Shown here: one piece after another, positions 1 to 48,381 of the stretch
Numbering within the stretch: position 1 is the stretch's first letter
Layout of the letters: every line of letters starts with the position of its first letter
Assembly: GCA_028707495.1 (NCBI GenBank)
Contig: JAQWAS010000001.1
Coordinates: 1-48,381 of the forward strand
Direction of reading: 5' to 3'
DNA: 48,381 nucleotides
Source: Patescibacteria group bacterium
GTDB taxonomy: Bacteria > Patescibacteriota > Patescibacteriia > UBA2591 > JAQWAS01
The notes under the pieces: model-generated
The model's database searches: none
Told to the model about the DNA's origin: nothing
The model's input: the letters and a program-made list of their open reading frames with translations, nothing else
Made by a program: the position numbers and the translations under genes

Positions 1-195
1 TAAGGTAAAATGTTTGTAGGGCATATTGTTTATCAAGTTAATTATTGATTGCTCAATAATCATTTTACTTGAAAACGTGTGCCCCTTTAAGTTGTCTTGA
101 TGTTTCACTTCGGAGTAGAATGCACCCTTTTGCCCTTGACAAAATTTTTTAGATATGCTAAGGTTAATGAAAATGATTCGATAAAATATTTTACT
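1..195. other. Upstream intergenic region, no gene seen
   Basis: No convincing reading frame is visible here. The stretch holds the promoter at 136-164 and the start of the long leader of the glycosyltransferase at 424. Whatever lies to the left is outside the window. Confidence 0.5.
136..164 (+). promoter_or_regulatory. Promoter for the glycosyltransferase leader
   Basis: TTGACA at 136-141 and TAAGGT at 159-164 are separated by 17 bases. TG one base before the -10 gives an extended -10. Transcription would start near 171, leaving a leader of about 250 nt that carries the two hairpin repeats before the gene at 424. Read by eye only. Confidence 0.5.
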
Positions 196-204
196 ATGAA
201 GATC

Positions 205-432
205 GCCATGACCCCACATACCAATCGCTACGCTAATTGGTAATGGGGCGAGACGCGAAATTAAAACGTTTATTTTATTTAAATCAATTTAACTAAATTT
301 CATAATTTTATGCGAATTGCCATGACCCCACATACCAATCGCTACGCTAATTGGTAATGGGGCGAGACTCAGAACTAAAACGTTTATTTTATTTAAATCA
401 ATTTAACTAAATTTCATAATTTTATGCGAATT
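205..432 (+). repeat. Tandem 114-bp leader repeat containing the downstream gene's start
   Basis: Two units (205-318 and 319-432) repeat with a 114-base period. The pattern starts a third time inside the gene at 433. Each unit ends with the same ATGCGAATTGCCATGA that opens the glycosyltransferase, so the start region exists three times (ATG at 196, 310, 424). Both upper copies carry an imperfect hairpin (212-248 and 326-362) with paired CCCC/GGGG and TACCAAT/ATTGGTA arms; the gene copy lacks it. The upper copies encode 15-residue minigenes, 196-243 and 310-357, differing only at residue 2 and ending within the hairpin. Confidence 0.9.
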
Positions 433-1596
433 GCCATGATTGGTCAAAAAGGAATACCGGCACAATACGGAGGTATTGAACGCCACGTTGAAGAACTAAG
501 TAAAGGCTTGGCTGATTTTGGTCATCAAGTTTTTGTTTATACTCGACCACATTATACTGATAAAAATTTAACTAATTATCAAAAAATAAATTTAATTAGT
601 TTGCCTTCAATTCACACCAAACATCTGGACGCGATTGTTCACACTTTTTTAGCTTCAGTTCATAGTTTGTTTCAAAATTATGACATTATCCATTATCATG
701 GCGTTGGTCCTTCTTTATTAGCTTGGATTCCACGTATATTTAAGCCCAAAGCTAAAGTGGTGGCGACTTTTCACTGTGTTGATCGCAGACATCAGAAATG
801 GGGTAAATTTGCTCAATTAGCTCTAAGAATGGGCGAGATTGCGGCTTCTATTTTTCCACATGAAACAATTAGTGTTTCACGGACTTTACAAAATTACATT
901 AAAGATAACTATAAACAAGATTCAGTTTATATTCCTAATGGCGTTAATATCCAAACAGAAAAATTGGCTGACGAAAAACAAACTGAAATTTTGAAAGAAT
1001 TTAATTTAACGTCTCAAAAATATATTGTGATGATTTCGCGTTTAGTTAGACACAAAGGGGCGCATTATTTAATTCAAGCTTGGCAACAACTTAAAGATAG
1101 AAAAGACATGAAATTAGTTATTGTCGGTGGATCAGCTTTCACAGATGACTATGTTCAAGAGATTCAAAATTTAGCTAGTCAAGAAAAAGATATTATTTTA
1201 ACCGGCAATCAAACTGGGGATAAGTTAGAAACTTTATTTAGAAATGCTTATTTATTTATTTTACCATCAGAGTCGGAAGGTTTGCCAATTGTGATTTTAG
1301 AAGCTATGAATTATGAAGTGCCAGTTTTAGCTAGCGATATTCCAGAAAATTTAGAATTAGTTGACATCGGTGGTTTTTCATTTAAATGTAGTCAAGTTGA
1401 TGATTTAAAAAATAAACTAGAAAGATTGTTAGAACAACCAGAAATTATTAAAGTTAAGGCTAAGACAGCTAAAGAATTAATTAATAAAAATTATAACTGG
1501 CAGAATATTGTACAACAAATTCAAGATTTATATCAAAATTTAATTGATAAGACTTATAAAGTCAAACAAACTTGTTCTTTACAAACTATTAAATAA
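424..1596 (+). CDS. Glycosyltransferase family 4
   Basis: A 390-residue GT-B glycosyltransferase, probably cytoplasmic or membrane-associated, moving a sugar from a nucleotide donor onto a surface glycan. The N-terminal domain opens with the glycine-rich GIPAQYGGIERHVEEL stretch of GT4 enzymes. The C-terminal domain has the ISRLVRHKG segment near residue 200 and the donor-binding ESEGLPIVILEAM motif with its two spaced glutamates near 285. Length is normal for the family. The start at 424 has no Shine-Dalgarno; it is supported by the MRIAMIGQKG opening, although the same start is duplicated twice upstream. Donor and acceptor cannot be told from sequence. Confidence 0.93.
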   Translation: MRIAMIGQKGIPAQYGGIERHVEELSKGLADFGHQVFVYTRPHYTDKNLTNYQKINLISLPSIHTKHLDAIVHTFLASVHSLFQNYDIIHYHGVGPSLLAWIPRIFKPKAKVVATFHCVDRRHQKWGKFAQLALRMGEIAASIFPHETISVSRTLQNYIKDNYKQDSVYIPNGVNIQTEKLADEKQTEILKEFNLTSQKYIVMISRLVRHKGAHYLIQAWQQLKDRKDMKLVIVGGSAFTDDYVQEIQNLASQEKDIILTGNQTGDKLETLFRNAYLFILPSESEGLPIVILEAMNYEVPVLASDIPENLELVDIGGFSFKCSQVDDLKNKLERLLEQPEIIKVKAKTAKELINKNYNWQNIVQQIQDLYQNLIDKTYKVKQTCSLQTIK

Positions 1597-1636
1597 AAGG
1601 ATTTTCATCAATTTAAACAAAAAGAAAGAAGGAGAC

Positions 1637-1981
1637 ATGATTTCTTATCTGGAAGCTATAGTGTTCGGTGTTGTTGCCGTTGCGATGTTTTCGGTACTTC
1701 TACGAATCAAAGAACAAATTTCTAATGTCAGTATTCAATCTTTTCTGGACACATTAATGTGGCTTGTCGGATTGCCTTTGTTTTTAGCTTTCTGCTACAC
1801 ATTTTATGTGCTCGACAGCATGAACCTTGGAATTATGGTATTTGTTGTTGGTTTCATGTTAACGTTTATTATCCAATTCATTATTGGCATGGCAATTGGA
1901 GGGGTAACAGGAGGATTGCCATTTTATCTGGTAAATAAGATTAAAGTGAAATTTCGTCACTTTAAAATTGGTATGGGTTGA
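1637..1981 (+). CDS. Small membrane protein, unknown function
   Basis: A 114-residue protein. I prefer the ATG at 1637 because a strong ribosome-binding site (AAGGAGAC) lies just before it; an earlier in-frame start at 1544 would overlap the glycosyltransferase. About three hydrophobic segments are visible: residues 5-23, 38-60 and 66-95, the last rich in glycine (GMAIGGVTGG). The tail is basic. I do not recognise a family. The good Shine-Dalgarno, unlike most neighbours, and its own terminator suggest an independently acquired small gene. Confidence 0.7.
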   Translation: MISYLEAIVFGVVAVAMFSVLLRIKEQISNVSIQSFLDTLMWLVGLPLFLAFCYTFYVLDSMNLGIMVFVVGFMLTFIIQFIIGMAIGGVTGGLPFYLVNKIKVKFRHFKIGMG

Positions 1982-1992
1982 TATTGCTAACT

Positions 1993-2022
1993 AAAACCCG
2001 GGTGTATACTCGGGCTTTTTTA
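1993..2022 (+). terminator. Rho-independent terminator
   Basis: CCCGGG at 1997-2002 pairs with CTCGGG at 2009-2014 (one G-T pair), followed by CTTTTTTATTTTT. It ends the small membrane gene just upstream. Confidence 0.85.
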
Positions 2023-2170
2023 TTTTTATTATAAATCGATACGTTGATGTGATGTATTTAAGTTTAAATAATTTTTATTTTGCGTAAAAGGGAATATTCC
2101 AAAATATCGTTTTCTAATTGTATTTTATTTTTAAATAAAATCCCTACCATAAACAGGGTAAAAAATATTT

Positions 2171-2207
2171 CCCCTCCTTAAGTAAGGAGGGGATTAAGGG
2201 GTGGTTG
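2171..2207. repeat. Half copy of the CCCCTCC palindromic element
   Basis: A CCCCTCCTTA / TAAGGAGGGG hairpin is followed by GGGGTGGTT. This is the left arm of the element seen complete at 5727, 18704, 21085 and 31678. The matching right arm is absent. It sits at the 3' side of the minus-strand HTH gene. Confidence 0.85.
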
Positions 2208-2221
2208 TAAAATTTATAAGA

Positions 2222-2518
2222 TTACTCTTTTTCCACAACTTTGGGATTGGGGGAATAGAGTTTATTATTGATTTTCCATTGGTCAACAAAAGCACCCAAA
2301 CCCTGTTGATCGCGTTGATTGCGTCGGCGGGTGCTATTTTGCGACCACTCCAAAACACTTTGAAAATTAAGCTTATATCTACCGCGCACCACCACATAAC
2401 GAATTTCTTGGTTTTTAATAGCTTGGCGAATAGTTGTAGTTGAAACGCCAAATAAACGGCTAGCCTCAGAAATAGAAATTCTTAAAATTGAGTCATTGGT
2501 AGTATTTTGATTAATCAT
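2222..2518 (-). CDS. Small helix-turn-helix DNA-binding protein
   Basis: A 98-residue protein with an excisionase/MerR-like winged HTH near residues 13-55: ISISEASRLFGVSTTTIRQA, then a basic strand-turn VVVRGRYKL. The C-terminal 40 residues are polar with a conserved-looking tryptophan. It would bind DNA as a small regulator. Its upstream side (2519-2640) is extremely AT-rich and contains a perfect 14-bp palindrome at 2579-2592, a candidate autoregulatory site. No Shine-Dalgarno is visible. The target is unknown; the fold call is firm, the role is inference. Confidence 0.75.
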   Translation of the reverse strand: MINQNTTNDSILRISISEASRLFGVSTTTIRQAIKNQEIRYVVVRGRYKLNFQSVLEWSQNSTRRRNQRDQQGLGAFVDQWKINNKLYSPNPKVVEKE

Positions 2519-2578
2519 AGTTTTATTATTAAGTTATATTATATTGTATAAATAAATGGGATAGATAAAAAGTAACCT

Positions 2579-2592
2579 TATAATTAATTATA
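2579..2592. promoter_or_regulatory. AT palindrome, candidate operator
   Basis: TATAATTAATTATA is a perfect 14-bp palindrome about 60 bp upstream of the minus-strand HTH gene. It is flanked on both sides by a direct repeat of TATTGTATAA. In DNA this AT-rich a palindrome may arise by chance. Confidence 0.3.
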
Positions 2593-2815
2593 GTATATTG
2601 TATAATTTATTATAATATATTCATTTTTTATTGCAAATAAAGTTATCCACAGATTTAGGGAAAGAGCTGTTGATTAATATAAAATTATAAATATATTTTT
2701 ACTTATTTAAAAGCTGGCAAGATGTCATTATAAATGAAACATGGTGGCCATATACGTCAATTTTGCTATCATTCTGAATCCCTAGTGTCATCAGTGTCCT
2801 CCTAAATTTTTATAT

Positions 2816-2939
2816 TGTCATCCTGAATTTATTTCAGGATCTGTAATTAAATAAGACATTTTAATTTAAAATTAACGTTATGGGCGTCCACAGATGCTGA
2901 AACATCCTCCGATTTGGCGGACTAGAGTTCAGCATGACA
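2816..2939. repeat. TGTCATCCTGAA palindromic element
   Basis: It begins TGTCATCCTGAA and ends with the near-inverse TTCAGCATGACA. Inside the left end TCCTGAA and TTCAGGA form a hairpin. Related elements lie at 18152-18220 and 29596-29664, and a right end alone at 3595-3621. Confidence 0.75.
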
Positions 2940-3012
2940 GAGTTGTGTTATGCTAAATACCCAAATGTCACCCCAGAACGAAACAATAGAACCTGTATTG
3001 AGCTTAATTTAG

Positions 3013-3163
3013 GTATCCCGTAAATTAAAACCCTTCACGCCATTTTACGAGATTGCTTCATTATTCCGACTCGGCGGACGAACGAAGTAATCCAGTAAAT
3101 TGTCGCACGGAGTGTTGATTTACGGGATTGCCACGGGTACCTTTGGTACCCTCGCAATGACAC
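3013..3163. repeat. GTCATTGCGAG-type dispersed element
   Basis: ATCCCGTAAATT at the left and AATTTACGGGATTGCC ... CTCGCAATGACA at the right form an interrupted inverted repeat. The right end matches parts of 12060-12127, 15206-15319 and 37562-37676. Exact borders are uncertain. Confidence 0.65.
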
Positions 3164-3193
3164 CCTAAATTTTATTTTTAAAAATAAAATTAT

Positions 3194-3227
3194 AAAACCC
3201 CTCATCAAAACAATAATGACAAGGGGC
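3194..3227 (-). terminator. Terminator of the small membrane gene at 3235
   Basis: On the minus strand AGCCCC pairs with GAGGGG (plus-strand CCCC 3198-3201 with GGGG 3223-3226, and TCAT with ATGA inside), followed by TTTT. Its loop contains a 13-mer (CATCAAAACAATA on the plus strand, 3203-3215) shared with the terminator at 21268-21321. Confidence 0.75.
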
Positions 3228-3234
3228 TATTTCT

Positions 3235-3435
3235 TTAGCGATTTTTTTCGCTAGAATTGGGGATGTATTCTTGAGTCGCATATACGACTCCGAGGAAAAG
3301 GATAATATTTACCACCGCAAGAATACTCGTGGTGACAAATCGGTTGTTTGTGAGGCTGATTATAAGATCAGCCTCTACAACAAACAGAATGAAGCAGAGA
3401 AATCCCCAGATAATGCAAATTGCATTCTTTTTCAT
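3235..3435 (-). CDS. Small two-segment membrane protein, unknown
   Basis: A 66-residue protein with two hydrophobic segments (about residues 5-27 and 36-55) and a charged polar tail. It is a complete expression unit: minus-strand promoter TTGACA/TAGAAT at 3479-3507, Shine-Dalgarno AAAGGAAT five bases before ATG, and a terminator directly after the stop. I do not recognise a family. It is divergent from the ECF sigma factor, the two promoters lying about 25 bp apart, so regulation by a shared factor is possible but only inferred. Confidence 0.65.
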   Translation of the reverse strand: MKKNAICIIWGFLCFILFVVEADLIISLTNNRFVTTSILAVVNIILFLGVVYATQEYIPNSSEKNR

Positions 3436-3478
3436 TTTTATTCCTTTCGGGATAAGTTGTTTTTAAGTTGCTATTATA

Positions 3479-3507
3479 ATTCTATCATATATTAAATTTC
3501 TTGTCAA
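3479..3507 (-). promoter_or_regulatory. Promoter for the small membrane gene at 3235
   Basis: On the minus strand TTGACA (3502-3507) and TAGAAT (3479-3484) are separated by 17 bases, with TG before the -10. One of the best promoter matches in the window. Confidence 0.7.
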
Positions 3508-3530
3508 GTATAAAAATATTTATTCTGCTC

Positions 3531-3558
3531 TTGATTTAAATTTTAAATGTGCTATAAT
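3531..3558 (+). promoter_or_regulatory. Promoter for the sigma/anti-sigma operon
   Basis: TTGATT at 3531-3536 and TATAAT at 3553-3558 are 16 bases apart, with an extended TGC in front of the -10. It looks like a housekeeping-sigma promoter rather than an ECF one. Confidence 0.65.
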
Positions 3559-3594
3559 TTAAGATAATTTATTTATACACACATACCTAAAAGT

Positions 3595-3621
3595 AGATCC
3601 TGAATAATTTTCGGGATGACA
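3595..3621. repeat. Right end of the TGTCATCCTGAA element
   Basis: AGATCCTGAA ... TTCGGGATGACA is the right half of the element at 29596-29664, without its left half. It lies in the 5' leader of the sigma gene and creates an in-frame ATG at 3616 that is probably not the start. Confidence 0.6.
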
Positions 3622-3666
3622 AAATCTTTCAGGTGTAACAAATATTTAATTTGTGCGTCTACTCTA

Positions 3667-4230
3667 ATGAACGATCAACGAATCATTAAACAAATTCAAC
3701 GTGGTAATGTTCGAGCTTTTGCAGCTATCTACGATAAATATATTGAAAAAATTTATCGTTTTGTTTTTTTAAAAGTTTCCACCAAAGAAAACGCAGAAGA
3801 TTTAACCAGTCAGATTTTTATTAAAACGTTGAATTATTTAATTGAAAAAACAGACAAAGAAATTGAAAATTTGAACGCTTTCTTATATCAAGTGGCACGC
3901 AACACGATCGCTGATTTTTATCGCCAACAAGGCAGGGCTCAAGAAATTCAATCAATCGATCAAGAGGAATTAGAAAGTTTACCTGACAAAGAAGGTCAAG
4001 GTTTAGAAAAAAAAGTTATTTTAAACTTAGACATTTTACAAGTTAAAAAAGCTTTACAAAAAATTAACCCAGATTATCAAGAAGCGATTATACTTTATTA
4101 CTTAGAAGAATTTTCTGTTGGTGAAATTAGCCAAATTGTAAATCGTACTCCAGGCGCAACACGTCAAATCATTCACCGCGGATTGGAATCATTAAGACAA
4201 ATTTTAAATTCAAATGAAGAACATAATTAA
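3667..4230 (+). CDS. RNA polymerase sigma-70 factor, ECF-like
   Basis: A 187-residue sigma factor. Region 2 is visible at residues 12-80: FAAIYDKYIEKIYRFVFLKV, then AEDLTSQIFIKTL and FLYQVARNTIADFYR, the -10 recognition helix. Region 4 is at 125-180: ALQKINPDYQEAIILYYLEE, then VGEISQIVNRTPGATRQIIHRGL. I choose ATG 3667 over 3616 because the extra 17 residues come from a repeat end. The stop overlaps the next gene by 17 bases, so the two are translationally coupled. It probably directs surface or stress genes, held inactive by the DUF5667 partner; targets are unknown. Confidence 0.9.
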   Translation: MNDQRIIKQIQRGNVRAFAAIYDKYIEKIYRFVFLKVSTKENAEDLTSQIFIKTLNYLIEKTDKEIENLNAFLYQVARNTIADFYRQQGRAQEIQSIDQEELESLPDKEGQGLEKKVILNLDILQVKKALQKINPDYQEAIILYYLEEFSVGEISQIVNRTPGATRQIIHRGLESLRQILNSNEEHN

Positions 4231-5284
4231 ACAATTGAAAAAACTCCAAGACATTCAACCTGATCAAAATTGGCAAAAATCTTTACGTAATGATATAATT
4301 ATGCAAGCTAAAGATTTGGAACCACAAGAGCAGGGCTTTTTCTTTTTCAATTGGACTAGAGAAGTTTTTAGAGATTGGGAAGTCTTACCACATTTAGTTA
4401 GAGTGACCGCCAGCGTTATGGCGATTTTAATTGTAGTTTTGAGTGGTTCGGTTTTTACAGTGAGTGCCTCAAAAGATTCTTTGCCGGGTGATACTTTTTA
4501 TTCGGTTAAATTAGCTTCAGAAAAAATTCAATTATCTCTAGCTCAGGAAGAAGATAAAATCGAATTAGGTTTAAAATTCGCTGGCCGAAGATTAGATGAA
4601 GCCAATCAATTATTAACCAAAGATCCGAATCGAGTTTCTGAGTCTTTATCAGCTTTTGAAAAAAATATTCAAGACGCCAAATTGAGTTTAGAAAAAGCTC
4701 ATCAAGTCGCCAACCAAACACAAGATAAGGTTAAAATTGTAGAAGTGGCTAAGATGGCTAGTCAAGAAGTTGAAAATTATGAAAAAACTTTAAACAAATT
4801 TTTGGTTGAAGATGAGACGGTGAGTGTGGCTATGAACGACGAAATCAATCAAAAAATTGTCAGTTCGTTGGATTCAACTAGTCAGGTGAATTTAAAATCT
4901 TTAGAAATTTTAATTGCGAATATTGATGAAAATAAATTAAATGGTGATAAGCAACAAATTTTAGATAAAATTAGTCAAGAATTAGTTAAGCTTGAAGCTA
5001 AGAATTTAGATGAAAAATTAAACGTCTTAGACGTGCAACAAGATTTAAATACAGCCAAAGAATTAATCGCTGAAGAAAATTTAGCTGGAGCTTTAGAAAA
5101 AGTTCAGCAAACCAAAATTAAAATAGACCAAGCGACAACTGGTATTGATTCGGTTGTTGGCGATGGTCAACAAATAGAAGAACCGATCATTGAAAAACCA
5201 ATTATAGTTCAACCCAAGCCAGTCGATATTGAAGAGATTAAAATCGACTCAGATGAGGTTTTGGGTGGAATTAAAAAAGAATAA
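4214..5284 (+). CDS. DUF5667-type membrane protein, putative anti-sigma factor
   Basis: A 356-residue protein. Residues 1-55 are cytoplasmic and probably bind the sigma factor. One transmembrane segment lies near 62-85 (VTASVMAILIVVLSGSVFTV). The external part begins with SLPGDTFYSVKLASEKIQL, the signature of DUF5667, followed by long alpha-helical, probably coiled-coil segments to about 310. The tail is rich in proline and acidic residues (IEEPIIEKPIIVQPKP). Overlap with the sigma gene and this layout are what is known for sigma/anti-sigma pairs in Patescibacteria; binding itself is inferred. Confidence 0.85.
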   Translation: MKNIIKQLKKLQDIQPDQNWQKSLRNDIIMQAKDLEPQEQGFFFFNWTREVFRDWEVLPHLVRVTASVMAILIVVLSGSVFTVSASKDSLPGDTFYSVKLASEKIQLSLAQEEDKIELGLKFAGRRLDEANQLLTKDPNRVSESLSAFEKNIQDAKLSLEKAHQVANQTQDKVKIVEVAKMASQEVENYEKTLNKFLVEDETVSVAMNDEINQKIVSSLDSTSQVNLKSLEILIANIDENKLNGDKQQILDKISQELVKLEAKNLDEKLNVLDVQQDLNTAKELIAEENLAGALEKVQQTKIKIDQATTGIDSVVGDGQQIEEPIIEKPIIVQPKPVDIEEIKIDSDEVLGGIKKE

Positions 5285-5317
5285 ACGAATTAAGTTGTGA
5301 TGGTAAAGTAAAACGAT

Positions 5318-5440
5318 TGTCATCCTGAATCCGCCTAAGGCGGATGAAGGATTCCGAGAGATAACGAATTAGCGTTTTAAAAAGTTTTTTTGTAAATCTC
5401 ACGGGATTCTTCCCCACCGAATCGGCGGGTCAGAATGACA
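5318..5440. repeat. GTCATCCTGAATCC palindromic element
   Basis: Left end TGTCATCCTGAATCCGCC with hairpin ATCCGCCTAAGGCGGAT; right end GGCGGGTCAGAATGACA. The core, with TTTTTTGTAAATCTCACGGG, recurs in the element at 5656-5930 (inverted) and in part at 12060-12085. Confidence 0.8.
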
Positions 5441-5502
5441 GCTGCTTACCTCCACAACCTAGTTCGTTTAGTCGAATGAGCTAGATTTATTTATTAATAA
5501 AC

Positions 5503-5630
5503 CCTGATTTAAAAAAAATTAAATAATTAAAAATCAGGCAAAATTAACAATAAGATCGAGAAAGGTCGACGCCGTAAGGTGGATCTTATTCACCTTAAAA
5601 GGTCAACAAGATTTCGTCAAATCTAATGTT
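5503..5630. other. Run of three hairpins with possible pseudoknot
   Basis: CCTGATTT 5503-5510 pairs with AAATCAGG 5531-5538. TAAGGTG 5575-5581 pairs with CACCTTA 5591-5597, and its nine-base loop GATCTTATT is perfectly complementary to AATAAGATC at 5549-5557. AGATTT 5609-5614 pairs with AAATCT 5619-5624 around CGTC. This unique stretch lies between two mobile palindromes. No gene is seen in it; a structured RNA or another element is possible. Confidence 0.4.
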
Positions 5631-5655
5631 GTTCTGAATAGAGCGTTGAAAAAAG

Positions 5656-5930
5656 TGTCATCCTGGAGTCCGCCAGTGGGTGGATGATAGGATCCCGAGA
5701 TGTTTACAAAAAACGTTTAGAACAGATTCCCCTCCTTACGAAGGAGGGGTGCCCGCCGACTCGGCGGGTGGGGTGGTTCTGGTTATCTTAAAAACAGAAT
5801 CAACCACCCCCTAACCCTCTCCTTATAAAAAGGAGGGGAGAATAGAAAAATAGTTTTTAAGCGCCAGTTGGTTATCTCACGGGATTCTATCAGTCACCTG
5901 CCGATTCGGCAGGTTCCTTCCAGAATGACA
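5656..5930. repeat. GTCATCCTGGA element interrupted by a second element
   Basis: The outer element starts TGTCATCCTGGAGTCCGCC at 5656 and ends CAGAATGACA at 5930. A complete CCCCTCC element (5727-5843) sits in its middle. The outer flanks match the element at 5318-5440 in the opposite orientation. Confidence 0.8.
5727..5843. repeat. Complete CCCCTCC palindromic element (gene-less)
   Basis: Two small CCCCTCCTT...AAGGAGGGG hairpins stand at the ends. Inside them GGGGTGGTTCTG faces AATCAACCACCCC, so the whole can fold into a cross. The left arm carries an extra GC-rich hairpin CCCGCCGACTCGGCGGG. Same family as the element carrying the DUF559 gene at 20563-21034. Confidence 0.88.
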
Positions 5931-5997
5931 ACTATTCCAACGTTGTATTCAGAATAACATCAAGAGGAGATGAGGTCTTTAAAACACAAAATTTATT

Positions 5998-8900
5998 ATG
6001 AAAAAAGGAATTTATCTTGGTGTTTTAATGGCTGTTCTTTGTTGGGCCATGGGTTTGACAGCTTTTGTTCCAGTTGCTCACGCTACTACAATTGCCGAAG
6101 GCGATTTAGTAAAAGTAGCCGGTTCATCAGCTACCTATCTTATCCAAGGTTCAACTAAAAGAGTTTTTCCTCATGCAGCTGTTTATCACTCATGGGGTTA
6201 TCCAGCCGATTATCACACCGTAAAAACTGTTACCTCAAGCGAAATCTCAGGTTATACTGATGGAGCTCCAGTTCCATTCAGAGATGGTTCAATGTTTAGA
6301 GGTACAGATGCTTCAATTCATGGCGCAGATGAATCTGCCGTCTTTGTAGTTGAAGACACAAAAGTCAGACCAATTATCTCATCAACAGTTTATCAAGCCC
6401 TTTACAATGATCCAGCTTGGACCTTTGTAACATGGGTACCTGATAATCTATTATCACAATTCAACTATGAATTGGGAGATATGGTCGAAAATTCAGATAC
6501 ACACACCGATGGTACTTTAATTAAGTATGCCGGTGATGATACAGTTTATGTTTTAGTCGGTGGCGTTAAAAGAGCTTTCAGCTCAACTGCCGCTTTAGAA
6601 GCAAATGGTTATATGCGCAATGGCGAATATATGGTTCCATTAGCAACTGTGACTGAAACTTATACATCAGGCGACACTATTACTGGCGTTGAAACTGCTT
6701 TAACCACTCCAGGTACTTGGGATAGTGTAGCCGTAACTGGTGATTTAACAGTCTCCTTAGCTGCTGATACTCCAGCTCAACAAACTATTCCAACTAATGG
6801 TACCGCAGCTGCAGCTAATGTCGCAATGACTAAAGTTGCTTTCACAGCTGGTACTAACGATGTAACTATTACTGGTTTAAAAGTTACTCGCAGTGGTTTA
6901 AGTAATGATGCGGCTATTGATGTAATTAAATTATTTGATGGTGCAACTCAATTGGGTACCAGTCAAAGTTTAAATTCTTCACATCAAGCCAATTTTAGTG
7001 GTTTGTCAGTTTTAGTGGCTGCTAATACTACAAAAACCTTAACTTTAGCTGCTACTATGACAGTTTCTGCCCTTTATGATGGTAATATTCTTATATTGGG
7101 TATTGCTAATGCTAGCGATGTAACCACAACTGCTACAGTTTCGGGTTTATTCCCAATTTATGGCAACAGTGCTACTATTAACACTGGTATTACCATTGGT
7201 ACAGCTACTTTATATAATGGTTCTTTGGGTACTAGAAATACTACCGACTTAACCGTTGATACAGATGCCGCTGATATTATGTTTACTCAAATTAAGATTA
7301 CAGCTGGTTCAGCTGAAGGCTTAAATATCAGTCAAATTACAGCTGTTAAAAATGGTACGGCTGCCAACACTGATGTTACCAATATTAAATTAGTTAACGA
7401 CACTACTGGTGAGACTTTAGCTACAGTTGATGCATTAGATGCAAACGGTAGAGCCGTATTTAATGTCGATATCGATGTCGCTAAAGGTAAAAACGTAGAA
7501 TTATCAGTTTTAGCTGATATGAATAATTCTGGTGCTGGTAGAACAATTGGTTTTGATTTACATGATGGTTCTGCTTACACTATTATGATTACTGGTGATA
7601 CTTATGGTTTTGGCATTACTCCAAGTAGAAATAATTTCTGTGCTGCCGCTGGTACATGTCAGACTCAAACCATTAATCAAGGTTATTTAACAGTTAATTT
7701 AGCTTCCGACACAGCTCCAACCGGTTATATTGCTCCGGGCGGTTCTCAAGTTGAATTAGCTACTTTAGATTTCGTGGCTAATGGTGAACCGGTCAATGTT
7801 ACTAACACTGCGGTTAAAATTACTGTCACCACTGCCGCTATCGGCGAAATTACTAACGTTACCATGTATGATGAAAATGGCAATATTGTAGCTGGTCCAC
7901 AAGACCCAGTTACTTCTGGTACAGCTTTCAACTTAACTGATTCTTACACTGTTCAACCGGGAACTCATAAATATACATTTAAGGCTGATATTGATTCTGG
8001 TTGTTCATCTAATGATCAAGTTTATTTCTCAATGGCTGCCAGTGCTATTACCGCCAAAGGTGCTAATTCGGGTAAAACCACTTATACAACTTCAAGTGGT
8101 TCAACCGTTCCTCCAGCCGCGACCGTGACTGGTAAAACCCAAACAGTTAAAGCTGGCGCTTTATCTGTTGTAACTGCTGCGACTCCAATTGCTGGTAACT
8201 TAGTTATTAATGCTCAAGATGCTACTTTTGCTTATTTTGATCTTGATGCTTCGGCTGGCGGTGAAAATGTTAGAGTTTCATCTATCACAGTCACTGATAC
8301 CTTAGGTTCTGGAACCGATTATTCTGGTGTTAACAATCTAGAATTATGGGGTGATCCAGATACCAGCGATGGTGTAAGTCAAAATATTAGATTAGAAACC
8401 ACTTCTTCAACATCGACCAATGCTAACACGGTTGCTTTCACCTTCAAGACTCCTATTATAGTAGCCACTGACGTGGCCAGCAGATTAACATTAAAGGCCG
8501 ATATACTTGCTACTACAGGTACATCACATACCTTTAAGATTGCTAATACTGCTGCTCATGTTATAGTTACTGGTGCTGATACTGGTAATGCGGTAACCGA
8601 ATCAACAGCTGGTACCGGCCAAGCTCAAACCATTCAATCAGTCGGTTTGTTAAAAGTAAACGCGGCTGCTGGTAGAGCTGCTGCTGCTCAATTTGTAGCT
8701 GGCACAACTGGTAACTCAATGATGAGTTATAAATTCCAAGCAGAATATGAAGAAATTGGCGTGACTGATTTCTATATCGCTACTACTGCTAGTGCCAATG
8801 CCAACGTTGATAGAGTTAAACTTTATCTTGATGGTGTTCAGATTGGTCAAACTAATGGTTATACCTTAGATAATGGTGGCGATGCTCACATTGTTTTAAA

Positions 8901-9678
8901 TTCTGGTGTGTTTATCGTACCGAAGAGTCCAGATTATATCACCTTAGATATTAAAGTTGATTTAGCTAATAAAGCTAACTTAACTGATGCTGGTACATTG
9001 GAAATTGGTATTGGTGATTCAGATTATAACGATTCTGGTTGGGGTGCCAATGGTGCTGCTGCCGCTGAAAGCTATGGTATGGTAGCTACCGGTGTAAGTT
9101 CTGGTACTACTTTAACTGCCACCACTATTGATTCATTGGGTACTAGTGCTGGTAATGTAATTGCTTCATATGTCCATTATCTCTATGATGGTATATTAAC
9201 CGCTTCATTAAATAGTAGTAGTCCTAGTGGCACAGCAACTGCTGGAACCAACAAAGAAATGATTAGAATTGATTTAACAGCTACTGGCGATGATATTACT
9301 ATCGAAGATTTAGAAGTTGTTCAAAGTGGTACTTGTGACCCAACTGGTACAACTGCTGCTACTTGGAAATCACCTGATGGGACTATCACTTATGAATCCT
9401 TTACTGCTGGTACGGCTTGGTTAGACGAAGCTTCAGTTAGTGTCAGTGTAAATGGTGGAGACGCCTTTACTCTTGATATTGTAATCCCAGCTGGTGAAAC
9501 CAAGACAATTTCATTCTTTGGTGATACAACTGGTTGTACCGTGAATGAAACATTACAATTTAGTGTTAATGGTTCAGACATCACCTCTGGTATTGAATGG
9601 GAAAATAGTACAGCTAATGATGTAGATTCTACCTTAACCAAGAATCTACCAATCACTGGTGGTACATTTGTCTACTAA
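5998..9678 (+). CDS. Very large S-layer-like secreted protein
   Basis: A 1226-residue secreted protein. A signal peptide ends near residue 29 (VPVAHA). Residues 30-215 hold three copies of a short module: YLIQGSTKRVFPHAAVYHSWGY near 47, VFVVEDTKVRPIISSTVY near 115 and YVLVGGVKRAFSS near 184. This resembles surface proteins of Patescibacteria. From about 230 to the end roughly six 150-residue beta-rich repeats follow, each beginning with a G-x-L-x-V strand and rich in Thr, Ala, Asn and Gly. No C-terminal membrane anchor or sortase motif is seen. Codons are strongly biased to GCT, ACT and GGT, and a strong terminator follows, as for an abundant protein. S-layer function is inference. Confidence 0.8.
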   Translation: MKKGIYLGVLMAVLCWAMGLTAFVPVAHATTIAEGDLVKVAGSSATYLIQGSTKRVFPHAAVYHSWGYPADYHTVKTVTSSEISGYTDGAPVPFRDGSMFRGTDASIHGADESAVFVVEDTKVRPIISSTVYQALYNDPAWTFVTWVPDNLLSQFNYELGDMVENSDTHTDGTLIKYAGDDTVYVLVGGVKRAFSSTAALEANGYMRNGEYMVPLATVTETYTSGDTITGVETALTTPGTWDSVAVTGDLTVSLAADTPAQQTIPTNGTAAAANVAMTKVAFTAGTNDVTITGLKVTRSGLSNDAAIDVIKLFDGATQLGTSQSLNSSHQANFSGLSVLVAANTTKTLTLAATMTVSALYDGNILILGIANASDVTTTATVSGLFPIYGNSATINTGITIGTATLYNGSLGTRNTTDLTVDTDAADIMFTQIKITAGSAEGLNISQITAVKNGTAANTDVTNIKLVNDTTGETLATVDALDANGRAVFNVDIDVAKGKNVELSVLADMNNSGAGRTIGFDLHDGSAYTIMITGDTYGFGITPSRNNFCAAAGTCQTQTINQGYLTVNLASDTAPTGYIAPGGSQVELATLDFVANGEPVNVTNTAVKITVTTAAIGEITNVTMYDENGNIVAGPQDPVTSGTAFNLTDSYTVQPGTHKYTFKADIDSGCSSNDQVYFSMAASAITAKGANSGKTTYTTSSGSTVPPAATVTGKTQTVKAGALSVVTAATPIAGNLVINAQDATFAYFDLDASAGGENVRVSSITVTDTLGSGTDYSGVNNLELWGDPDTSDGVSQNIRLETTSSTSTNANTVAFTFKTPIIVATDVASRLTLKADILATTGTSHTFKIANTAAHVIVTGADTGNAVTESTAGTGQAQTIQSVGLLKVNAAAGRAAAAQFVAGTTGNSMMSYKFQAEYEEIGVTDFYIATTASANANVDRVKLYLDGVQIGQTNGYTLDNGGDAHIVLNSGVFIVPKSPDYITLDIKVDLANKANLTDAGTLEIGIGDSDYNDSGWGANGAAAAESYGMVATGVSSGTTLTATTIDSLGTSAGNVIASYVHYLYDGILTASLNSSSPSGTATAGTNKEMIRIDLTATGDDITIEDLEVVQSGTCDPTGTTAATWKSPDGTITYESFTAGTAWLDEASVSVSVNGGDAFTLDIVIPAGETKTISFFGDTTGCTVNETLQFSVNGSDITSGIEWENSTANDVDSTLTKNLPITGGTFVY

Positions 9679-9703
9679 TATGATTGTTTGATTGAAATAG
9701 ATA

Positions 9704-9731
9704 AAAAGAGGGCGCCTTGGGCGCCCTCTTT
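9704..9731 (+). terminator. Strong terminator of the S-layer-like gene
   Basis: AAAAGAGGGCGCC at 9704-9716 and GGCGCCCTCTTTT at 9719-9731 form a nearly perfect 13-bp stem, GC-rich at the tip and followed by T residues. Confidence 0.95.
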
Positions 9732-9736
9732 TGTTA

Positions 9737-9765
9737 TTGGTTTTATTTTTTAAATATGCTATAAT
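9737..9765 (+). promoter_or_regulatory. Promoter for the TPR gene
   Basis: TTGGTT at 9737-9742 and TATAAT at 9760-9765 are 17 bases apart, with extended TGC before the -10. It starts a new unit directly after the strong terminator. Confidence 0.65.
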
Positions 9766-9801
9766 TGATTTATAAAAAATTAATTATTAATTTTAAAACC
9801 A

Positions 9802-10464
9802 ATGAATAAAAAGAAAGTTTTTATTATAGCTATTATTTTAATAGTTATTTTAGCTTTAGGTTATTTTTTGTTTACTAAAATTAAAGTAAAACAACAGCCT
9901 ATTGATAAAGATTTAATTAAAATCAATACAGGGTTAGAAATGGATGAGAAGCAACAGACAACCTATAATGAAATTATAGAAAAATTAAACAAAGACAAAG
10001 ATGATTATAGCGCTTTAATTGATTTAGCACGATTAAAACAAGATTTATTGGATTATGATGGCGCGATTGAACTTTATAACTATTTATTAACCATCAAACC
10101 TAAAGATGGTTTGGTTTTAAATAATTTAGCCAATGTCTACTATAATTTAAAGAATTATGAGAAGGCAGAAGAAATTTATTTATTTATTTTAGATTTTAAT
10201 CCTAAATGGACAAATTCATATAACGAATTATTTAGTATTTACCGCTATCATTTGAAAGACAAGCAATCTGAAATAGAACCTTTATTATTAAACGGCATTG
10301 AAAAATATCCCGAAATGAAGATAGATTTAATGTCTAAGTTGGCACTGTATTATGATGAAATGGTTTTAGATAAAAATAAAGCCATTGAAGAATACCAAGC
10401 AATATTAGAATTAGATCCAGAGAATGAAATGGTTAAAGGAGAATTAAATAGATTAAAAAATTAA
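9802..10464 (+). CDS. Membrane-anchored TPR protein
   Basis: A 220-residue protein with an N-terminal transmembrane anchor (residues 6-27, IIAIILIVILALGYFLF) and at least three tetratricopeptide repeats between about 70 and 215. Clear ones include YDGAIELYNYLLTIKPKDG, YEKAEEIYLFILDFNPKW and KAIEEYQAILELDPENE. TPR solenoids bind other proteins; outside the membrane it could hold surface or envelope partners. It stands 33 bases before the YLGRPADAF protein and probably shares its transcript. The exact partner is unknown. Confidence 0.85.
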   Translation: MNKKKVFIIAIILIVILALGYFLFTKIKVKQQPIDKDLIKINTGLEMDEKQQTTYNEIIEKLNKDKDDYSALIDLARLKQDLLDYDGAIELYNYLLTIKPKDGLVLNNLANVYYNLKNYEKAEEIYLFILDFNPKWTNSYNELFSIYRYHLKDKQSEIEPLLLNGIEKYPEMKIDLMSKLALYYDEMVLDKNKAIEEYQAILELDPENEMVKGELNRLKN

Positions 10465-10497
10465 TAAATATTTGTAAAATTTATAAATTATAAATTT

Positions 10498-11931
10498 ATG
10501 TCAAAAAAAACAATTTTTATCTTTGGTTTAGTTTTAGTTTTTTTTCTGATGGGTTTTAATGTTAGGGCAATAAATGTGGTTGATTTTACCAACCATGATG
10601 CTCCGAGTAGTACTTTTTATAATCGAGAATTTGACAAGTTGGTTCTGGATGTAACTATTCCCAATCAGAAAACAGACGGAACTGAAGATGTTTTAAATGC
10701 AATTACTTTTATGAATAATGGAACTGCACGTGACATGTATGAAATAGCAAAAGTGGTTGTTTGGAGCGATGCTGGTGATGTTGGATTTCAGGGTTTAGGC
10801 ATTGATAATGAATTAGGAGAAACTCGCTGGGATGGTCTGACGAGCAGTTGGTATTTGTCAGATCTTAATCAAAATATACCAGCTGAAGGATTGAGAATTT
10901 TTGTGAGTATTGAAACTGGTTCATCACCAACTAATAATCGAGGAGTTCAATTTAAAATTCCACAAATGGAAGATATTAATCAAAATGGAGAGTTTGATTT
11001 AGGCGATCAAGGAGTTTACGTAGCTTCAAAAAATAATGGTCCTATTGATGGAGCTATAATTAATTCTGGGATACAGAGTTTTAGAAATGCGACTTACGAT
11101 GCTTTAAATCCTAAAGTAGTGGTAACTAATGCGACTGACGGTATGGAAATTACGGATAATAGTTTTACTATTCAGGGTTTGTGTCGAGATCAGGGCGGTT
11201 CAACTTGTTCATGGGTTAAAATAAGCGTTGAATCTGAAAACGGGGCAGTGGTTTGGCAGGAGGTGACATCTACTGGTTCAAACTATGAAACTTGGGAATA
11301 TAATTGGACAAATATCTTAGATGGACAATATGACATTAAAGTCAAAGCCAGTGATTGGAACAATAATCAAGTTGAAAATTCAGAAATAACTATAATCAAA
11401 TCAACACTGCAACCAGAAGAACCAGTGCAAGAGCCTGAAGAAGAAATTGATGAACCCGAAGAAGAGGCAGAAGATCAGGATGAGCCAGAAGAAGAAGCTG
11501 AAGAGGAAATTTCAGAATTTACTCAACAAGACACAGTTGACTTTGATGTTGAATTAGATTCAACTTTAACTCAAAGATTAAAGGGTAGAATTTTATTGCA
11601 GGTTGAATCTAAGGGAGAGGCTTATTATATTCACCCTGATCAATTAAAACGTTTTTATTTAGGACGACCAGCTGATGCATTTGCTATTATGCGCGAGTTG
11701 GGTTTGGGCGCTAAACATGAATTTATTACGAGTTATACTTATTATCCAGATTATGTTTTAGGTAATATTTTAATTGATGTGGATGACGAAGGCCGAGCGT
11801 ATTATATTAATCCAGTTGATAAAAAAGCTTATTATTTAGGAAGGCCAAGTGATGCTTTTGATGTGATGCGTGAGTTGGGTTTGGGTATTACAGATGAAAA
11901 TCTAGCCAAGATTGAATTCGGCACGTTGTAG
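10498..11931 (+). CDS. Secreted protein with C-terminal YLGRPADAF repeats
   Basis: A 477-residue exported protein. A signal peptide ends near residue 25 (FNVRA). Residues 27-200 form a beta-rich domain with an EF-hand-like DINQNGEFDLGDQG loop. Residues 205-300 look like an Ig-type domain with VVVTNATDGMEITDNSFTIQG. A very acidic Pro-Glu linker (about 303-340) follows. The C terminus has two copies of a 50-residue module, YYIHPDQLKRFYLGRPADAF...MRELGLG and YYINPVDKKAYYLGRPSDAF...MRELGLG. This module is widespread at the ends of Patescibacteria surface proteins and may bind the wall or other surface parts; that role is inferred. Confidence 0.8.
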   Translation: MSKKTIFIFGLVLVFFLMGFNVRAINVVDFTNHDAPSSTFYNREFDKLVLDVTIPNQKTDGTEDVLNAITFMNNGTARDMYEIAKVVVWSDAGDVGFQGLGIDNELGETRWDGLTSSWYLSDLNQNIPAEGLRIFVSIETGSSPTNNRGVQFKIPQMEDINQNGEFDLGDQGVYVASKNNGPIDGAIINSGIQSFRNATYDALNPKVVVTNATDGMEITDNSFTIQGLCRDQGGSTCSWVKISVESENGAVVWQEVTSTGSNYETWEYNWTNILDGQYDIKVKASDWNNNQVENSEITIIKSTLQPEEPVQEPEEEIDEPEEEAEDQDEPEEEAEEEISEFTQQDTVDFDVELDSTLTQRLKGRILLQVESKGEAYYIHPDQLKRFYLGRPADAFAIMRELGLGAKHEFITSYTYYPDYVLGNILIDVDDEGRAYYINPVDKKAYYLGRPSDAFDVMRELGLGITDENLAKIEFGTL

Positions 11932-12028
11932 GACAGGTGGTAGGGATTAGGTATTAGGTGGTAGTTTTGGAGTCCCGACGAAAGTCGGGAGTCAAAAGGT
12001 AGCCCTTGATTTAAACGACCTTGACTCT

Positions 12029-12127
12029 CGTCAGAATTTCAGTCGGGATGACGAATTGGCGTTTATAAACATCTTTTGTAAATCCAGCGGGATTGCCACG
12101 CTTCACTGCGTTGCGCTCGCAATGACA
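12029..12127. repeat. Composite of two dispersed element types
   Basis: The left part (GTCAGAATTTCAGTCGGGATGAC) resembles a GTCATCCTGA element. The middle AATTGGCGTTTATAAACATC matches the core at 5357-5400. The right end, GGGATTGCCACG ... CTCGCAATGACA, is that of the GTCATTGCGAG family. Just before, 11972-11986 holds a CCCGACGAAAGTCGGG hairpin. Confidence 0.55.
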
Positions 12128-12137
12128 CCCAGGACGC

Positions 12138-12157
12138 TGTATCCTATTTAGGATACA
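12138..12157. promoter_or_regulatory. Perfect 20-bp palindrome, candidate operator of the subtilase gene
   Basis: TGTATCCTATTTAGGATACA has two perfect 9-base arms around TT. It lies 20 bases before the start codon at 12178 and occupies the place of the -35 element of the TATAAT at 12166-12171. That position fits a repressor or activator site. Confidence 0.5.
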
Positions 12158-12165
12158 AGCAAATA

Positions 12166-12171
12166 TATAAT
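12166..12171 (+). promoter_or_regulatory. -10 element close to a start codon
   Basis: TATAAT ends seven bases before ATG 12178, so an initiated transcript would be leaderless or nearly so. No consensus -35 is present; the palindrome 12138-12157 is there instead. Confidence 0.4.
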
Positions 12172-12177
12172 TTATTT

Positions 12178-14229
12178 ATGAAAATTTTTAAATTTAAAAA
12201 AACATTTTTAGCTATTTTAATGCTGATTTTAATATCAGGCTTTTTTAATATTAATTTTAGTCAAGCTTTTTTACCCAATGATCCCTATTATTTAAATGAA
12301 CAATGGCAATTAGCTAAAATTCGTGTTTCACAGGCTTGGGATTTGACTCAGGGATCGGACAAAGTCGTCGTGGCTTTAATTGATTCTGGGGTAGATATTG
12401 ATCACGAAGATTTAAAAAATAATATTTGGACCAATTCTAAAGAGATTGCTGGTAATTATAAAGATGATGATAATAATGGATTTGTTGATGATGTCAATGG
12501 TTGGGATTTTGTGAATAATAATAATGATCCCCGACCTAAAATTGGGGGTTTATACAACGAAGGCGGTGTTAATCACGGCACAGTGGTGGCTGGCGTGATA
12601 GCGGCTGAAACGAATAATAGCTTAGGTTTGGCTGGTGTGGCCTACAAGGCACAAATTATGCCCTTGCGGGCTTTAAATAGCTTGGGAATAGGTGACACAA
12701 CTGACGTAATTGAAGCGATTGATTATGCTATTCAAAATGGTGCAGATATAATTAACATGAGTTTTGTGGGTCATAATTATAGTCAGGGTTTGCAAGATGC
12801 TATTCAGCGCGCCTGGGATGCTGGCTTAGTGATTGTGGCAGCATCTGGGAATGACACGGCCGAGGTGGGTGAAAATTTAAACAAACAACCGTCTTATCCG
12901 GTTTGTAGTGATACTATAGAAGAAAATATTGTGATTGGTGTGTCTGCGGTTGATCATAACAACCAAAAGGCTGATTTTTCCAATTATGGTTCTAAGTGTG
13001 TAGATATTTCCGCACCAGGTACACGTTTTTATGCTACGCAATATACAAATCCAGCTTATCAAGATTTTCAAAAAGCATATGATGGTTATTGGACAGGCAC
13101 TTCTTTAGCTACGCCCTTAGTTTCGGGTACGGTAGCTTTAATGAAAGCAGTCAATCCACAAATTTCTAATGTTCAGATTCGTGATATAATATTATCAACA
13201 GCGACCAATATAGATCAATGGAATTCTAAATATAAAAATGGCGAGTTGGGTACGGGTTTATTAAATACCTATCAGGCGGTCAAGGAAGTTTATACTAATT
13301 TTGTCAATCAGCCTGTGGCCGAATATATTGTGACTGCGCCAGGCGCTGGTGGTGGACCGCAAGTTAAATTATTTAAATCCAATGGTTATTTAGTGAGTTC
13401 GTTTATGGCTTATCAAGAAAATTTCAAAGGCGGAGTTAATATAGCAACTGGTGATGTGAATGGTGATGGACAAGAAGAAATTGTAACTGGTGCGGGTGTT
13501 GGCGGAGGACCGCATGTTAAAATTTTTAATCAGCAGGGTGAATTGTTGGGTCATTTCATGGCTTTTGATGAAACTCATCGCAATGGAGTTAAAGTAGCTG
13601 TAGGCAACGTTTATGGCGATGCACAAGCTGAAATTATTACGGCTGAAATGAAAAATAGCTCACCTTTGATTAGAATTTATACTTCCAATGGACACTTGAT
13701 TAGTCAATGGTATGCTTTTGATCAAAATTTTAAAGGTGGGGTGAGTTTATCAACCGGCGACGTCGATGGTAGTTATTTAGAAGAAATTATGGTTGGCGCG
13801 GGTGTTGGTGGTGGACCACAAGTCAGAATTTTTACTTGGCAGGGGAATGTTAAAAATCAATTTATGGCCTTTTTAGAAACTTTTCGCGGTGGAATTAATG
13901 TGGTGAGCGGTGATTTAGATGGGAGTGGTTTTGATGAAATAGTTAGTTCGGTTTTTTCTGGCGTTGGGCCTTATATTCGAGTTTTTGATAAACAAGCCAA
14001 TCTAAGATCTCAATTCTTAGGTTTTAATGAAAATTTTTTGGGAGGCGTTAATTTAGCTCAGGTTGATTTGAATAGTGATGATCAGGCTGAAATTATTATC
14101 GGGGCTGGAGCAGGGGGTGGACCGCAAGTTAGAATTTTTGACATGCAGGGTAATGTTAAATCTCAATTTTTCGCTTATGATCAGAATTTTAAAGGCGGGG
14201 TTAATGTGGCTTCATTAAAAAATAATTAA
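12178..14229 (+). CDS. Secreted subtilisin-like serine protease (S8) with propeller-like repeats
   Basis: A 683-residue exported protease. The signal peptide ends near residue 30 (INFSQA). The catalytic triad is complete: Asp69 in ALIDSGVD, His133 in NHGTVVAG, Ser309 in GTSLATPL; Asn225 in AASGND is the oxyanion residue. The prodomain is very short or absent. Residues 385-683 carry six repeats of about 48 residues with GGGPxVRIF and F-GGVN-ATGDVNGDGxEEI, like FG-GAP/VCBS propeller repeats that often bind calcium. It probably acts at or outside the cell surface, for processing or nutrition. No wall-anchor motif is visible. Confidence 0.93.
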   Translation: MKIFKFKKTFLAILMLILISGFFNINFSQAFLPNDPYYLNEQWQLAKIRVSQAWDLTQGSDKVVVALIDSGVDIDHEDLKNNIWTNSKEIAGNYKDDDNNGFVDDVNGWDFVNNNNDPRPKIGGLYNEGGVNHGTVVAGVIAAETNNSLGLAGVAYKAQIMPLRALNSLGIGDTTDVIEAIDYAIQNGADIINMSFVGHNYSQGLQDAIQRAWDAGLVIVAASGNDTAEVGENLNKQPSYPVCSDTIEENIVIGVSAVDHNNQKADFSNYGSKCVDISAPGTRFYATQYTNPAYQDFQKAYDGYWTGTSLATPLVSGTVALMKAVNPQISNVQIRDIILSTATNIDQWNSKYKNGELGTGLLNTYQAVKEVYTNFVNQPVAEYIVTAPGAGGGPQVKLFKSNGYLVSSFMAYQENFKGGVNIATGDVNGDGQEEIVTGAGVGGGPHVKIFNQQGELLGHFMAFDETHRNGVKVAVGNVYGDAQAEIITAEMKNSSPLIRIYTSNGHLISQWYAFDQNFKGGVSLSTGDVDGSYLEEIMVGAGVGGGPQVRIFTWQGNVKNQFMAFLETFRGGINVVSGDLDGSGFDEIVSSVFSGVGPYIRVFDKQANLRSQFLGFNENFLGGVNLAQVDLNSDDQAEIIIGAGAGGGPQVRIFDMQGNVKSQFFAYDQNFKGGVNVASLKNN

Positions 14230-14236
14230 TAGATCC

Positions 14237-14262
14237 GTCATTCTGGAGTCCGCCGGTAGACA
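14237..14262. repeat. Left end of a GTCATTCTGGAGTCC element
   Basis: CGTCATTCTGGAGTCCGCCGG matches the left end of the element at 5656. A possible right end (GAGATGACA) lies at 14754-14762, so the nuclease element 14292-14720 may be nested inside this one. Confidence 0.45.
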
Positions 14263-14291
14263 AGACATATAATCGACCACATTAACCTAAA

Positions 14292-14720
14292 TGTCATTCC
14301 CGCGAAGGCGGGAATCCAGGGTGGATCACACTTAAACGTTAATTTAAAAAAATAAAAATTAGTCACATTAAAATGTTTTTCACAAACAAGTATTATGTAT
14401 ATATACTAGCTAGTCAACGCAATGGTACTTTATATGTAGGAGTAACTTCAGAGATTAAGAAAAGAGTTTATCAGCACAAACAGGGCGTAGTAGATAGCTT
14501 TACTAAAAGATACAAAATCAATAGATTAGTTTATTATGAAGAATATAATGATATTAATTTAGCTTTAGAACGCGAAAAACAACTTAAAAAGTGGTTTAGA
14601 TCCTGGAAGATTAGATTAATTGAAGAATTTAATTCACACTGGAGAGATTTATACGATGATTTACTTTAAAAATTTATTATACCAATTAAACACTGGATTC
14701 CCGCCTTCGCGGGAATGACA
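14292..14720. mobile_element. Putative mobile element: GIY-YIG nuclease between 28-bp perfect inverted repeats
   Basis: Positions 14292-14319 and 14693-14720 are exact reverse complements over 28 bases. Each arm is itself a hairpin with ATTCCCGC and GCGGGAAT around GAAG. The nuclease gene fills the space between. The arm core matches the ATTCCC-N8-GGGAAT form known from Neisseria dRS3 repeats. No other copy of this arm is seen in the window. Mobility is inference. Confidence 0.65.
14373..14669 (+). CDS. GIY-YIG endonuclease domain protein
   Basis: A 98-residue single-domain nuclease. The family's two short motifs are present as YYVYIL (residues 7-12) and TLYVGVT (19-25). The catalytic arginine is probably Arg31 in KKRVYQHK, and a metal-binding glutamate lies in LALEREKQL (Glu66 or Glu68). 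It resembles the compact UPF0213-type nucleases, whose role is poorly known. It lies exactly within the inverted repeat 14292-14720, 53 bases from the left arm and 23 from the right. That suggests it acts on that palindrome, for example to mobilise it; this is inferred from position only. Confidence 0.9.
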   Translation: MFFTNKYYVYILASQRNGTLYVGVTSEIKKRVYQHKQGVVDSFTKRYKINRLVYYEEYNDINLALEREKQLKKWFRSWKIRLIEEFNSHWRDLYDDLL

Positions 14721-14779
14721 ATACATTCAATTTATTTCGCTTCGTTTCCGTCTTGAGATGACAAGATAACAAAATTATT

Positions 14780-15202
14780 ATGCAAGTCATAAGACAATAT
14801 TTACAGCAAAATAAAAATTTGCAGCAATTTATCAGATTTTCTTTGGTTGGGGTTTTAAATACGTGTTTAGATTTTTTAGTTTATACTGGCTTAACACGGT
14901 TAATAAGTTTTTTTAGTCAATGTTATTTAATAGCTAATTTTATTTCTTTTGTTTGCGCTGTAATTTCAAGTTATATTTTAAATAAAAATTGGACTTTTCA
15001 AGATAAATCTAAGCAAGGCAATTCTTTAAAATTTAGTAAGTTTATTCTTGTGGCGAGCGTGGGTTTGATTTTAAACGAATTAATTTTGTTTAGTTTAGTT
15101 AAATATGTCGGGATGTATGATTTACTAGCTAAAGCTATGGCAACAATTTTAGTTTTAATTTGGAATTTTATGGCGAGTAAGTATTTAGTTTTTAAAAAAT
15201 AA
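14780..15202 (+). CDS. GtrA-like membrane protein
   Basis: A 140-residue protein with four hydrophobic segments and the GtrA opening QFIRFSLVGVLNTCLDFLVY (residues 16-35). A polar loop follows the second segment, SSYILNKNWTFQ, and the C terminus is typical, WNFMASKYLVFKK. GtrA proteins are thought to move or present polyprenyl-phosphate sugars across the membrane. It heads a run with sugar epimerases, a GT2 enzyme of the dolichol-phosphate-mannose-synthase type and a DUF2304 protein, a common partnership for lipid-linked glycosylation. Confidence 0.9.
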   Translation: MQVIRQYLQQNKNLQQFIRFSLVGVLNTCLDFLVYTGLTRLISFFSQCYLIANFISFVCAVISSYILNKNWTFQDKSKQGNSLKFSKFILVASVGLILNELILFSLVKYVGMYDLLAKAMATILVLIWNFMASKYLVFKK

Positions 15203-15205
15203 AAA

Positions 15206-15319
15206 TGTCATTGCGAAGGAGTCAGCCAAGGCTGGCGACTGCGGCAATCACGTAAAACAACACTTCGTGCGTTAATTTACTAGATTGCTTTCCTGTCGAC
15301 TTTAACGGGTTGTCATGAC
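15206..15319. repeat. GTCATTGCGAAG dispersed element
   Basis: It begins TGTCATTGCGAAGGAG with a hairpin CAGCCAAGGCTG, continues through GGCAATCACG and ATTTACTAGATTGC, and ends GGTTGTCATGAC. Borders are approximate. It separates the GtrA gene from the decarboxylase-like gene. Confidence 0.7.
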
Positions 15320-15358
15320 TCTATAAAAATAATAATTTAAATTTTTAAATTAAACCAT

Positions 15359-16447
15359 ATGCCTCAAGTTGAATATTTATCAGGTAAAAAAAATGTTTTA
15401 GTTACCGGTGGTGCTGGTTTTATTGGTTCGCATTTGTGCGACGAATTAGTAAAATCTAGTAATGTGATTTGTGTGGACAATTATTTGACCGGTAGTGAAT
15501 CCAATATTGACCACCTTTTACAATTGCCTAATTTTGAATTTATTCGACACGACTTAATCGAGCCTTTGGATTTAAGCCAAAGTCGGGAAGCTCAAAAATT
15601 CAAAGTAGAATTTCAGGGTTTGCAGGAAATTTATCATTTAGCTTGTCCAACTTCACCCAAAGAATACACTAAATATCCCATTGAAACTTTATTGGCCAAT
15701 GCTTATGCGACTAAAAATGTTTTAGATATAGCCAAAACATACCAAACTACATTTTTATTGGGTTCAAGCTCGAGTATTTATGGTGAAACTAGTGATGAAA
15801 ATAATTTAAAAATGAGCGAAGATTATTGGGGCTTTATTAATAATTTAGATGATAAAAGTTGTTATGACGAAGGTAAGCGTTTTGCTGAAAGTTTAACCTA
15901 TCATTATGGTAAGCAATATAATTTAAAAGTAAAAATTGCTCGCATTTGGAATACTTATGGTCCGCGGATGAAAATGTTTGATGGTCGCATGATTCCAGAT
16001 TTAATTAGCCAAGCTATTTCCAATCAAGATCTAAAAATTTATGGTGATGTCTCTAAAATTAATTCTTTTTGTTATATCAGCGATTTGATTGTCGGTTTAA
16101 TTAAATTTATGGAAAATAGCTACATGGGCGTTTTGAATTTAGGCAACCCAGAGGGACATAAATTACAAGAGGTAGCACAAAAAATTATTGAATTAATTGG
16201 TGCACAAGCAAAATTACAAATTGATAAATCAGCAGAATTTAATTACTCAATTAAACAGAGTTTGCCTGATATTACTAAAGCCAAAGGAAAAATTAATTGG
16301 GTACCAGTGGTGGCTCTGGCCGATGGATTACAAGAAACTATTAAGTCAATGAAGTTGAATCAATTTAAAGCACCGTCATTTAACGAATTGACTGGCGTTG
16401 GAGTTGAAGAAAAATCAATAAACGACGATACGTCTAATAATGAATAA
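15359..16447 (+). CDS. UDP-glucuronate decarboxylase-like NAD-dependent epimerase/dehydratase
   Basis: A 362-residue extended short-chain dehydrogenase. The NAD-binding GGAGFIGSHLCDEL is at residues 17-30. The segments HLACPTSPKEYTKYPIETLLANAYAT and SCYDEGKRFAESL, with catalytic Tyr and Lys in YDEGK, are characteristic of UDP-xylose synthase/UDP-glucuronate decarboxylase. The usual catalytic Thr/Ser is in GSSSSIYG. It probably makes UDP-xylose or a related sugar for the downstream transferases. The C-terminal 25 residues are extra and polar. A different decarboxylase or epimerase activity cannot be excluded. Confidence 0.85.
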   Translation: MPQVEYLSGKKNVLVTGGAGFIGSHLCDELVKSSNVICVDNYLTGSESNIDHLLQLPNFEFIRHDLIEPLDLSQSREAQKFKVEFQGLQEIYHLACPTSPKEYTKYPIETLLANAYATKNVLDIAKTYQTTFLLGSSSSIYGETSDENNLKMSEDYWGFINNLDDKSCYDEGKRFAESLTYHYGKQYNLKVKIARIWNTYGPRMKMFDGRMIPDLISQAISNQDLKIYGDVSKINSFCYISDLIVGLIKFMENSYMGVLNLGNPEGHKLQEVAQKIIELIGAQAKLQIDKSAEFNYSIKQSLPDITKAKGKINWVPVVALADGLQETIKSMKLNQFKAPSFNELTGVGVEEKSINDDTSNNE

Positions 16448-16449
16448 TT

Positions 16450-17148
16450 ATGGAGCAGATTCAGTCTAAAATTGTCGTAGTTATACCAGCTTATAACGAA
16501 GCTCCGGTAATTCAAAAGACTTTGAACGAAGTTTTAAAATTTATATCAGCTAAAGATATTTTAGTGATAGATGATGGTTCAAGCGATCAAACAGCAGAAT
16601 TAGTTCAGGCTTTAGGAGTTAAAGTTGTTCGGCATGTAATTAATTTAGGTTGTGGCGGAGCGATCAAAACGGGATTAGATTATGCGGTTAAAAAAATGCA
16701 AGCTGATATTGTAGTGACTTTTGATGCTGATGGTCAGCATGACGCTAGTCAAATTCAATCGATCATAGAGCCTATTTCGAACCATCAAGCTGATTTAGTG
16801 ATTGGTTCGCGTTTTATCTCTGAAAATTTAGATATGCCTTGGTATAGAGTATTAGCTAATAAAATAGCTAATTTGATTACCTTTATTTTATTCGGAGCTA
16901 AAATTACTGATTCGCAATCTGGCTTAAGGGCTTTTTCAAGAGAGAGTTTACAAAAGTTAAAATTAGAATCAAACACCTTTGAATTTTCTTCAGAAATTAT
17001 AATTGAAGCTAGAAGAAATAAATTAAAAATTATTGAGAAGCCAATTAACGTTAGATATACGGATTATTCATTATCAAAAGGCCAAGGTTTTTTTCGCGCT
17101 GGACCTAAGACATTATATAAATTAATTTTGAAGCGTATTTTAGATTAA
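16450..17148 (+). CDS. GT2 glycosyltransferase, dolichol-phosphate mannose synthase type
   Basis: A 232-residue GT-A enzyme. The N terminus has VVIPAYNEAPVIQKTL and the nucleotide-binding LVIDDGSSDQT; the metal-binding DxD is in TFDADGQHD near residue 96. IGSRF and KITDSQSGLRAFSRE follow, both usual in polyprenyl-phosphate sugar synthases. No C-terminal membrane segments are present. It follows the previous gene by two bases and probably transfers a sugar to undecaprenyl phosphate for export with GtrA and DUF2304 proteins. The sugar is unknown. Confidence 0.92.
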   Translation: MEQIQSKIVVVIPAYNEAPVIQKTLNEVLKFISAKDILVIDDGSSDQTAELVQALGVKVVRHVINLGCGGAIKTGLDYAVKKMQADIVVTFDADGQHDASQIQSIIEPISNHQADLVIGSRFISENLDMPWYRVLANKIANLITFILFGAKITDSQSGLRAFSRESLQKLKLESNTFEFSSEIIIEARRNKLKIIEKPINVRYTDYSLSKGQGFFRAGPKTLYKLILKRILD

Positions 17149-17156
17149 ATAAATAT

Positions 17157-18092
17157 ATGCTATATAACCAAAAAAATATTTTAATTACCGGTGGTGGCGG
17201 TTTTGTCGGTAAAAATTTGGTCAGAATTTTATTAAATCAACAAGTAAAACCTTACAATATTACGGTAATTGACAAAGACGAAAATGGCATTAAACATTGC
17301 CAAAATTTAGGCGTTAAGGCCGTTTTGGCTGATTTAGCTGAGATGGGCGAATGGCAAGCAGAATTTAATGATAAAAATATTATAGTTGATTTACATGCTC
17401 AAATTTCAGCTGAGGAAACGGAACCTTTTGTGCGTAATAATGTGATAGCCACTCAAAATATAGTTAAAGTTGCTCAAGAAAAAAATATTCCAGAAATTAT
17501 TCATTTTAGTTCTGCTGCAGTTTTGTCTTCGCGTCAGGATGACTATGCCAGAACTAAAAAACAAGGCGAAGAGATAGTTAAAAATAGTGGTTTAAAATAT
17601 GTAGTTATTCAACCATCATTAATGTATGGTTTATTAGATAATAAAAATGTCGGTTGGTTAATTGATTTTGCACGCAAGACACCTATTTTTCCAATTCCAG
17701 GCAAGGGTAAGTTTCCACGTCAGCCAATTTATGTGGATGATATGTGTTGTTTAATTTCAAAATTTATTTATGATTTTCCAGACGAAAACCGAGTCTATAG
17801 TATTAATGGTTATAAAATTTTAGAGTTTAATCAAATTATTAAACCGGTTCTAAAAATGATGAAAGGTCGGCATACAACGATCCATATTCCTGTGCCGATT
17901 TTTCTTTTTTTGGTTAAAATTTATGGTTTAATTCTAAAATCGCCCTTTACGCCAGACCAAATCAAATCTTTAGTTAATGGTGATGTTTTTCCTGAATATC
18001 CTTGGTGGAATGATTTTAAAATTCAAATGACACCATATGAAGAAGGTGTTAGGCGAATGTTAGAAAAAAGAGGTTTATTGAAGAATAAATAA
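17157..18092 (+). CDS. NAD-dependent epimerase/dehydratase family protein
   Basis: A 311-residue extended SDR protein. The cofactor motif GGGGFVGKNL is at residues 12-21, and the catalytic pair is YARTK near 135, after a serine-rich HFSSAAVLSS. A loop PGKGKFPRQPIYVDDM corresponds to the substrate-domain hinge of nucleotide-sugar epimerases. Its C-terminal half, with IPVPIFLFLVKIYGLIL, is more hydrophobic than in soluble GalE enzymes and resembles the 3-beta-HSD/lipid-linked subgroup. It is co-transcribed with the GT2 gene, eight bases apart. The substrate is not known. Confidence 0.85.
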   Translation: MLYNQKNILITGGGGFVGKNLVRILLNQQVKPYNITVIDKDENGIKHCQNLGVKAVLADLAEMGEWQAEFNDKNIIVDLHAQISAEETEPFVRNNVIATQNIVKVAQEKNIPEIIHFSSAAVLSSRQDDYARTKKQGEEIVKNSGLKYVVIQPSLMYGLLDNKNVGWLIDFARKTPIFPIPGKGKFPRQPIYVDDMCCLISKFIYDFPDENRVYSINGYKILEFNQIIKPVLKMMKGRHTTIHIPVPIFLFLVKIYGLILKSPFTPDQIKSLVNGDVFPEYPWWNDFKIQMTPYEEGVRRMLEKRGLLKNK

Positions 18093-18151
18093 AAAAGTTT
18101 TAGACACAACGTAGATTATTGGCATCTGTTCACCTGTTAGTAGAAAGAAGC

Positions 18152-18220
18152 TGTCATGCTGAATTTATTTCAGCATCTGTGCGGGCGTATGACAGATCCT
18201 GAACCAAGTTCAGGATGACA
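18152..18220. repeat. TGTCATGCTGAA palindromic element
   Basis: The left hairpin is TGCTGAA/TTCAGCA and the right hairpin CCTGAA/TTCAGG, bounded by TGTCA and TGACA. It is very similar to 29596-29664; after both, a GTTTGG...GCTACCAC stretch also matches, so the repeat may extend about 45 bases further. Confidence 0.8.
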
Positions 18221-18300
18221 AATCGAAGACGTTTGGCTACCACCCCAAATCCCATATATCTGTTGCTATGTAATTTTATTAATCTTTTAAATTTAAAAAC

Positions 18301-18630
18301 ATGTTAATCCAAATTCCTTTAATAATTTTTGTAGTCGCAGTTATTTTTTTAATTATCCTTAAATTCAAAAAAGGCGATTTAAGTTGGCGCGAATTAATCA
18401 CTTGGTTGGCGTTATGGATTTTGGTGGGTTTGGCCGTTTTATGGCCACATAAAACTGATGAAATTGCCCATTTTTTGGGCGTAGAAAGAGGCGCTAATTT
18501 ATTAATTTATCTTTCAGTTTTGGCGTTGTTTTATCTAATGTTTAAAATTTTAGTTAAGATTGAAAAAATCGAAAGACGCATCGCTCAGATTGTTAGACAT
18601 ATTAGTTTGAAAGACGACGATCAAATTTAA
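18301..18630 (+). CDS. DUF2304 family membrane protein
   Basis: A 109-residue protein with three hydrophobic segments (about residues 3-23, 37-52 and 66-84). The polar C terminus ends in the helix KIEKIERRIAQIVRHISL. Length, topology and the ITWLALWILVGLAVLWPH segment fit DUF2304. These small membrane proteins are usually found beside GT2 and GtrA genes, as here, and are believed to help lipid-linked glycosylation. Direct function is unknown. Confidence 0.85.
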   Translation: MLIQIPLIIFVVAVIFLIILKFKKGDLSWRELITWLALWILVGLAVLWPHKTDEIAHFLGVERGANLLIYLSVLALFYLMFKILVKIEKIERRIAQIVRHISLKDDDQI

Positions 18631-18703
18631 GGTTTTTAGTATATTTATTTGATTATTTAATAATATAGAATTTTAAATTATTCAAAGATATCTCGAGATA
18701 ATC

Positions 18704-18817
18704 TTCCCTTCCTTATAAATGAGGGGTGCCCGCCGACTCGGTGGGCGGGGTGGTTCTGGTTATTTTAAAAATAGAATCAACCACCCCCTAGCCCCCTCCT
18801 TGAAAAGGAGGGGAGAA
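18704..18817. repeat. Complete CCCCTCC palindromic element (gene-less)
   Basis: Left arm TTCCCTTCC...GAGGGG with the extra CCCGCCGACTCGGTGGGC hairpin, GGGGTGGTTCTG, a short centre, AATCAACCACCCCC, and right arm CCCCCTCCTTGAAAAGGAGGGG. It is closest to the copy at 5727-5843. It ends 19 bases before the PolX start codon. Confidence 0.88.
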
Positions 18818-18836
18818 AATAATTTAATTTTAATTT

Positions 18837-20561
18837 ATGAAAAATAGTGAAGTTGCTGAAATCTTTTATCAATTGGCAGATATTTTAGAAATTTTAAACG
18901 ACAATCAATTTAAGATTAAAGCTTATCGTCGGGCGGCTCAAATTATTGAATCTTTATCTCAAGATATCCAAGATTTATATAAAAAAAACGAACTCCAAAA
19001 AATTGCCGGAATAGGCAGGGCAGTTAATGACAAAACAGGAGAAATTATTCAAACTGGCACTTGTCAAGAATTAAAAAAATTAATTAAAAAAGTTCCGCGT
19101 GGCGTAGTGGAATTATTACAACTTGAAGGTTTGGGGCCTAAGACGGTCTCTTTTTTATATAACAATTTTAAAATTAAAAATATTCAAGATTTAAAAAAGT
19201 TTATTCAGAAAAAAGGCTTAAGAGATTTGAAAGGCTTTGGTCAAAAAACAGAAGAGAATATTTTAAAAGCCATTGATTTTTATCAACACCATCAGCAAAG
19301 CTTTTTATTGGGCGAAGCTTTTTATATTGCCCAAGACATTAAAAATCAGCTAGCGCAGATGTCAGAAGTTGATCAAGTTGAAATTGCCGGTAGTTTACGT
19401 CGGATGAAAGAGGTGGTGGGTGATTTAGATATTTTAATCACTTCACGTCAGTCGGAAAGAGTGATGGAAAAATTTGTTAAATTATCTCAAGTTAAGCAGA
19501 TTCGAGCGCAGGGAAAGACTAAAACGAGCGTGGTTTTAAAAAACGGTTTAGAAGTTGATTTACGAGTGGTCAAGCCAGAAAATTTTGGTGCAGCCCTTCA
19601 TTATTTTACCGGCTCTAAAAATCACAATATTCATGTGCGCAAATTAGCGATAAGTCATAAATTAAAAATTAACGAATATGGTGTTTTTAAAAAATCTAAT
19701 CATAAATTTAATTTATTAACCAGTCGGACAGAAAAAAGTGTTTATGGCGAAGTTGGTTTAAAGTGGATAGCTCCCGAATTGCGTGAAGATAGGGGAGAAG
19801 TTGAAGCCAGTTTAAGAAATAAATTACCCAAAATTATAGAATTAAAAGATATTCAAGGTGATTTACATTGTCATACTAATTGGAGCGATGGTGAAATGAG
19901 TTTACAAGAGTTAGCTGAAGCTGGGATTAAGCGTGGTTATCAATATATTGGCGTAAGTGATCATGCTTCGGGCATTGGCATTACTCATGGATTAAATGAC
20001 AAACGTTTATTAAAACAAATTCAGGTAATTCGAAAATTAAACCAAAAGTTTAAAAATAAAATTACTATTTTAGCTGGGACAGAAGTAGATATTTTAAGTT
20101 CGGGCGAATTGTATATTAAAAATGAAGTTTTGAAAAAATTAGATTATGTTATCGCTGGAGTTCATCAGGGGTTTAAAATGCCTAGAGAAAAAATGACTCA
20201 ACGTATTTTGACAGCCTTAGCCAATCCGTACGTTAAAATATTGGCTCATCCGACTGGCAGATTAATTAATAAACGTGAAGGTTATGAGGTTGATTTAAAT
20301 CAGATCTTGGCTTTTTGTGCTAAAAATGATAAGATTTTAGAGTTGAATAGCCATTTTATGCGCTTGGACTTGAATGATATAAATTGTCGGCGGGCTAAAG
20401 AAATGGGAGCTAAAATTATAATTAATACTGATGCGCATTCTGAAGAGGGATTAGATTTAATCCATTTTGGAGTCGCCACGGCGCGCCGGGGTTGGTTAGA
20501 AAAGCCAGACGTGGTGAATACTTGGTCGTTGAAAAAATTGAGAATTTTTTTGAAAAAATAA
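18837..20561 (+). CDS. polX: DNA polymerase X with PHP domain
   Basis: A 574-residue family X polymerase. Order: an 8-kDa-like domain with helix-hairpin-helix motifs (IAGIG near 56, LEGLGPKT near 96, KGFGQKT near 132); the palm, with AGSLRRMKEVVGDLDIL holding Asp196 and Asp198 and the third acidic residue Asp241 in LEVDLRV; and the thumb with FTGSKNHNIHVR. From 340 comes a PHP domain with metal ligands His344 and His346 (GDLHCHTNWSDG), SDHA and the later AHPTGR and NTDAH. It would fill short gaps in base-excision repair; the PHP part gives 3'-5' exonuclease activity in related enzymes. Length is normal. Confidence 0.95.
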   Translation: MKNSEVAEIFYQLADILEILNDNQFKIKAYRRAAQIIESLSQDIQDLYKKNELQKIAGIGRAVNDKTGEIIQTGTCQELKKLIKKVPRGVVELLQLEGLGPKTVSFLYNNFKIKNIQDLKKFIQKKGLRDLKGFGQKTEENILKAIDFYQHHQQSFLLGEAFYIAQDIKNQLAQMSEVDQVEIAGSLRRMKEVVGDLDILITSRQSERVMEKFVKLSQVKQIRAQGKTKTSVVLKNGLEVDLRVVKPENFGAALHYFTGSKNHNIHVRKLAISHKLKINEYGVFKKSNHKFNLLTSRTEKSVYGEVGLKWIAPELREDRGEVEASLRNKLPKIIELKDIQGDLHCHTNWSDGEMSLQELAEAGIKRGYQYIGVSDHASGIGITHGLNDKRLLKQIQVIRKLNQKFKNKITILAGTEVDILSSGELYIKNEVLKKLDYVIAGVHQGFKMPREKMTQRILTALANPYVKILAHPTGRLINKREGYEVDLNQILAFCAKNDKILELNSHFMRLDLNDINCRRAKEMGAKIIINTDAHSEEGLDLIHFGVATARRGWLEKPDVVNTWSLKKLRIFLKK

Positions 20562-20562
20562 T

Positions 20563-21034
20563 TTCCCCTCCTTACCAAGGAGGGGATAAAGGGGTGGTTC
20601 TTAATTAATTTATAAAATATGGCTTCATTTTATAATCAAAAACGGCAAAAAAGCACTAGACAGAGGTTGCGTAACAATATGACGCAAGCAGAAATAAATT
20701 TATGGAAAAAGTTGAGAAATAGCTCTGCGGGTTATAAATTTAGAAGACAACATGGTGTTGGTAAGTATATTGTAGATTTTTATTGTCCTAAATTGAATTT
20801 GATAGTCGAATTGGAAGGAGACGTGCATGGTTTAGATAAACAGGTTAGAAAAGATATGAAAAGATTTAAATTTTTTGAAGAACGTGGTTTTAATATTAAG
20901 CGCTATACCAATAAAGATGTTTTAAATAATTTAGATGATGTTTTGGATGATTTATATTATTTTTGTAAGAAGTTGGATTTGGGGTAATTGACGATCAACC
21001 ACCCCCGCCCCCTCCTTAAAAAGGAGGGGAGAAT
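20563..21034. mobile_element. CCCCTCC palindromic element carrying a DUF559 endonuclease
   Basis: The left arm (20563-20600: CCCCTCC hairpin, then GGGGTGGTTC) and right arm (20993-21034: ATCAACCACCCCC, then CCCTCCTTAAAAAGGAGGGG) are the two halves of the dispersed element found gene-less at 5727, 18704, 21085 and 31678. Instead of the usual 20-30 base centre, the arms enclose one complete nuclease gene. I read it as the autonomous form of the family; mobility is inferred. Confidence 0.75.
20619..20987 (+). CDS. DUF559 endonuclease (restriction-like/Vsr-like fold)
   Basis: A 122-residue nuclease of the DUF559 family. The signature runs from MTQAEINLWKKLR (Glu25) through GYKFRRQHGVGKYIVDFYCP (Asp53) to LNLIVELEGDVH (Glu64, Glu66, His70). 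The acidic residues match the metal site of the PD-(D/E)xK/Vsr fold. An N-terminal basic stretch (KRQKSTRQRLRNN) could contact DNA. It starts 19 bases inside the left arm and stops six bases before the right arm of a dispersed palindrome, so it most likely acts on this repeat. No methyltransferase is nearby, which argues against a restriction system. Confidence 0.92.
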   Translation: MASFYNQKRQKSTRQRLRNNMTQAEINLWKKLRNSSAGYKFRRQHGVGKYIVDFYCPKLNLIVELEGDVHGLDKQVRKDMKRFKFFEERGFNIKRYTNKDVLNNLDDVLDDLYYFCKKLDLG

Positions 21035-21084
21035 CGCACCAAAATAGTTTCTTGATAAATTAAAAGGTTTTTTGGGGAAATAAT

Positions 21085-21186
21085 TTCCCCTCCTTACCAA
21101 GGAGGGGATAAAGGGGTGGTTCTGGTTGGTTTTGAAAATATGATCAATCACCCCCTAACCCCCTCCTTAAAAAGGAGGGGAGAATC
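21085..21186. repeat. Complete CCCCTCC palindromic element (gene-less)
   Basis: It lies only 50 bases after the DUF559-bearing copy, in the same orientation. Its left arm (CCCCTCCTTACCAAGGAGGGG ATAAAGGGGTGGTTC) is identical to that of the nuclease-bearing copy. The centre is GGTTGGTTTTGAAAATATG, then AATCACCCCC and the terminal hairpin. Confidence 0.9.
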
Positions 21187-21267
21187 GAACTAAAATTGTT
21201 TTATTAAAAATTAAAGAGTTTTTTGAAAAAATAAATAATTTTTTAAAAAAGAGTTTTTGGGTAAATA
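21187..21267. other. AT-rich spacer with copies of the polX end
   Basis: No gene. The stretch AAAGAGTTTTTTGAAAAAATAA resembles the last codons of polX (20538-20561) and the flank at 21056-21084, giving three similar flanks around two elements. Confidence 0.45.
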
Positions 21268-21321
21268 AAAAAGCCCCCATCAAAACAATATATAATATAT
21301 ATAATGCGTTGTACGGGGCTT
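21268..21321 (-). terminator. Terminator of the orphan gene at 21328
   Basis: On the minus strand AAGCCCC (plus 21315-21321) pairs with GGGGCTT (plus 21273-21279), followed by TTTT. Its loop shares the 13-mer CATCAAAACAATA (plus 21280-21292) with the terminator at 3194-3227. Confidence 0.7.
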
Positions 21322-21327
21322 AATAGA

Positions 21328-21771
21328 TTAGTTATTTTTTCTGACTATTTTGACGCTTTTTTCTATAGTTCTTTCGTCCCATGTCCAAAGATGGATAATA
21401 ACGATAGAAGAATTTTCTACGAGACAGTAAAAAACATTTTTAAAGATTTTTTCGTAGGTAACTTTTGGTGTTGGTTGTTTTTCCAAAAAATTATAAATTT
21501 CCCGTATCTGTTTTTCGTATGGACTTTTAACGGGACAATCTTTATTTTCGATTTTGCTGATTGCATTTTCAGCTAACACCATTAAATCTTCCTTACGCTG
21601 GACGGGGTCAAAACTTAAAAGAATCCGTAGAACCTTAAAAAAAGATTCCTTGCGGTTTTTTTCATCTAACGTTCTCATAAAGAATTGATAAAGTTTACGG
21701 GTTGCTTCTTCAATTTCTTTTTCCCAAGGATGTGGAATATATTGTGCATCACCGAATGGACCCATAAGCAT
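21328..21771 (-). CDS. Unknown soluble protein
   Basis: A 147-residue protein with no signal peptide or membrane segment. It is mostly helical with many charged residues (WEKEIEEATRKLYQFFMRTL and KVTYEKIFKNVFYCLVE); the C terminus is WTWDERTIEKSVKIVRKNN. A strong Shine-Dalgarno, TTAGGAGG, lies four bases before the first ATG; a second ATG two codons later is equally possible. It has its own terminator. I do not recognise a family. Good ribosome-binding site and isolated unit suggest acquisition separate from the neighbours. Confidence 0.65.
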   Translation of the reverse strand: MLMGPFGDAQYIPHPWEKEIEEATRKLYQFFMRTLDEKNRKESFFKVLRILLSFDPVQRKEDLMVLAENAISKIENKDCPVKSPYEKQIREIYNFLEKQPTPKVTYEKIFKNVFYCLVENSSIVIIHLWTWDERTIEKSVKIVRKNN

Positions 21772-21837
21772 TTTTCCTCCTAATTTAATTTTTGCAATGT
21801 TCGATTGATTTGTTTATTTTAATTTATTATTAATTTT

Positions 21838-22881
21838 ATGTCAAGACCAAAAGTCGCCATCATAATTTTACTTTACAATAGCCTTGAATATTTACAAGAC
21901 TGTTTTTCGAGTTTACAAAAATTAAATTATCCAAAAGATGGTTTAGAAATCATAGTAATTGATAATAATTCTAGCGATGAGTCAGCTGAATTTATAAAAA
22001 AGAATTACCCAAACATAACTTTAATAGAAAACAGGCAAAATTTAGGTTATTGCGCGGGAAATAATGTGGGCATCAAATATGCACTAGAAAAAAAATATGA
22101 TTATGTTTTTATTCTTAATCCAGATACAATGGTTGATGAAAATTGTTTGAACAATTTAATTACAACAATGGAAAACAATGAAAGAATTGGTATTGTCCAA
22201 CCTAAAATTTTGCTCTGGCCCGATAAAGATAAAATTCAAACATCAGGCAACAAAATTCATTATTTGGGCTTGGCTTATTCTGGAGATTGTTTTCAACCAG
22301 ATAATTTGAGTAACGAAATTAAAGACATAACTTATGCTTCGGGAGCGGCCATGTTGGTTAAAAAAGAAGTTTTTGAGAGAGTGGGATTGTTGCCAGAATA
22401 TTATTTTATGTATCATGATGATTTGGAATTGGGTTGGCAGACCTGGATGATGGGTTATGAAATTAAATTAGTGCCAAGTGGTGTGGTGTATCATAAATAT
22501 TCTTTTTCAGAAAATAAAAAAAAGTTTTTTTGGATGGAACGAGCGAGATTTTGGTTTTTACTTAAAAATTTTAAAATTGGCACTTTGATTTTAATTTTAC
22601 CAGCTTTGTTGATGATGGAAATTGGCATTGTTTTGTTTAGTTTAAAATCAAGTTGGTTTACTTGGAAAATAAAAAGTTATTTTTCGTTTTTGTCTAAATT
22701 ACCCAAAACTCTAAAAGCTAGGTGTGCAATTCAAAATAAACGAGTTTTAAAAGATAGAGATTTAAAACATCTTTTGACCGGTGTAATTAAATTTGAAGGA
22801 TTTGATTCGCCAGTGATTAAATTAGCTAATATATTTTTTAATTTATATTGGCAAATTATTAAATTATTTATTTTTTGGTAA
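21838..22881 (+). CDS. GT2 glycosyltransferase, rhamnosyltransferase-like
   Basis: A 347-residue enzyme. The GT-A domain has VAIIILLYNSLEYLQDC, LEIIVIDNNSSDES and NLGYCAGNNVGIKYA; the metal-binding motif is in FILNPDTMVD near residue 99. The acceptor region shows YHDDLELGWQTWM. A C-terminal hydrophobic segment near 245-265 (TLILILPALLMMEIGIVLF) anchors it to the membrane. Rhamnosyltransferases such as WbbL share this architecture, and a dTDP-rhamnose pathway is encoded downstream; the sugar is nonetheless inferred. Confidence 0.9.
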   Translation: MSRPKVAIIILLYNSLEYLQDCFSSLQKLNYPKDGLEIIVIDNNSSDESAEFIKKNYPNITLIENRQNLGYCAGNNVGIKYALEKKYDYVFILNPDTMVDENCLNNLITTMENNERIGIVQPKILLWPDKDKIQTSGNKIHYLGLAYSGDCFQPDNLSNEIKDITYASGAAMLVKKEVFERVGLLPEYYFMYHDDLELGWQTWMMGYEIKLVPSGVVYHKYSFSENKKKFFWMERARFWFLLKNFKIGTLILILPALLMMEIGIVLFSLKSSWFTWKIKSYFSFLSKLPKTLKARCAIQNKRVLKDRDLKHLLTGVIKFEGFDSPVIKLANIFFNLYWQIIKLFIFW

Positions 22882-22883
22882 AT

Positions 22884-24050
22884 ATGAAAATTGCTCACAT
22901 TACTTGTGTTTATCCGCCATATGGCGGTGGTATTGGCAAGGCTTGTTATCATCAAGTTAAAGAATTGGCTAATTTGGGCCACAAGGTTACCGTTTTTACT
23001 CCACGTTATGATAAAACAACTCAAGCTTTAGAAATTTCCAAAGTTAAGGTTAATTTAATTAAACCTTTGTTTAAATTTCGTAAAGCAGCGGTTTTATTTT
23101 CTTTGATTTGGAAATTAAAAGAATTTGATGTAGTACAATTACATTATCCCTTCTTTTTAACTGATAAAATTGTTTGGCTGGCTAAAAAATTATTTAATAA
23201 AAAATTTAAACTAGTGGTTTATTATCACATGGATGTTAAAAATAAAGGTTGGCTGGGTAAAATTTATCAAATTTATAATTTAGTTTGGCGTCAACGGGTT
23301 TTAAAAATCGCTGATTTAATTTTAGTTTCTTCTTTGGATTATATTCAAAATTCTCAAGTTAAAGATTTTTATTTTAAAAATAAAAATAAATTTAGAGAAC
23401 TAGCTTTTGGTGTTGACGCTGAATTTTTTAAGCCTAAATTTAAAAACCAAAAATTATTAAAAAAGTATAATTTAAAACCAGAAGATGAAATTATTTTATT
23501 TGTGGGAGGACTAGATAAAGCACATTATTTCAAGGGTTTGCCGGTGTTGTTTAGGGCAATTAAAAAATTAAAAGAAGATTATCATCGCCAGGTAAAGTTA
23601 TTGATTGTTGGGGGGGGAGATTTAATTCAAAAATATCAGCAAGATGTTATTAATTTAAACTTAGATTTAAATAGAGACATTATTTTTACTGGCTATATTC
23701 AAGATAGATATTTACCAAATTATTATAATTTAAGCGATGTTTTCGTTTTACCATCAATTGATCAATCAGAAGCTTTTGGTTTGGTTTTACTTGAAGCGAT
23801 GGCGTGTGCCAAGCCGTGTGTAGTTTCTAATTTGCCTGGTGTTAGAAAAGTAATTGATGATTATCAAACGGGCTTATTATCTAAAATTAATAATAGTCAA
23901 GATTTAGCTCAAAAATTGGAATTTTTATTAGTTCACAACATTAAGCGTCAGGAAATGGCGCAACAGGCCAGGCAATTAATTGAAAAAAAATATAACTGGA
24001 CACGGGTTGGCTATGGATTAATTGAGTTATATCAAAAATTATTATCATAA
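22884..24050 (+). CDS. GT4 glycosyltransferase with G8 tract
   Basis: A 388-residue GT-B enzyme. I choose ATG 22884 (MKIAHITCVYPP), two bases after the previous stop, over a TTG three codons earlier. N-terminal YPPYGGGIGKACYHQVKEL, then ILFVGGLDKAHYFKGLP near 207, and the donor motif SIDQSEAFGLVLLEAMACAKPCVVSN near 295 are typical. A run of eight G (23610-23617) encodes the VGGGD turn near residue 243. In such AT-rich DNA this tract could slip and switch the enzyme off. Sugar specificity is unknown. Confidence 0.93.
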   Translation: MKIAHITCVYPPYGGGIGKACYHQVKELANLGHKVTVFTPRYDKTTQALEISKVKVNLIKPLFKFRKAAVLFSLIWKLKEFDVVQLHYPFFLTDKIVWLAKKLFNKKFKLVVYYHMDVKNKGWLGKIYQIYNLVWRQRVLKIADLILVSSLDYIQNSQVKDFYFKNKNKFRELAFGVDAEFFKPKFKNQKLLKKYNLKPEDEIILFVGGLDKAHYFKGLPVLFRAIKKLKEDYHRQVKLLIVGGGDLIQKYQQDVINLNLDLNRDIIFTGYIQDRYLPNYYNLSDVFVLPSIDQSEAFGLVLLEAMACAKPCVVSNLPGVRKVIDDYQTGLLSKINNSQDLAQKLEFLLVHNIKRQEMAQQARQLIEKKYNWTRVGYGLIELYQKLLS

Positions 24051-24102
24051 TTTTAATAACAAAAAAAACCATAAATTTTTAAAATATAGTTTTTAAAATA
24101 AA

Positions 24103-25086
24103 TTATTTTTTAAGATAATCTTTAGAAAAAATTGTCGGTGTAAAATAAGTTAGTAATTCGGCGTTGCTAATTTTTTTATATTTTTGAATAATTTTTCGTT
24201 TTTTAAGTATTTTAAACATATCACAGGCGGCATGAAAGTAAGCCTTAAAAATAGTTTTACCATGTCCACGTTTAATATTTAAAATAATAATAGCCCAGTG
24301 ACCGATTTTAATTTTAATTAAAAATCTCAAAAGCAATTGCCATGGCAAATTTTTAATCAGAGTATAATAAATATTACGGTAGGAATAATATAAGGCAAAA
24401 TCACTCATCTGACCGGCAGTTTGTGAGCCTTTATGATAAACAATCGCTTGATCAGCCACGGCGGGTTTAAAGCCTTGGAGTAAAGCTCGAAAACCTAAAT
24501 CAAAATCTTCAGCGTAGCAAAAATAATCAGCATCAAAAAATTGATTATTAAATTTAATTTTTTCTAAAAGTTTACGCGAATAGAGAACGGCGCAACCGGT
24601 GGGACAGAAGAGAGGAGAATCTGAATTTAAACGATTAAAAGTTAATATTGAACGGGTAACTTGCATACCTAAATTATCAATTTTATCTGGTTGGTCATAT
24701 TGATAAACTGTGGCGTTTATCATATCATAACCTTGTTGGGCGGTTTTAACTAATTGATTTAAAAAATCAGCTTCAACTCGTGTGTCGTTATTTAAGCACA
24801 CAACATATTCAATTTCGGGATTTTTTAGCGCCTTAGTGATGCCAATATTATTACCTTGGGCAAATCCATAGTTTTTAAAATTTTTGATAACCTGAACAAA
24901 ATTAGTGTACTCGTTTTGTAAAATATCAGCTTGATTATTTTTAGAATTATTATCAACCAGAATAACATTAAAATTTGGATAATCTATTTTTTGACAAGAA
25001 TTTAAACACTCTCGCGTGTCGTTCAAACGATTATAATTAAGAATAATAATACTGATTTTGGGAGTTAAATTTTGTTGATTGTCCAT
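24103..25086 (-). CDS. GT2 glycosyltransferase
   Basis: A 327-residue GT-A enzyme on the minus strand. Motifs: ISIIILNYNRLNDTREC, FNVILVDNNSKNN and NYGFAQGNNIGITKA, with DxD-equivalent CLNNDTRVEADF near residue 99 and FCYAEDFDLGFRALLQG in the acceptor part. The C-terminal 90 residues are basic and partly hydrophobic (LPWQLLLRFLIKIKIGHWAIIIL), so membrane attachment is likely. It is similar in design to the enzyme at 21838. It is convergent with the preceding plus-strand gene and follows another minus-strand glycosyltransferase. Substrate unknown. Confidence 0.9.
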   Translation of the reverse strand: MDNQQNLTPKISIIILNYNRLNDTRECLNSCQKIDYPNFNVILVDNNSKNNQADILQNEYTNFVQVIKNFKNYGFAQGNNIGITKALKNPEIEYVVCLNNDTRVEADFLNQLVKTAQQGYDMINATVYQYDQPDKIDNLGMQVTRSILTFNRLNSDSPLFCPTGCAVLYSRKLLEKIKFNNQFFDADYFCYAEDFDLGFRALLQGFKPAVADQAIVYHKGSQTAGQMSDFALYYSYRNIYYTLIKNLPWQLLLRFLIKIKIGHWAIIILNIKRGHGKTIFKAYFHAACDMFKILKKRKIIQKYKKISNAELLTYFTPTIFSKDYLKK

Positions 25087-25109
25087 AATTTAGTTTATAA
25101 ATATTTTAC

Positions 25110-25212
25110 CTTCTTTTGTAACCAAAAGAAGCAAAAGTTCTGGGGGCGCTAATTCGCCTCACACCAATTTAAATCTCACTTGACTTATAAGGGGCTCAAT
25201 ACCGCCCCCAGA
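25110..25212. repeat. Double palindrome between two glycosyltransferase genes
   Basis: CTTCTTTTG 25110-25118 pairs with CAAAAGAAG 25123-25131 around TAAC. TCTGGGGGCG 25139-25148 pairs with CGCCCCCAGA 25203-25212 over a 54-base loop. The GC-rich arms contrast with the AT-rich neighbourhood. It looks like another REP-like element; no second copy is seen in the window. Confidence 0.55.
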
Positions 25213-25233
25213 CCCCCGTCTCGATCTATGTGA

Positions 25234-25261
25234 AAATACAAATACAAATACAGATACAAAT
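25234..25261. repeat. ACAAAT hexamer microsatellite
   Basis: About four and a half units of AAATAC (one with G for A) lie just beyond the 3' end of the minus-strand glycosyltransferase gene. Confidence 0.7.
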
Positions 25262-25267
25262 TAATAT

Positions 25268-26548
25268 TTAAAATAAATTATCAAAAATTTGGCTGAGGTG
25301 TTGAGTTAAATAACGTCGATCGAATTTTTTAATTTTATTTGTTGGTAAGTGTCGAATTAAAGTATCATTTTGCCATTGTTGATATAAATTTAAAATAGCT
25401 TGTTGGATGCCTTGAATATTATTAAATTCAACCACTGGGCCAGCTTGTAAATTTTTAATTAAATCAGCGCTAATACTGGGTTGGGGAACTAGGGTTAAGA
25501 TTGGATTGGGCTGATTTAAATATTCAAACATTTTGCCACAATAAATTTTATCACCACCTTGATCAGTGGAAATGGAAAGAATTAAAAGTAAAACATCAGC
25601 TTGGCGTTGATATTTTAGTGTTGAAAGGTAATTCGTTTCAGGAATAACTTGAACAATATTTTTGAACACAGGTTGCTGAAAAAGATTTTGTTCGTCTTGA
25701 CTAAAATTACCAATAAATTGAACTAATAAGTTTTTTTTAAAATCAGGTTGATCAATAATTAATTTTTTTAAAGCTTGAACAAAAAATTTAGGAGTTTGAA
25801 GGCCAGCAAAAGATCCAGTATAAGTTAAAGTAAATTTAGCATTTTTGATTTTGGATTTTAAATTAGCAAAATCTTCCGAGTCAAAACCATTGGTGATGGT
25901 TACGAATTTATCTTGTTTAATATGTGAATAGCGTTGAATGAAATCTTGACGCATGGGTTCGGTGTTGCAAACAATCATATCAGCTCGCTGGACGACTTTT
26001 TTTTCGTAAATTTTTAGAATTTGACGTTGAATTTTAAAAATAATATTTTGCGGTAAATGTTGGTTAGTTACCCAGCTGTCTCTAAAATCAGCTACCCAAG
26101 GTAAGTGAGTCTTCTTTTTTAAAAAATTACCCAAGAGATGAGTTGAAAATGGAGGGCCAGTGGTATAGATTAAATCAATTTTTTCTTCTAGAATTGATTT
26201 TAAACCAGCTAAACGCGAGGTTAGTGTCCAGCCCATAAATTGATCGGGTATAAAAAAGAGGAGTGGCCATTTTAAAATTCTCAGTAAAAAGTTTTTTAAA
26301 TTAGGCTTAGAAAAACCAGGGAAAGTTAAAAATTTATAAAATGGACATAAAGTACGCTTAATTTTAATATTTTTAGAAATTTGATTAGCTTCTTCTTTTT
26401 GTAAATGACAATAACCTTTTTGATGTGAAGTTAAAACAAAAGGTTGCCAATTAAATTTTGGTAAATATTTAATAAATTTCAAAGTCCGCTGGATACCGCC
26501 ACCACCACTGGGCGGAAAAAAATAACTAATGATTAAAACTTTTTTCAT
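25268..26548 (-). CDS. GT4 glycosyltransferase
   Basis: A 426-residue GT-B enzyme. The start MKKVLIISYFFPPSGGGGIQRTLKFIKYLP is typical for envelope-sugar GT4 proteins. The N domain includes DLIYTTGPPFSTHLLG and WVADFRDSWV. The C domain shows VTITNGFDSEDF, TLTYTGSFAG near 235 and KIYCGKMFEYLNQPNPILTLVP, where the second E of the usual E-x7-E is kept. No membrane segment stands out apart from a hydrophobic patch near residue 90. It is upstream of the GT2 gene at 24103 on the same strand; the two may be one unit despite the palindrome between them. Confidence 0.9.
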   Translation of the reverse strand: MKKVLIISYFFPPSGGGGIQRTLKFIKYLPKFNWQPFVLTSHQKGYCHLQKEEANQISKNIKIKRTLCPFYKFLTFPGFSKPNLKNFLLRILKWPLLFFIPDQFMGWTLTSRLAGLKSILEEKIDLIYTTGPPFSTHLLGNFLKKKTHLPWVADFRDSWVTNQHLPQNIIFKIQRQILKIYEKKVVQRADMIVCNTEPMRQDFIQRYSHIKQDKFVTITNGFDSEDFANLKSKIKNAKFTLTYTGSFAGLQTPKFFVQALKKLIIDQPDFKKNLLVQFIGNFSQDEQNLFQQPVFKNIVQVIPETNYLSTLKYQRQADVLLLILSISTDQGGDKIYCGKMFEYLNQPNPILTLVPQPSISADLIKNLQAGPVVEFNNIQGIQQAILNLYQQWQNDTLIRHLPTNKIKKFDRRYLTQHLSQIFDNLF

Positions 26549-26613
26549 AATTAAAGATGGTTTATTTTAATATTATAACCCAAAAATAGAGGGTTTACAA
26601 TGGAATTTTTTTA

Positions 26614-26641
26614 TTGCTTTAATATTGCAAAATGTTAAAAT
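26614..26641 (+). promoter_or_regulatory. Promoter giving a leaderless or near-leaderless transcript
   Basis: TTGCTT at 26614-26619 and TAAAAT at 26636-26641 are 16 bases apart, with TG before the -10. The next start codon is at 26648, where transcription itself should begin. Confidence 0.5.
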
Positions 26642-26647
26642 GAAATA

Positions 26648-27250
26648 ATGTCTAAAAGTTTAAAAATTATTCGTGGTGTTTTAGTTTTAATCGCTATTGG
26701 TTTAGTTTTTTTTGTTATTATTCAAGATTTTGTGCCGAGCGGTCAGATTGTTGGCGTTAAAGATTTCAAACATAAATCTTATTTTATTTCTGATTTTTAT
26801 CCAGCAGTTAGGGTTTGGCGAACTGAATGTTCAGATCAAAAATGTTATCAAACTATAGTTGGTGAACCAGTTTATTTTTTTGTAAGCGTACCGCGAGCAT
26901 TTAAAACTGCACAAGTTAAAATTATTTATCAAAATATCGGACAGCCGGAAATTAGTTTAGGCGTGGTACATTTAAGAGAAACTGGCGCGGTGGATTTAAA
27001 AATTTTAGATAAACATTCTGTTAACGAAATGGATTTAATAAATTCGTCTTGGCAAGAAAAAACGATTATTTTTGAAAGTTTACCTAGCCAAAACAATAAA
27101 ATTGAGTTTGTGATTTCGGCCCCAGAAATTGATTATTATCGTGGCCAAATAAAAATTAGTCACCTTGAAGTTAAATTAAATAAAGAACCTTGGCATTGGT
27201 ATGATTTTTGGCCAAGATTTAAAAATTATTTAAATAGAATTTTAAGTTAA
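26648..27250 (+). CDS. Membrane-anchored protein of unknown function
   Basis: A 200-residue protein with one N-terminal transmembrane segment (about residues 6-26, IIRGVLVLIAIGLVFFVII). The outside part is beta-rich, with a possible disulfide loop in TECSDQKCYQ (Cys59 and Cys64) and strands such as EPVYFFVSVP and KIEFVISAPE. It may have a carbohydrate-binding-like sandwich fold, but I recognise no family. Its stop overlaps the next start (TAATG), so the two membrane proteins are translationally coupled. The glycosyltransferase and rhamnose context suggests an envelope role. Confidence 0.7.
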   Translation: MSKSLKIIRGVLVLIAIGLVFFVIIQDFVPSGQIVGVKDFKHKSYFISDFYPAVRVWRTECSDQKCYQTIVGEPVYFFVSVPRAFKTAQVKIIYQNIGQPEISLGVVHLRETGAVDLKILDKHSVNEMDLINSSWQEKTIIFESLPSQNNKIEFVISAPEIDYYRGQIKISHLEVKLNKEPWHWYDFWPRFKNYLNRILS

Positions 27251-27471
27251 TGAAAAATATCACCAAATTTTATATATTTTTTATAAGTCGCGATATTTTT
27301 GTAATTAGTTCTATTTTACTTTTTATATTTTTATTATTAAAAGATGCTTGGGGAAGTTTTGTTTTTGTTTGGATAGATTTAAGGTTTTTTTTGATTTTTT
27401 GTTTATCAAGTGCTATAATAAGCTTAATAACTAGTAAATATAAAAATTATGATTCAAGGAGTCAAAACTAA
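27250..27471 (+). CDS. Small membrane protein, unknown
   Basis: A 73-residue protein with two hydrophobic segments (about residues 13-32 and 38-59) and a short polar tail. It begins inside the stop codon of the preceding gene (TAATG) and overlaps the rmlC-like gene by 23 bases. No family is recognised. A strong promoter for rmlC lies inside its coding sequence. The overlap on both sides supports that it is a real gene. Confidence 0.6.
   Translation: MKNITKFYIFFISRDIFVISSILLFIFLLLKDAWGSFVFVWIDLRFFLIFCLSSAIISLITSKYKNYDSRSQN
27391..27419 (+). promoter_or_regulatory. Promoter for the rmlC-like gene
   Basis: TTGATT at 27391-27396 and TATAAT at 27414-27419 are 17 bases apart, with extended TGC. 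It lies within the small membrane gene. Confidence 0.65.
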
Positions 27472-27904
27472 AAAGTTAAAAATTATTCCAGATGAAAGAG
27501 GAAGGGTAATGGAAATACTTCGTAACGATGATGAGTGTTATGAAAAATTTGGTCAAGTTTATATGACCACTAATTATCCGGGTGTTATAAAGGCCTGGCA
27601 TTATCATAAAATTCAAACTGATAATGTAGTCTGCGCGCATGGAATGCTCAAAGTTGTTTTATATGATAATCGAGAAGACTCCCCAACTAAGGGAGAAATT
27701 AATGAATTTTTTGTTGGAGAACATAATCCACTTTTAATTCATATTCCACCAATGATTTATCATGGTTGGAAAAATATTGGTGAATGCGAGGCCATTGCTG
27801 TAAGTGTTCCAACGGAAGCATATAATTATAAAGAACCCGATGAATATCGTTTATCGTATGACGATCCTTCAATTCCATATAATTGGGAAATTAAAATGGG
27901 TTAG
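27449..27904 (+). CDS. rmlC: dTDP-4-dehydrorhamnose 3,5-epimerase-related protein
   Basis: A 151-residue cupin of the RmlC family. RmlC isomerises dTDP-4-keto-6-deoxyglucose at C3 and C5, the third step to dTDP-L-rhamnose. Visible landmarks: DERGRVMEILR near 14, KAWHYHKIQTDNVVCAHGML with the catalytic-region histidines near 50, VLYDNRE, and HIPPMIYHGWKNIG near 96. It is shorter than classical RmlC (about 180) and belongs to the compact group, some members of which handle other sugars. rmlB, rmlD and rmlA all lie within 7 kb, which supports the rhamnose assignment. Confidence 0.82.
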   Translation: MIQGVKTKKLKIIPDERGRVMEILRNDDECYEKFGQVYMTTNYPGVIKAWHYHKIQTDNVVCAHGMLKVVLYDNREDSPTKGEINEFFVGEHNPLLIHIPPMIYHGWKNIGECEAIAVSVPTEAYNYKEPDEYRLSYDDPSIPYNWEIKMG

Positions 27905-27940
27905 GTTAATTTTGATTTAAAAAATAATTAGATAAAAATT

Positions 27941-28336
27941 ATGGACTGTCTTTTTTGTAAAATAGTTGCCGGAGAAATACCGGCTAGTAAGGTTTATGAA
28001 GATGAAAAAGTTTTAGCATTTTTAGATATTAATCCGGTTAGCCGAGGACATGTTTTAATTATTCCCAAAGAACATTATGAAAATATGTTAGCTATGCCAG
28101 ATGAATTATTACAATATATTTTTTTGCAAGCTAAAAACATCATGTTAGTAATTAAACGTGCAACCGGAGCTGATTATGTAGCTCTTTCGGTTGTGGGAAT
28201 TGATGTGTTACATTTTCATGTGCATTTAATTCCACGTTATTATGATGATGGTTTGTCTAGTTTTTGGCCAACTTTAAAATATCAAAATAATGAAATGGAA
28301 GAATATCAGCAAAAAATTATAGCAGAGATAAAATAA
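27941..28336 (+). CDS. HIT family hydrolase
   Basis: A 131-residue histidine-triad protein of the Hint/HinT branch. The N terminus CLFCKIVAGEIPASKVYED is characteristic. FLDINPVSRGHVLIIPKEHY gives the second block. The catalytic triad HFHVHLIPR is near residue 91. These enzymes hydrolyse AMP from phosphoramidates or dinucleoside polyphosphates in the cytoplasm. The two CxxC zinc-binding cysteines of some members are only half present (CLFC). It has a general housekeeping role and no evident tie to rhamnose. Confidence 0.93.
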   Translation: MDCLFCKIVAGEIPASKVYEDEKVLAFLDINPVSRGHVLIIPKEHYENMLAMPDELLQYIFLQAKNIMLVIKRATGADYVALSVVGIDVLHFHVHLIPRYYDDGLSSFWPTLKYQNNEMEEYQQKIIAEIK

Positions 28337-28350
28337 ATTTTGAAGATAAA

Positions 28351-28902
28351 ATGTTTGATCAAGAAAGGCCAATTAAAAAAATAAAATCACATTATATTTA
28401 TCATAGCTCATGGTTAGATATTCGTGAAGACGAAATTATAAAAGCCGACGAATCAAATGGTAAATATGTTGTTGTTGAAAGAATTCATTGCGCAGTAATT
28501 ATTCCACAGAAAAGCGATGGAAAAATTTTTTTAACTCAAGAATACCGCTATCCAGTTGAAAGGTGGACTTGGAATTTTACTATGGGTAGTTGTAAAAAGG
28601 GCGAAAGATACCAAGATGGAGCTTGTCGCGAATTAGAGGAAGAGACGGGTTGGCGAGCTGGTAAAATAGAATCATTAGGTGAAGTCGATCTAGTACCGGG
28701 ATATTCAAACGAAATAGCTCATTTTTATTTAGCAACCGATTTAAAGGCTGGAAAAATAAAAAGAGAAAGTAGTGAAATTGGAATGAAAATTCAAGAATTT
28801 AGTGTTGAAGAAATAGATCAGATGATACAGGAAAATAAGATTAGAGATGGTTTAAGTATTGTAGCTTGGTTTTTTTATAAAAATTTTTTAAAAAATAATT
28901 AA
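28351..28902 (+). CDS. Nudix hydrolase, ADP-ribose pyrophosphatase-like
   Basis: A 183-residue Nudix protein. The box is complete: GSCKKGE then RELEEETGW (G-x5-E-x7-REUxEExGU), near residues 76-98. The preceding strand IHCAVIIPQ and the FLTQEYRYPVERWTWNF segment are typical of ADP-sugar pyrophosphatases, which cleave ADP-ribose or ADP-sugars in the cytoplasm. Fifteen bases separate it from the HIT gene, so these two nucleotide-cleaning enzymes probably share a transcript. Exact substrate unknown. Confidence 0.92.
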   Translation: MFDQERPIKKIKSHYIYHSSWLDIREDEIIKADESNGKYVVVERIHCAVIIPQKSDGKIFLTQEYRYPVERWTWNFTMGSCKKGERYQDGACRELEEETGWRAGKIESLGEVDLVPGYSNEIAHFYLATDLKAGKIKRESSEIGMKIQEFSVEEIDQMIQENKIRDGLSIVAWFFYKNFLKNN

Positions 28903-28912
28903 ATTTAAATTT

Positions 28913-29566
28913 ATGTCAAAAAAAACAATTTTAATTTTAATTTTAGCTTTAAGCTTAACTTTGGCTGGTTGTGGTAAAAAAAATAATTCTGAGATTAATA
29001 ATAGTCAAAATGATTTGAATTCTTTTTTAAATAATCTTGAAAAAGTTCAACAGATGAGTTACCAAGAAGTTGCTAATATTAACGGGCAAGAAATGATAAC
29101 CCAAGGTTATGTTAAAAATAATAAAATTCGTAAAGAAACGAGTATGCTTGGTCAGGAAGTTGTGATGATAATTAACCAGGACGCACAAGTAGTTTATTTA
29201 TATATGCCGAATCAAAATACAGCTATGCAATTACAATTAACAGCTTTACAGTCAGAAGATTTATCAACCCCAGAAGAACGCAAAAATATGATTGACGACA
29301 CTTGTCGCGAGACAGGCAAAGAAATAATTGACGATAAAAAATGTTTGGTAATTGAATGCCAACAACCTGAACAAAAAATTACCATGTGGTTATGGGAAAA
29401 ATATGGTTTAACGCTTAAGTCAATTATGGAAAGCAATGACATGAGTAGCACCTATGAAGTTAAAAATATTAGTTTTGATGATATAGATGATAGTTTATTT
29501 GAATTACCCGTCGGCGTGCAAATGATGGATATGCCAGATATGTTGAATTTTGATCCAGAATTGTAA
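28913..29566 (+). CDS. Lipoprotein, unknown function
   Basis: A 217-residue lipoprotein. The signal ILILALSLTLAGC ends with a lipobox LAGC (Cys20). The mature part is a beta-rich domain with alternating polar strands (MSYQEVANINGQEMITQGYV and KIRKETSMLGQEVVMII), a Cys pair (TCRETGKEIIDDKKCLVIEC) and a methionine-rich C terminus MMDMPDMLNFD. The layout resembles LolA/LppX-like or DUF4412-type outer-lipid proteins, but this is a weak guess. It lies ten bases after the Nudix gene, in the same run. Confidence 0.8.
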   Translation: MSKKTILILILALSLTLAGCGKKNNSEINNSQNDLNSFLNNLEKVQQMSYQEVANINGQEMITQGYVKNNKIRKETSMLGQEVVMIINQDAQVVYLYMPNQNTAMQLQLTALQSEDLSTPEERKNMIDDTCRETGKEIIDDKKCLVIECQQPEQKITMWLWEKYGLTLKSIMESNDMSSTYEVKNISFDDIDDSLFELPVGVQMMDMPDMLNFDPEL

Positions 29567-29595
29567 ATAGGAATTAAATAAATAAGCCGTAGAAT

Positions 29596-29664
29596 TGTCA
29601 TGCTGAATTTATTTCAGCATCTAGGTTAGCATATAATAGATTTTGAATTAAATTCGGGATGACA
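29596..29664. repeat. TGTCATGCTGAA palindromic element
   Basis: TGTCATGCTGAATTTATTTC at the left is identical to the start of 18152-18220. The right end is TTCGGGATGACA. The following GTTTGGTTGCTACCAC also matches. Together with 2816-2939 this is a third full copy. Confidence 0.8.
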
Positions 29665-29744
29665 GATAAAAATGTTTGGTTGCTACCACACTTATGGAGC
29701 TGTTACTAAGATTTAATTTTTTATATTTTTATATCAAAAATCAT

Positions 29745-30731
29745 ATGAAAATTTTAATTACTGGTGGAGCAGGTTTTATTGGTTCAAACTTAATCCACCA
29801 CATGTTTAAAAAATATCCAGATTATCAAATTGTTAATTTAGATAAATTGACTTATGCTGGAAATTTAGAAAATTTAAAACAAGTAGAGAAAAATCAAAAT
29901 TACAAATTTATTAAAGGCGATATTAATGATGCTAAATTGGTTGACGGATTGGTTAAAGATTGTGATGCTATAATTCATTTGGCTGCCGAATCACACGTTG
30001 ATCGATCAATTTTAGACCCCGGCGCTTTTATTGAAACTAACATTGGAGGCACAGTTACCTTATTAAACGCCGCGCGTAAGCATAATAAACGTTTTCATCA
30101 TGTTTCAACTGACGAAGTTTTCGGTTCGTTGGGATTGGACGAAAATCGTAAATTTAATGAACAGACTGCGTATGATCCACATAGTCCGTATTCAGCTTCA
30201 AAGGCCGCTTCTGATCATTTGGTTCGTGCTTATCAACATACTTATAATTTACAGACAACCATTACTAATTGTTCGAACAATTATGGACCATATCAATTTC
30301 CAGAAAAATTAATTCCTTTGTTTGTGACTAATTTAATTGAAAATAAAAAAGTGCCTTTATATGGCGATGGTTTAAATGTGCGTGACTGGTTGTATGTGGA
30401 GGACCATTGTGAAGCGATTGATTTGGTTTTACATCAAGGCAAAACAGGTGAGACTTATTGTGTCGGTGGCAATGCAGAAAAGAATAACTTAGAAATTACC
30501 AATTTAATTTTGCAACAAATGGGTTTTGGCGATGAAATGATTGAATATGTTCAAGACCGACCAGGACATGATCGGCGCTATGCTATTGAGGCCAACAAAA
30601 TTAAAAATGAACTTGGCTGGGAGCCAAAATATAATTTTGAACAAGCCATGCAAAAAACTATTAATTGGTACAAAGATAACCAAGAATGGTGGCAGAGAAT
30701 TAAATCGGGAGAGTATAAAAAATACTATTAA
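29745..30731 (+). CDS. rmlB: dTDP-glucose 4,6-dehydratase
   Basis: A 328-residue extended SDR enzyme, second step of dTDP-rhamnose synthesis. NAD motif GGAGFIGSNL near residue 7; HLAAESHVDRSI; catalytic YSASK near 152 with STDEVFG before it; substrate loop NNYGPYQFPEKLIP; and RDWLYVEDHCEAI. The C terminus has RPGHDRRYAI, the RmlB hallmark. I start at ATG 29745 because upstream codons derive from repeat DNA. The last 30 codons exist a second time as a decayed fragment at 31532-31655. Confidence 0.95.
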   Translation: MKILITGGAGFIGSNLIHHMFKKYPDYQIVNLDKLTYAGNLENLKQVEKNQNYKFIKGDINDAKLVDGLVKDCDAIIHLAAESHVDRSILDPGAFIETNIGGTVTLLNAARKHNKRFHHVSTDEVFGSLGLDENRKFNEQTAYDPHSPYSASKAASDHLVRAYQHTYNLQTTITNCSNNYGPYQFPEKLIPLFVTNLIENKKVPLYGDGLNVRDWLYVEDHCEAIDLVLHQGKTGETYCVGGNAEKNNLEITNLILQQMGFGDEMIEYVQDRPGHDRRYAIEANKIKNELGWEPKYNFEQAMQKTINWYKDNQEWWQRIKSGEYKKYY

Positions 30732-30741
30732 ATTTTTTTAT

Positions 30742-30770
30742 TTGCTTTATATTTGTATTTGTTCTATAAT
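30742..30770 (+). promoter_or_regulatory. Promoter for the CxxC-x17-CxxC gene
   Basis: TTGCTT at 30742-30747 and TATAAT at 30765-30770, 17 bases apart. Confidence 0.6.
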
Positions 30771-30807
30771 GCTCTCATTAGATTAATAAAAAATAACATC
30801 AAAACAT

Positions 30808-31458
30808 ATGGTGAGTTTTAATAAAACGTTTGATCGTAATAGAAGTTTTAGTAATAGAGACAGAAGAAATAGAGAAAGACCACAAATGCATGAAGCAATT
30901 TGTAGTGATTGTGGCAAAAAATGTGAAATTCCTTTTAAGCCAAGTAGTGACAAACCAATTTATTGTAACCAATGTTTTGCAAAGCATGGAGGAAATTCAA
31001 GATCTAATAATCATTCTGAAAGAGGAAGTCGCGAGAGATTTAAATCCGATAGACAGATGTTTGATGCGATATGCAGTAAATGTGGAAAAAATTTTGAGCT
31101 ACCATTCAGACCAACAGGAGAAAAACCAGTTTATTGTAATGAATGTTTTAACAAAGATGGTAATAATTATCCTGTAATTAAAAATATTAGCAGTCCATCG
31201 GTAAATCAATATAAAGAACAATTTGATATTCTTAATGTTAAACTTGATAAAATTTTAAAGGTTTTATGTCCAACTTTATTATCAAAAGAATTAAAACCAA
31301 AGGTGATAATTGAAAAGGCACAACCAATTTCCTCAAAAAATAAAAAATCAATTGTAAAAGAAAATAAAAGAAAGGTTGTAAAGAAAGAAAAAATAGAAAA
31401 ACCAGTTAAAAATATAGTCAAGAAAAATAATAAGAAGAAATCAAAAATTAAAAAGTAA
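30808..31458 (+). CDS. Double zinc-ribbon protein (CxxC-x17-CxxC twice)
   Basis: A 216-residue protein. Two exact CxxC-x17-CxxC modules, starting at ICSDCGKKCEIPFKP (about residue 31) and ICSKCGKNFELPFRP (about residue 88), each end in a YCNxCF motif and should bind one zinc ion. Between and before them lie Arg/Ser/Asn-rich linkers. The C-terminal 70 residues are strongly basic (KKSIVKENKRKVVKKEKIEK), suggesting nucleic-acid binding. The module is common in Patescibacteria and archaea but functionally uncharacterised. It has its own promoter and terminator and sits between rmlB and an rmlB fragment, as an insertion would. Confidence 0.82.
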   Translation: MVSFNKTFDRNRSFSNRDRRNRERPQMHEAICSDCGKKCEIPFKPSSDKPIYCNQCFAKHGGNSRSNNHSERGSRERFKSDRQMFDAICSKCGKNFELPFRPTGEKPVYCNECFNKDGNNYPVIKNISSPSVNQYKEQFDILNVKLDKILKVLCPTLLSKELKPKVIIEKAQPISSKNKKSIVKENKRKVVKKEKIEKPVKNIVKKNNKKKSKIKK

Positions 31459-31484
31459 CAATCATTAATTAAGATTCATCTTTA

Positions 31485-31527
31485 AAATAAACGACTCACA
31501 AAAGATATGTAGGTCGTTTATTTTTTT
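31485..31527 (+). terminator. Terminator after the zinc-ribbon gene
   Basis: AATAAACGAC near 31486-31494 pairs with GTCGTTTATT near 31513-31522, followed by a T run. Confidence 0.8.
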
Positions 31528-31531
31528 AAAA

Positions 31532-31655
31532 ATTATAATTTTGAACAAGCCATACAAAAACTATTGATTGGTGTAAAGATAATCAAGAATGGCGGCAGAG
31601 AATTAAATCAGGAGAGTGTCGGGAATATTATGAAAGGCAGTATGGAAAAAAATAA
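31532..31655 (+). pseudogene. Decayed 3' end of a second rmlB
   Basis: The stretch from TATAATTTTGAACAAGCC to the stop at 31653-31655 is nearly identical to the last 100 bases of rmlB (30629-30731). One A has been lost from a CAAAAAAC tract, shifting the frame. After the point where rmlB stops, the fragment continues in the original frame with a different tail ending YGKK. It is therefore the end of another rmlB allele, not a simple copy. Confidence 0.85.
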
Positions 31656-31677
31656 TAAGTGTTAGGTTTTGGGTTTA

Positions 31678-31782
31678 TTTCCCCTCCTTACTAAGGAGGG
31701 GATAAAGGGGTGGTTCTGACTGAAAGTAAAAATCAAAATTAACCACCCCCTAACCCCCTTCTTGAAAAAGGAGGGGGAGATT
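31678..31782. repeat. Complete CCCCTCC palindromic element (gene-less)
   Basis: Left arm CCCCTCCTTACTAAGGAGGGG ATAAAGGGGTGGTTCTG, a 24-base centre, then TTAACCACCCCCTAAC and the right hairpin ending GGAGGGGGAG. The left arm differs from the nuclease-bearing copy at one base. Confidence 0.9.
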
Positions 31783-31842
31783 TTTTGTTTCAGATGACCC
31801 TGACTTTCATTGGGATTCTCTTTACATCTGTGAATAACTTGT

Positions 31843-31872
31843 TTGACATAAGCAATCGGGGGGGGGTAGAAT
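31843..31872 (+). promoter_or_regulatory. Promoter with a G9 tract in its spacer
   Basis: TTGACA at 31843-31848 and TAGAAT at 31867-31872 are 18 bases apart. Nine consecutive G (31858-31866) fill the half next to the -10. Loss of one G would give the ideal 17-base spacer, so tract length should tune expression. Confidence 0.65.
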
Positions 31873-31909
31873 AAAGGAAAGAGGATAATTAATTATTAAT
31901 ATAAAATTT

Positions 31910-32197
31910 ATGGAAAATAGAGAGGGGCAATTTTTGCCAGAAGAAAAAGAAAACGAAAAACCAAAATTTAAAGTAGGGGATGTTGTTACATGGACAGAGG
32001 AAGGCGTCAATGGAGTTGACGCTGGTAATGAAAAAGGAAAAATAGACATGTACGATGCTGCTTTGGTTAGAGGTGGTCAGGAATTAAAAGTAGTCGAAAT
32101 TCAGGAAGATGGGAATGTAGTTGTAGAAACTCCAGAAGGCGGAACTTTTCCAGCTAATGCCGATTATTTAGTTAAGATTGAGAAAAATGATAACTAA
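31910..32197 (+). CDS. Small acidic protein, unknown
   Basis: A 95-residue soluble protein. The first 18 residues are charged and probably disordered (ENREGQFLPEEKENEKP). The rest looks like a small beta-barrel of SH3/KOW type: KFKVGDVVTWTEEG, LKVVEIQEDGNVVVETPEGG, ANADYLVKIE. No family is recognised with confidence; hypervariable-length KVGD proteins of this sort occur in Patescibacteria. Expression is probably governed by the G9 promoter. It ends in a strong terminator. Confidence 0.7.
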   Translation: MENREGQFLPEEKENEKPKFKVGDVVTWTEEGVNGVDAGNEKGKIDMYDAALVRGGQELKVVEIQEDGNVVVETPEGGTFPANADYLVKIEKNDN

Positions 32198-32216
32198 ACT
32201 TTAGTTTAAAAATCAA

Positions 32217-32247
32217 AAAAAGATGTCCTACGCTTAGGACATCTTTT
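32217..32247. terminator. Bidirectional terminator
   Basis: AAAAGATGTCCTA (about 32218-32230) and TAGGACATCTTTT (32235-32247) form a 13-bp stem with loop CGCT. A-rich and T-rich sides serve both the plus-strand gene and the convergent minus-strand SdpI gene. Confidence 0.92.
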
Positions 32248-32260
32248 GTGTTTTAGAATT

Positions 32261-32941
32261 TTAAAATATTTTAAATCGATCCTTTTTGTATATAATATAA
32301 GAATAAATAAATAAAAAAATAATGCTGACAATCAAGGGAATTAAAATTAAAAGGGGTGTATATTTATCATTAAACAAGGCGCTTAAAAGAATAAGGCCAC
32401 CACAGAGTTTGAATAAGATGCCACCAAGTGTGTGTGTTTTTTCCCAAGATTTTTTAGAGCTTAATGTCCAGGGTGTGCGAATACCGATGAACCAATTTTG
32501 TTGCGCATGACTGATTAAAATGCCACAATAAAAAATTAATAATCCCAGACCGGGAATCATCATTTCACTAATGTTTATTTTATAGCCAATATTCCAAGCT
32601 AAAGTAATAATGTGCATATATAAGAAAAATAAAGTAATCGCCACAATAAAAAAATTAAAATAGCTACTAAATTTTTCCAAATTTTCTTTTTTAGGATCTA
32701 AACGTGGCAAGAGGATAAATAAAATTAAAACTGCCAAAGAAATGATAGGCATCAAAAATGCTCCCCAAAATTTATTTAAATAGCCGTCAACTTCGCCCTG
32801 AGTGTTCCAGTGGGAGGCCATTTGATTGGGGAGTTGCGGATAAATATAGACACTAATACCTACCGCAATTAAAATTAAAATTATAGAGACCACAATGGTT
32901 GAGAGTTGAACAATTTTTCTATCTTTTTTAAAATTAAACAT
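32261..32941 (-). CDS. SdpI family membrane protein (DUF1648 + SdpI)
   Basis: A 226-residue protein with about six membrane segments. The N-terminal DUF1648 part shows YPQLPNQMASHWNTQGEVDGY (residues 29-49). The SdpI part has NWFIGIRTPWTLSSKKSWEKTH near 150. In Bacillus SdpI gives immunity against the SdpC toxin and carries signals to its repressor; most homologues are uncharacterised. No toxin gene is seen next to it. It is divergent from rmlD. Confidence 0.9.
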   Translation of the reverse strand: MFNFKKDRKIVQLSTIVVSIILILIAVGISVYIYPQLPNQMASHWNTQGEVDGYLNKFWGAFLMPIISLAVLILFILLPRLDPKKENLEKFSSYFNFFIVAITLFFLYMHIITLAWNIGYKINISEMMIPGLGLLIFYCGILISHAQQNWFIGIRTPWTLSSKKSWEKTHTLGGILFKLCGGLILLSALFNDKYTPLLILIPLIVSIIFLFIYSYIIYKKDRFKIF

Positions 32942-32954
32942 AAGTTTAAAGTTA

Positions 32955-32983
32955 TTGTTTTAAAAACTAAAATATGATAAGAT
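32955..32983 (+). promoter_or_regulatory. Promoter for rmlD-rmlA
   Basis: TTGTTT at 32955-32960 and TAAGAT at 32978-32983, 17 bases apart, with TG before the -10. Confidence 0.5.
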
Positions 32984-33006
32984 AAAAATATTATACCACT
33001 TAATTT

Positions 33007-33864
33007 ATGGATGAACAAATTGATAAAAAAAGAAAAATTTTAATTTTGGGAGCTCAGGGCATGTTGGGTACAGATTTAGTAAAAATTTTTCAAAACTATA
33101 ATTTAACTGCTTGGGATAAAGCTGAGTTGGACATTACTCAAGCAAACGAGGTTAAACAAAAAATTACAGAATTAAAACCAGAGATTATTATCAACGCCAC
33201 TGGTTATACTAATGTTGACGGAGCGGAAAGCAATCAAAATTTAGCTAATTTAATTAATGGTCAAGCTATTGAATATTTGACTCAAGCTTGCGCCGATAAT
33301 GATATTTTATTTATTCATATTAGCACAGATTATGTTTTTAATGGTCAAAATTCTCAAGGTTATAAAGAAGAAGATTTGCCCGATCCAATTAATTTTTATG
33401 GTCATTCAAAATGGTTGGGAGAACAAGCCGTTTTAAATCAAAAAAATTTAAACTATTATTTGATTCGCACTTCATGGTTATACGGCCGGCATGGTAAAAA
33501 TTTTATTGATACGATCTTGAGATTAGGTAAAGAAAGAGATGAATTAAAAGTAATTAATGATCAATTTGGTAAACCGACCTACACCTTAGATTTAGCTCAA
33601 AAAATTAAAGAAATGATTCAGCAAAATTTAGATAAGGGGATTTATCATATCACCAACCAAACGTCAGAAAGGGGAATTAGCTGGTATGAATTAGCTAAAA
33701 CAGCTCTTGCAATTTCAAACATAGATGTTAAAATACAACCGTGTTTAACTCACGAATATCCTCTTCCCGCGCCTCGACCGCATTATTCAATGTTAATAAA
33801 CACTAAATTAGAGCCAATGAGAAATTGGCAAGAGGCTTTAAAAGATTATTTAAATAATAAATAA
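33007..33864 (+). CDS. rmlD: dTDP-4-dehydrorhamnose reductase
   Basis: A 285-residue SDR enzyme, last step to dTDP-L-rhamnose, using NAD(P)H. Cofactor motif GAQGMLGTDLV near residue 15; NATGYTNVDGAE near 61; STDYVFNGQ near 106; catalytic YGHSKWLGE with Tyr and Lys near 129; and the RTSWLYGRHGKNF loop near 152. Length is normal. It stands seven bases before rmlA and probably forms an operon with it. Confidence 0.95.
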   Translation: MDEQIDKKRKILILGAQGMLGTDLVKIFQNYNLTAWDKAELDITQANEVKQKITELKPEIIINATGYTNVDGAESNQNLANLINGQAIEYLTQACADNDILFIHISTDYVFNGQNSQGYKEEDLPDPINFYGHSKWLGEQAVLNQKNLNYYLIRTSWLYGRHGKNFIDTILRLGKERDELKVINDQFGKPTYTLDLAQKIKEMIQQNLDKGIYHITNQTSERGISWYELAKTALAISNIDVKIQPCLTHEYPLPAPRPHYSMLINTKLEPMRNWQEALKDYLNNK

Positions 33865-33871
33865 TATATTT

Positions 33872-34621
33872 ATGAAAGGTATAATTTTAGCTGGTGGCCA
33901 TGGCACACGTTTAATGCCAGCCACTAAAGTTACCAACAAACATCTTTTGCCGGTTTATAATAAACCAATGATTTATTATCCAATTGAAAAATTAACTCAG
34001 GCTGGAATTAAAGAAATTATGATTGTTTCCGGTCCTGGTCATGCCGGTCATTTCCTTAATTTGTTAGGTTCGGGCAAAGATTTTAATGCTAAATTTTCGT
34101 TTGAAGTTCAGGAAGAGGCTGGTGGTATTGCCCAGGCCTTAGGTTTGTGCGAAGATTTTGCTGATGAACAAAAAGTGGCTGTTATTTTGGGTGATAATAT
34201 CTTTTATGATGATATTATTGGCGCGGTTGAAAAGTTTAGAAACCAAGAAAAGGGCGCTAAAATATTTTTAAAAGAAGTAAATGATGCGAGTCGTTTTGGT
34301 GTGGCTGAAATTAATGGCGACAAAATTGTTGGTATTGAGGAAAAGCCTCAACAACCTAAAAGTAATTTAGCGGTGGTGGGTATCTATATGTATGACAAAC
34401 AAGTTTGGAATGTAATTAAAACCTTAAAGCCTTCTGGACGAGGCGAGTTAGAAGTCACTGATGTAAATAATTTTTATGTAAAGCAAGGTACTATGCAGTT
34501 CGAAGTTTTAAAAGGCTGGTGGACTGATGCCGGCACCTTACCATCTCTAATGCGAGCGAGTAAATTAGTAGCTCAAGAAGTTATGACAGATGAAGAAAAA
34601 GAATTAGCTGGGGTTGAATAA
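33872..34621 (+). CDS. rmlA: Glucose-1-phosphate thymidylyltransferase
   Basis: A 249-residue nucleotidyltransferase, first step of the dTDP-rhamnose pathway (dTTP + glucose-1-phosphate). The N terminus LAGGHGTRLMPATKVTNKHLLPVYNKPMIYYPIE contains the nucleotide-binding loop. AVILGDNIFYDD near 110 holds the metal-binding Asp. VGIEEKPQQPKSNLAVVGIYMYD and GWWTDAGT near 215 are typical. It is the short form, about 40 residues shorter than E. coli RmlA and lacking part of the C-terminal helices; short forms are common. Confidence 0.94.
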   Translation: MKGIILAGGHGTRLMPATKVTNKHLLPVYNKPMIYYPIEKLTQAGIKEIMIVSGPGHAGHFLNLLGSGKDFNAKFSFEVQEEAGGIAQALGLCEDFADEQKVAVILGDNIFYDDIIGAVEKFRNQEKGAKIFLKEVNDASRFGVAEINGDKIVGIEEKPQQPKSNLAVVGIYMYDKQVWNVIKTLKPSGRGELEVTDVNNFYVKQGTMQFEVLKGWWTDAGTLPSLMRASKLVAQEVMTDEEKELAGVE

Positions 34622-34631
34622 TTTATTTATA

Positions 34632-34670
34632 TAAAAAAACACGTTTGAAAAATTAAGCGTGTTTTTTTAT
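34632..34670 (+). terminator. Terminator of rmlA
   Basis: AAAAAAACACG and CGTGTTTTTTT (about 34633-34643 and 34658-34668) flank an AT-rich loop, with a T run. Confidence 0.85.
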
Positions 34671-34681
34671 TTAGACAAAGT

Positions 34682-36181
34682 TTAATGTATTTTTATTTTA
34701 AATAAACCAGTTTTCGAATTTATGGTGCCGATTAAATATAAAAAATCAACGTCATCAGTGAAAAATATTTGTTGTATAGATGTTGATTCTAGAAGCTGAT
34801 GAGAATTTTGAAAATTGCGATTATCAAGTTCTAGGGCTTGTAAATTATTATCTAAACTTAAGATTAAATATTTTTCACTAGTGTGCCAGTTAACATATTG
34901 TAAATTTTGACTGTAACGGTTGATAGTTTGCCGTTGATGGTTGGGATAGCGTTGAGTTAAATCTGTGTCGGGCGTGAAGATATTAATTTCAAAATTATTA
35001 GAATACAATAATTGGGTATGATTTTTATTCCAGCTTAAATATAGGGCTTCGTCTTTAAGAATAATTTTATCTTCCTTAGCTTGAGTATTAATTAAGCGCA
35101 ATTGTTGATTATGTTTATCAAATAAAGTTATTAAATCTAAATGAGTATCCATGAATTGATAATCACCATTTTTATCTAAAAGAGTGATTAATTGCGGGTT
35201 GGGTTGTTTGTCGTTGAGATTAACTTCTTTTAGAGCTAGTTGACCAAAAGAATTTTCTAAATAAATTAAATTTTCGTTTTGTATTATAAAATTAGAATAA
35301 ATTACATCCTGTCGACCAGCGGTTTGTAAATTAAATAAATTAATTTTTTTCTCGATTGATAAAGTGTACAAATCAATTTGATAAATTATACCTTGATTTA
35401 AACCATAGAGGATGTTTTCATCTTCAGTTGACCAAAATAATTTATTAAAAGACAGACCGTAGGGATCTAAAAAAGATTGAGTGATGCGGAATTTTTGCAA
35501 ATCAACAATTTCTTGTGGTCGATAAAAATTAATTACAAAATAATTAATTTCTGTGTTTTTTTGTTCAGCAATTAAAAGATTATTTTCTAGTGACCAGGAT
35601 AAAGATTGAATTGGATTGCTTGTTTGATAAAAAACTTGAGTTTTGTAATTTTTTAAATTAGTAATTTTGACTAGAAATTGATCATCGATTTGAGTTGTCC
35701 AGGCCAGTTTAGATTTATCAGTTGATAAAGCAATTAAATCCATTTTATCGGTAATTAAATTTTCAGTTTTGACGTGTTCTAAAAATAAATAAATATCTTC
35801 AGCAAAAGTAATATTTTGATTGTCGATAGATAATTTTTTGTGCCAAGTCTGATAATTATTTTTATAAATATCTATGTCGTATTGGCCAGCACGTAAATTA
35901 TTAAATAAAGATGGAGTGGTACCACCATATTTGCGTTGACCAAAAATATTTTTAAAAATCAAAAAGAATTTTTCTAAATATGGAACCTTTTGAGCTTGAC
36001 CGTTTAAAGTGACACTAGCGCCTTTGGGGTAAGAATTAATTACTAACCCGCCGGTCGTAACTAAGTTTTGTTTTTTAAAATCAAAACGATAGCCACTGCT
36101 CAGTAAAAGAACCAAGGGGGTTATTAACAAAAAAAGTAAAATGAAAAATATATATAAAAAACGTCGAGTACCTAGAGTCAT
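34682..36181 (-). CDS. PEGA-domain membrane protein with beta-propeller-like region
   Basis: A 499-residue protein. One transmembrane segment at residues 9-29 (LYIFFILLFLLITPLVLLLS). A PEGA domain at about 43-125: GGLVINSYPKGASVTLNGQ and PSLFNNLRAGQYDIDIYKNNYQTWHKKL. From 135 to the end there are repeated WD40/TolB-like strands (LSWSLENNLLIAEQ, LFWSTEDENILYG, LSWNKNHTQLLYSN, VNWHTSEKYLILSLD). PEGA proteins are surface proteins thought to bind wall or other envelope parts. This arrangement is common in Patescibacteria; its partner is unknown. Confidence 0.87.
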   Translation of the reverse strand: MTLGTRRFLYIFFILLFLLITPLVLLLSSGYRFDFKKQNLVTTGGLVINSYPKGASVTLNGQAQKVPYLEKFFLIFKNIFGQRKYGGTTPSLFNNLRAGQYDIDIYKNNYQTWHKKLSIDNQNITFAEDIYLFLEHVKTENLITDKMDLIALSTDKSKLAWTTQIDDQFLVKITNLKNYKTQVFYQTSNPIQSLSWSLENNLLIAEQKNTEINYFVINFYRPQEIVDLQKFRITQSFLDPYGLSFNKLFWSTEDENILYGLNQGIIYQIDLYTLSIEKKINLFNLQTAGRQDVIYSNFIIQNENLIYLENSFGQLALKEVNLNDKQPNPQLITLLDKNGDYQFMDTHLDLITLFDKHNQQLRLINTQAKEDKIILKDEALYLSWNKNHTQLLYSNNFEINIFTPDTDLTQRYPNHQRQTINRYSQNLQYVNWHTSEKYLILSLDNNLQALELDNRNFQNSHQLLESTSIQQIFFTDDVDFLYLIGTINSKTGLFKIKIH

Positions 36182-36251
36182 AGAGTTTGCTTTAAATTAT
36201 TTTTAAAGTTATAATTAATTAAATAAATTAATAATTTTTTAAAATAAATTT

Positions 36252-37508
36252 ATGTCTAAATTTATTATCCAAGGTGGTCAAAAATTACATGGAGAAATAG
36301 AAGTGATGGGCATGAAAAATGCAGCCACGCCAATTTTAGCTGCCACTTTATTAACACAAGAAACTTGTCTTATTCACAATATACCACGTATTTCAGATGT
36401 TGAAAAGATGATAGATATTTTGAAGAGTTTAGGAAGTCAAATTGAATGGACGGCGGAACATAGTCTTAAAATTACCAACCAAGATGTCGGTTTTAATGAA
36501 TTAAATCAAAAAGCCATCAAACAAATGCGTTCTTCTATTTTACTTTTGGGTCCGATGATGGCCAGATTTCACGAAGTCGATGTGCCTGAGCCTGGTGGAT
36601 GTATTATCGGTAAAAGATCAATTGATACGCATTTGTATGTTTTAGAAAAACTAGGGGCTGAAATTAATCAAGTTAAAGATATTATTCATTTAAGATCAAC
36701 TAGTTTAAAAGGTAATTACATTGTTTTACCAGAATTTTCAGTGACAGCCACAGAAAATGCCATTATGGCTGCGGTTTTAGCTCAGGGCAAAACTACTATT
36801 AAATTGGCTGCTGCTGAACCGCACGTTCAAGATTTATGTTTGTTTTTAAATAACATGGGAGCTCAAATCAGTGGCATAGGAACTCATACTTTAGAAATTC
36901 AAGGAGTCGAAAAATTAAAAGGCACTGAATATACAATTATTCCTGATCAAATTGAAGCTGGCACTTTTATGGTTATGGCAGCTTTAACCGCCGGTAAAGT
37001 TAAAATTAAAAATATTATACCAGAGCATTTAGAATTGATTTTTTTAAAAATGAAAGAAATTGGTATAAATTTTAAAATTGGAGAAGATTATGTTGAAATT
37101 GAACCAACCTTAAAATTGCAAGGTTTCAAATTACAAACCATGCCATATCCTGGTTTTCCAACTGATTTACAGGCGCCGTTTGGGGCTTTAGCAACTCAAT
37201 GTCAGGGCACGACTTTAATTCAAGAAACAATGTATGAGGGTCGTTTTAATTATGTTCAAGAATTAATTAAAATGGGTGCCAACGCGATTGTGGCCGATCC
37301 ACATAGAATAATCGTAACTGGACCAACGCCGTTATATGGACAGGAAATAAAAAGTTTTGATTTACGAGCAGGGGCAACGTTGATTATTGCTGGTTTAATT
37401 GCGGATGGTGAGACTATAATTAACGAAGCGGAAAATGTAGATCGGGGTTATGAAAACATAGCTGAACGCTTACAAAAATTAGGCGCGCAGATTGAGCGGG
37501 TGGAATAG
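36252..37508 (+). CDS. murA: UDP-N-acetylglucosamine 1-carboxyvinyltransferase
   Basis: A 418-residue enzyme of the EPSP-synthase fold, adding enolpyruvate from PEP to UDP-GlcNAc, the first committed step of peptidoglycan synthesis. The N-terminal GEIEVMGMKNAATPILAATL holds the Lys-Asn pair near 22. Catalytic Cys117 is in PEPGGCIIGKR, so it is of the fosfomycin-sensitive Cys type. VTATENAIMAA and PYPGFPTDLQAP near 304 complete the active site; FDLRAGATLIIAGL is near the end. Length is normal. It ends in a terminator and shows that the cell makes peptidoglycan. Confidence 0.97.
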   Translation: MSKFIIQGGQKLHGEIEVMGMKNAATPILAATLLTQETCLIHNIPRISDVEKMIDILKSLGSQIEWTAEHSLKITNQDVGFNELNQKAIKQMRSSILLLGPMMARFHEVDVPEPGGCIIGKRSIDTHLYVLEKLGAEINQVKDIIHLRSTSLKGNYIVLPEFSVTATENAIMAAVLAQGKTTIKLAAAEPHVQDLCLFLNNMGAQISGIGTHTLEIQGVEKLKGTEYTIIPDQIEAGTFMVMAALTAGKVKIKNIIPEHLELIFLKMKEIGINFKIGEDYVEIEPTLKLQGFKLQTMPYPGFPTDLQAPFGALATQCQGTTLIQETMYEGRFNYVQELIKMGANAIVADPHRIIVTGPTPLYGQEIKSFDLRAGATLIIAGLIADGETIINEAENVDRGYENIAERLQKLGAQIERVE

Positions 37509-37528
37509 ATATTTCAACATTCTATTAT

Positions 37529-37561
37529 TTAAAGGCGACATTTTTGAATGTCGCCTTTTAT
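37529..37561 (+). terminator. Terminator of murA
   Basis: AAAGGCGACATT (37531-37542) pairs with AATGTCGCCTTT (37547-37558), followed by TT. Confidence 0.92.
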
Positions 37562-37676
37562 TGTCATTGCGAGGGATTCCGCCGATTCGGCAGACAGACG
37601 AAGTAATCCCTTGCGAATTAGAGTTTAATGCGTTGATTTATGGGATTGCCACGGGGCACTGCTGGCTCTCTAGTAA
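37562..37676. repeat. GTCATTGCGAGGG dispersed element
   Basis: TGTCATTGCGAGGGATTCCG, a GCCGATTCGGC hairpin, GACGAAGTAATCC, then GGGATTGCCACGGGG. It is similar to 3050-3140 in reverse and to 15206-15319. The right border is unclear. It creates a spurious reading frame that runs on from the end of murA. Confidence 0.7.
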
Positions 37677-37768
37677 TAACACTCATTACTCAGATTTAAA
37701 GTTTATAATAAATAAAAATTTTGTTTTTTGTTTGGATGTTTAGCTGTTTAAATATTTGAATGATTTTT

Positions 37769-37797
37769 TTGACCTGAATTTTTAATTATGATACAAT
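37769..37797 (+). promoter_or_regulatory. Promoter for the S41 protease operon
   Basis: TTGACC at 37769-37774 and TACAAT at 37792-37797, 17 bases apart, with extended TGA. Probably drives the protease, rplI and possibly ppdK and pyrG. Confidence 0.6.
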
Positions 37798-37822
37798 AGA
37801 CTAATTGTTTTAAAATAATTTT

Positions 37823-39058
37823 ATGAAAATAAATTGGCGTCAATGTTCTAAAATTAAACAAAGTTTTTTGGTTTATTTATTTGTTTTATTATGTATTATT
37901 GTTTTTATAGTTGGTTTTTTGATTGGCCGAAAACAGATGAATCAGCCTCTAGATTTTGGTCAGATTTTAAATAAAAATAACGGTGAGGCGTATTTACATG
38001 AAGATGTGGATTTTGATTTATTTTGGCAGTTATGGAATAAGTTACAAGAAAATTATGTTGATCAGCCGGTGGCCGAGACTAAACTTTTTTATTCAGCTTT
38101 GGCTGGGATGGTGGCGGGTTTGGAAGATCCTTATTCTATGTTTTTAGATCCTCAAATGTCACAGGAATTTACAGAAGAACTTTCGGGTAAATTTGAAGGC
38201 ATTGGGGCTGAAATTGGTATTAAAAAATCGCAATTAATGATTGTGGCGCCTTTACCAGACACTCCAGCTGAACGTGCTGGGTTACGTCCGCGTGATCAGA
38301 TTTTAGCAATTGATAATTTAGATACGCGTGGTATGCCATTAGATAAAGCCGTGCAATTAATTCGTGGTGAAAAAGGTACTCCGGTAGTTTTAACTATCAT
38401 GCGCGACAATTTTGAACAGCCACAGGAATTTGAAATTATTCGCGAGGTGATTAAAATTATTACAGTTAAAGCCGAAATGAAGGGGGATGTGGGCTATATT
38501 AAAATGTCGAGCTTTAATGATAAGACTGAAAAAGAATTTGTAACAGCTTTAGATAATATTTTAAAAAATAATCCTAAAGCCTTAATTTTAGATTTACGCA
38601 ATAATCCGGGTGGTTATTTAAATGTTTCAGTTGAAGTGGCTTCGCATTGGATAGAAAGTGGTCAGGTTGTCGTTAAGGAAAAATTTTCTGACGATGATAT
38701 TTTTGAATACAAAAGTACAGCTAAACTACCGCGCTTAAATGATTATCCAACAATCGTGTTAGCTAATGAGGGTTCAGCTTCGGCTTCTGAAATCGTGGCC
38801 GGCGCTTTGCAAGATTATGCTTTGGCAACTATTTTGGGCGAACAAACTTTTGGTAAGGGTTCAGTTCAAGCCATAGAAAGTTTGGCTGATGGTTCAGCCG
38901 TTAAATTAACTGTGGCACGTTGGTTAACACCGCAGGGTAATTGTATTGAAGAAAATGGTATTATACCAGACGAAGAAGTTGAATTAACTATTGATGATTA
39001 TAATAATGATGCAGATCCACAATTGGATCGAGCTTTAGAAATTTTAAATAATAATTAA
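37823..39058 (+). CDS. S41 family C-terminal processing peptidase
   Basis: A 411-residue membrane-anchored protease. Transmembrane segment at about residues 16-34 (VYLFVLLCIIVFIVGFLIG). The cap has ALAGMVAGLEDPYSMFLDP. A PDZ domain follows (FEGIGAEIGI ... DTPAERAGLRPRDQILAID). The protease core shows GYIKMSSF, LDLRNNPGGYL, catalytic Ser in NEGSASASEIVAGAL near 320 and Lys in FGKGSVQ 25 residues later. Such CtpA-type enzymes trim exported proteins or wall hydrolases outside the membrane. Length is typical. Confidence 0.95.
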   Translation: MKINWRQCSKIKQSFLVYLFVLLCIIVFIVGFLIGRKQMNQPLDFGQILNKNNGEAYLHEDVDFDLFWQLWNKLQENYVDQPVAETKLFYSALAGMVAGLEDPYSMFLDPQMSQEFTEELSGKFEGIGAEIGIKKSQLMIVAPLPDTPAERAGLRPRDQILAIDNLDTRGMPLDKAVQLIRGEKGTPVVLTIMRDNFEQPQEFEIIREVIKIITVKAEMKGDVGYIKMSSFNDKTEKEFVTALDNILKNNPKALILDLRNNPGGYLNVSVEVASHWIESGQVVVKEKFSDDDIFEYKSTAKLPRLNDYPTIVLANEGSASASEIVAGALQDYALATILGEQTFGKGSVQAIESLADGSAVKLTVARWLTPQGNCIEENGIIPDEEVELTIDDYNNDADPQLDRALEILNNN

Positions 39059-39069
39059 ATTAAAAAAAT

Positions 39070-39516
39070 ATGCAAGTTATACTTTTAAAAGATGTTAAAA
39101 ATTTGGGCTATAAAAATGACATTAAAGAAGTGGCAGTTGGCCATGCAGTTAATTTTTTACTACCGCAAAAATTAGCCATTAAGGCTACACCACAAAAGAT
39201 AGCTGAAATTCAAACGAAACAAAAATTTTTAGCCAAACAAGAATCTAAAAATAAAAAAGAAATGCAAGTTGTGGCTGAAAAATTAAATAACCAAAACTTT
39301 GAATTAAAAGTTAAAACCAATAAAGAGGGGCATCTTTTTGGTGCGGTTCACGCTAAAGAAATCAGTCAGTTATTAAAAGAACAGGGCTATATAATTTCCG
39401 GTGATAAAATAAAAATTGATCAGAACATTAAAGAAGTTGGCGAACATGAAATAGAAATAAAATTGGCTCATGACATTAAATTTAAAATTAAATTAAACAT
39501 TAAATCACAAGAATAA
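39070..39516 (+). CDS. rplI: 50S ribosomal protein bL9
   Basis: A 148-residue protein with the bL9 N-terminal domain, [36 protein letters not shown], a connecting charged helix (residues 47-78) and the C-terminal domain with [14 protein letters not shown] and [17 protein letters not shown]. It binds 23S rRNA domain V. Several Patescibacteria lineages lack bL9, so its presence can help place the organism. It lies 11 bases after the protease gene. Confidence 0.97.
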
Positions 39517-39536
39517 TAATTAATAAAAAAGTTTTT

Positions 39537-42257
39537 ATGAATCAAAATAAGGCAGTTTATTCTTTTGGTGGTCAGCAAGCCGATGGCAACGCACAAATGA
39601 AAAATTTACTAGGTGGCAAGGGGGCTAATTTAGCTGAAATGGATTTAATTGGCGTTCCAGTGCCTGCTGGTTTTACTATTACAACTGAGGTTTGTACTCA
39701 ATATAAAGATTTAGGTAAGGAGAAAACAATTAAGTTAATTAAAGCTGAAGTTGAAGAAGGGATTAAAAAAATAGAAAAAATTATGCAAGCTGGCTTTAAT
39801 AATCAAGATAATCCCTTGTTGGTTTCTGTCCGCTCTGGCGCTCGAGCTTCTATGCCTGGTATGATGGATACTATTTTAAATTTAGGTTTAAACGAACAGA
39901 CTATTTATGGTTTAATTAAAAAAAGCAATAACGAAAGGTTTGTTTGGGATTCATATCGACGTTTTGTGCAGATGTATGGTGACGTGGTCTTAGGTTTAAA
40001 ACCAGAATCTAAAGATGATATTGATCCTTTTGAAAAGATTATCGAAGAAGTTAAACAGGCCAAAAATGTAGAATTAGATACACAATTAGAAACAGTTGAT
40101 TTAAAAGAATTGGTTAATAAATTTAAACAATTAGTTAAAGATAAAACTGGTCATGATTTTCCAGAAGATCCATGGCAACAGCTTTGGGGTGCGATTATGG
40201 CAGTTTTTGATAGTTGGAATAATCCCCGTGCCAAGGTTTATCGTCAACTTAACAACATTCCTGAAGAGTGGGGAACGGCAGTTAATGTCCAAGCTATGGT
40301 TTTCGGTAATATGGGTGATAATTCAGCCACGGGAGTAGCTTTTACTCGTGATGCTGCTACTGGTGAAAACATTTTTAACGGTGAGTATTTAGTTAATGCT
40401 CAGGGCGAAGATGTAGTAGCTGGGACACGCACACCACAACAAATCACCAAGGAAGGTTCATTGCGTTGGGCTAAATTGGCTCAAATTTCTGAAGAAGATA
40501 GGGTTAAAAAATATCCCTCTTTGGAAGAAGTTATGCCACAAGTTTATCAAGAATTAAATCAAATTCAGAATAAATTAGAAGAGCATTATCAAGATATGCA
40601 AGATTTAGAGTTTACCATTCAAGATGGTAAATTGTGGTTATTACAAACCCGAAATGGCAAACGCACTGGTTTGGCGATGGTTAAAATTGCCATGGATTTA
40701 TTACGTGAAGGTAAAATTGATGAATCAACGGCTTTATTACGTCAAGAACCTAATAAATTAGATGAACTTTTACATCCTATTTTTGAATCGCAGTCTTTAA
40801 TACAAGCCCAACCTTTAACTAAGGGTTTACCAGCTTCACCGGGTGCGGCTACTGGTCAAATAATTTTTTTTGCCGATGAAGCTGATAAATTTGACAAAAC
40901 TATTTTAGTTAGAATAGAAACCTCACCGGAAGATTTAGAGGGGATGAATATTGCCAGGGGGATTTTAACTGCTCGAGGTGGAATGACCTCGCATGCCGCC
41001 GTAGTCGCCAGGGGTATGGGAAAATGTTGTGTTTCTGGTGCCGGTGAAATTAAAGTTGATTATAAAAATAGGACTATGCAAATCAGAGATGTAGAATTAA
41101 GAGAAGGTGATTGGTTGTCATTAGATGGTTCAACTGGTCAAGTTTATCATAGTCAAATTAAGACTCAGACCCCAGAATTAGATGGTGATTTTAGTGAAAT
41201 TATGAAATTAGCTGATAAATATCGTAAATTAAATATTAGAACTAATGCTGATACGCCTAAAGACGCTCAAATAGCTAGAGAATTTGGGGCTGAGGGAATT
41301 GGTTTGTGTCGGACTGAACATATGTTTTTCGAAGGTGAAAGAATTAAAGCCATGCGCGAAATGATTCTAGCCTCAGATGAAATGGGTCGCCAAAAGGCTT
41401 TGGATAAATTATTGCCGTTCCAACGTGAAGATTTTGAAGGCATTTTTAAAGCCATGAATGGTTTCCCTGTGACGGTTAGATTATTAGATCCGCCACTGCA
41501 CGAGTTTATTCCACATGAAGAAACTAATCAACAAGAAATGGCTAATGAAATGGGAGTCGCAGTTGAAATTATTCGTAATAAAGTTAAAGAATTACACGAA
41601 GTTAACCCGATGTTGGGTCATCGTGGTTGTCGTTTAGGTAATACTTATCCTGAGATTACCCGAATGCAAGTGAGAGCCATAATTGAAGCGGCTTTAAATA
41701 TTAAAAATGAAGGTATTGAAGTTAAACCAGAGATCATGATTCCTTTAACCGGAACCAAAGAAGAATTAAAAATGCAAGAAGAGATGACTCGACAAACAGT
41801 AGAAGAAATTTTTAATAACAGGGGAGACAGAGTTGATTATTTAGTTGGTACGATGATCGAAGTTCCACGAGCAGCTTTGACAGCTAATGAAATGGCAGAA
41901 GTGGCCGAATTTTTTTCTTTTGGTACTAATGATTTAACTCAAATGACTTTTGGTTATTCACGTGATGATGCTGGTAAATTTTTACCAATTTATATTAAAA
42001 AAGGTATTTTAAAGCACGATCCCTTTCAAGTTTTAGATCAAAATGGCGTAGGTCAATTGGTGACTATGGGTATTAATAAGGGTCGTCAAACACGGTCAAA
42101 TTTAAAAGTTGGTATTTGTGGTGAGCATGGTGGTGAACCAAGCTCAATTGAATTTTGTCATCGAGTCGGTATGAATTATGTGAGTTGTTCGCCCTTTAGA
42201 GTGCCAATTGCTAGATTAGCCGCAGCTCAGGCGAAAATTAAAGAAGATAATAAATAA
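39537..42257 (+). CDS. ppdK: Pyruvate, phosphate dikinase
   Basis: A 906-residue enzyme interconverting ATP + Pi + pyruvate with AMP + PPi + PEP. The ATP-grasp N-terminal domain has GGKGANLAEM near 27, VSVRSGARASMPGMMDTILNLG near 97 and the 2-fold TGVAFTRD. The swivelling domain carries phosphorylated His486 in GGMTSHAAVVARGMG. The C-terminal TIM barrel has LCRTEHMFF, MLGHRGCRLG, FSFGTNDLTQMTFG and VGICGEHGG with the catalytic Cys. Length is typical of bacterial PPDK. In Patescibacteria it often replaces or complements pyruvate kinase. Confidence 0.98.
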   Translation: MNQNKAVYSFGGQQADGNAQMKNLLGGKGANLAEMDLIGVPVPAGFTITTEVCTQYKDLGKEKTIKLIKAEVEEGIKKIEKIMQAGFNNQDNPLLVSVRSGARASMPGMMDTILNLGLNEQTIYGLIKKSNNERFVWDSYRRFVQMYGDVVLGLKPESKDDIDPFEKIIEEVKQAKNVELDTQLETVDLKELVNKFKQLVKDKTGHDFPEDPWQQLWGAIMAVFDSWNNPRAKVYRQLNNIPEEWGTAVNVQAMVFGNMGDNSATGVAFTRDAATGENIFNGEYLVNAQGEDVVAGTRTPQQITKEGSLRWAKLAQISEEDRVKKYPSLEEVMPQVYQELNQIQNKLEEHYQDMQDLEFTIQDGKLWLLQTRNGKRTGLAMVKIAMDLLREGKIDESTALLRQEPNKLDELLHPIFESQSLIQAQPLTKGLPASPGAATGQIIFFADEADKFDKTILVRIETSPEDLEGMNIARGILTARGGMTSHAAVVARGMGKCCVSGAGEIKVDYKNRTMQIRDVELREGDWLSLDGSTGQVYHSQIKTQTPELDGDFSEIMKLADKYRKLNIRTNADTPKDAQIAREFGAEGIGLCRTEHMFFEGERIKAMREMILASDEMGRQKALDKLLPFQREDFEGIFKAMNGFPVTVRLLDPPLHEFIPHEETNQQEMANEMGVAVEIIRNKVKELHEVNPMLGHRGCRLGNTYPEITRMQVRAIIEAALNIKNEGIEVKPEIMIPLTGTKEELKMQEEMTRQTVEEIFNNRGDRVDYLVGTMIEVPRAALTANEMAEVAEFFSFGTNDLTQMTFGYSRDDAGKFLPIYIKKGILKHDPFQVLDQNGVGQLVTMGINKGRQTRSNLKVGICGEHGGEPSSIEFCHRVGMNYVSCSPFRVPIARLAAAQAKIKEDNK

Positions 42258-42288
42258 TATATTTTAAAAAATAAAAATTAAAAAATAT

Positions 42289-43914
42289 ATGGCTTCAAAA
42301 ACCAAGTATATTTTTGTCATGGGCGGAGTTTTATCTGGCCTAGGTAAAGGCATTGCCACAGCTTCAATTGCTAAATTATTGCAAAGTAAGGGCTATAAAG
42401 TTACGGCCATGAAAATTGATCCATATTTAAACGTGGATGCTGGTACGATGAATCCAATTGAGCATGGAGAGGTTTTTGTGACTAAAGATGGCTTAGAGTG
42501 TGATCAAGATATTGGCAATTATGAACGATTTTTAGATCAGGAATTAACCAAAGATAACTACATGACAACTGGTCAGGTTTATGCTTCGGTTATTCAAAGA
42601 GAAAGAAATTTAGAATACGAAGGTAAATGTGTTGATCCCGTACCGTATACAGTTGAAGAAATTACTCGACGGATTAAACTTTTAGCTCGCAAGAGTCAGG
42701 CCGATTTTATTTTAATCGAAATTGGCGGAACGGTTGGCGAATACCAAAATTCAATTTATTTTGAAGCGGCACGTTTAATGCATTTAAATAATCCTCGCCA
42801 GGTTTTATTTATTTTACTTTCATACTTACCAATTCCCGGCAAAATTGGCGAAATGAAAACCAAACCAACTCAACACGCAGTCCGGACTTTAAATTCTATG
42901 GGCATCCAACCTGACTTTGTTTTGGGTCGAGCGACTGTGCCGATGGATGATTCACGTAAACGTAAAATTTCTATCACCTGCAACTTAAACAAACAAGATA
43001 TTATTTCAGCGCCAGATGTGGAATATATCTATGATATTCCTTTAAATTTTGAACAAGATGGTTTAACTAAGCAAATTTTAAAGAAATTTAAATTAAGAGC
43101 CAAAAAACAAGATTTAAAAGAATGGCAAATTTTTATTAATAAAATAAAAAATTCCAAACAGATTTTAAATATTGGAATTATTGGTAAATATTTTGCTACA
43201 GGCAAATTTGTTTTAGCTGATTCATATATTTCAGTCATTGAAGCTATTAAGCATGCCGGTTGGTATCAAAATTGCCAAGTTAATTTAAATTGGATTGATT
43301 CTGATAAATATGAAAAAAGCCCAAACGAACTTAAAGAATTAAAACAATTTGATGGTATAATCGTGCCGGGTGGTTTTGGCAAACGAGGCGTCGAGGGTAA
43401 AATTTTAGCTATTGGTTATGCGCGTAAAAATAAAATTCCATTTTTAGGTTTATGCTATGGTATGCAGTTAGCTACGATTGAATTTGCCAGAAATGTAGCT
43501 GGTTTTAAAAATGCTAATTCAACTGAAATAAATTCCAAAACACCTTATCCGGTGATTGATATTTTGCCAGAACAAAAAGAAAAAATTAAAAACAAGGATT
43601 ATGGTGGATCAATGCGTTTAGGAGATTATCCCTGTGTTTTAAAGGCTAAAACTAAAGTTCAACAAGTTTATAAAACAGATGAAATTATTGAACGTCATCG
43701 TCATCGTTATGAATTTAACAACAAATATCGGCAAGAATTAGAAAATAAAGGCTTAATTTTTAGTGGGACTTCGCCCGATGGCAAATTAGTTGAAATGATT
43801 GAATTACCCAACCATCCCTTTTTTGTGGCTTGTCAATTTCATCCGGAATTTAAATCACGGCCCATTCATCCCCATCCATTATTTAAAGAATTTATCAAAA
43901 GTTGTCAAAAATAA
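42289..43914 (+). CDS. pyrG: CTP synthase
   Basis: A 541-residue enzyme making CTP from UTP, ATP and glutamine. The synthase domain starts YIFVMGGVLSGLGKGIATAS and contains KIDPYLNVDAGTMNPIEHGE and IEIGGTVGEYQN. The class I glutaminase domain (from about 290) has GGFGKRG, the nucleophile Cys in GLCYGMQLA near 386, and the His-Glu pair in CQFHPEFKSRP near 515. Interdomain HRHRYEFNN is conserved. Length is normal. It is the last gene before the convergent tRNA pair. Confidence 0.98.
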   Translation: MASKTKYIFVMGGVLSGLGKGIATASIAKLLQSKGYKVTAMKIDPYLNVDAGTMNPIEHGEVFVTKDGLECDQDIGNYERFLDQELTKDNYMTTGQVYASVIQRERNLEYEGKCVDPVPYTVEEITRRIKLLARKSQADFILIEIGGTVGEYQNSIYFEAARLMHLNNPRQVLFILLSYLPIPGKIGEMKTKPTQHAVRTLNSMGIQPDFVLGRATVPMDDSRKRKISITCNLNKQDIISAPDVEYIYDIPLNFEQDGLTKQILKKFKLRAKKQDLKEWQIFINKIKNSKQILNIGIIGKYFATGKFVLADSYISVIEAIKHAGWYQNCQVNLNWIDSDKYEKSPNELKELKQFDGIIVPGGFGKRGVEGKILAIGYARKNKIPFLGLCYGMQLATIEFARNVAGFKNANSTEINSKTPYPVIDILPEQKEKIKNKDYGGSMRLGDYPCVLKAKTKVQQVYKTDEIIERHRHRYEFNNKYRQELENKGLIFSGTSPDGKLVEMIELPNHPFFVACQFHPEFKSRPIHPHPLFKEFIKSCQK

Positions 43915-43918
43915 AAAA

Positions 43919-43989
43919 AGCCCCCTGTCAGAATCGAACTGACGTATGTGGTTTACGATACCACCGTTCTACCACTGAACTAAAGGGGC
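43919..43989 (-). tRNA. tRNA-Thr (CGT)
   Basis: The cloverleaf is complete on the minus strand: acceptor GCCCCTT/AGGGGGC, D-stem GTTC/GAAC, anticodon stem GTGGT/ACCAC around ATCGTAA (anticodon CGT), T-stem GTCAG/CTGAC with TTCGATT. 71 nt, CCA not encoded; followed by a T-rich tract. Confidence 0.95.
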
Positions 43990-43994
43990 TAAAT

Positions 43995-44065
43995 AGCGGG
44001 ATACGGGAATCGAACCCGTCCTTCAACCTTGGGAAGGTCGTGTACTACCACTGTACTAATCCCGC
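43995..44065 (-). tRNA. tRNA-Gly (CCC)
   Basis: Minus strand: acceptor GCGGGAT/ATCCCGC, D-stem GTAC/GTAC, anticodon stem CGACC/GGTTG around TTCCCAA (anticodon CCC), T-stem ACGGG/CCCGT with TTCGATT. 71 nt, CCA not encoded. It is upstream of tRNA-Thr, five bases apart, presumably co-transcribed. Confidence 0.95.
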
Positions 44066-44082
44066 ATAATTTATATTAATTT

Positions 44083-44859
44083 ATGTTAACATATTATAAA
44101 AAAATTGTCATTAGTTTATTAATTATAATTGGCTTAGTTATAAATTTTAACTGTGTGCAAGCCAAAGCAGTTTTAACACGTAAAGTTGTTTATTTAGGAC
44201 AGGAAATTTTAGACAAAGGCTTTACTTTGGAAAGTTATGATCAAAATTTTAAAATTGGTGTTTGGCCAAAAATTTTAAACCAACCAAGTAAATTAAGCTT
44301 AAACGATGAGGGTCGAGCGGGCTTAGTTATACCGGATGATAAAAGTTTAATTTCTAATTTATACGTTTATAAATTTAATCAAACGGATTTTGCTGATTTT
44401 CAAGGCGCTTACACTTTAAAAATAAAATATACCAGCGACAACGTTTTGCGTAAGGGTATTTATTTTTATAATCCAGCCATGCAAACTTGGTCAGAGGCTC
44501 AACCATCCAAAATTAATTTAGAAGATCAAACTATGAGTATAAATTTAAAATTTCCTTATGCTCAAGTGGCGGTTTTGGAAGATAAGGTTGAACAAGGTCA
44601 AGCCAGTTGGTATCATTGTGTGGGTGGTCTATATGCGGCCCATCCAGAATATGAGCGTGGCACATATTTGAAAGTAACTAACTTAGAAAACGATAAATCG
44701 GTCGTGGTTAAGGTTAATGATTGGGGGCCAGATAGATCTATTTTTCCGGAGCGGGTGATTGATTTAGATTCACAAGCTTTTAAACAATTAGCACCTTTAA
44801 GTTGGGGCGTAATTAATGTTAAAGTTGAAAAAATTGATCAACTAGAATTAAATGAATAA
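44083..44859 (+). CDS. RlpA-like double-psi beta-barrel protein
   Basis: A 258-residue exported protein. A signal peptide or anchor ends near residue 28 (NCVQAKA). The middle (30-165) is a beta-rich domain without a recognised family. The C-terminal domain from GQASWYHCVGGLYAA (about 172) to VEKIDQ is RlpA-like: GTYLKVTNLENDKSVVVKVNDWGPD, then FPERVIDLDSQAFKQLAPLSWGVINV. It keeps the NDxGP and VIDL motifs tied to lytic transglycosylase activity on wall glycan. It lies upstream of ftsEX, which suits a role in division or wall remodelling. Confidence 0.88.
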   Translation: MLTYYKKIVISLLIIIGLVINFNCVQAKAVLTRKVVYLGQEILDKGFTLESYDQNFKIGVWPKILNQPSKLSLNDEGRAGLVIPDDKSLISNLYVYKFNQTDFADFQGAYTLKIKYTSDNVLRKGIYFYNPAMQTWSEAQPSKINLEDQTMSINLKFPYAQVAVLEDKVEQGQASWYHCVGGLYAAHPEYERGTYLKVTNLENDKSVVVKVNDWGPDRSIFPERVIDLDSQAFKQLAPLSWGVINVKVEKIDQLELNE

Positions 44860-44891
44860 AAAGTGTACAATATTAGAATAAAAATAAAAAC

Positions 44892-45572
44892 ATGATAACT
44901 TTAAAAAATATTACCAAATTTTATCCGCCAGACACCTATGCTTTAAATAATGTTAATTTATGTATTAAGCCAGGAGAGTTTGTATCGGTTATTGGTCGCA
45001 GTGGGGCAGGTAAATCAACAATTATTAAATTATTAATTGCCGAGGAGAAACCAGATCAAGGTCAAATCAGTATTGGTGGTTGGGATATTACTAAAATTAA
45101 ACACAATGACGTGCCATTGTTGCGTCGCCAATTAGGCGTAGTTTTTCAGGATATAAAATTATTACCTAAAAAAACAGTTTTTGAAAATGTAGCTTTTGCT
45201 TTAGAAGTTAGTGGAGCGAATGATAATGAAATTAAACAAGTTGTACCGGAATTATTAAAGATTGTAGGTTTGGAAAGCAAAACAAAACGTTTTCCATATC
45301 AACTGTCAGGAGGGGAAGCTCAACGTGCTGCCATTGCTCGAGCATTAGTTCATCAACCTAAAATTTTAATTGCCGACGAGCCGACTGGTAATTTGGACGG
45401 AATTAATACCAAGGAGATTGTTGATTTATTAGAAAAAATTAATGAATTAGGTACAACGGTGGTTTTAGTTAGTCATGATTCAGAAATTGTTAATTATTTA
45501 AAAAAGAGAGTTATTACTTTAAAAAATGGCATAATTATAGCTGATCAAGAGAAGGGTTGCTATTCAATTTAA
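44892..45572 (+). CDS. ftsE: Cell division ATP-binding protein FtsE
   Basis: A 226-residue ABC ATPase. Walker A GRSGAGKST near residue 36; Q-loop VVFQDIKLLP; signature LSGGEAQRAAIARAL near 138; Walker B ILIADEPTGNLD near 160; and H-loop VLVSHD. With FtsX it forms a membrane complex that switches wall hydrolases at the division site. ftsX follows 34 bases later. Confidence 0.96.
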   Translation: MITLKNITKFYPPDTYALNNVNLCIKPGEFVSVIGRSGAGKSTIIKLLIAEEKPDQGQISIGGWDITKIKHNDVPLLRRQLGVVFQDIKLLPKKTVFENVAFALEVSGANDNEIKQVVPELLKIVGLESKTKRFPYQLSGGEAQRAAIARALVHQPKILIADEPTGNLDGINTKEIVDLLEKINELGTTVVLVSHDSEIVNYLKKRVITLKNGIIIADQEKGCYSI

Positions 45573-45597
45573 ATATAAATATAAATATAAATATAAA
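45571..45597. repeat. AAATAT hexamer microsatellite between ftsE and ftsX
   Basis: Four AAATAT units plus an AAACAT variant fill the spacer directly before the ftsX start codon. Confidence 0.8.
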
Positions 45598-45606
45598 CAT
45601 AAACCC

Positions 45607-46527
45607 ATGTTAATCACTTTAAGACGAATTTTAAAATTATCTTTTCAAAGTTTCTGGCGTAATATTTGGTTGTCATTAATTACTATTTTTATTATTTTTT
45701 TGGCGTTGTTTTCTATTTCAATGTTGGTGAATTTAAATATCTTAGTGGATGTTTCAATTGAGAGTATTAAAGAAAAGGTTGATTTGAGTTTATATTTTAA
45801 ATCTGAAGTGACACAGGAAGAAGTGGTTAAAATTAAATCAGAATTAGAAAATTTAGTTGAAGTCGAGAGTATTAATTTTATTTCCCGAGATCAAGCTTTA
45901 AATGATTTAAAAGAAAAACAAAAAGGAAATGATTTAATTATAAAATCAATTCAGGAATTAGATGAAAATCCACTGGGAGACAGTTTAACAATTAAAGCGC
46001 GCAACATTGAGGATTATAAAGAAATTATTTTATATATCAGTGGGAACGCCGATTATGAAGCTAAAATTTGGAATCAAGAGTTTGATGAAGATTATAACGA
46101 GATTGTTGATAAATTAGAATCGGTTTCGTCACGCATTGAACAGATTGGTTTTTTCATTATTGCTTTGTTTGTGATTATCGCTTTCTTGATTATTTTTAAT
46201 ACTATTCGTATTGGTATTTATACTTATCGAGAGGAAATCGGTGTAATGAAATTAGTTGGGGCTAAAAGTAATTTTGTTCGTGCACCCTTTTTAGTTGAGA
46301 CAATAGTGTTTATTATTATAGCTTGGGTGATTAATACAACTTTGTTTTTTGTTTTAGCTAAGACAACTCAGCTACAAATTAGTACTTTTATCGGTAATGC
46401 AGATTTTAGTCTACTTGAACATTATTTAGCTAATTTTGGTATGGTTTTCGGTTGGCAATTGATTTTGGTAATTTTATTGGGGATGGTGAGTTGTACGATC
46501 GCTATAAGAAGATATTTGAGGGTTTAA
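45607..46527 (+). CDS. ftsX: Cell division protein FtsX
   Basis: A 306-residue membrane protein with four transmembrane segments: one after the short cytoplasmic N terminus (about 20-43), then three in the C-terminal half (about 182-203, 228-250 and 272-295). The first extracellular loop (45-175) contains the FtsX ectodomain with VDLSLYFKSEVTQEEV and ISRDQAL. The cytoplasmic motif YREEIGVMKLVGAKSNFVRAPFL contacts FtsE. Length and topology are normal for the family. Confidence 0.95.
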   Translation: MLITLRRILKLSFQSFWRNIWLSLITIFIIFLALFSISMLVNLNILVDVSIESIKEKVDLSLYFKSEVTQEEVVKIKSELENLVEVESINFISRDQALNDLKEKQKGNDLIIKSIQELDENPLGDSLTIKARNIEDYKEIILYISGNADYEAKIWNQEFDEDYNEIVDKLESVSSRIEQIGFFIIALFVIIAFLIIFNTIRIGIYTYREEIGVMKLVGAKSNFVRAPFLVETIVFIIIAWVINTTLFFVLAKTTQLQISTFIGNADFSLLEHYLANFGMVFGWQLILVILLGMVSCTIAIRRYLRV

Positions 46528-46693
46528 TACTACAATTAGCAATTTACAATTTTAAATTTTTATTGAATTTTTAATGAATTAATTTTTAATATTTTAGTAT
46601 TTTTAACCAAACATTTAAAACTAGACATTAGAAATTTAAAAATTAGAAATTCATTGGAAATTAGGAATTAGATATTAGAAATTAAAATTACGT

Positions 46694-46767
46694 TCGGGGG
46701 TCGTCTAATGGTAGGACAGCAGGTTCTGGTCCTGTCAATGGGGGTTCGATTCCCTCCCTCCGAGCCA
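46694..46767 (+). tRNA. tRNA-Gln (CTG)
   Basis: Acceptor TCGGGGG/CCTCCGA, D-stem GTCT/GGAC, anticodon stem GCAGG/CCTGT around TTCTGGT (anticodon CTG), T-stem GGGGG/CCCTC. 74 nt including an encoded CCA, unlike the tRNA pair at 43919-44065. Confidence 0.95.
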
Positions 46768-46777
46768 AGTATGTACG

Positions 46778-46803
46778 AACAGAGGCTAAAACCTCTGTTT
46801 TTG
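46778..46803 (+). terminator. Terminator of tRNA-Gln
   Basis: AACAGAGG (46778-46785) pairs with CCTCTGTT (46792-46799), followed by TTT. Confidence 0.88.
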
Positions 46804-46824
46804 CTTTGTTTAAAGGTTATCCAC

Positions 46825-46852
46825 TTGTGTTATAATAAATTTGAGTTATAAT
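46825..46852 (+). promoter_or_regulatory. Promoter for the SAM riboswitch transcript
   Basis: TTGTGT at 46825-46830 and TATAAT at 46847-46852, 16 bases apart, just upstream of the aptamer. Confidence 0.45.
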
Positions 46853-46886
46853 ATAAAAGTAGCAACTATACAATTGAAAAAATTAA

Positions 46887-46993
46887 TTATCAAGAGTGCA
46901 AAGTAGAGACATGGCTCCGTAACTTTGCCAGCAACCCTTGAAGGTGACACTTCAAGAAGGTGCTAAATCCATGCCTTAAGGTAGGAAAGATAA
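46887..46993 (+). promoter_or_regulatory. SAM-I riboswitch aptamer
   Basis: Conserved S-box features in order: TATCAAGAG; P2 GCAAAGT/ACTTTGC enclosing GAGACATGGCTCCGTAAC; CAGCAACC; P3 CTTGAAG/CTTCAAG; AAGGTGCTAAATCC, the invariant J3/4 block; P4 GCCTT/AAGGT; closing P1 TTATC/GATAA. It binds S-adenosylmethionine. GGAAAGAT (46984-46991) overlaps the P1 3' strand and can pair with ATCTTTCC (47021-47028) as an antiterminator. Confidence 0.93.
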
Positions 46994-47020
46994 AAGGTCG
47001 TTTTTATATTTATATAAAAT

Positions 47021-47049
47021 ATCTTTCCTGGTTTAGGGAAAGATTTTTT
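47021..47049 (+). terminator. SAM-controlled intrinsic terminator
   Basis: ATCTTTCC (47021-47028) pairs with GGAAAGAT (47037-47044), followed by TTTTTT. The first arm is also the target of the antiterminator strand in the aptamer. High SAM should therefore end transcription before the gene at 47062. Confidence 0.92.
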
Positions 47050-47061
47050 AATTTAAAATAT

Positions 47062-47325
47062 ATGAAAAATTTAAACAACAAACAAAAGAACTCGCCAAAG
47101 ATTTGGAATTTTGAAACATTTTTGAAGAGGTCTCAAGAGGTCCTAGGGAAACATGGCATATCGGTTACGGACGGGATGACGGACTCACAATCTACGACAG
47201 AATCGCAGATAAGCGTAGTATTTCGTCCGTTTGGTCGAGACGGGGGAAATTTTAACAAACCACAAGAATCAGACAATATCAAGAGGTTGGAGAATGAATC
47301 GTCGAATAATAATAATAAAGATTAA
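47062..47325 (+). CDS. Small protein under SAM riboswitch control, unknown
   Basis: An 87-residue hydrophilic protein. I start at ATG 47062, 13 bases after the terminator T run; an upstream in-frame start at 46960 lies inside the aptamer and is unlikely. It is basic at the N terminus (KNLNNKQKNSPKIWNFETFLKRSQEVLG), Ser/Thr/Gln-rich in the middle (GMTDSQSTTESQIS), and ends in an Asn run. No domain, membrane segment or methionine-pathway motif is seen. It could also be a minor or non-coding part, with the true target further downstream at 47423. Confidence 0.5.
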   Translation: MKNLNNKQKNSPKIWNFETFLKRSQEVLGKHGISVTDGMTDSQSTTESQISVVFRPFGRDGGNFNKPQESDNIKRLENESSNNNNKD

Positions 47326-47422
47326 TGAGTTTTTATTATAGAATATAAAATTTATTGTTTAGTTTTATGTAAGAAAATGGTAAAATATAATAAATATTAA
47401 AAATATATTTTAAATTAAATTT

Positions 47423-48381
47423 ATGAATAATATGGCAAAGATTAATTTATATGAAAATAAAATAAATGAAATTGTCGAAAGGATAATTTTAGATGCGCGT
47501 CTTTGTGTAAAAGAAGAAAACAAGAAATTGGAAGAAAAGTTTAAAAGAGATAGTGCTGAGTTTCAAGAGAAATATTTAGATATTTTATTTCAGTTTGTAT
47601 ATTTTTTTATAGATCAGTCGATAAGATTAGCAATATCAATGGACCAAAATTCCGAAAAATTTTTACCCGATGAATTGATTTCTCGTGTTGGTAAAAAATT
47701 AATTGATATGGTATTTACAGAATCAAGCGAAGAATATAAATTAAAAATTTTAGACATTTTTAATGATAAGCTTGATATTGCTATTAATAATTATAGTAAA
47801 TGCACAACATTTATGGTGAGCGACAAAGAAGATTTTGCTTACGCGGATAAATGCGCAGCGGAGATGACCAGTAAAGGATTGGTGAATTGTTTACAAGACG
47901 AAATAGCTAAAATTTTAGATGATCCGGTTGGTCTTCTGTTTTGGGAGCATATACGTATCGTAATGCAGATTTTAAATGTGTCTGAATATAAAGATTTAAT
48001 TTCTAATATATTGGAATCATTTAATCTTATAAAAACAATATTGAATGCAACAATCCCGTCAAAGGTTTCCCAATGTTTAGGTTCTTTTTCTGGTTTTATC
48101 AATAATAAATATTCTAATGATCAAATAAAGGGGTTTGATGAATTTAATGTTATTTTTAACGAAATTGAACTATTTTTTATTTATATTTTTTCTGTAATTC
48201 TTAGATTTGAGCTAAATTTTAGAGAAGAGACCACTTTTGTAATAATTAATGCTTTGGTTGATAAAATGAGTTCTTATTCTACTAGAGTTTTTTTGTCGGT
48301 TTTTAAGAAACCCAATGATTTACAAAAGGAAAAAAAATTTGAAAGTGAACTGATAGATCAATTCAAAAATAATTTTGCTAT
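47423..48381 (+). CDS. Unknown soluble protein, cut by the window end
   Basis: The frame opens at ATG 47423 (MNNMAKINLYENKINEIVER) and runs without a stop for at least 319 codons to the window end. It is alpha-helical and rich in Lys, Glu, Ile and Phe, with a few Cys (RLCV, YSKCTTF, DKCAAEM, VSQCLG). No signal peptide, no clear membrane segment and no motif I recognise. It follows the small gene by 97 bases with no terminator between, so it may be the real target of the SAM riboswitch. Confidence 0.7.
   Translation, partial: MNNMAKINLYENKINEIVERIILDARLCVKEENKKLEEKFKRDSAEFQEKYLDILFQFVYFFIDQSIRLAISMDQNSEKFLPDELISRVGKKLIDMVFTESSEEYKLKILDIFNDKLDIAINNYSKCTTFMVSDKEDFAYADKCAAEMTSKGLVNCLQDEIAKILDDPVGLLFWEHIRIVMQILNVSEYKDLISNILESFNLIKTILNATIPSKVSQCLGSFSGFINNKYSNDQIKGFDEFNVIFNEIELFFIYIFSVILRFELNFREETTFVIINALVDKMSSYSTRVFLSVFKKPNDLQKEKKFESELIDQFKNNFA

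Follow-up and report, generated by a model that had tools for sequence, protein, structure and literature searches.

A stand-alone DUF559 nuclease gene between inverted BoxC/PIT-like triplex arms, a candidate mobile element without a transposase

Knowledge of BoxC/PIT triplex repeats goes back to the 1990s. In a survey of 2015, their intrastrand triplex motif was detected in more than 260 bacterial genomes, with triplex formation demonstrated in vitro for the E. coli motif, more rearrangement around that motif and a link to genome instability; two unlike motif types were seen to form inverted pairs, and remnants of transposases or integrases were not found nearby. PIT elements were reported to have neither promoter nor terminator activity (PMC4666352). 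In REPtrons (REP/BIME repeats with TnpA-REP/RAYT), dispersed palindromes flank a cognate nuclease gene whose presence tracks the repeats with cognate specificity; the enzyme is a HuH tyrosine transposase, a GTAG tag is present, and tnpA-REP usually occurs as a single copy with no sign of moving (PMC8266576). MITEs with an autonomous partner are short, have many copies and sharp boundaries, and share their inverted ends with a gene-bearing element; they have a transposase partner and a target-site duplication. EDxHD/Vsr-like homing endonucleases such as I-Bth0305I (3r3p) are selfish and stand-alone, and their genes occupy an intron, an intein or one conserved allele. As for the DUF559 family, work of 2005 put YcjD close to Vsr within the PD-(D/E)XK superfamily (PMC1189080), and a Caulobacter DUF559 protein has been reported to be Vsr-like (PMC12907096). 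We found no link between DUF559 and palindromes in the searchable part of the open-licence PubMed Central literature, preprints being outside its scope.

The DNA analysed here is a stretch of 48,381 nucleotides from a Patescibacteria group bacterium, referred to as the window. A preliminary description of it had noted two arms with exactly one gene inside, encoding a DUF559 nuclease of 122 residues, and this arrangement was borne out, the ORF being the sole gene between the left and right arms (Table 1). The ATG lies 19 bases after the GGTT (20599) of the left arm, as had been stated. The distance of six bases given for the stop codon and the right arm is about right if ATC belongs to the arm, but becomes nine when counted to AACCACCCC (20997). 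Each arm consists of a hairpin with an all-C/T 5′ side, a short linker and a G/T-rich strand. Aligned with the purine stem AAGGAGGGG in reverse, GGGGTGGTT matches at every base as the purine-motif triplex rule requires (G on G, T on A), and the window arms obey this rule over 9 bases. The cruciform proposed earlier is still one possible structure of the arms, but GGGGTGGTT also has the sequence expected of a third strand in a triplex with its own hairpin. The window contains eight pyrimidine-first hairpins with stems of at least 9 bases and no purine-first ones, against none in each of 30 Markov shuffles, which excludes chance. An Rfam scan matched only tRNAs and a SAM riboswitch, and the arms are therefore not a described RNA family.

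Table 1. Positions of the arm-gene-arm unit and of related copies in the window.
Feature	Start	End	Strand	Description
Left arm	20563	20601	+	Hairpin CCCCTCCTT-ACC-AAGGAGGGG, linker ATAA, third strand GGGGTGGTT towards gene
DUF559 nuclease gene	20619	20987	+	122 aa
Right arm	20997	21034	-	Inverted; third strand GGGGGTGGTT (reverse strand), hairpin CCCCTCCTT-TTT-AAGGAGGGG
Flank	21035	21084	.	Separates gene-bearing and gene-less copies; resembles flanks before 20563 and after 21186
Gene-less copy	5727	5844	+	Extra hairpin (TGCCCGCCGACTCGGCGGGT) within left linker
Gene-less copy	18704	18821	+	Form as in 5727 copy, 85% identical
Gene-less copy	21085	21186	+	Left arm 39/39 identical to gene-bearing copy
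Gene-less copy	31678	31780	+	
Half copy	2170	2208	+	Left arm only

Judged by their sequence, the arms read as the BoxC/PIT intrastrand triplex motif. They share with the E. coli motif TMECO (PMC4666352) a pyrimidine-purine hairpin with a third strand, the second loop of TMECO being the 3-base TTA, and BoxC/PIT and the window element alike form inverted pairs of unlike arms that are dispersed, intergenic and strain-variable. The preliminary description had taken the arms for the ends of a mobile repeat, a view supported here, and had missed their identity as this known motif. The difference is that no mobility gene was found near the motif in that work, whereas the DUF559 arm pairs enclose a nuclease gene and whole units are seen to be gained or lost. 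The GTAG tag at the foot of the palindrome is absent from the window arms, and no HuH tyrosine transposase gene lies between them, only the DUF559 gene. Nor was a methyltransferase present among the neighbours scanned with Pfam, again as described before.

The 122-residue protein matched PF04480 (DUF559) in Pfam with 104 bits (cut-off 20.6) and retained all invariant residues of the family (E25, D53, E64, H70, D79). An AlphaFold model (pLDDT 89) had its best PDB fold matches in NGO0050 (3hrl) and the homing endonuclease I-Bth0305I (3r3p; Foldseek E 1e-3, TM 0.77 by target), with a weaker match to Vsr (1vsr). The modelled fold says that the protein should be a PD-(D/E)XK nuclease of the Vsr/EDxHD type; it tells nuclease, not substrate. 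A reading of the unit as a defence system was dropped, the PADLOC matches being weak and partial only.

All the copies listed before are real, the gene-less ones (5727, 18704, 21085, 31678) as well as the half copy (2171), and the left arm of the gene-bearing copy is indeed the same as that of the 21085 copy (Table 1). A search of the 857-kb genome with the arms revealed more copies at C4:3406, C4:69591, C5:60452 and C6:38375, together with a single arm at C10:14741 on another contig; the DUF559 gene of the window is the only one in this genome. A short AT-rich flank recurs three times, before, between and after the gene-bearing and 21085 copies (84%), and the two copies therefore look like a tandem duplication. 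Elsewhere in the window, positions 195-422 hold two adjoining direct repeats of 114 bases each that are 93% identical.

The association between DUF559 genes and arms extends over many phyla. A single scan of public genomes with the protein as the only query gave 80 loci from Patescibacteria, Bacteroidota, Pseudomonadota, Thermodesulfobacteriota, Elusimicrobia, Calditrichota, Myxococcota, Bacillota and others. Under a hairpin definition that was our own and was fixed after the first loci (set B and the GIY-YIG control were later or independent), pyrimidine-first hairpins with a stem of at least 7 occurred at 4.9 per kb within 200 bases of DUF559 and at 0.16 per kb elsewhere in the same loci (155 in 31.5 kb against 62 in 392 kb); hairpins of the opposite polarity numbered one and three, respectively. 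At least one side carried a hairpin at 73 of the 80 loci, and no hairpin of the arm kind was detectable at the other seven. Both sides carried one at 48/77 DUF559 loci (62%) and at 4/286 neighbouring control ORFs (1.4%; Fisher 1e-34), and in a second sample (set B), in which DUF559 genes were picked by the Pfam model within Patescibacteria, at 22/29 DUF559 genes and 1/57 control ORFs (Fisher 2e-13), p-values that are indicative as the loci are mutually related and not phylogenetically independent. Small GIY-YIG nuclease genes from the same phylum had arms on both sides in none of 29 cases. DUF559 genes thus carry arms far more often than other genes do, as the earlier reading had predicted.

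The arms are also oriented with respect to the gene. A triplex third strand of at least 8 bases was present on the gene-facing side of 127 of 180 arms, compared with 32 on the outer side and three after shuffling. With a linker of 8 bases or fewer, the numbers were 95, 19 and 0. Most linkers (80/132) are 3 nt, as long as the second loop of TMECO, and about a quarter are long (12-28 bases), several of the long ones holding an extra hairpin like the window copies at 5727 and 18704. Gut variants of the arm, at L088 (Ruminococcus) and at L061, L068 and L069 (Bacteroidaceae), have a second hairpin within the linker that precedes the third strand. Next to E. coli ycjD, BoxC-like repeats are only decayed or outward-facing.

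Arms and nuclease co-diverge, another point raised in the preliminary description: protein identity and arm similarity across genomes gave a Mantel r of 0.248, the highest of 2000 permutations being 0.110. DUF559 genes reach up to eight copies per genome. One genus has three to four DUF559 paralogues per genome, each with a separate arm family, and two locus pairs (L132/L134 and L133/L135) retain the same arms in the sister species. Among 287 Patescibacteria genomes, one arm type was present in 24/74 with DUF559 and in 11/213 without it (p=1e-8). The dispersal of arms is genome-specific. In a Ruminococcus genome with one DUF559 gene, that gene's own arm hairpin occurs 50 times, including the two copies that flank the gene; 0-4 copies were counted in 15 further DUF559-bearing genomes from other groups.

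Gain or loss of whole units was seen in draft assemblies of one genus of sister species, where elements were present in G150, G082 and G010, and G032 had neither DUF559 nor the searched arm type. In G150 (C39), a stop codon and a −10 box are separated by an arm-DUF559-arm unit of 467 bp; the sequence at this site is uninterrupted in G032 and G010, a clean empty site. A G082 unit (L136) is missing from G010, the distance between the flanks there being 55 bases in place of 493. Gene-less pairs of 82-113 bp, one of them within coding sequence, are likewise absent from the orthologous sites of sister species. Empty and occupied sites thus exist between sister species for both gene-bearing and gene-less units, the polymorphism that the preliminary description had called for. 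Where two or three sister species lack a unit, gain is simpler than loss, a polarity given by parsimony and not by formal reconstruction. G082 contains 13 gene-less copies of about 90 bp that align from ATTT to AAAT and are wholly divergent beyond. No target-site duplication was obvious by eye in these 13 copies, and a possible AGTA was noted at the L133 site. In a second gene-less family of G082, the arms are those of the DUF559 unit in G082, and the proposed sharing of arms between gene-less and gene-bearing copies of one genome is thus seen there. Of the outcomes that had been named as speaking against the earlier reading (DUF559 genes in relatives without arms, arms equally common around unrelated genes, no empty or occupied sites), none occurred in full, arms being undetectable at 7/80 DUF559 loci.

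Some further sites deserve description. G252 carries a tandem duplicate of a DUF559 unit with 99.6% identity (L141, 6190-7345, G252:C13; period 565 bp, joined at the hairpins), which reflects recent activity or recombination, or an assembly effect. At L142 (6490-6990, G237:C9), the arms look intact but the DUF559 gene between them is decayed and frameshifted, possibly a step towards a gene-less copy; an intact unit lies 1.5 kb away. One intra-coding spot, represented by L250 (5050-5260, G150:C34) and L136 (10406-10491), shows four states in four species (triplex pair, single arm, GTCAT-type repeat, nothing) and is an insertion hot spot. Several other candidates for empty sites were rejected. 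The relatives of the window genome all belong to other families and are too distant, with only short matches of low identity. At the rny-nfo site (L131), three sister species lack the unit but have 1.4 kb of other genes there. As for plasmids, we found no near-identical plasmid lacking the gene that could serve in a strain pair. In E. coli, about 62% of genomes have ycjD and the rest have eefRABCD instead, a replacement.

Taken together, we consider it likely that the unit is a transposase-free mobile element whose sole gene is a stand-alone DUF559 nuclease and whose ends are two inverted arms of the BoxC/PIT kind. The best reading makes the arm-gene-arm unit the autonomous form and the gene-less arm pairs its non-autonomous, MITE-like derivatives. 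We infer that the nuclease drives the movement, and it is probably needed for spread; that it works by cutting the arms in a structure-specific way is a more tentative proposal, about which we are doubtful. In such a scheme, an arm would fold as a hairpin or triplex on single-stranded DNA, such as arises at a replication fork. The nuclease would recognize a folded arm of its own family and nick or cut at the arm, close to it or at a target; the element would then be copied to the broken site through host repair or template switching. Loss of the gene would leave a gene-less pair still responsive in trans. Several points count against this reading. No clear target-site duplication is seen, and no strand-transfer activity is known by which insertion at unrelated sites could be explained. 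Seven of the 80 DUF559 loci show no hairpin of the arm kind, the BoxC-like repeats beside E. coli ycjD are only decayed or outward-facing, and 11 DUF559-negative genomes keep one arm type, as relics or through another driver.

A different origin of the same arrangement would be homing into pre-existing arms, in which DUF559 cuts a gene-less pair and is copied in by gene conversion, the arms spreading by other means. The gene does lie in the spacer of an arm pair that is complete in other respects, copies with and without the gene have arms in common and can even be tandem neighbours, and the protein has a homing-endonuclease fold. At the three DUF559 sites with sister-species sequence, however, the sister had no arms whatever, not even gene-less ones, which disfavours homing into existing arms; arms at unrelated sites would moreover still require a driver, and we regard this origin as unlikely. 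The nuclease might instead be a passenger, with the arms moved or amplified either by an unlinked enzyme or by the host, through fork stalling at triplex DNA, slippage or recombination. That triplex motifs are tied to genome instability in E. coli (PMC4666352) and that some DUF559-negative genomes contain arms would agree with this, yet a single gene family is enclosed across many phyla, which makes such transport improbable. Nor do we give much credence to the accompanying view of DUF559 as cargo retained for some different function, for instance in mismatch repair or defence: the Caulobacter protein is described as acting like Vsr (PMC12907096), but each paralogue has its own arm family, common to its orthologues in sister species, and cargo is not expected to co-diverge.

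Intergenic hairpins are common, and the arms could in principle be ordinary regulatory repeats, terminators or mRNA-stabilizing hairpins that lie by chance around a small gene. This is highly improbable, given that the arms stand on both sides, inverted, with the third strand towards the gene, and are missing at other ORFs and at small GIY-YIG genes. Gene-less pairs inserted inside coding DNA, the empty sites and the lack of promoter or terminator activity of PIT elements (reported in PMC4666352) also argue against it.

Set against the systems described at the outset, the mobile element that we favour resembles several without coinciding with any. As in REPtrons, dispersed palindromes flank a cognate nuclease gene, gene presence tracks the repeats and the pairing is specific, but the enzyme is a PD-(D/E)XK nuclease instead of a HuH transposase and GTAG is lacking. 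The analogy with REP/RAYT drawn in the preliminary description, an autonomous copy with MITE-like offspring, is partly supported; unlike the RAYT gene, the DUF559 gene is multi-copy and mobile. The gene-less pairs are like MITEs in their shortness, shared inverted ends, sharp boundaries and copy number, although the DUF559 unit has no transposase and no clear target-site duplication. With the homing endonucleases it shares the fold and a selfish, stand-alone gene, yet DUF559 units are intergenic, have their own structured ends and occupy unrelated sites, different ones in sister species, instead of a fixed allele. NGO0050 of Neisseria gonorrhoeae (3hrl) and E. coli YcjD belong to the same family, with the same fold and conserved residues and similar hairpins nearby; they differ in that their flanking repeats are longer-range or decayed, and 3hrl was deposited without arm context. 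Since the DUF559 unit departs from the defining features of REPtrons, transposase-partnered MITEs and fixed-allele homing genes, yet is somewhat like all three, we regard it as a new category.

A parallel arrangement is present in the window at 14292-14720, where a GIY-YIG gene (14373-14669, PF01541) lies between inverted copies of another palindrome (GTCATTCCCGCGAAGGCGGGAATCC; GTCATTCCCGCG...CGGGAATCC). The clade of this GIY-YIG gene gave 26 scorable loci (query included), of which 12 had the repeat type on both sides and 20 on at least one side, with a density of 4.5 compared with 0.36 per kb. Palindromes of this type were on both sides of 0/25 DUF559 loci, and triplex arms were found at 0/26 loci of the GIY-YIG clade. 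Gene-less GTCAT...ATC palindromes occur in the window at 2816, 18152-18223 and 29596-29667, one of them an inverted pair, with many more copies in the other contigs of the genome, and a second copy of the GIY-YIG protein of 14373, 95% identical, is encoded at G000:C3:63150-63443. Two unrelated nuclease families with two unrelated palindromes suggest a general principle. It is conceivable, at a little under an even chance, that at least two unrelated nuclease folds (DUF559 and the GIY-YIG clade) each drive their own dispersed palindromes and form a widespread, transposase-free selfish class that explains many 'orphan' palindromic repeats, BoxC/PIT included.

The DUF559 nuclease is the first good candidate for the spreader of BoxC/PIT repeats, and with one cognate nuclease gene within such arms across phyla, the origin of these repeats becomes directly testable. 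If the nuclease drives the spread, palindromes would have a transposase-free way to move, and a function would be found for a 'domain of unknown function' widespread in bacteria. The family would then also be a source of nucleases that read folded DNA.

Follow-up and report, generated by a model that had tools for sequence, protein, structure and literature searches.

The 48,381-nucleotide stretch of DNA analyzed here (the window) belongs to a Parcubacterium that uses S-adenosylmethionine (SAM) without a detectable SAM synthetase, and it probably carries a working SAM-I attenuator, with its own promoter, in front of an 87-residue orphan gene (probability of about 0.6). The switch, as predicted from the sequence, is real and canonical, and its position is unusual. 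The features that bear on this reading, including those beyond the end of the window on the same contig, are as follows.

46694..46767, + strand: tRNA-Gln (CTG), the upstream neighbor
46809..46852, + strand: promoter-like region, TTTAAA-16-TATAAT at 46809-46836, its -10 preceded by TG, with another TATAAT at 46847-46852
46870..46880, + strand: ACAATTGAAAA box, one mismatch from ACAATTGAATA, the box before many SAM-I aptamers of the class
46884..46996, + strand: SAM-I (S-box) aptamer; P1, 46887-46891 with 46989-46993; pseudoknot, 46910/46969
46974..47038, + strand: antiterminator; ~46974-46992 pairs with ~47020-47038, excluding P1 and the terminator
47021..47050, + strand: intrinsic terminator, ATCTTTCC..GGGAAAGAT plus T-run
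47062..47325, + strand: 87-aa orphan open reading frame (ORF), the first gene behind the switch and its probable target
47423..48381 in the window, + strand: 393-aa helical orphan ORF, 319 codons inside the window, ending at contig position 48604
48652-49086 (outside the window), + strand: 145-aa ORF, next after the 393-aa ORF
49153-49692 (outside the window), + strand: NYN protein
49875-50744 (outside the window): S49 peptidase

A SAM-I aptamer had been proposed from the sequence alone, with a covariance-model search as the check, and the search bore the proposal out. In a cmscan of the window, RF00162 (SAM-I) matched positions 46884-46996 of the forward strand over its full length (1-108) with 49.1 bits, above the curated gathering threshold of 44.4 bits (E = 2.4e-8, computed for 48 kb, both strands, and 4227 families). 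It is the single SAM-I in a genome-wide search of the 857-kb assembly (G000; 19 contigs; completeness, 100%). The conserved SAM-I core (GCAACC, AAGGUGCUAA, and GAAAGAU) was read from the RF00162 alignment, and the pseudoknot between the P2 loop and J3-4 is perfect, with 5 pairs between CAUGG (46910) and CCAUG (46969). The same alignment has A instead of G at kink-turn position 1b and U at 2n, so that P2 lacks the canonical tandem G-A form, a usual SAM-I sub-feature that the Rfam model does not require. This defect was considered as proof of decay and dropped because, among the leaders listed, the 1b change is shared with the metK leader of G272 and both switches of G059. At 49 bits, the window aptamer scores below most class members (most over-cutoff matches, 50 to 77).

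The sequence-only reading had described the aptamer, antiterminator, and terminator as a textbook SAM-off arrangement; all three are present and are mutually exclusive in the folds. In the unconstrained fold of the leader, GGAAAGAU is paired with AUCUUUCC in the antiterminator (-49.2 kcal/mol; z = -3.97; 1 of 200 shuffles equally stable). Forcing P1 and the terminator hairpin (47021-47044, followed by TTTTTT) gave an OFF state of -45.7 kcal/mol, a difference of 3.5 kcal/mol between the alternating structures before ligand, and forcing P2a, P2b, and P4 besides gave -41.4 kcal/mol, both OFF values being those before pseudoknot and ligand. The platform is that of a predicted SAM-off transcription switch. 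When SAM is scarce, the antiterminator would form and the 87-aa orphan gene would be transcribed; when SAM is plentiful, its binding in the cell would let P1 capture the shared strand, the terminator would form, and transcription would stop.

A terminator-like hairpin (46777-46800) lies between tRNA-Gln and the switch, followed by the putative promoter. Promoter-like sites of this kind are matches to the consensus only, 31 having been found in the 4.5 kb scanned versus 25.9 expected by shuffling. Integration at tRNA-Gln was also considered and rejected, as no copy of at least 15 bases of the tRNA gene was found elsewhere in contig positions 1-80000. The box just upstream of the aptamer recurs across the class: ACAATTGAATA precedes the aptamer exactly in 11 of 74 leaders, in 19 with up to one mismatch, and in 31 with up to two. 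Mononucleotide shuffling predicts 0.01, 0.2, and 2.9, respectively, and this comparison favors the box because it was picked after the leaders had been seen. Its start is mostly 11 to 16 bases 5' of the aptamer. A looser form had 17 matches in 360 kb of DNA, mostly chosen around switches, and a simple pattern places an aptamer after 8 of these, whereas reading places one after 11, with one locus double-counted. The leader thus resembles the SAM-I/S-box family (RF00162) in its aptamer, pseudoknot, and intrinsic-terminator platform but differs from the family norm in the orphan gene behind the switch, the metK-less genome, and the class-specific box upstream. Control of methionine or SAM genes, which is usual for SAM-I though not obligatory, is not seen here; the ORFs downstream are orphans.

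No match to the bacterial SAM synthetase MetK (PF02773) was found in the genome; the family is present in 28 of 58 relatives and in 222 of 380 class genomes. The archaeal-type SAM synthetase (PF01941) had no match in any of 58 genomes, this one included, and 4 archaeal controls were positive. Neither type of SAM synthetase is detectable, yet a SAM-using methyltransferase, RsmH (PF01795), is present, and the organism therefore probably imports SAM. A metK gene shortly downstream, which had been named beforehand as evidence against an unusual target, was looked for and is absent both within 1.6 kb and from the genome. No standard methionine transporter was evident on reading the five ORFs at 47062-50744. 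Matches to PF02773 were missing from 158 of the 380 class genomes, some of which are incomplete, and SAM auxotrophy seems, from these searches, to be common in the class.

How Patescibacteria without metK obtain SAM is not settled in the literature searched. According to the portions of PMC5615194 available, Rickettsia imports SAM through EamA, and in most of its species metK has become a pseudogene. One EamA protein is encoded in the Parcubacterium genome, so that both organisms, as far as those portions describe Rickettsia, use SAM without synthesizing it and have EamA; unlike the Parcubacterium, Rickettsia is not mentioned there as having a SAM riboswitch. By analogy, this EamA protein, which is not adjacent to the switch, may serve as a lead to the importer.

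The gene next to the switch had been described as an orphan, and the searches agreed. The 87-aa protein had no match in Pfam, PHROG, NCBIfam, or PADLOC, and homologue searches returned nothing below an E value of 0.05 in 57 relatives and none in viral contigs. Its codon score (-0.09 per codon) falls just under the 1st percentile (-0.016) of in-frame controls, which were 87-codon pieces of 39 long ORFs, and exceeds the 99th percentile (-0.26) of out-of-frame pieces. Third-position GC is 0.44 versus 0.19 to 0.35 in the five neighboring genes measured. These statistics suggest that the ORF is probably coding but atypical. Structure prediction from the single sequence (mean pLDDT, 64.6) was too poor for a fold search. 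The product may serve in SAM acquisition or sparing.

The genes farther downstream appear to have a different history. The sequence past 48381 completes the second ORF to 393 aa, with its end at position 48604 of the contig (C1). No homologue of this protein other than itself was found in 57 relatives, in viral contigs, or in genome contigs (close relatives only), and a single-sequence prediction of its first 319 residues (mean pLDDT, 44.2) was too poor for a fold search. An AT-rich block at 47250-49990 (GC, 0.19 to 0.33 in 250-base steps) holds the genes for the 393-aa, 145-aa, and NYN proteins. Among 379 other class genomes, the 145-aa protein (L002:8652-9086 in G000) had one close match, 79% identical, in a genome of a different order (L119:7293-7754 in G187), and two further class matches at E values of 5e-4 to 6e-4; none was found in viral contigs or plasmids. 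The 79% identity and the lack of any similar protein in the other members of the order compared suggest a recent transfer of this gene, and the later genes were for that reason not taken as the natural target of the switch. The AT-rich block and the close match in G187 likewise set these genes apart from the switch unit. Most likely, the 393-aa and 145-aa genes are separate, recently acquired cargo, and the long second protein is probably not what the switch regulates.

It is nevertheless conceivable, if rather improbable, that the switch drives a longer operon (87-393-145-NYN), a mobile defense-like cassette that would be turned on when SAM is low. The genes are all on the same strand, and no terminator was found between the 87-aa ORF and the later genes (47325-49692), so that read-through is possible. 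Behind a switch of G059 (contig C3), the nearest ORF called on the same strand, at a distance of 750 nt, encodes a similar NYN protein. The G187 copy of the 145-aa gene, in another gene order, adjoins a gene matching the PADLOC Orf5/HEC-06 models (E = 6e-54), which we take to be GmrSD/DUF262-like, and the 145-aa protein might by this association be a mobile defense accessory. However, there is no SAM-I near the G187 copy, the four proteins of the Parcubacterium had no strong match among defense-system models (only the NYN protein, at 3e-6, to HEC-09), and ahead of the 393-aa gene lie 97 nt of AT-rich sequence that may contain promoter sites.

The remaining context comes from a census of SAM-I in the class. 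RF00162 matched 104 of 380 genomes at an E value of ≤0.001 and 81 at the curated cutoff. Below-cutoff switches being excluded, the census comprised 93 switches: 47 before metK (16 called from coordinates, the others from tblastn matches no more than 700 nt away), 11 before members of a recurrent three-part cluster that we named D1, D2, and D3 (assigned within 1600 nt of the switch), and 35 before other genes, the window's switch included. The cluster emerged from an all-against-all comparison of downstream ORFs, and D3 carries a CxxC-CxC pattern. Members lie behind switches in ten class genomes (at loci L065, L057, L054, L047, L046, L072, L027, L084, L066, L052, and L055).

Models of D1 and D2 matched 10 of 380 genomes, and in 9 of these an over-cutoff SAM-I lies ahead of a member; in the exception (G310), SAM-I was absent even at an E value of 0.5. 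The hypergeometric chance that at least 9 of the 10 would merely hold a switch is 5e-6, a figure that ignores relatedness and overstates the true excess because the models were built from switch-linked proteins. In the 13 switch-bearing genomes without metK, SAM-I precedes non-metK genes, which are of the D family in 7; counting D3 (G336), the family occurs in 7 of these 13 versus 3 of 68 switch genomes with metK (Fisher P = 4.7e-5, in a test that ignores relatedness and with 5 of the 7 metK-less genomes <95% complete). In Candidatus Wolfebacteria GWA1_42_9 (L112:2854-4369), SAM-I (2854-2979), metK (to 3965), and D2 (3986-4369) stand in an operon-like row with 20 bases between metK and D2, and this row ties the D2 family to SAM. 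No SAM-I over the cutoff accompanies a D2 relative in a record titled Candidatus Binatus soli. Searches with the D family in Pfam, NCBIfam, PDB, and phages gave nothing over a curated cutoff or below an E value of 0.001 (D3 versus zf-tcix, at 0.0012, is under the zf-tcix cutoff), and no D2 relatives were found in viral contigs.

The window leader is 68 to 73% identical to leaders of metK and D-family genes elsewhere in the class; the D-family leaders in question (G240, G131, G125, and G336) likewise precede short proteins, often in metK-less genomes. Membership of the 87-aa protein in the D family, suggested by eye (KIW/KIY and ESQISVVF/ESYVTVAF), was rejected because shuffles did as well in mean Smith-Waterman score (282 of 400 as good for D1 and 275 of 400 for D2), and the same was true of the 145-aa protein (376 of 400 and 225 of 400). 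Three proteins of the Parcubacterium tested against D1, D2, and D3 HMMs had no match. By these comparisons, the window's own genes are outside the D family. The idea of a role in SAM supply is strengthened indirectly because switches of the class precede the D family, once directly behind metK.

The main rival to a working switch is a relic, in which the leader once ran a metK or D-family gene, now lost, and a chance or decaying frame stands behind it. Ranked by similarity, the third leader is that of metK in G014, a genome of the same order (69.7% identity over 145 nt), in which metK still lies behind the leader, whereas in the Parcubacterium it is neither downstream nor elsewhere. This organism is the sole member of its family among the genomes compared; its class relatives include records named Candidatus Parcubacteria (L111, with the D2 gene of G221 contig C5) and Candidatus Wolfebacteria, which supports the proposed placement in Patescibacteria. 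The weak coding statistics of the 87-aa ORF, its lack of homologues, the lower aptamer score, and the altered kink-turn also fit a relic. Decay would be expected to erode the aptamer, antiterminator, terminator, and upstream box, but all are intact, and no remnant of metK or a D-family gene was found within 1600 nt; a relic is accordingly judged unlikely. Far less credible are a spurious match and a switch that senses a different ligand, to which the non-canonical kink-turn and the absence of a SAM gene downstream might point: the match is over the curated cutoff, its core, pseudoknot, and platform are intact, and homologous leaders precede metK.

On the preferred reading of a working SAM-I attenuator before the 87-aa gene, a broader suggestion can be offered tentatively, as less likely than its negation: SAM-auxotrophic Patescibacteria may maintain a set of short, rapidly evolving proteins under SAM-off control (D1, D2, and D3; here the 87-aa protein) to obtain, retain, or spare SAM, with the switch reporting host SAM supply rather than the cell's own synthesis. 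If imported SAM is sensed, such a switch would be a natural reporter of the supply of a host-derived metabolite in an uncultivated lineage. The pattern across the class carries more weight than this one locus, and a SAM-sensing switch in a metK-less genome flags candidate genes, D1/D2/D3 first and the 87-aa orphan second. No report of a SAM riboswitch in Patescibacteria was found in the literature searched, coverage of which was partial, so that one may be published. In the portions available, PMC11665869 mentions riboswitches only as tools, PMC4508563 treats only a riboflavin switch, and PMC3766115 reports SAM switches from eight phyla besides Firmicutes and predicts that the novel genes under their control act in cysteine/methionine metabolism or transport.

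First genes of other kinds behind class switches, by Pfam, include methylenetetrahydrofolate reductase in G216 (also found behind the below-cutoff switch of G039) and a response regulator in G169. Among L080, L045, and L076, the G099 switch precedes a methyltransferase and then a homocysteine S-methyltransferase, the G098 switch has a C5 DNA methylase first, and the G366 switch has a weak match to SAM hydroxide adenosyltransferase, below the Pfam cutoff. A D2 protein of G164 (contig C23), a genome of this class, is 100% identical to one in a record titled Lysobacteraceae (L110), which is probably a mislabeled or mixed metagenome-assembled genome. Identical SAM-I aptamers with different genes behind them lie at the extreme ends of two G055 contigs (L046:13-118 and L047:13-118), and this leader seems to be a dispersed repeat. 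Switches followed by small orphan ORFs stand upstream of conserved genes shared by three genomes each, RNase Y-like/YmdB-like in L050, L060, and L090 and TyrS-like in L059, L062, and L091 (names by reading), the G036 and G304 switches in these sets being below the cutoff. Tandem SAM-I aptamers precede a shared zinc-ribbon-like family in G033 (L048:330-634) and G221 (L053:491-796).
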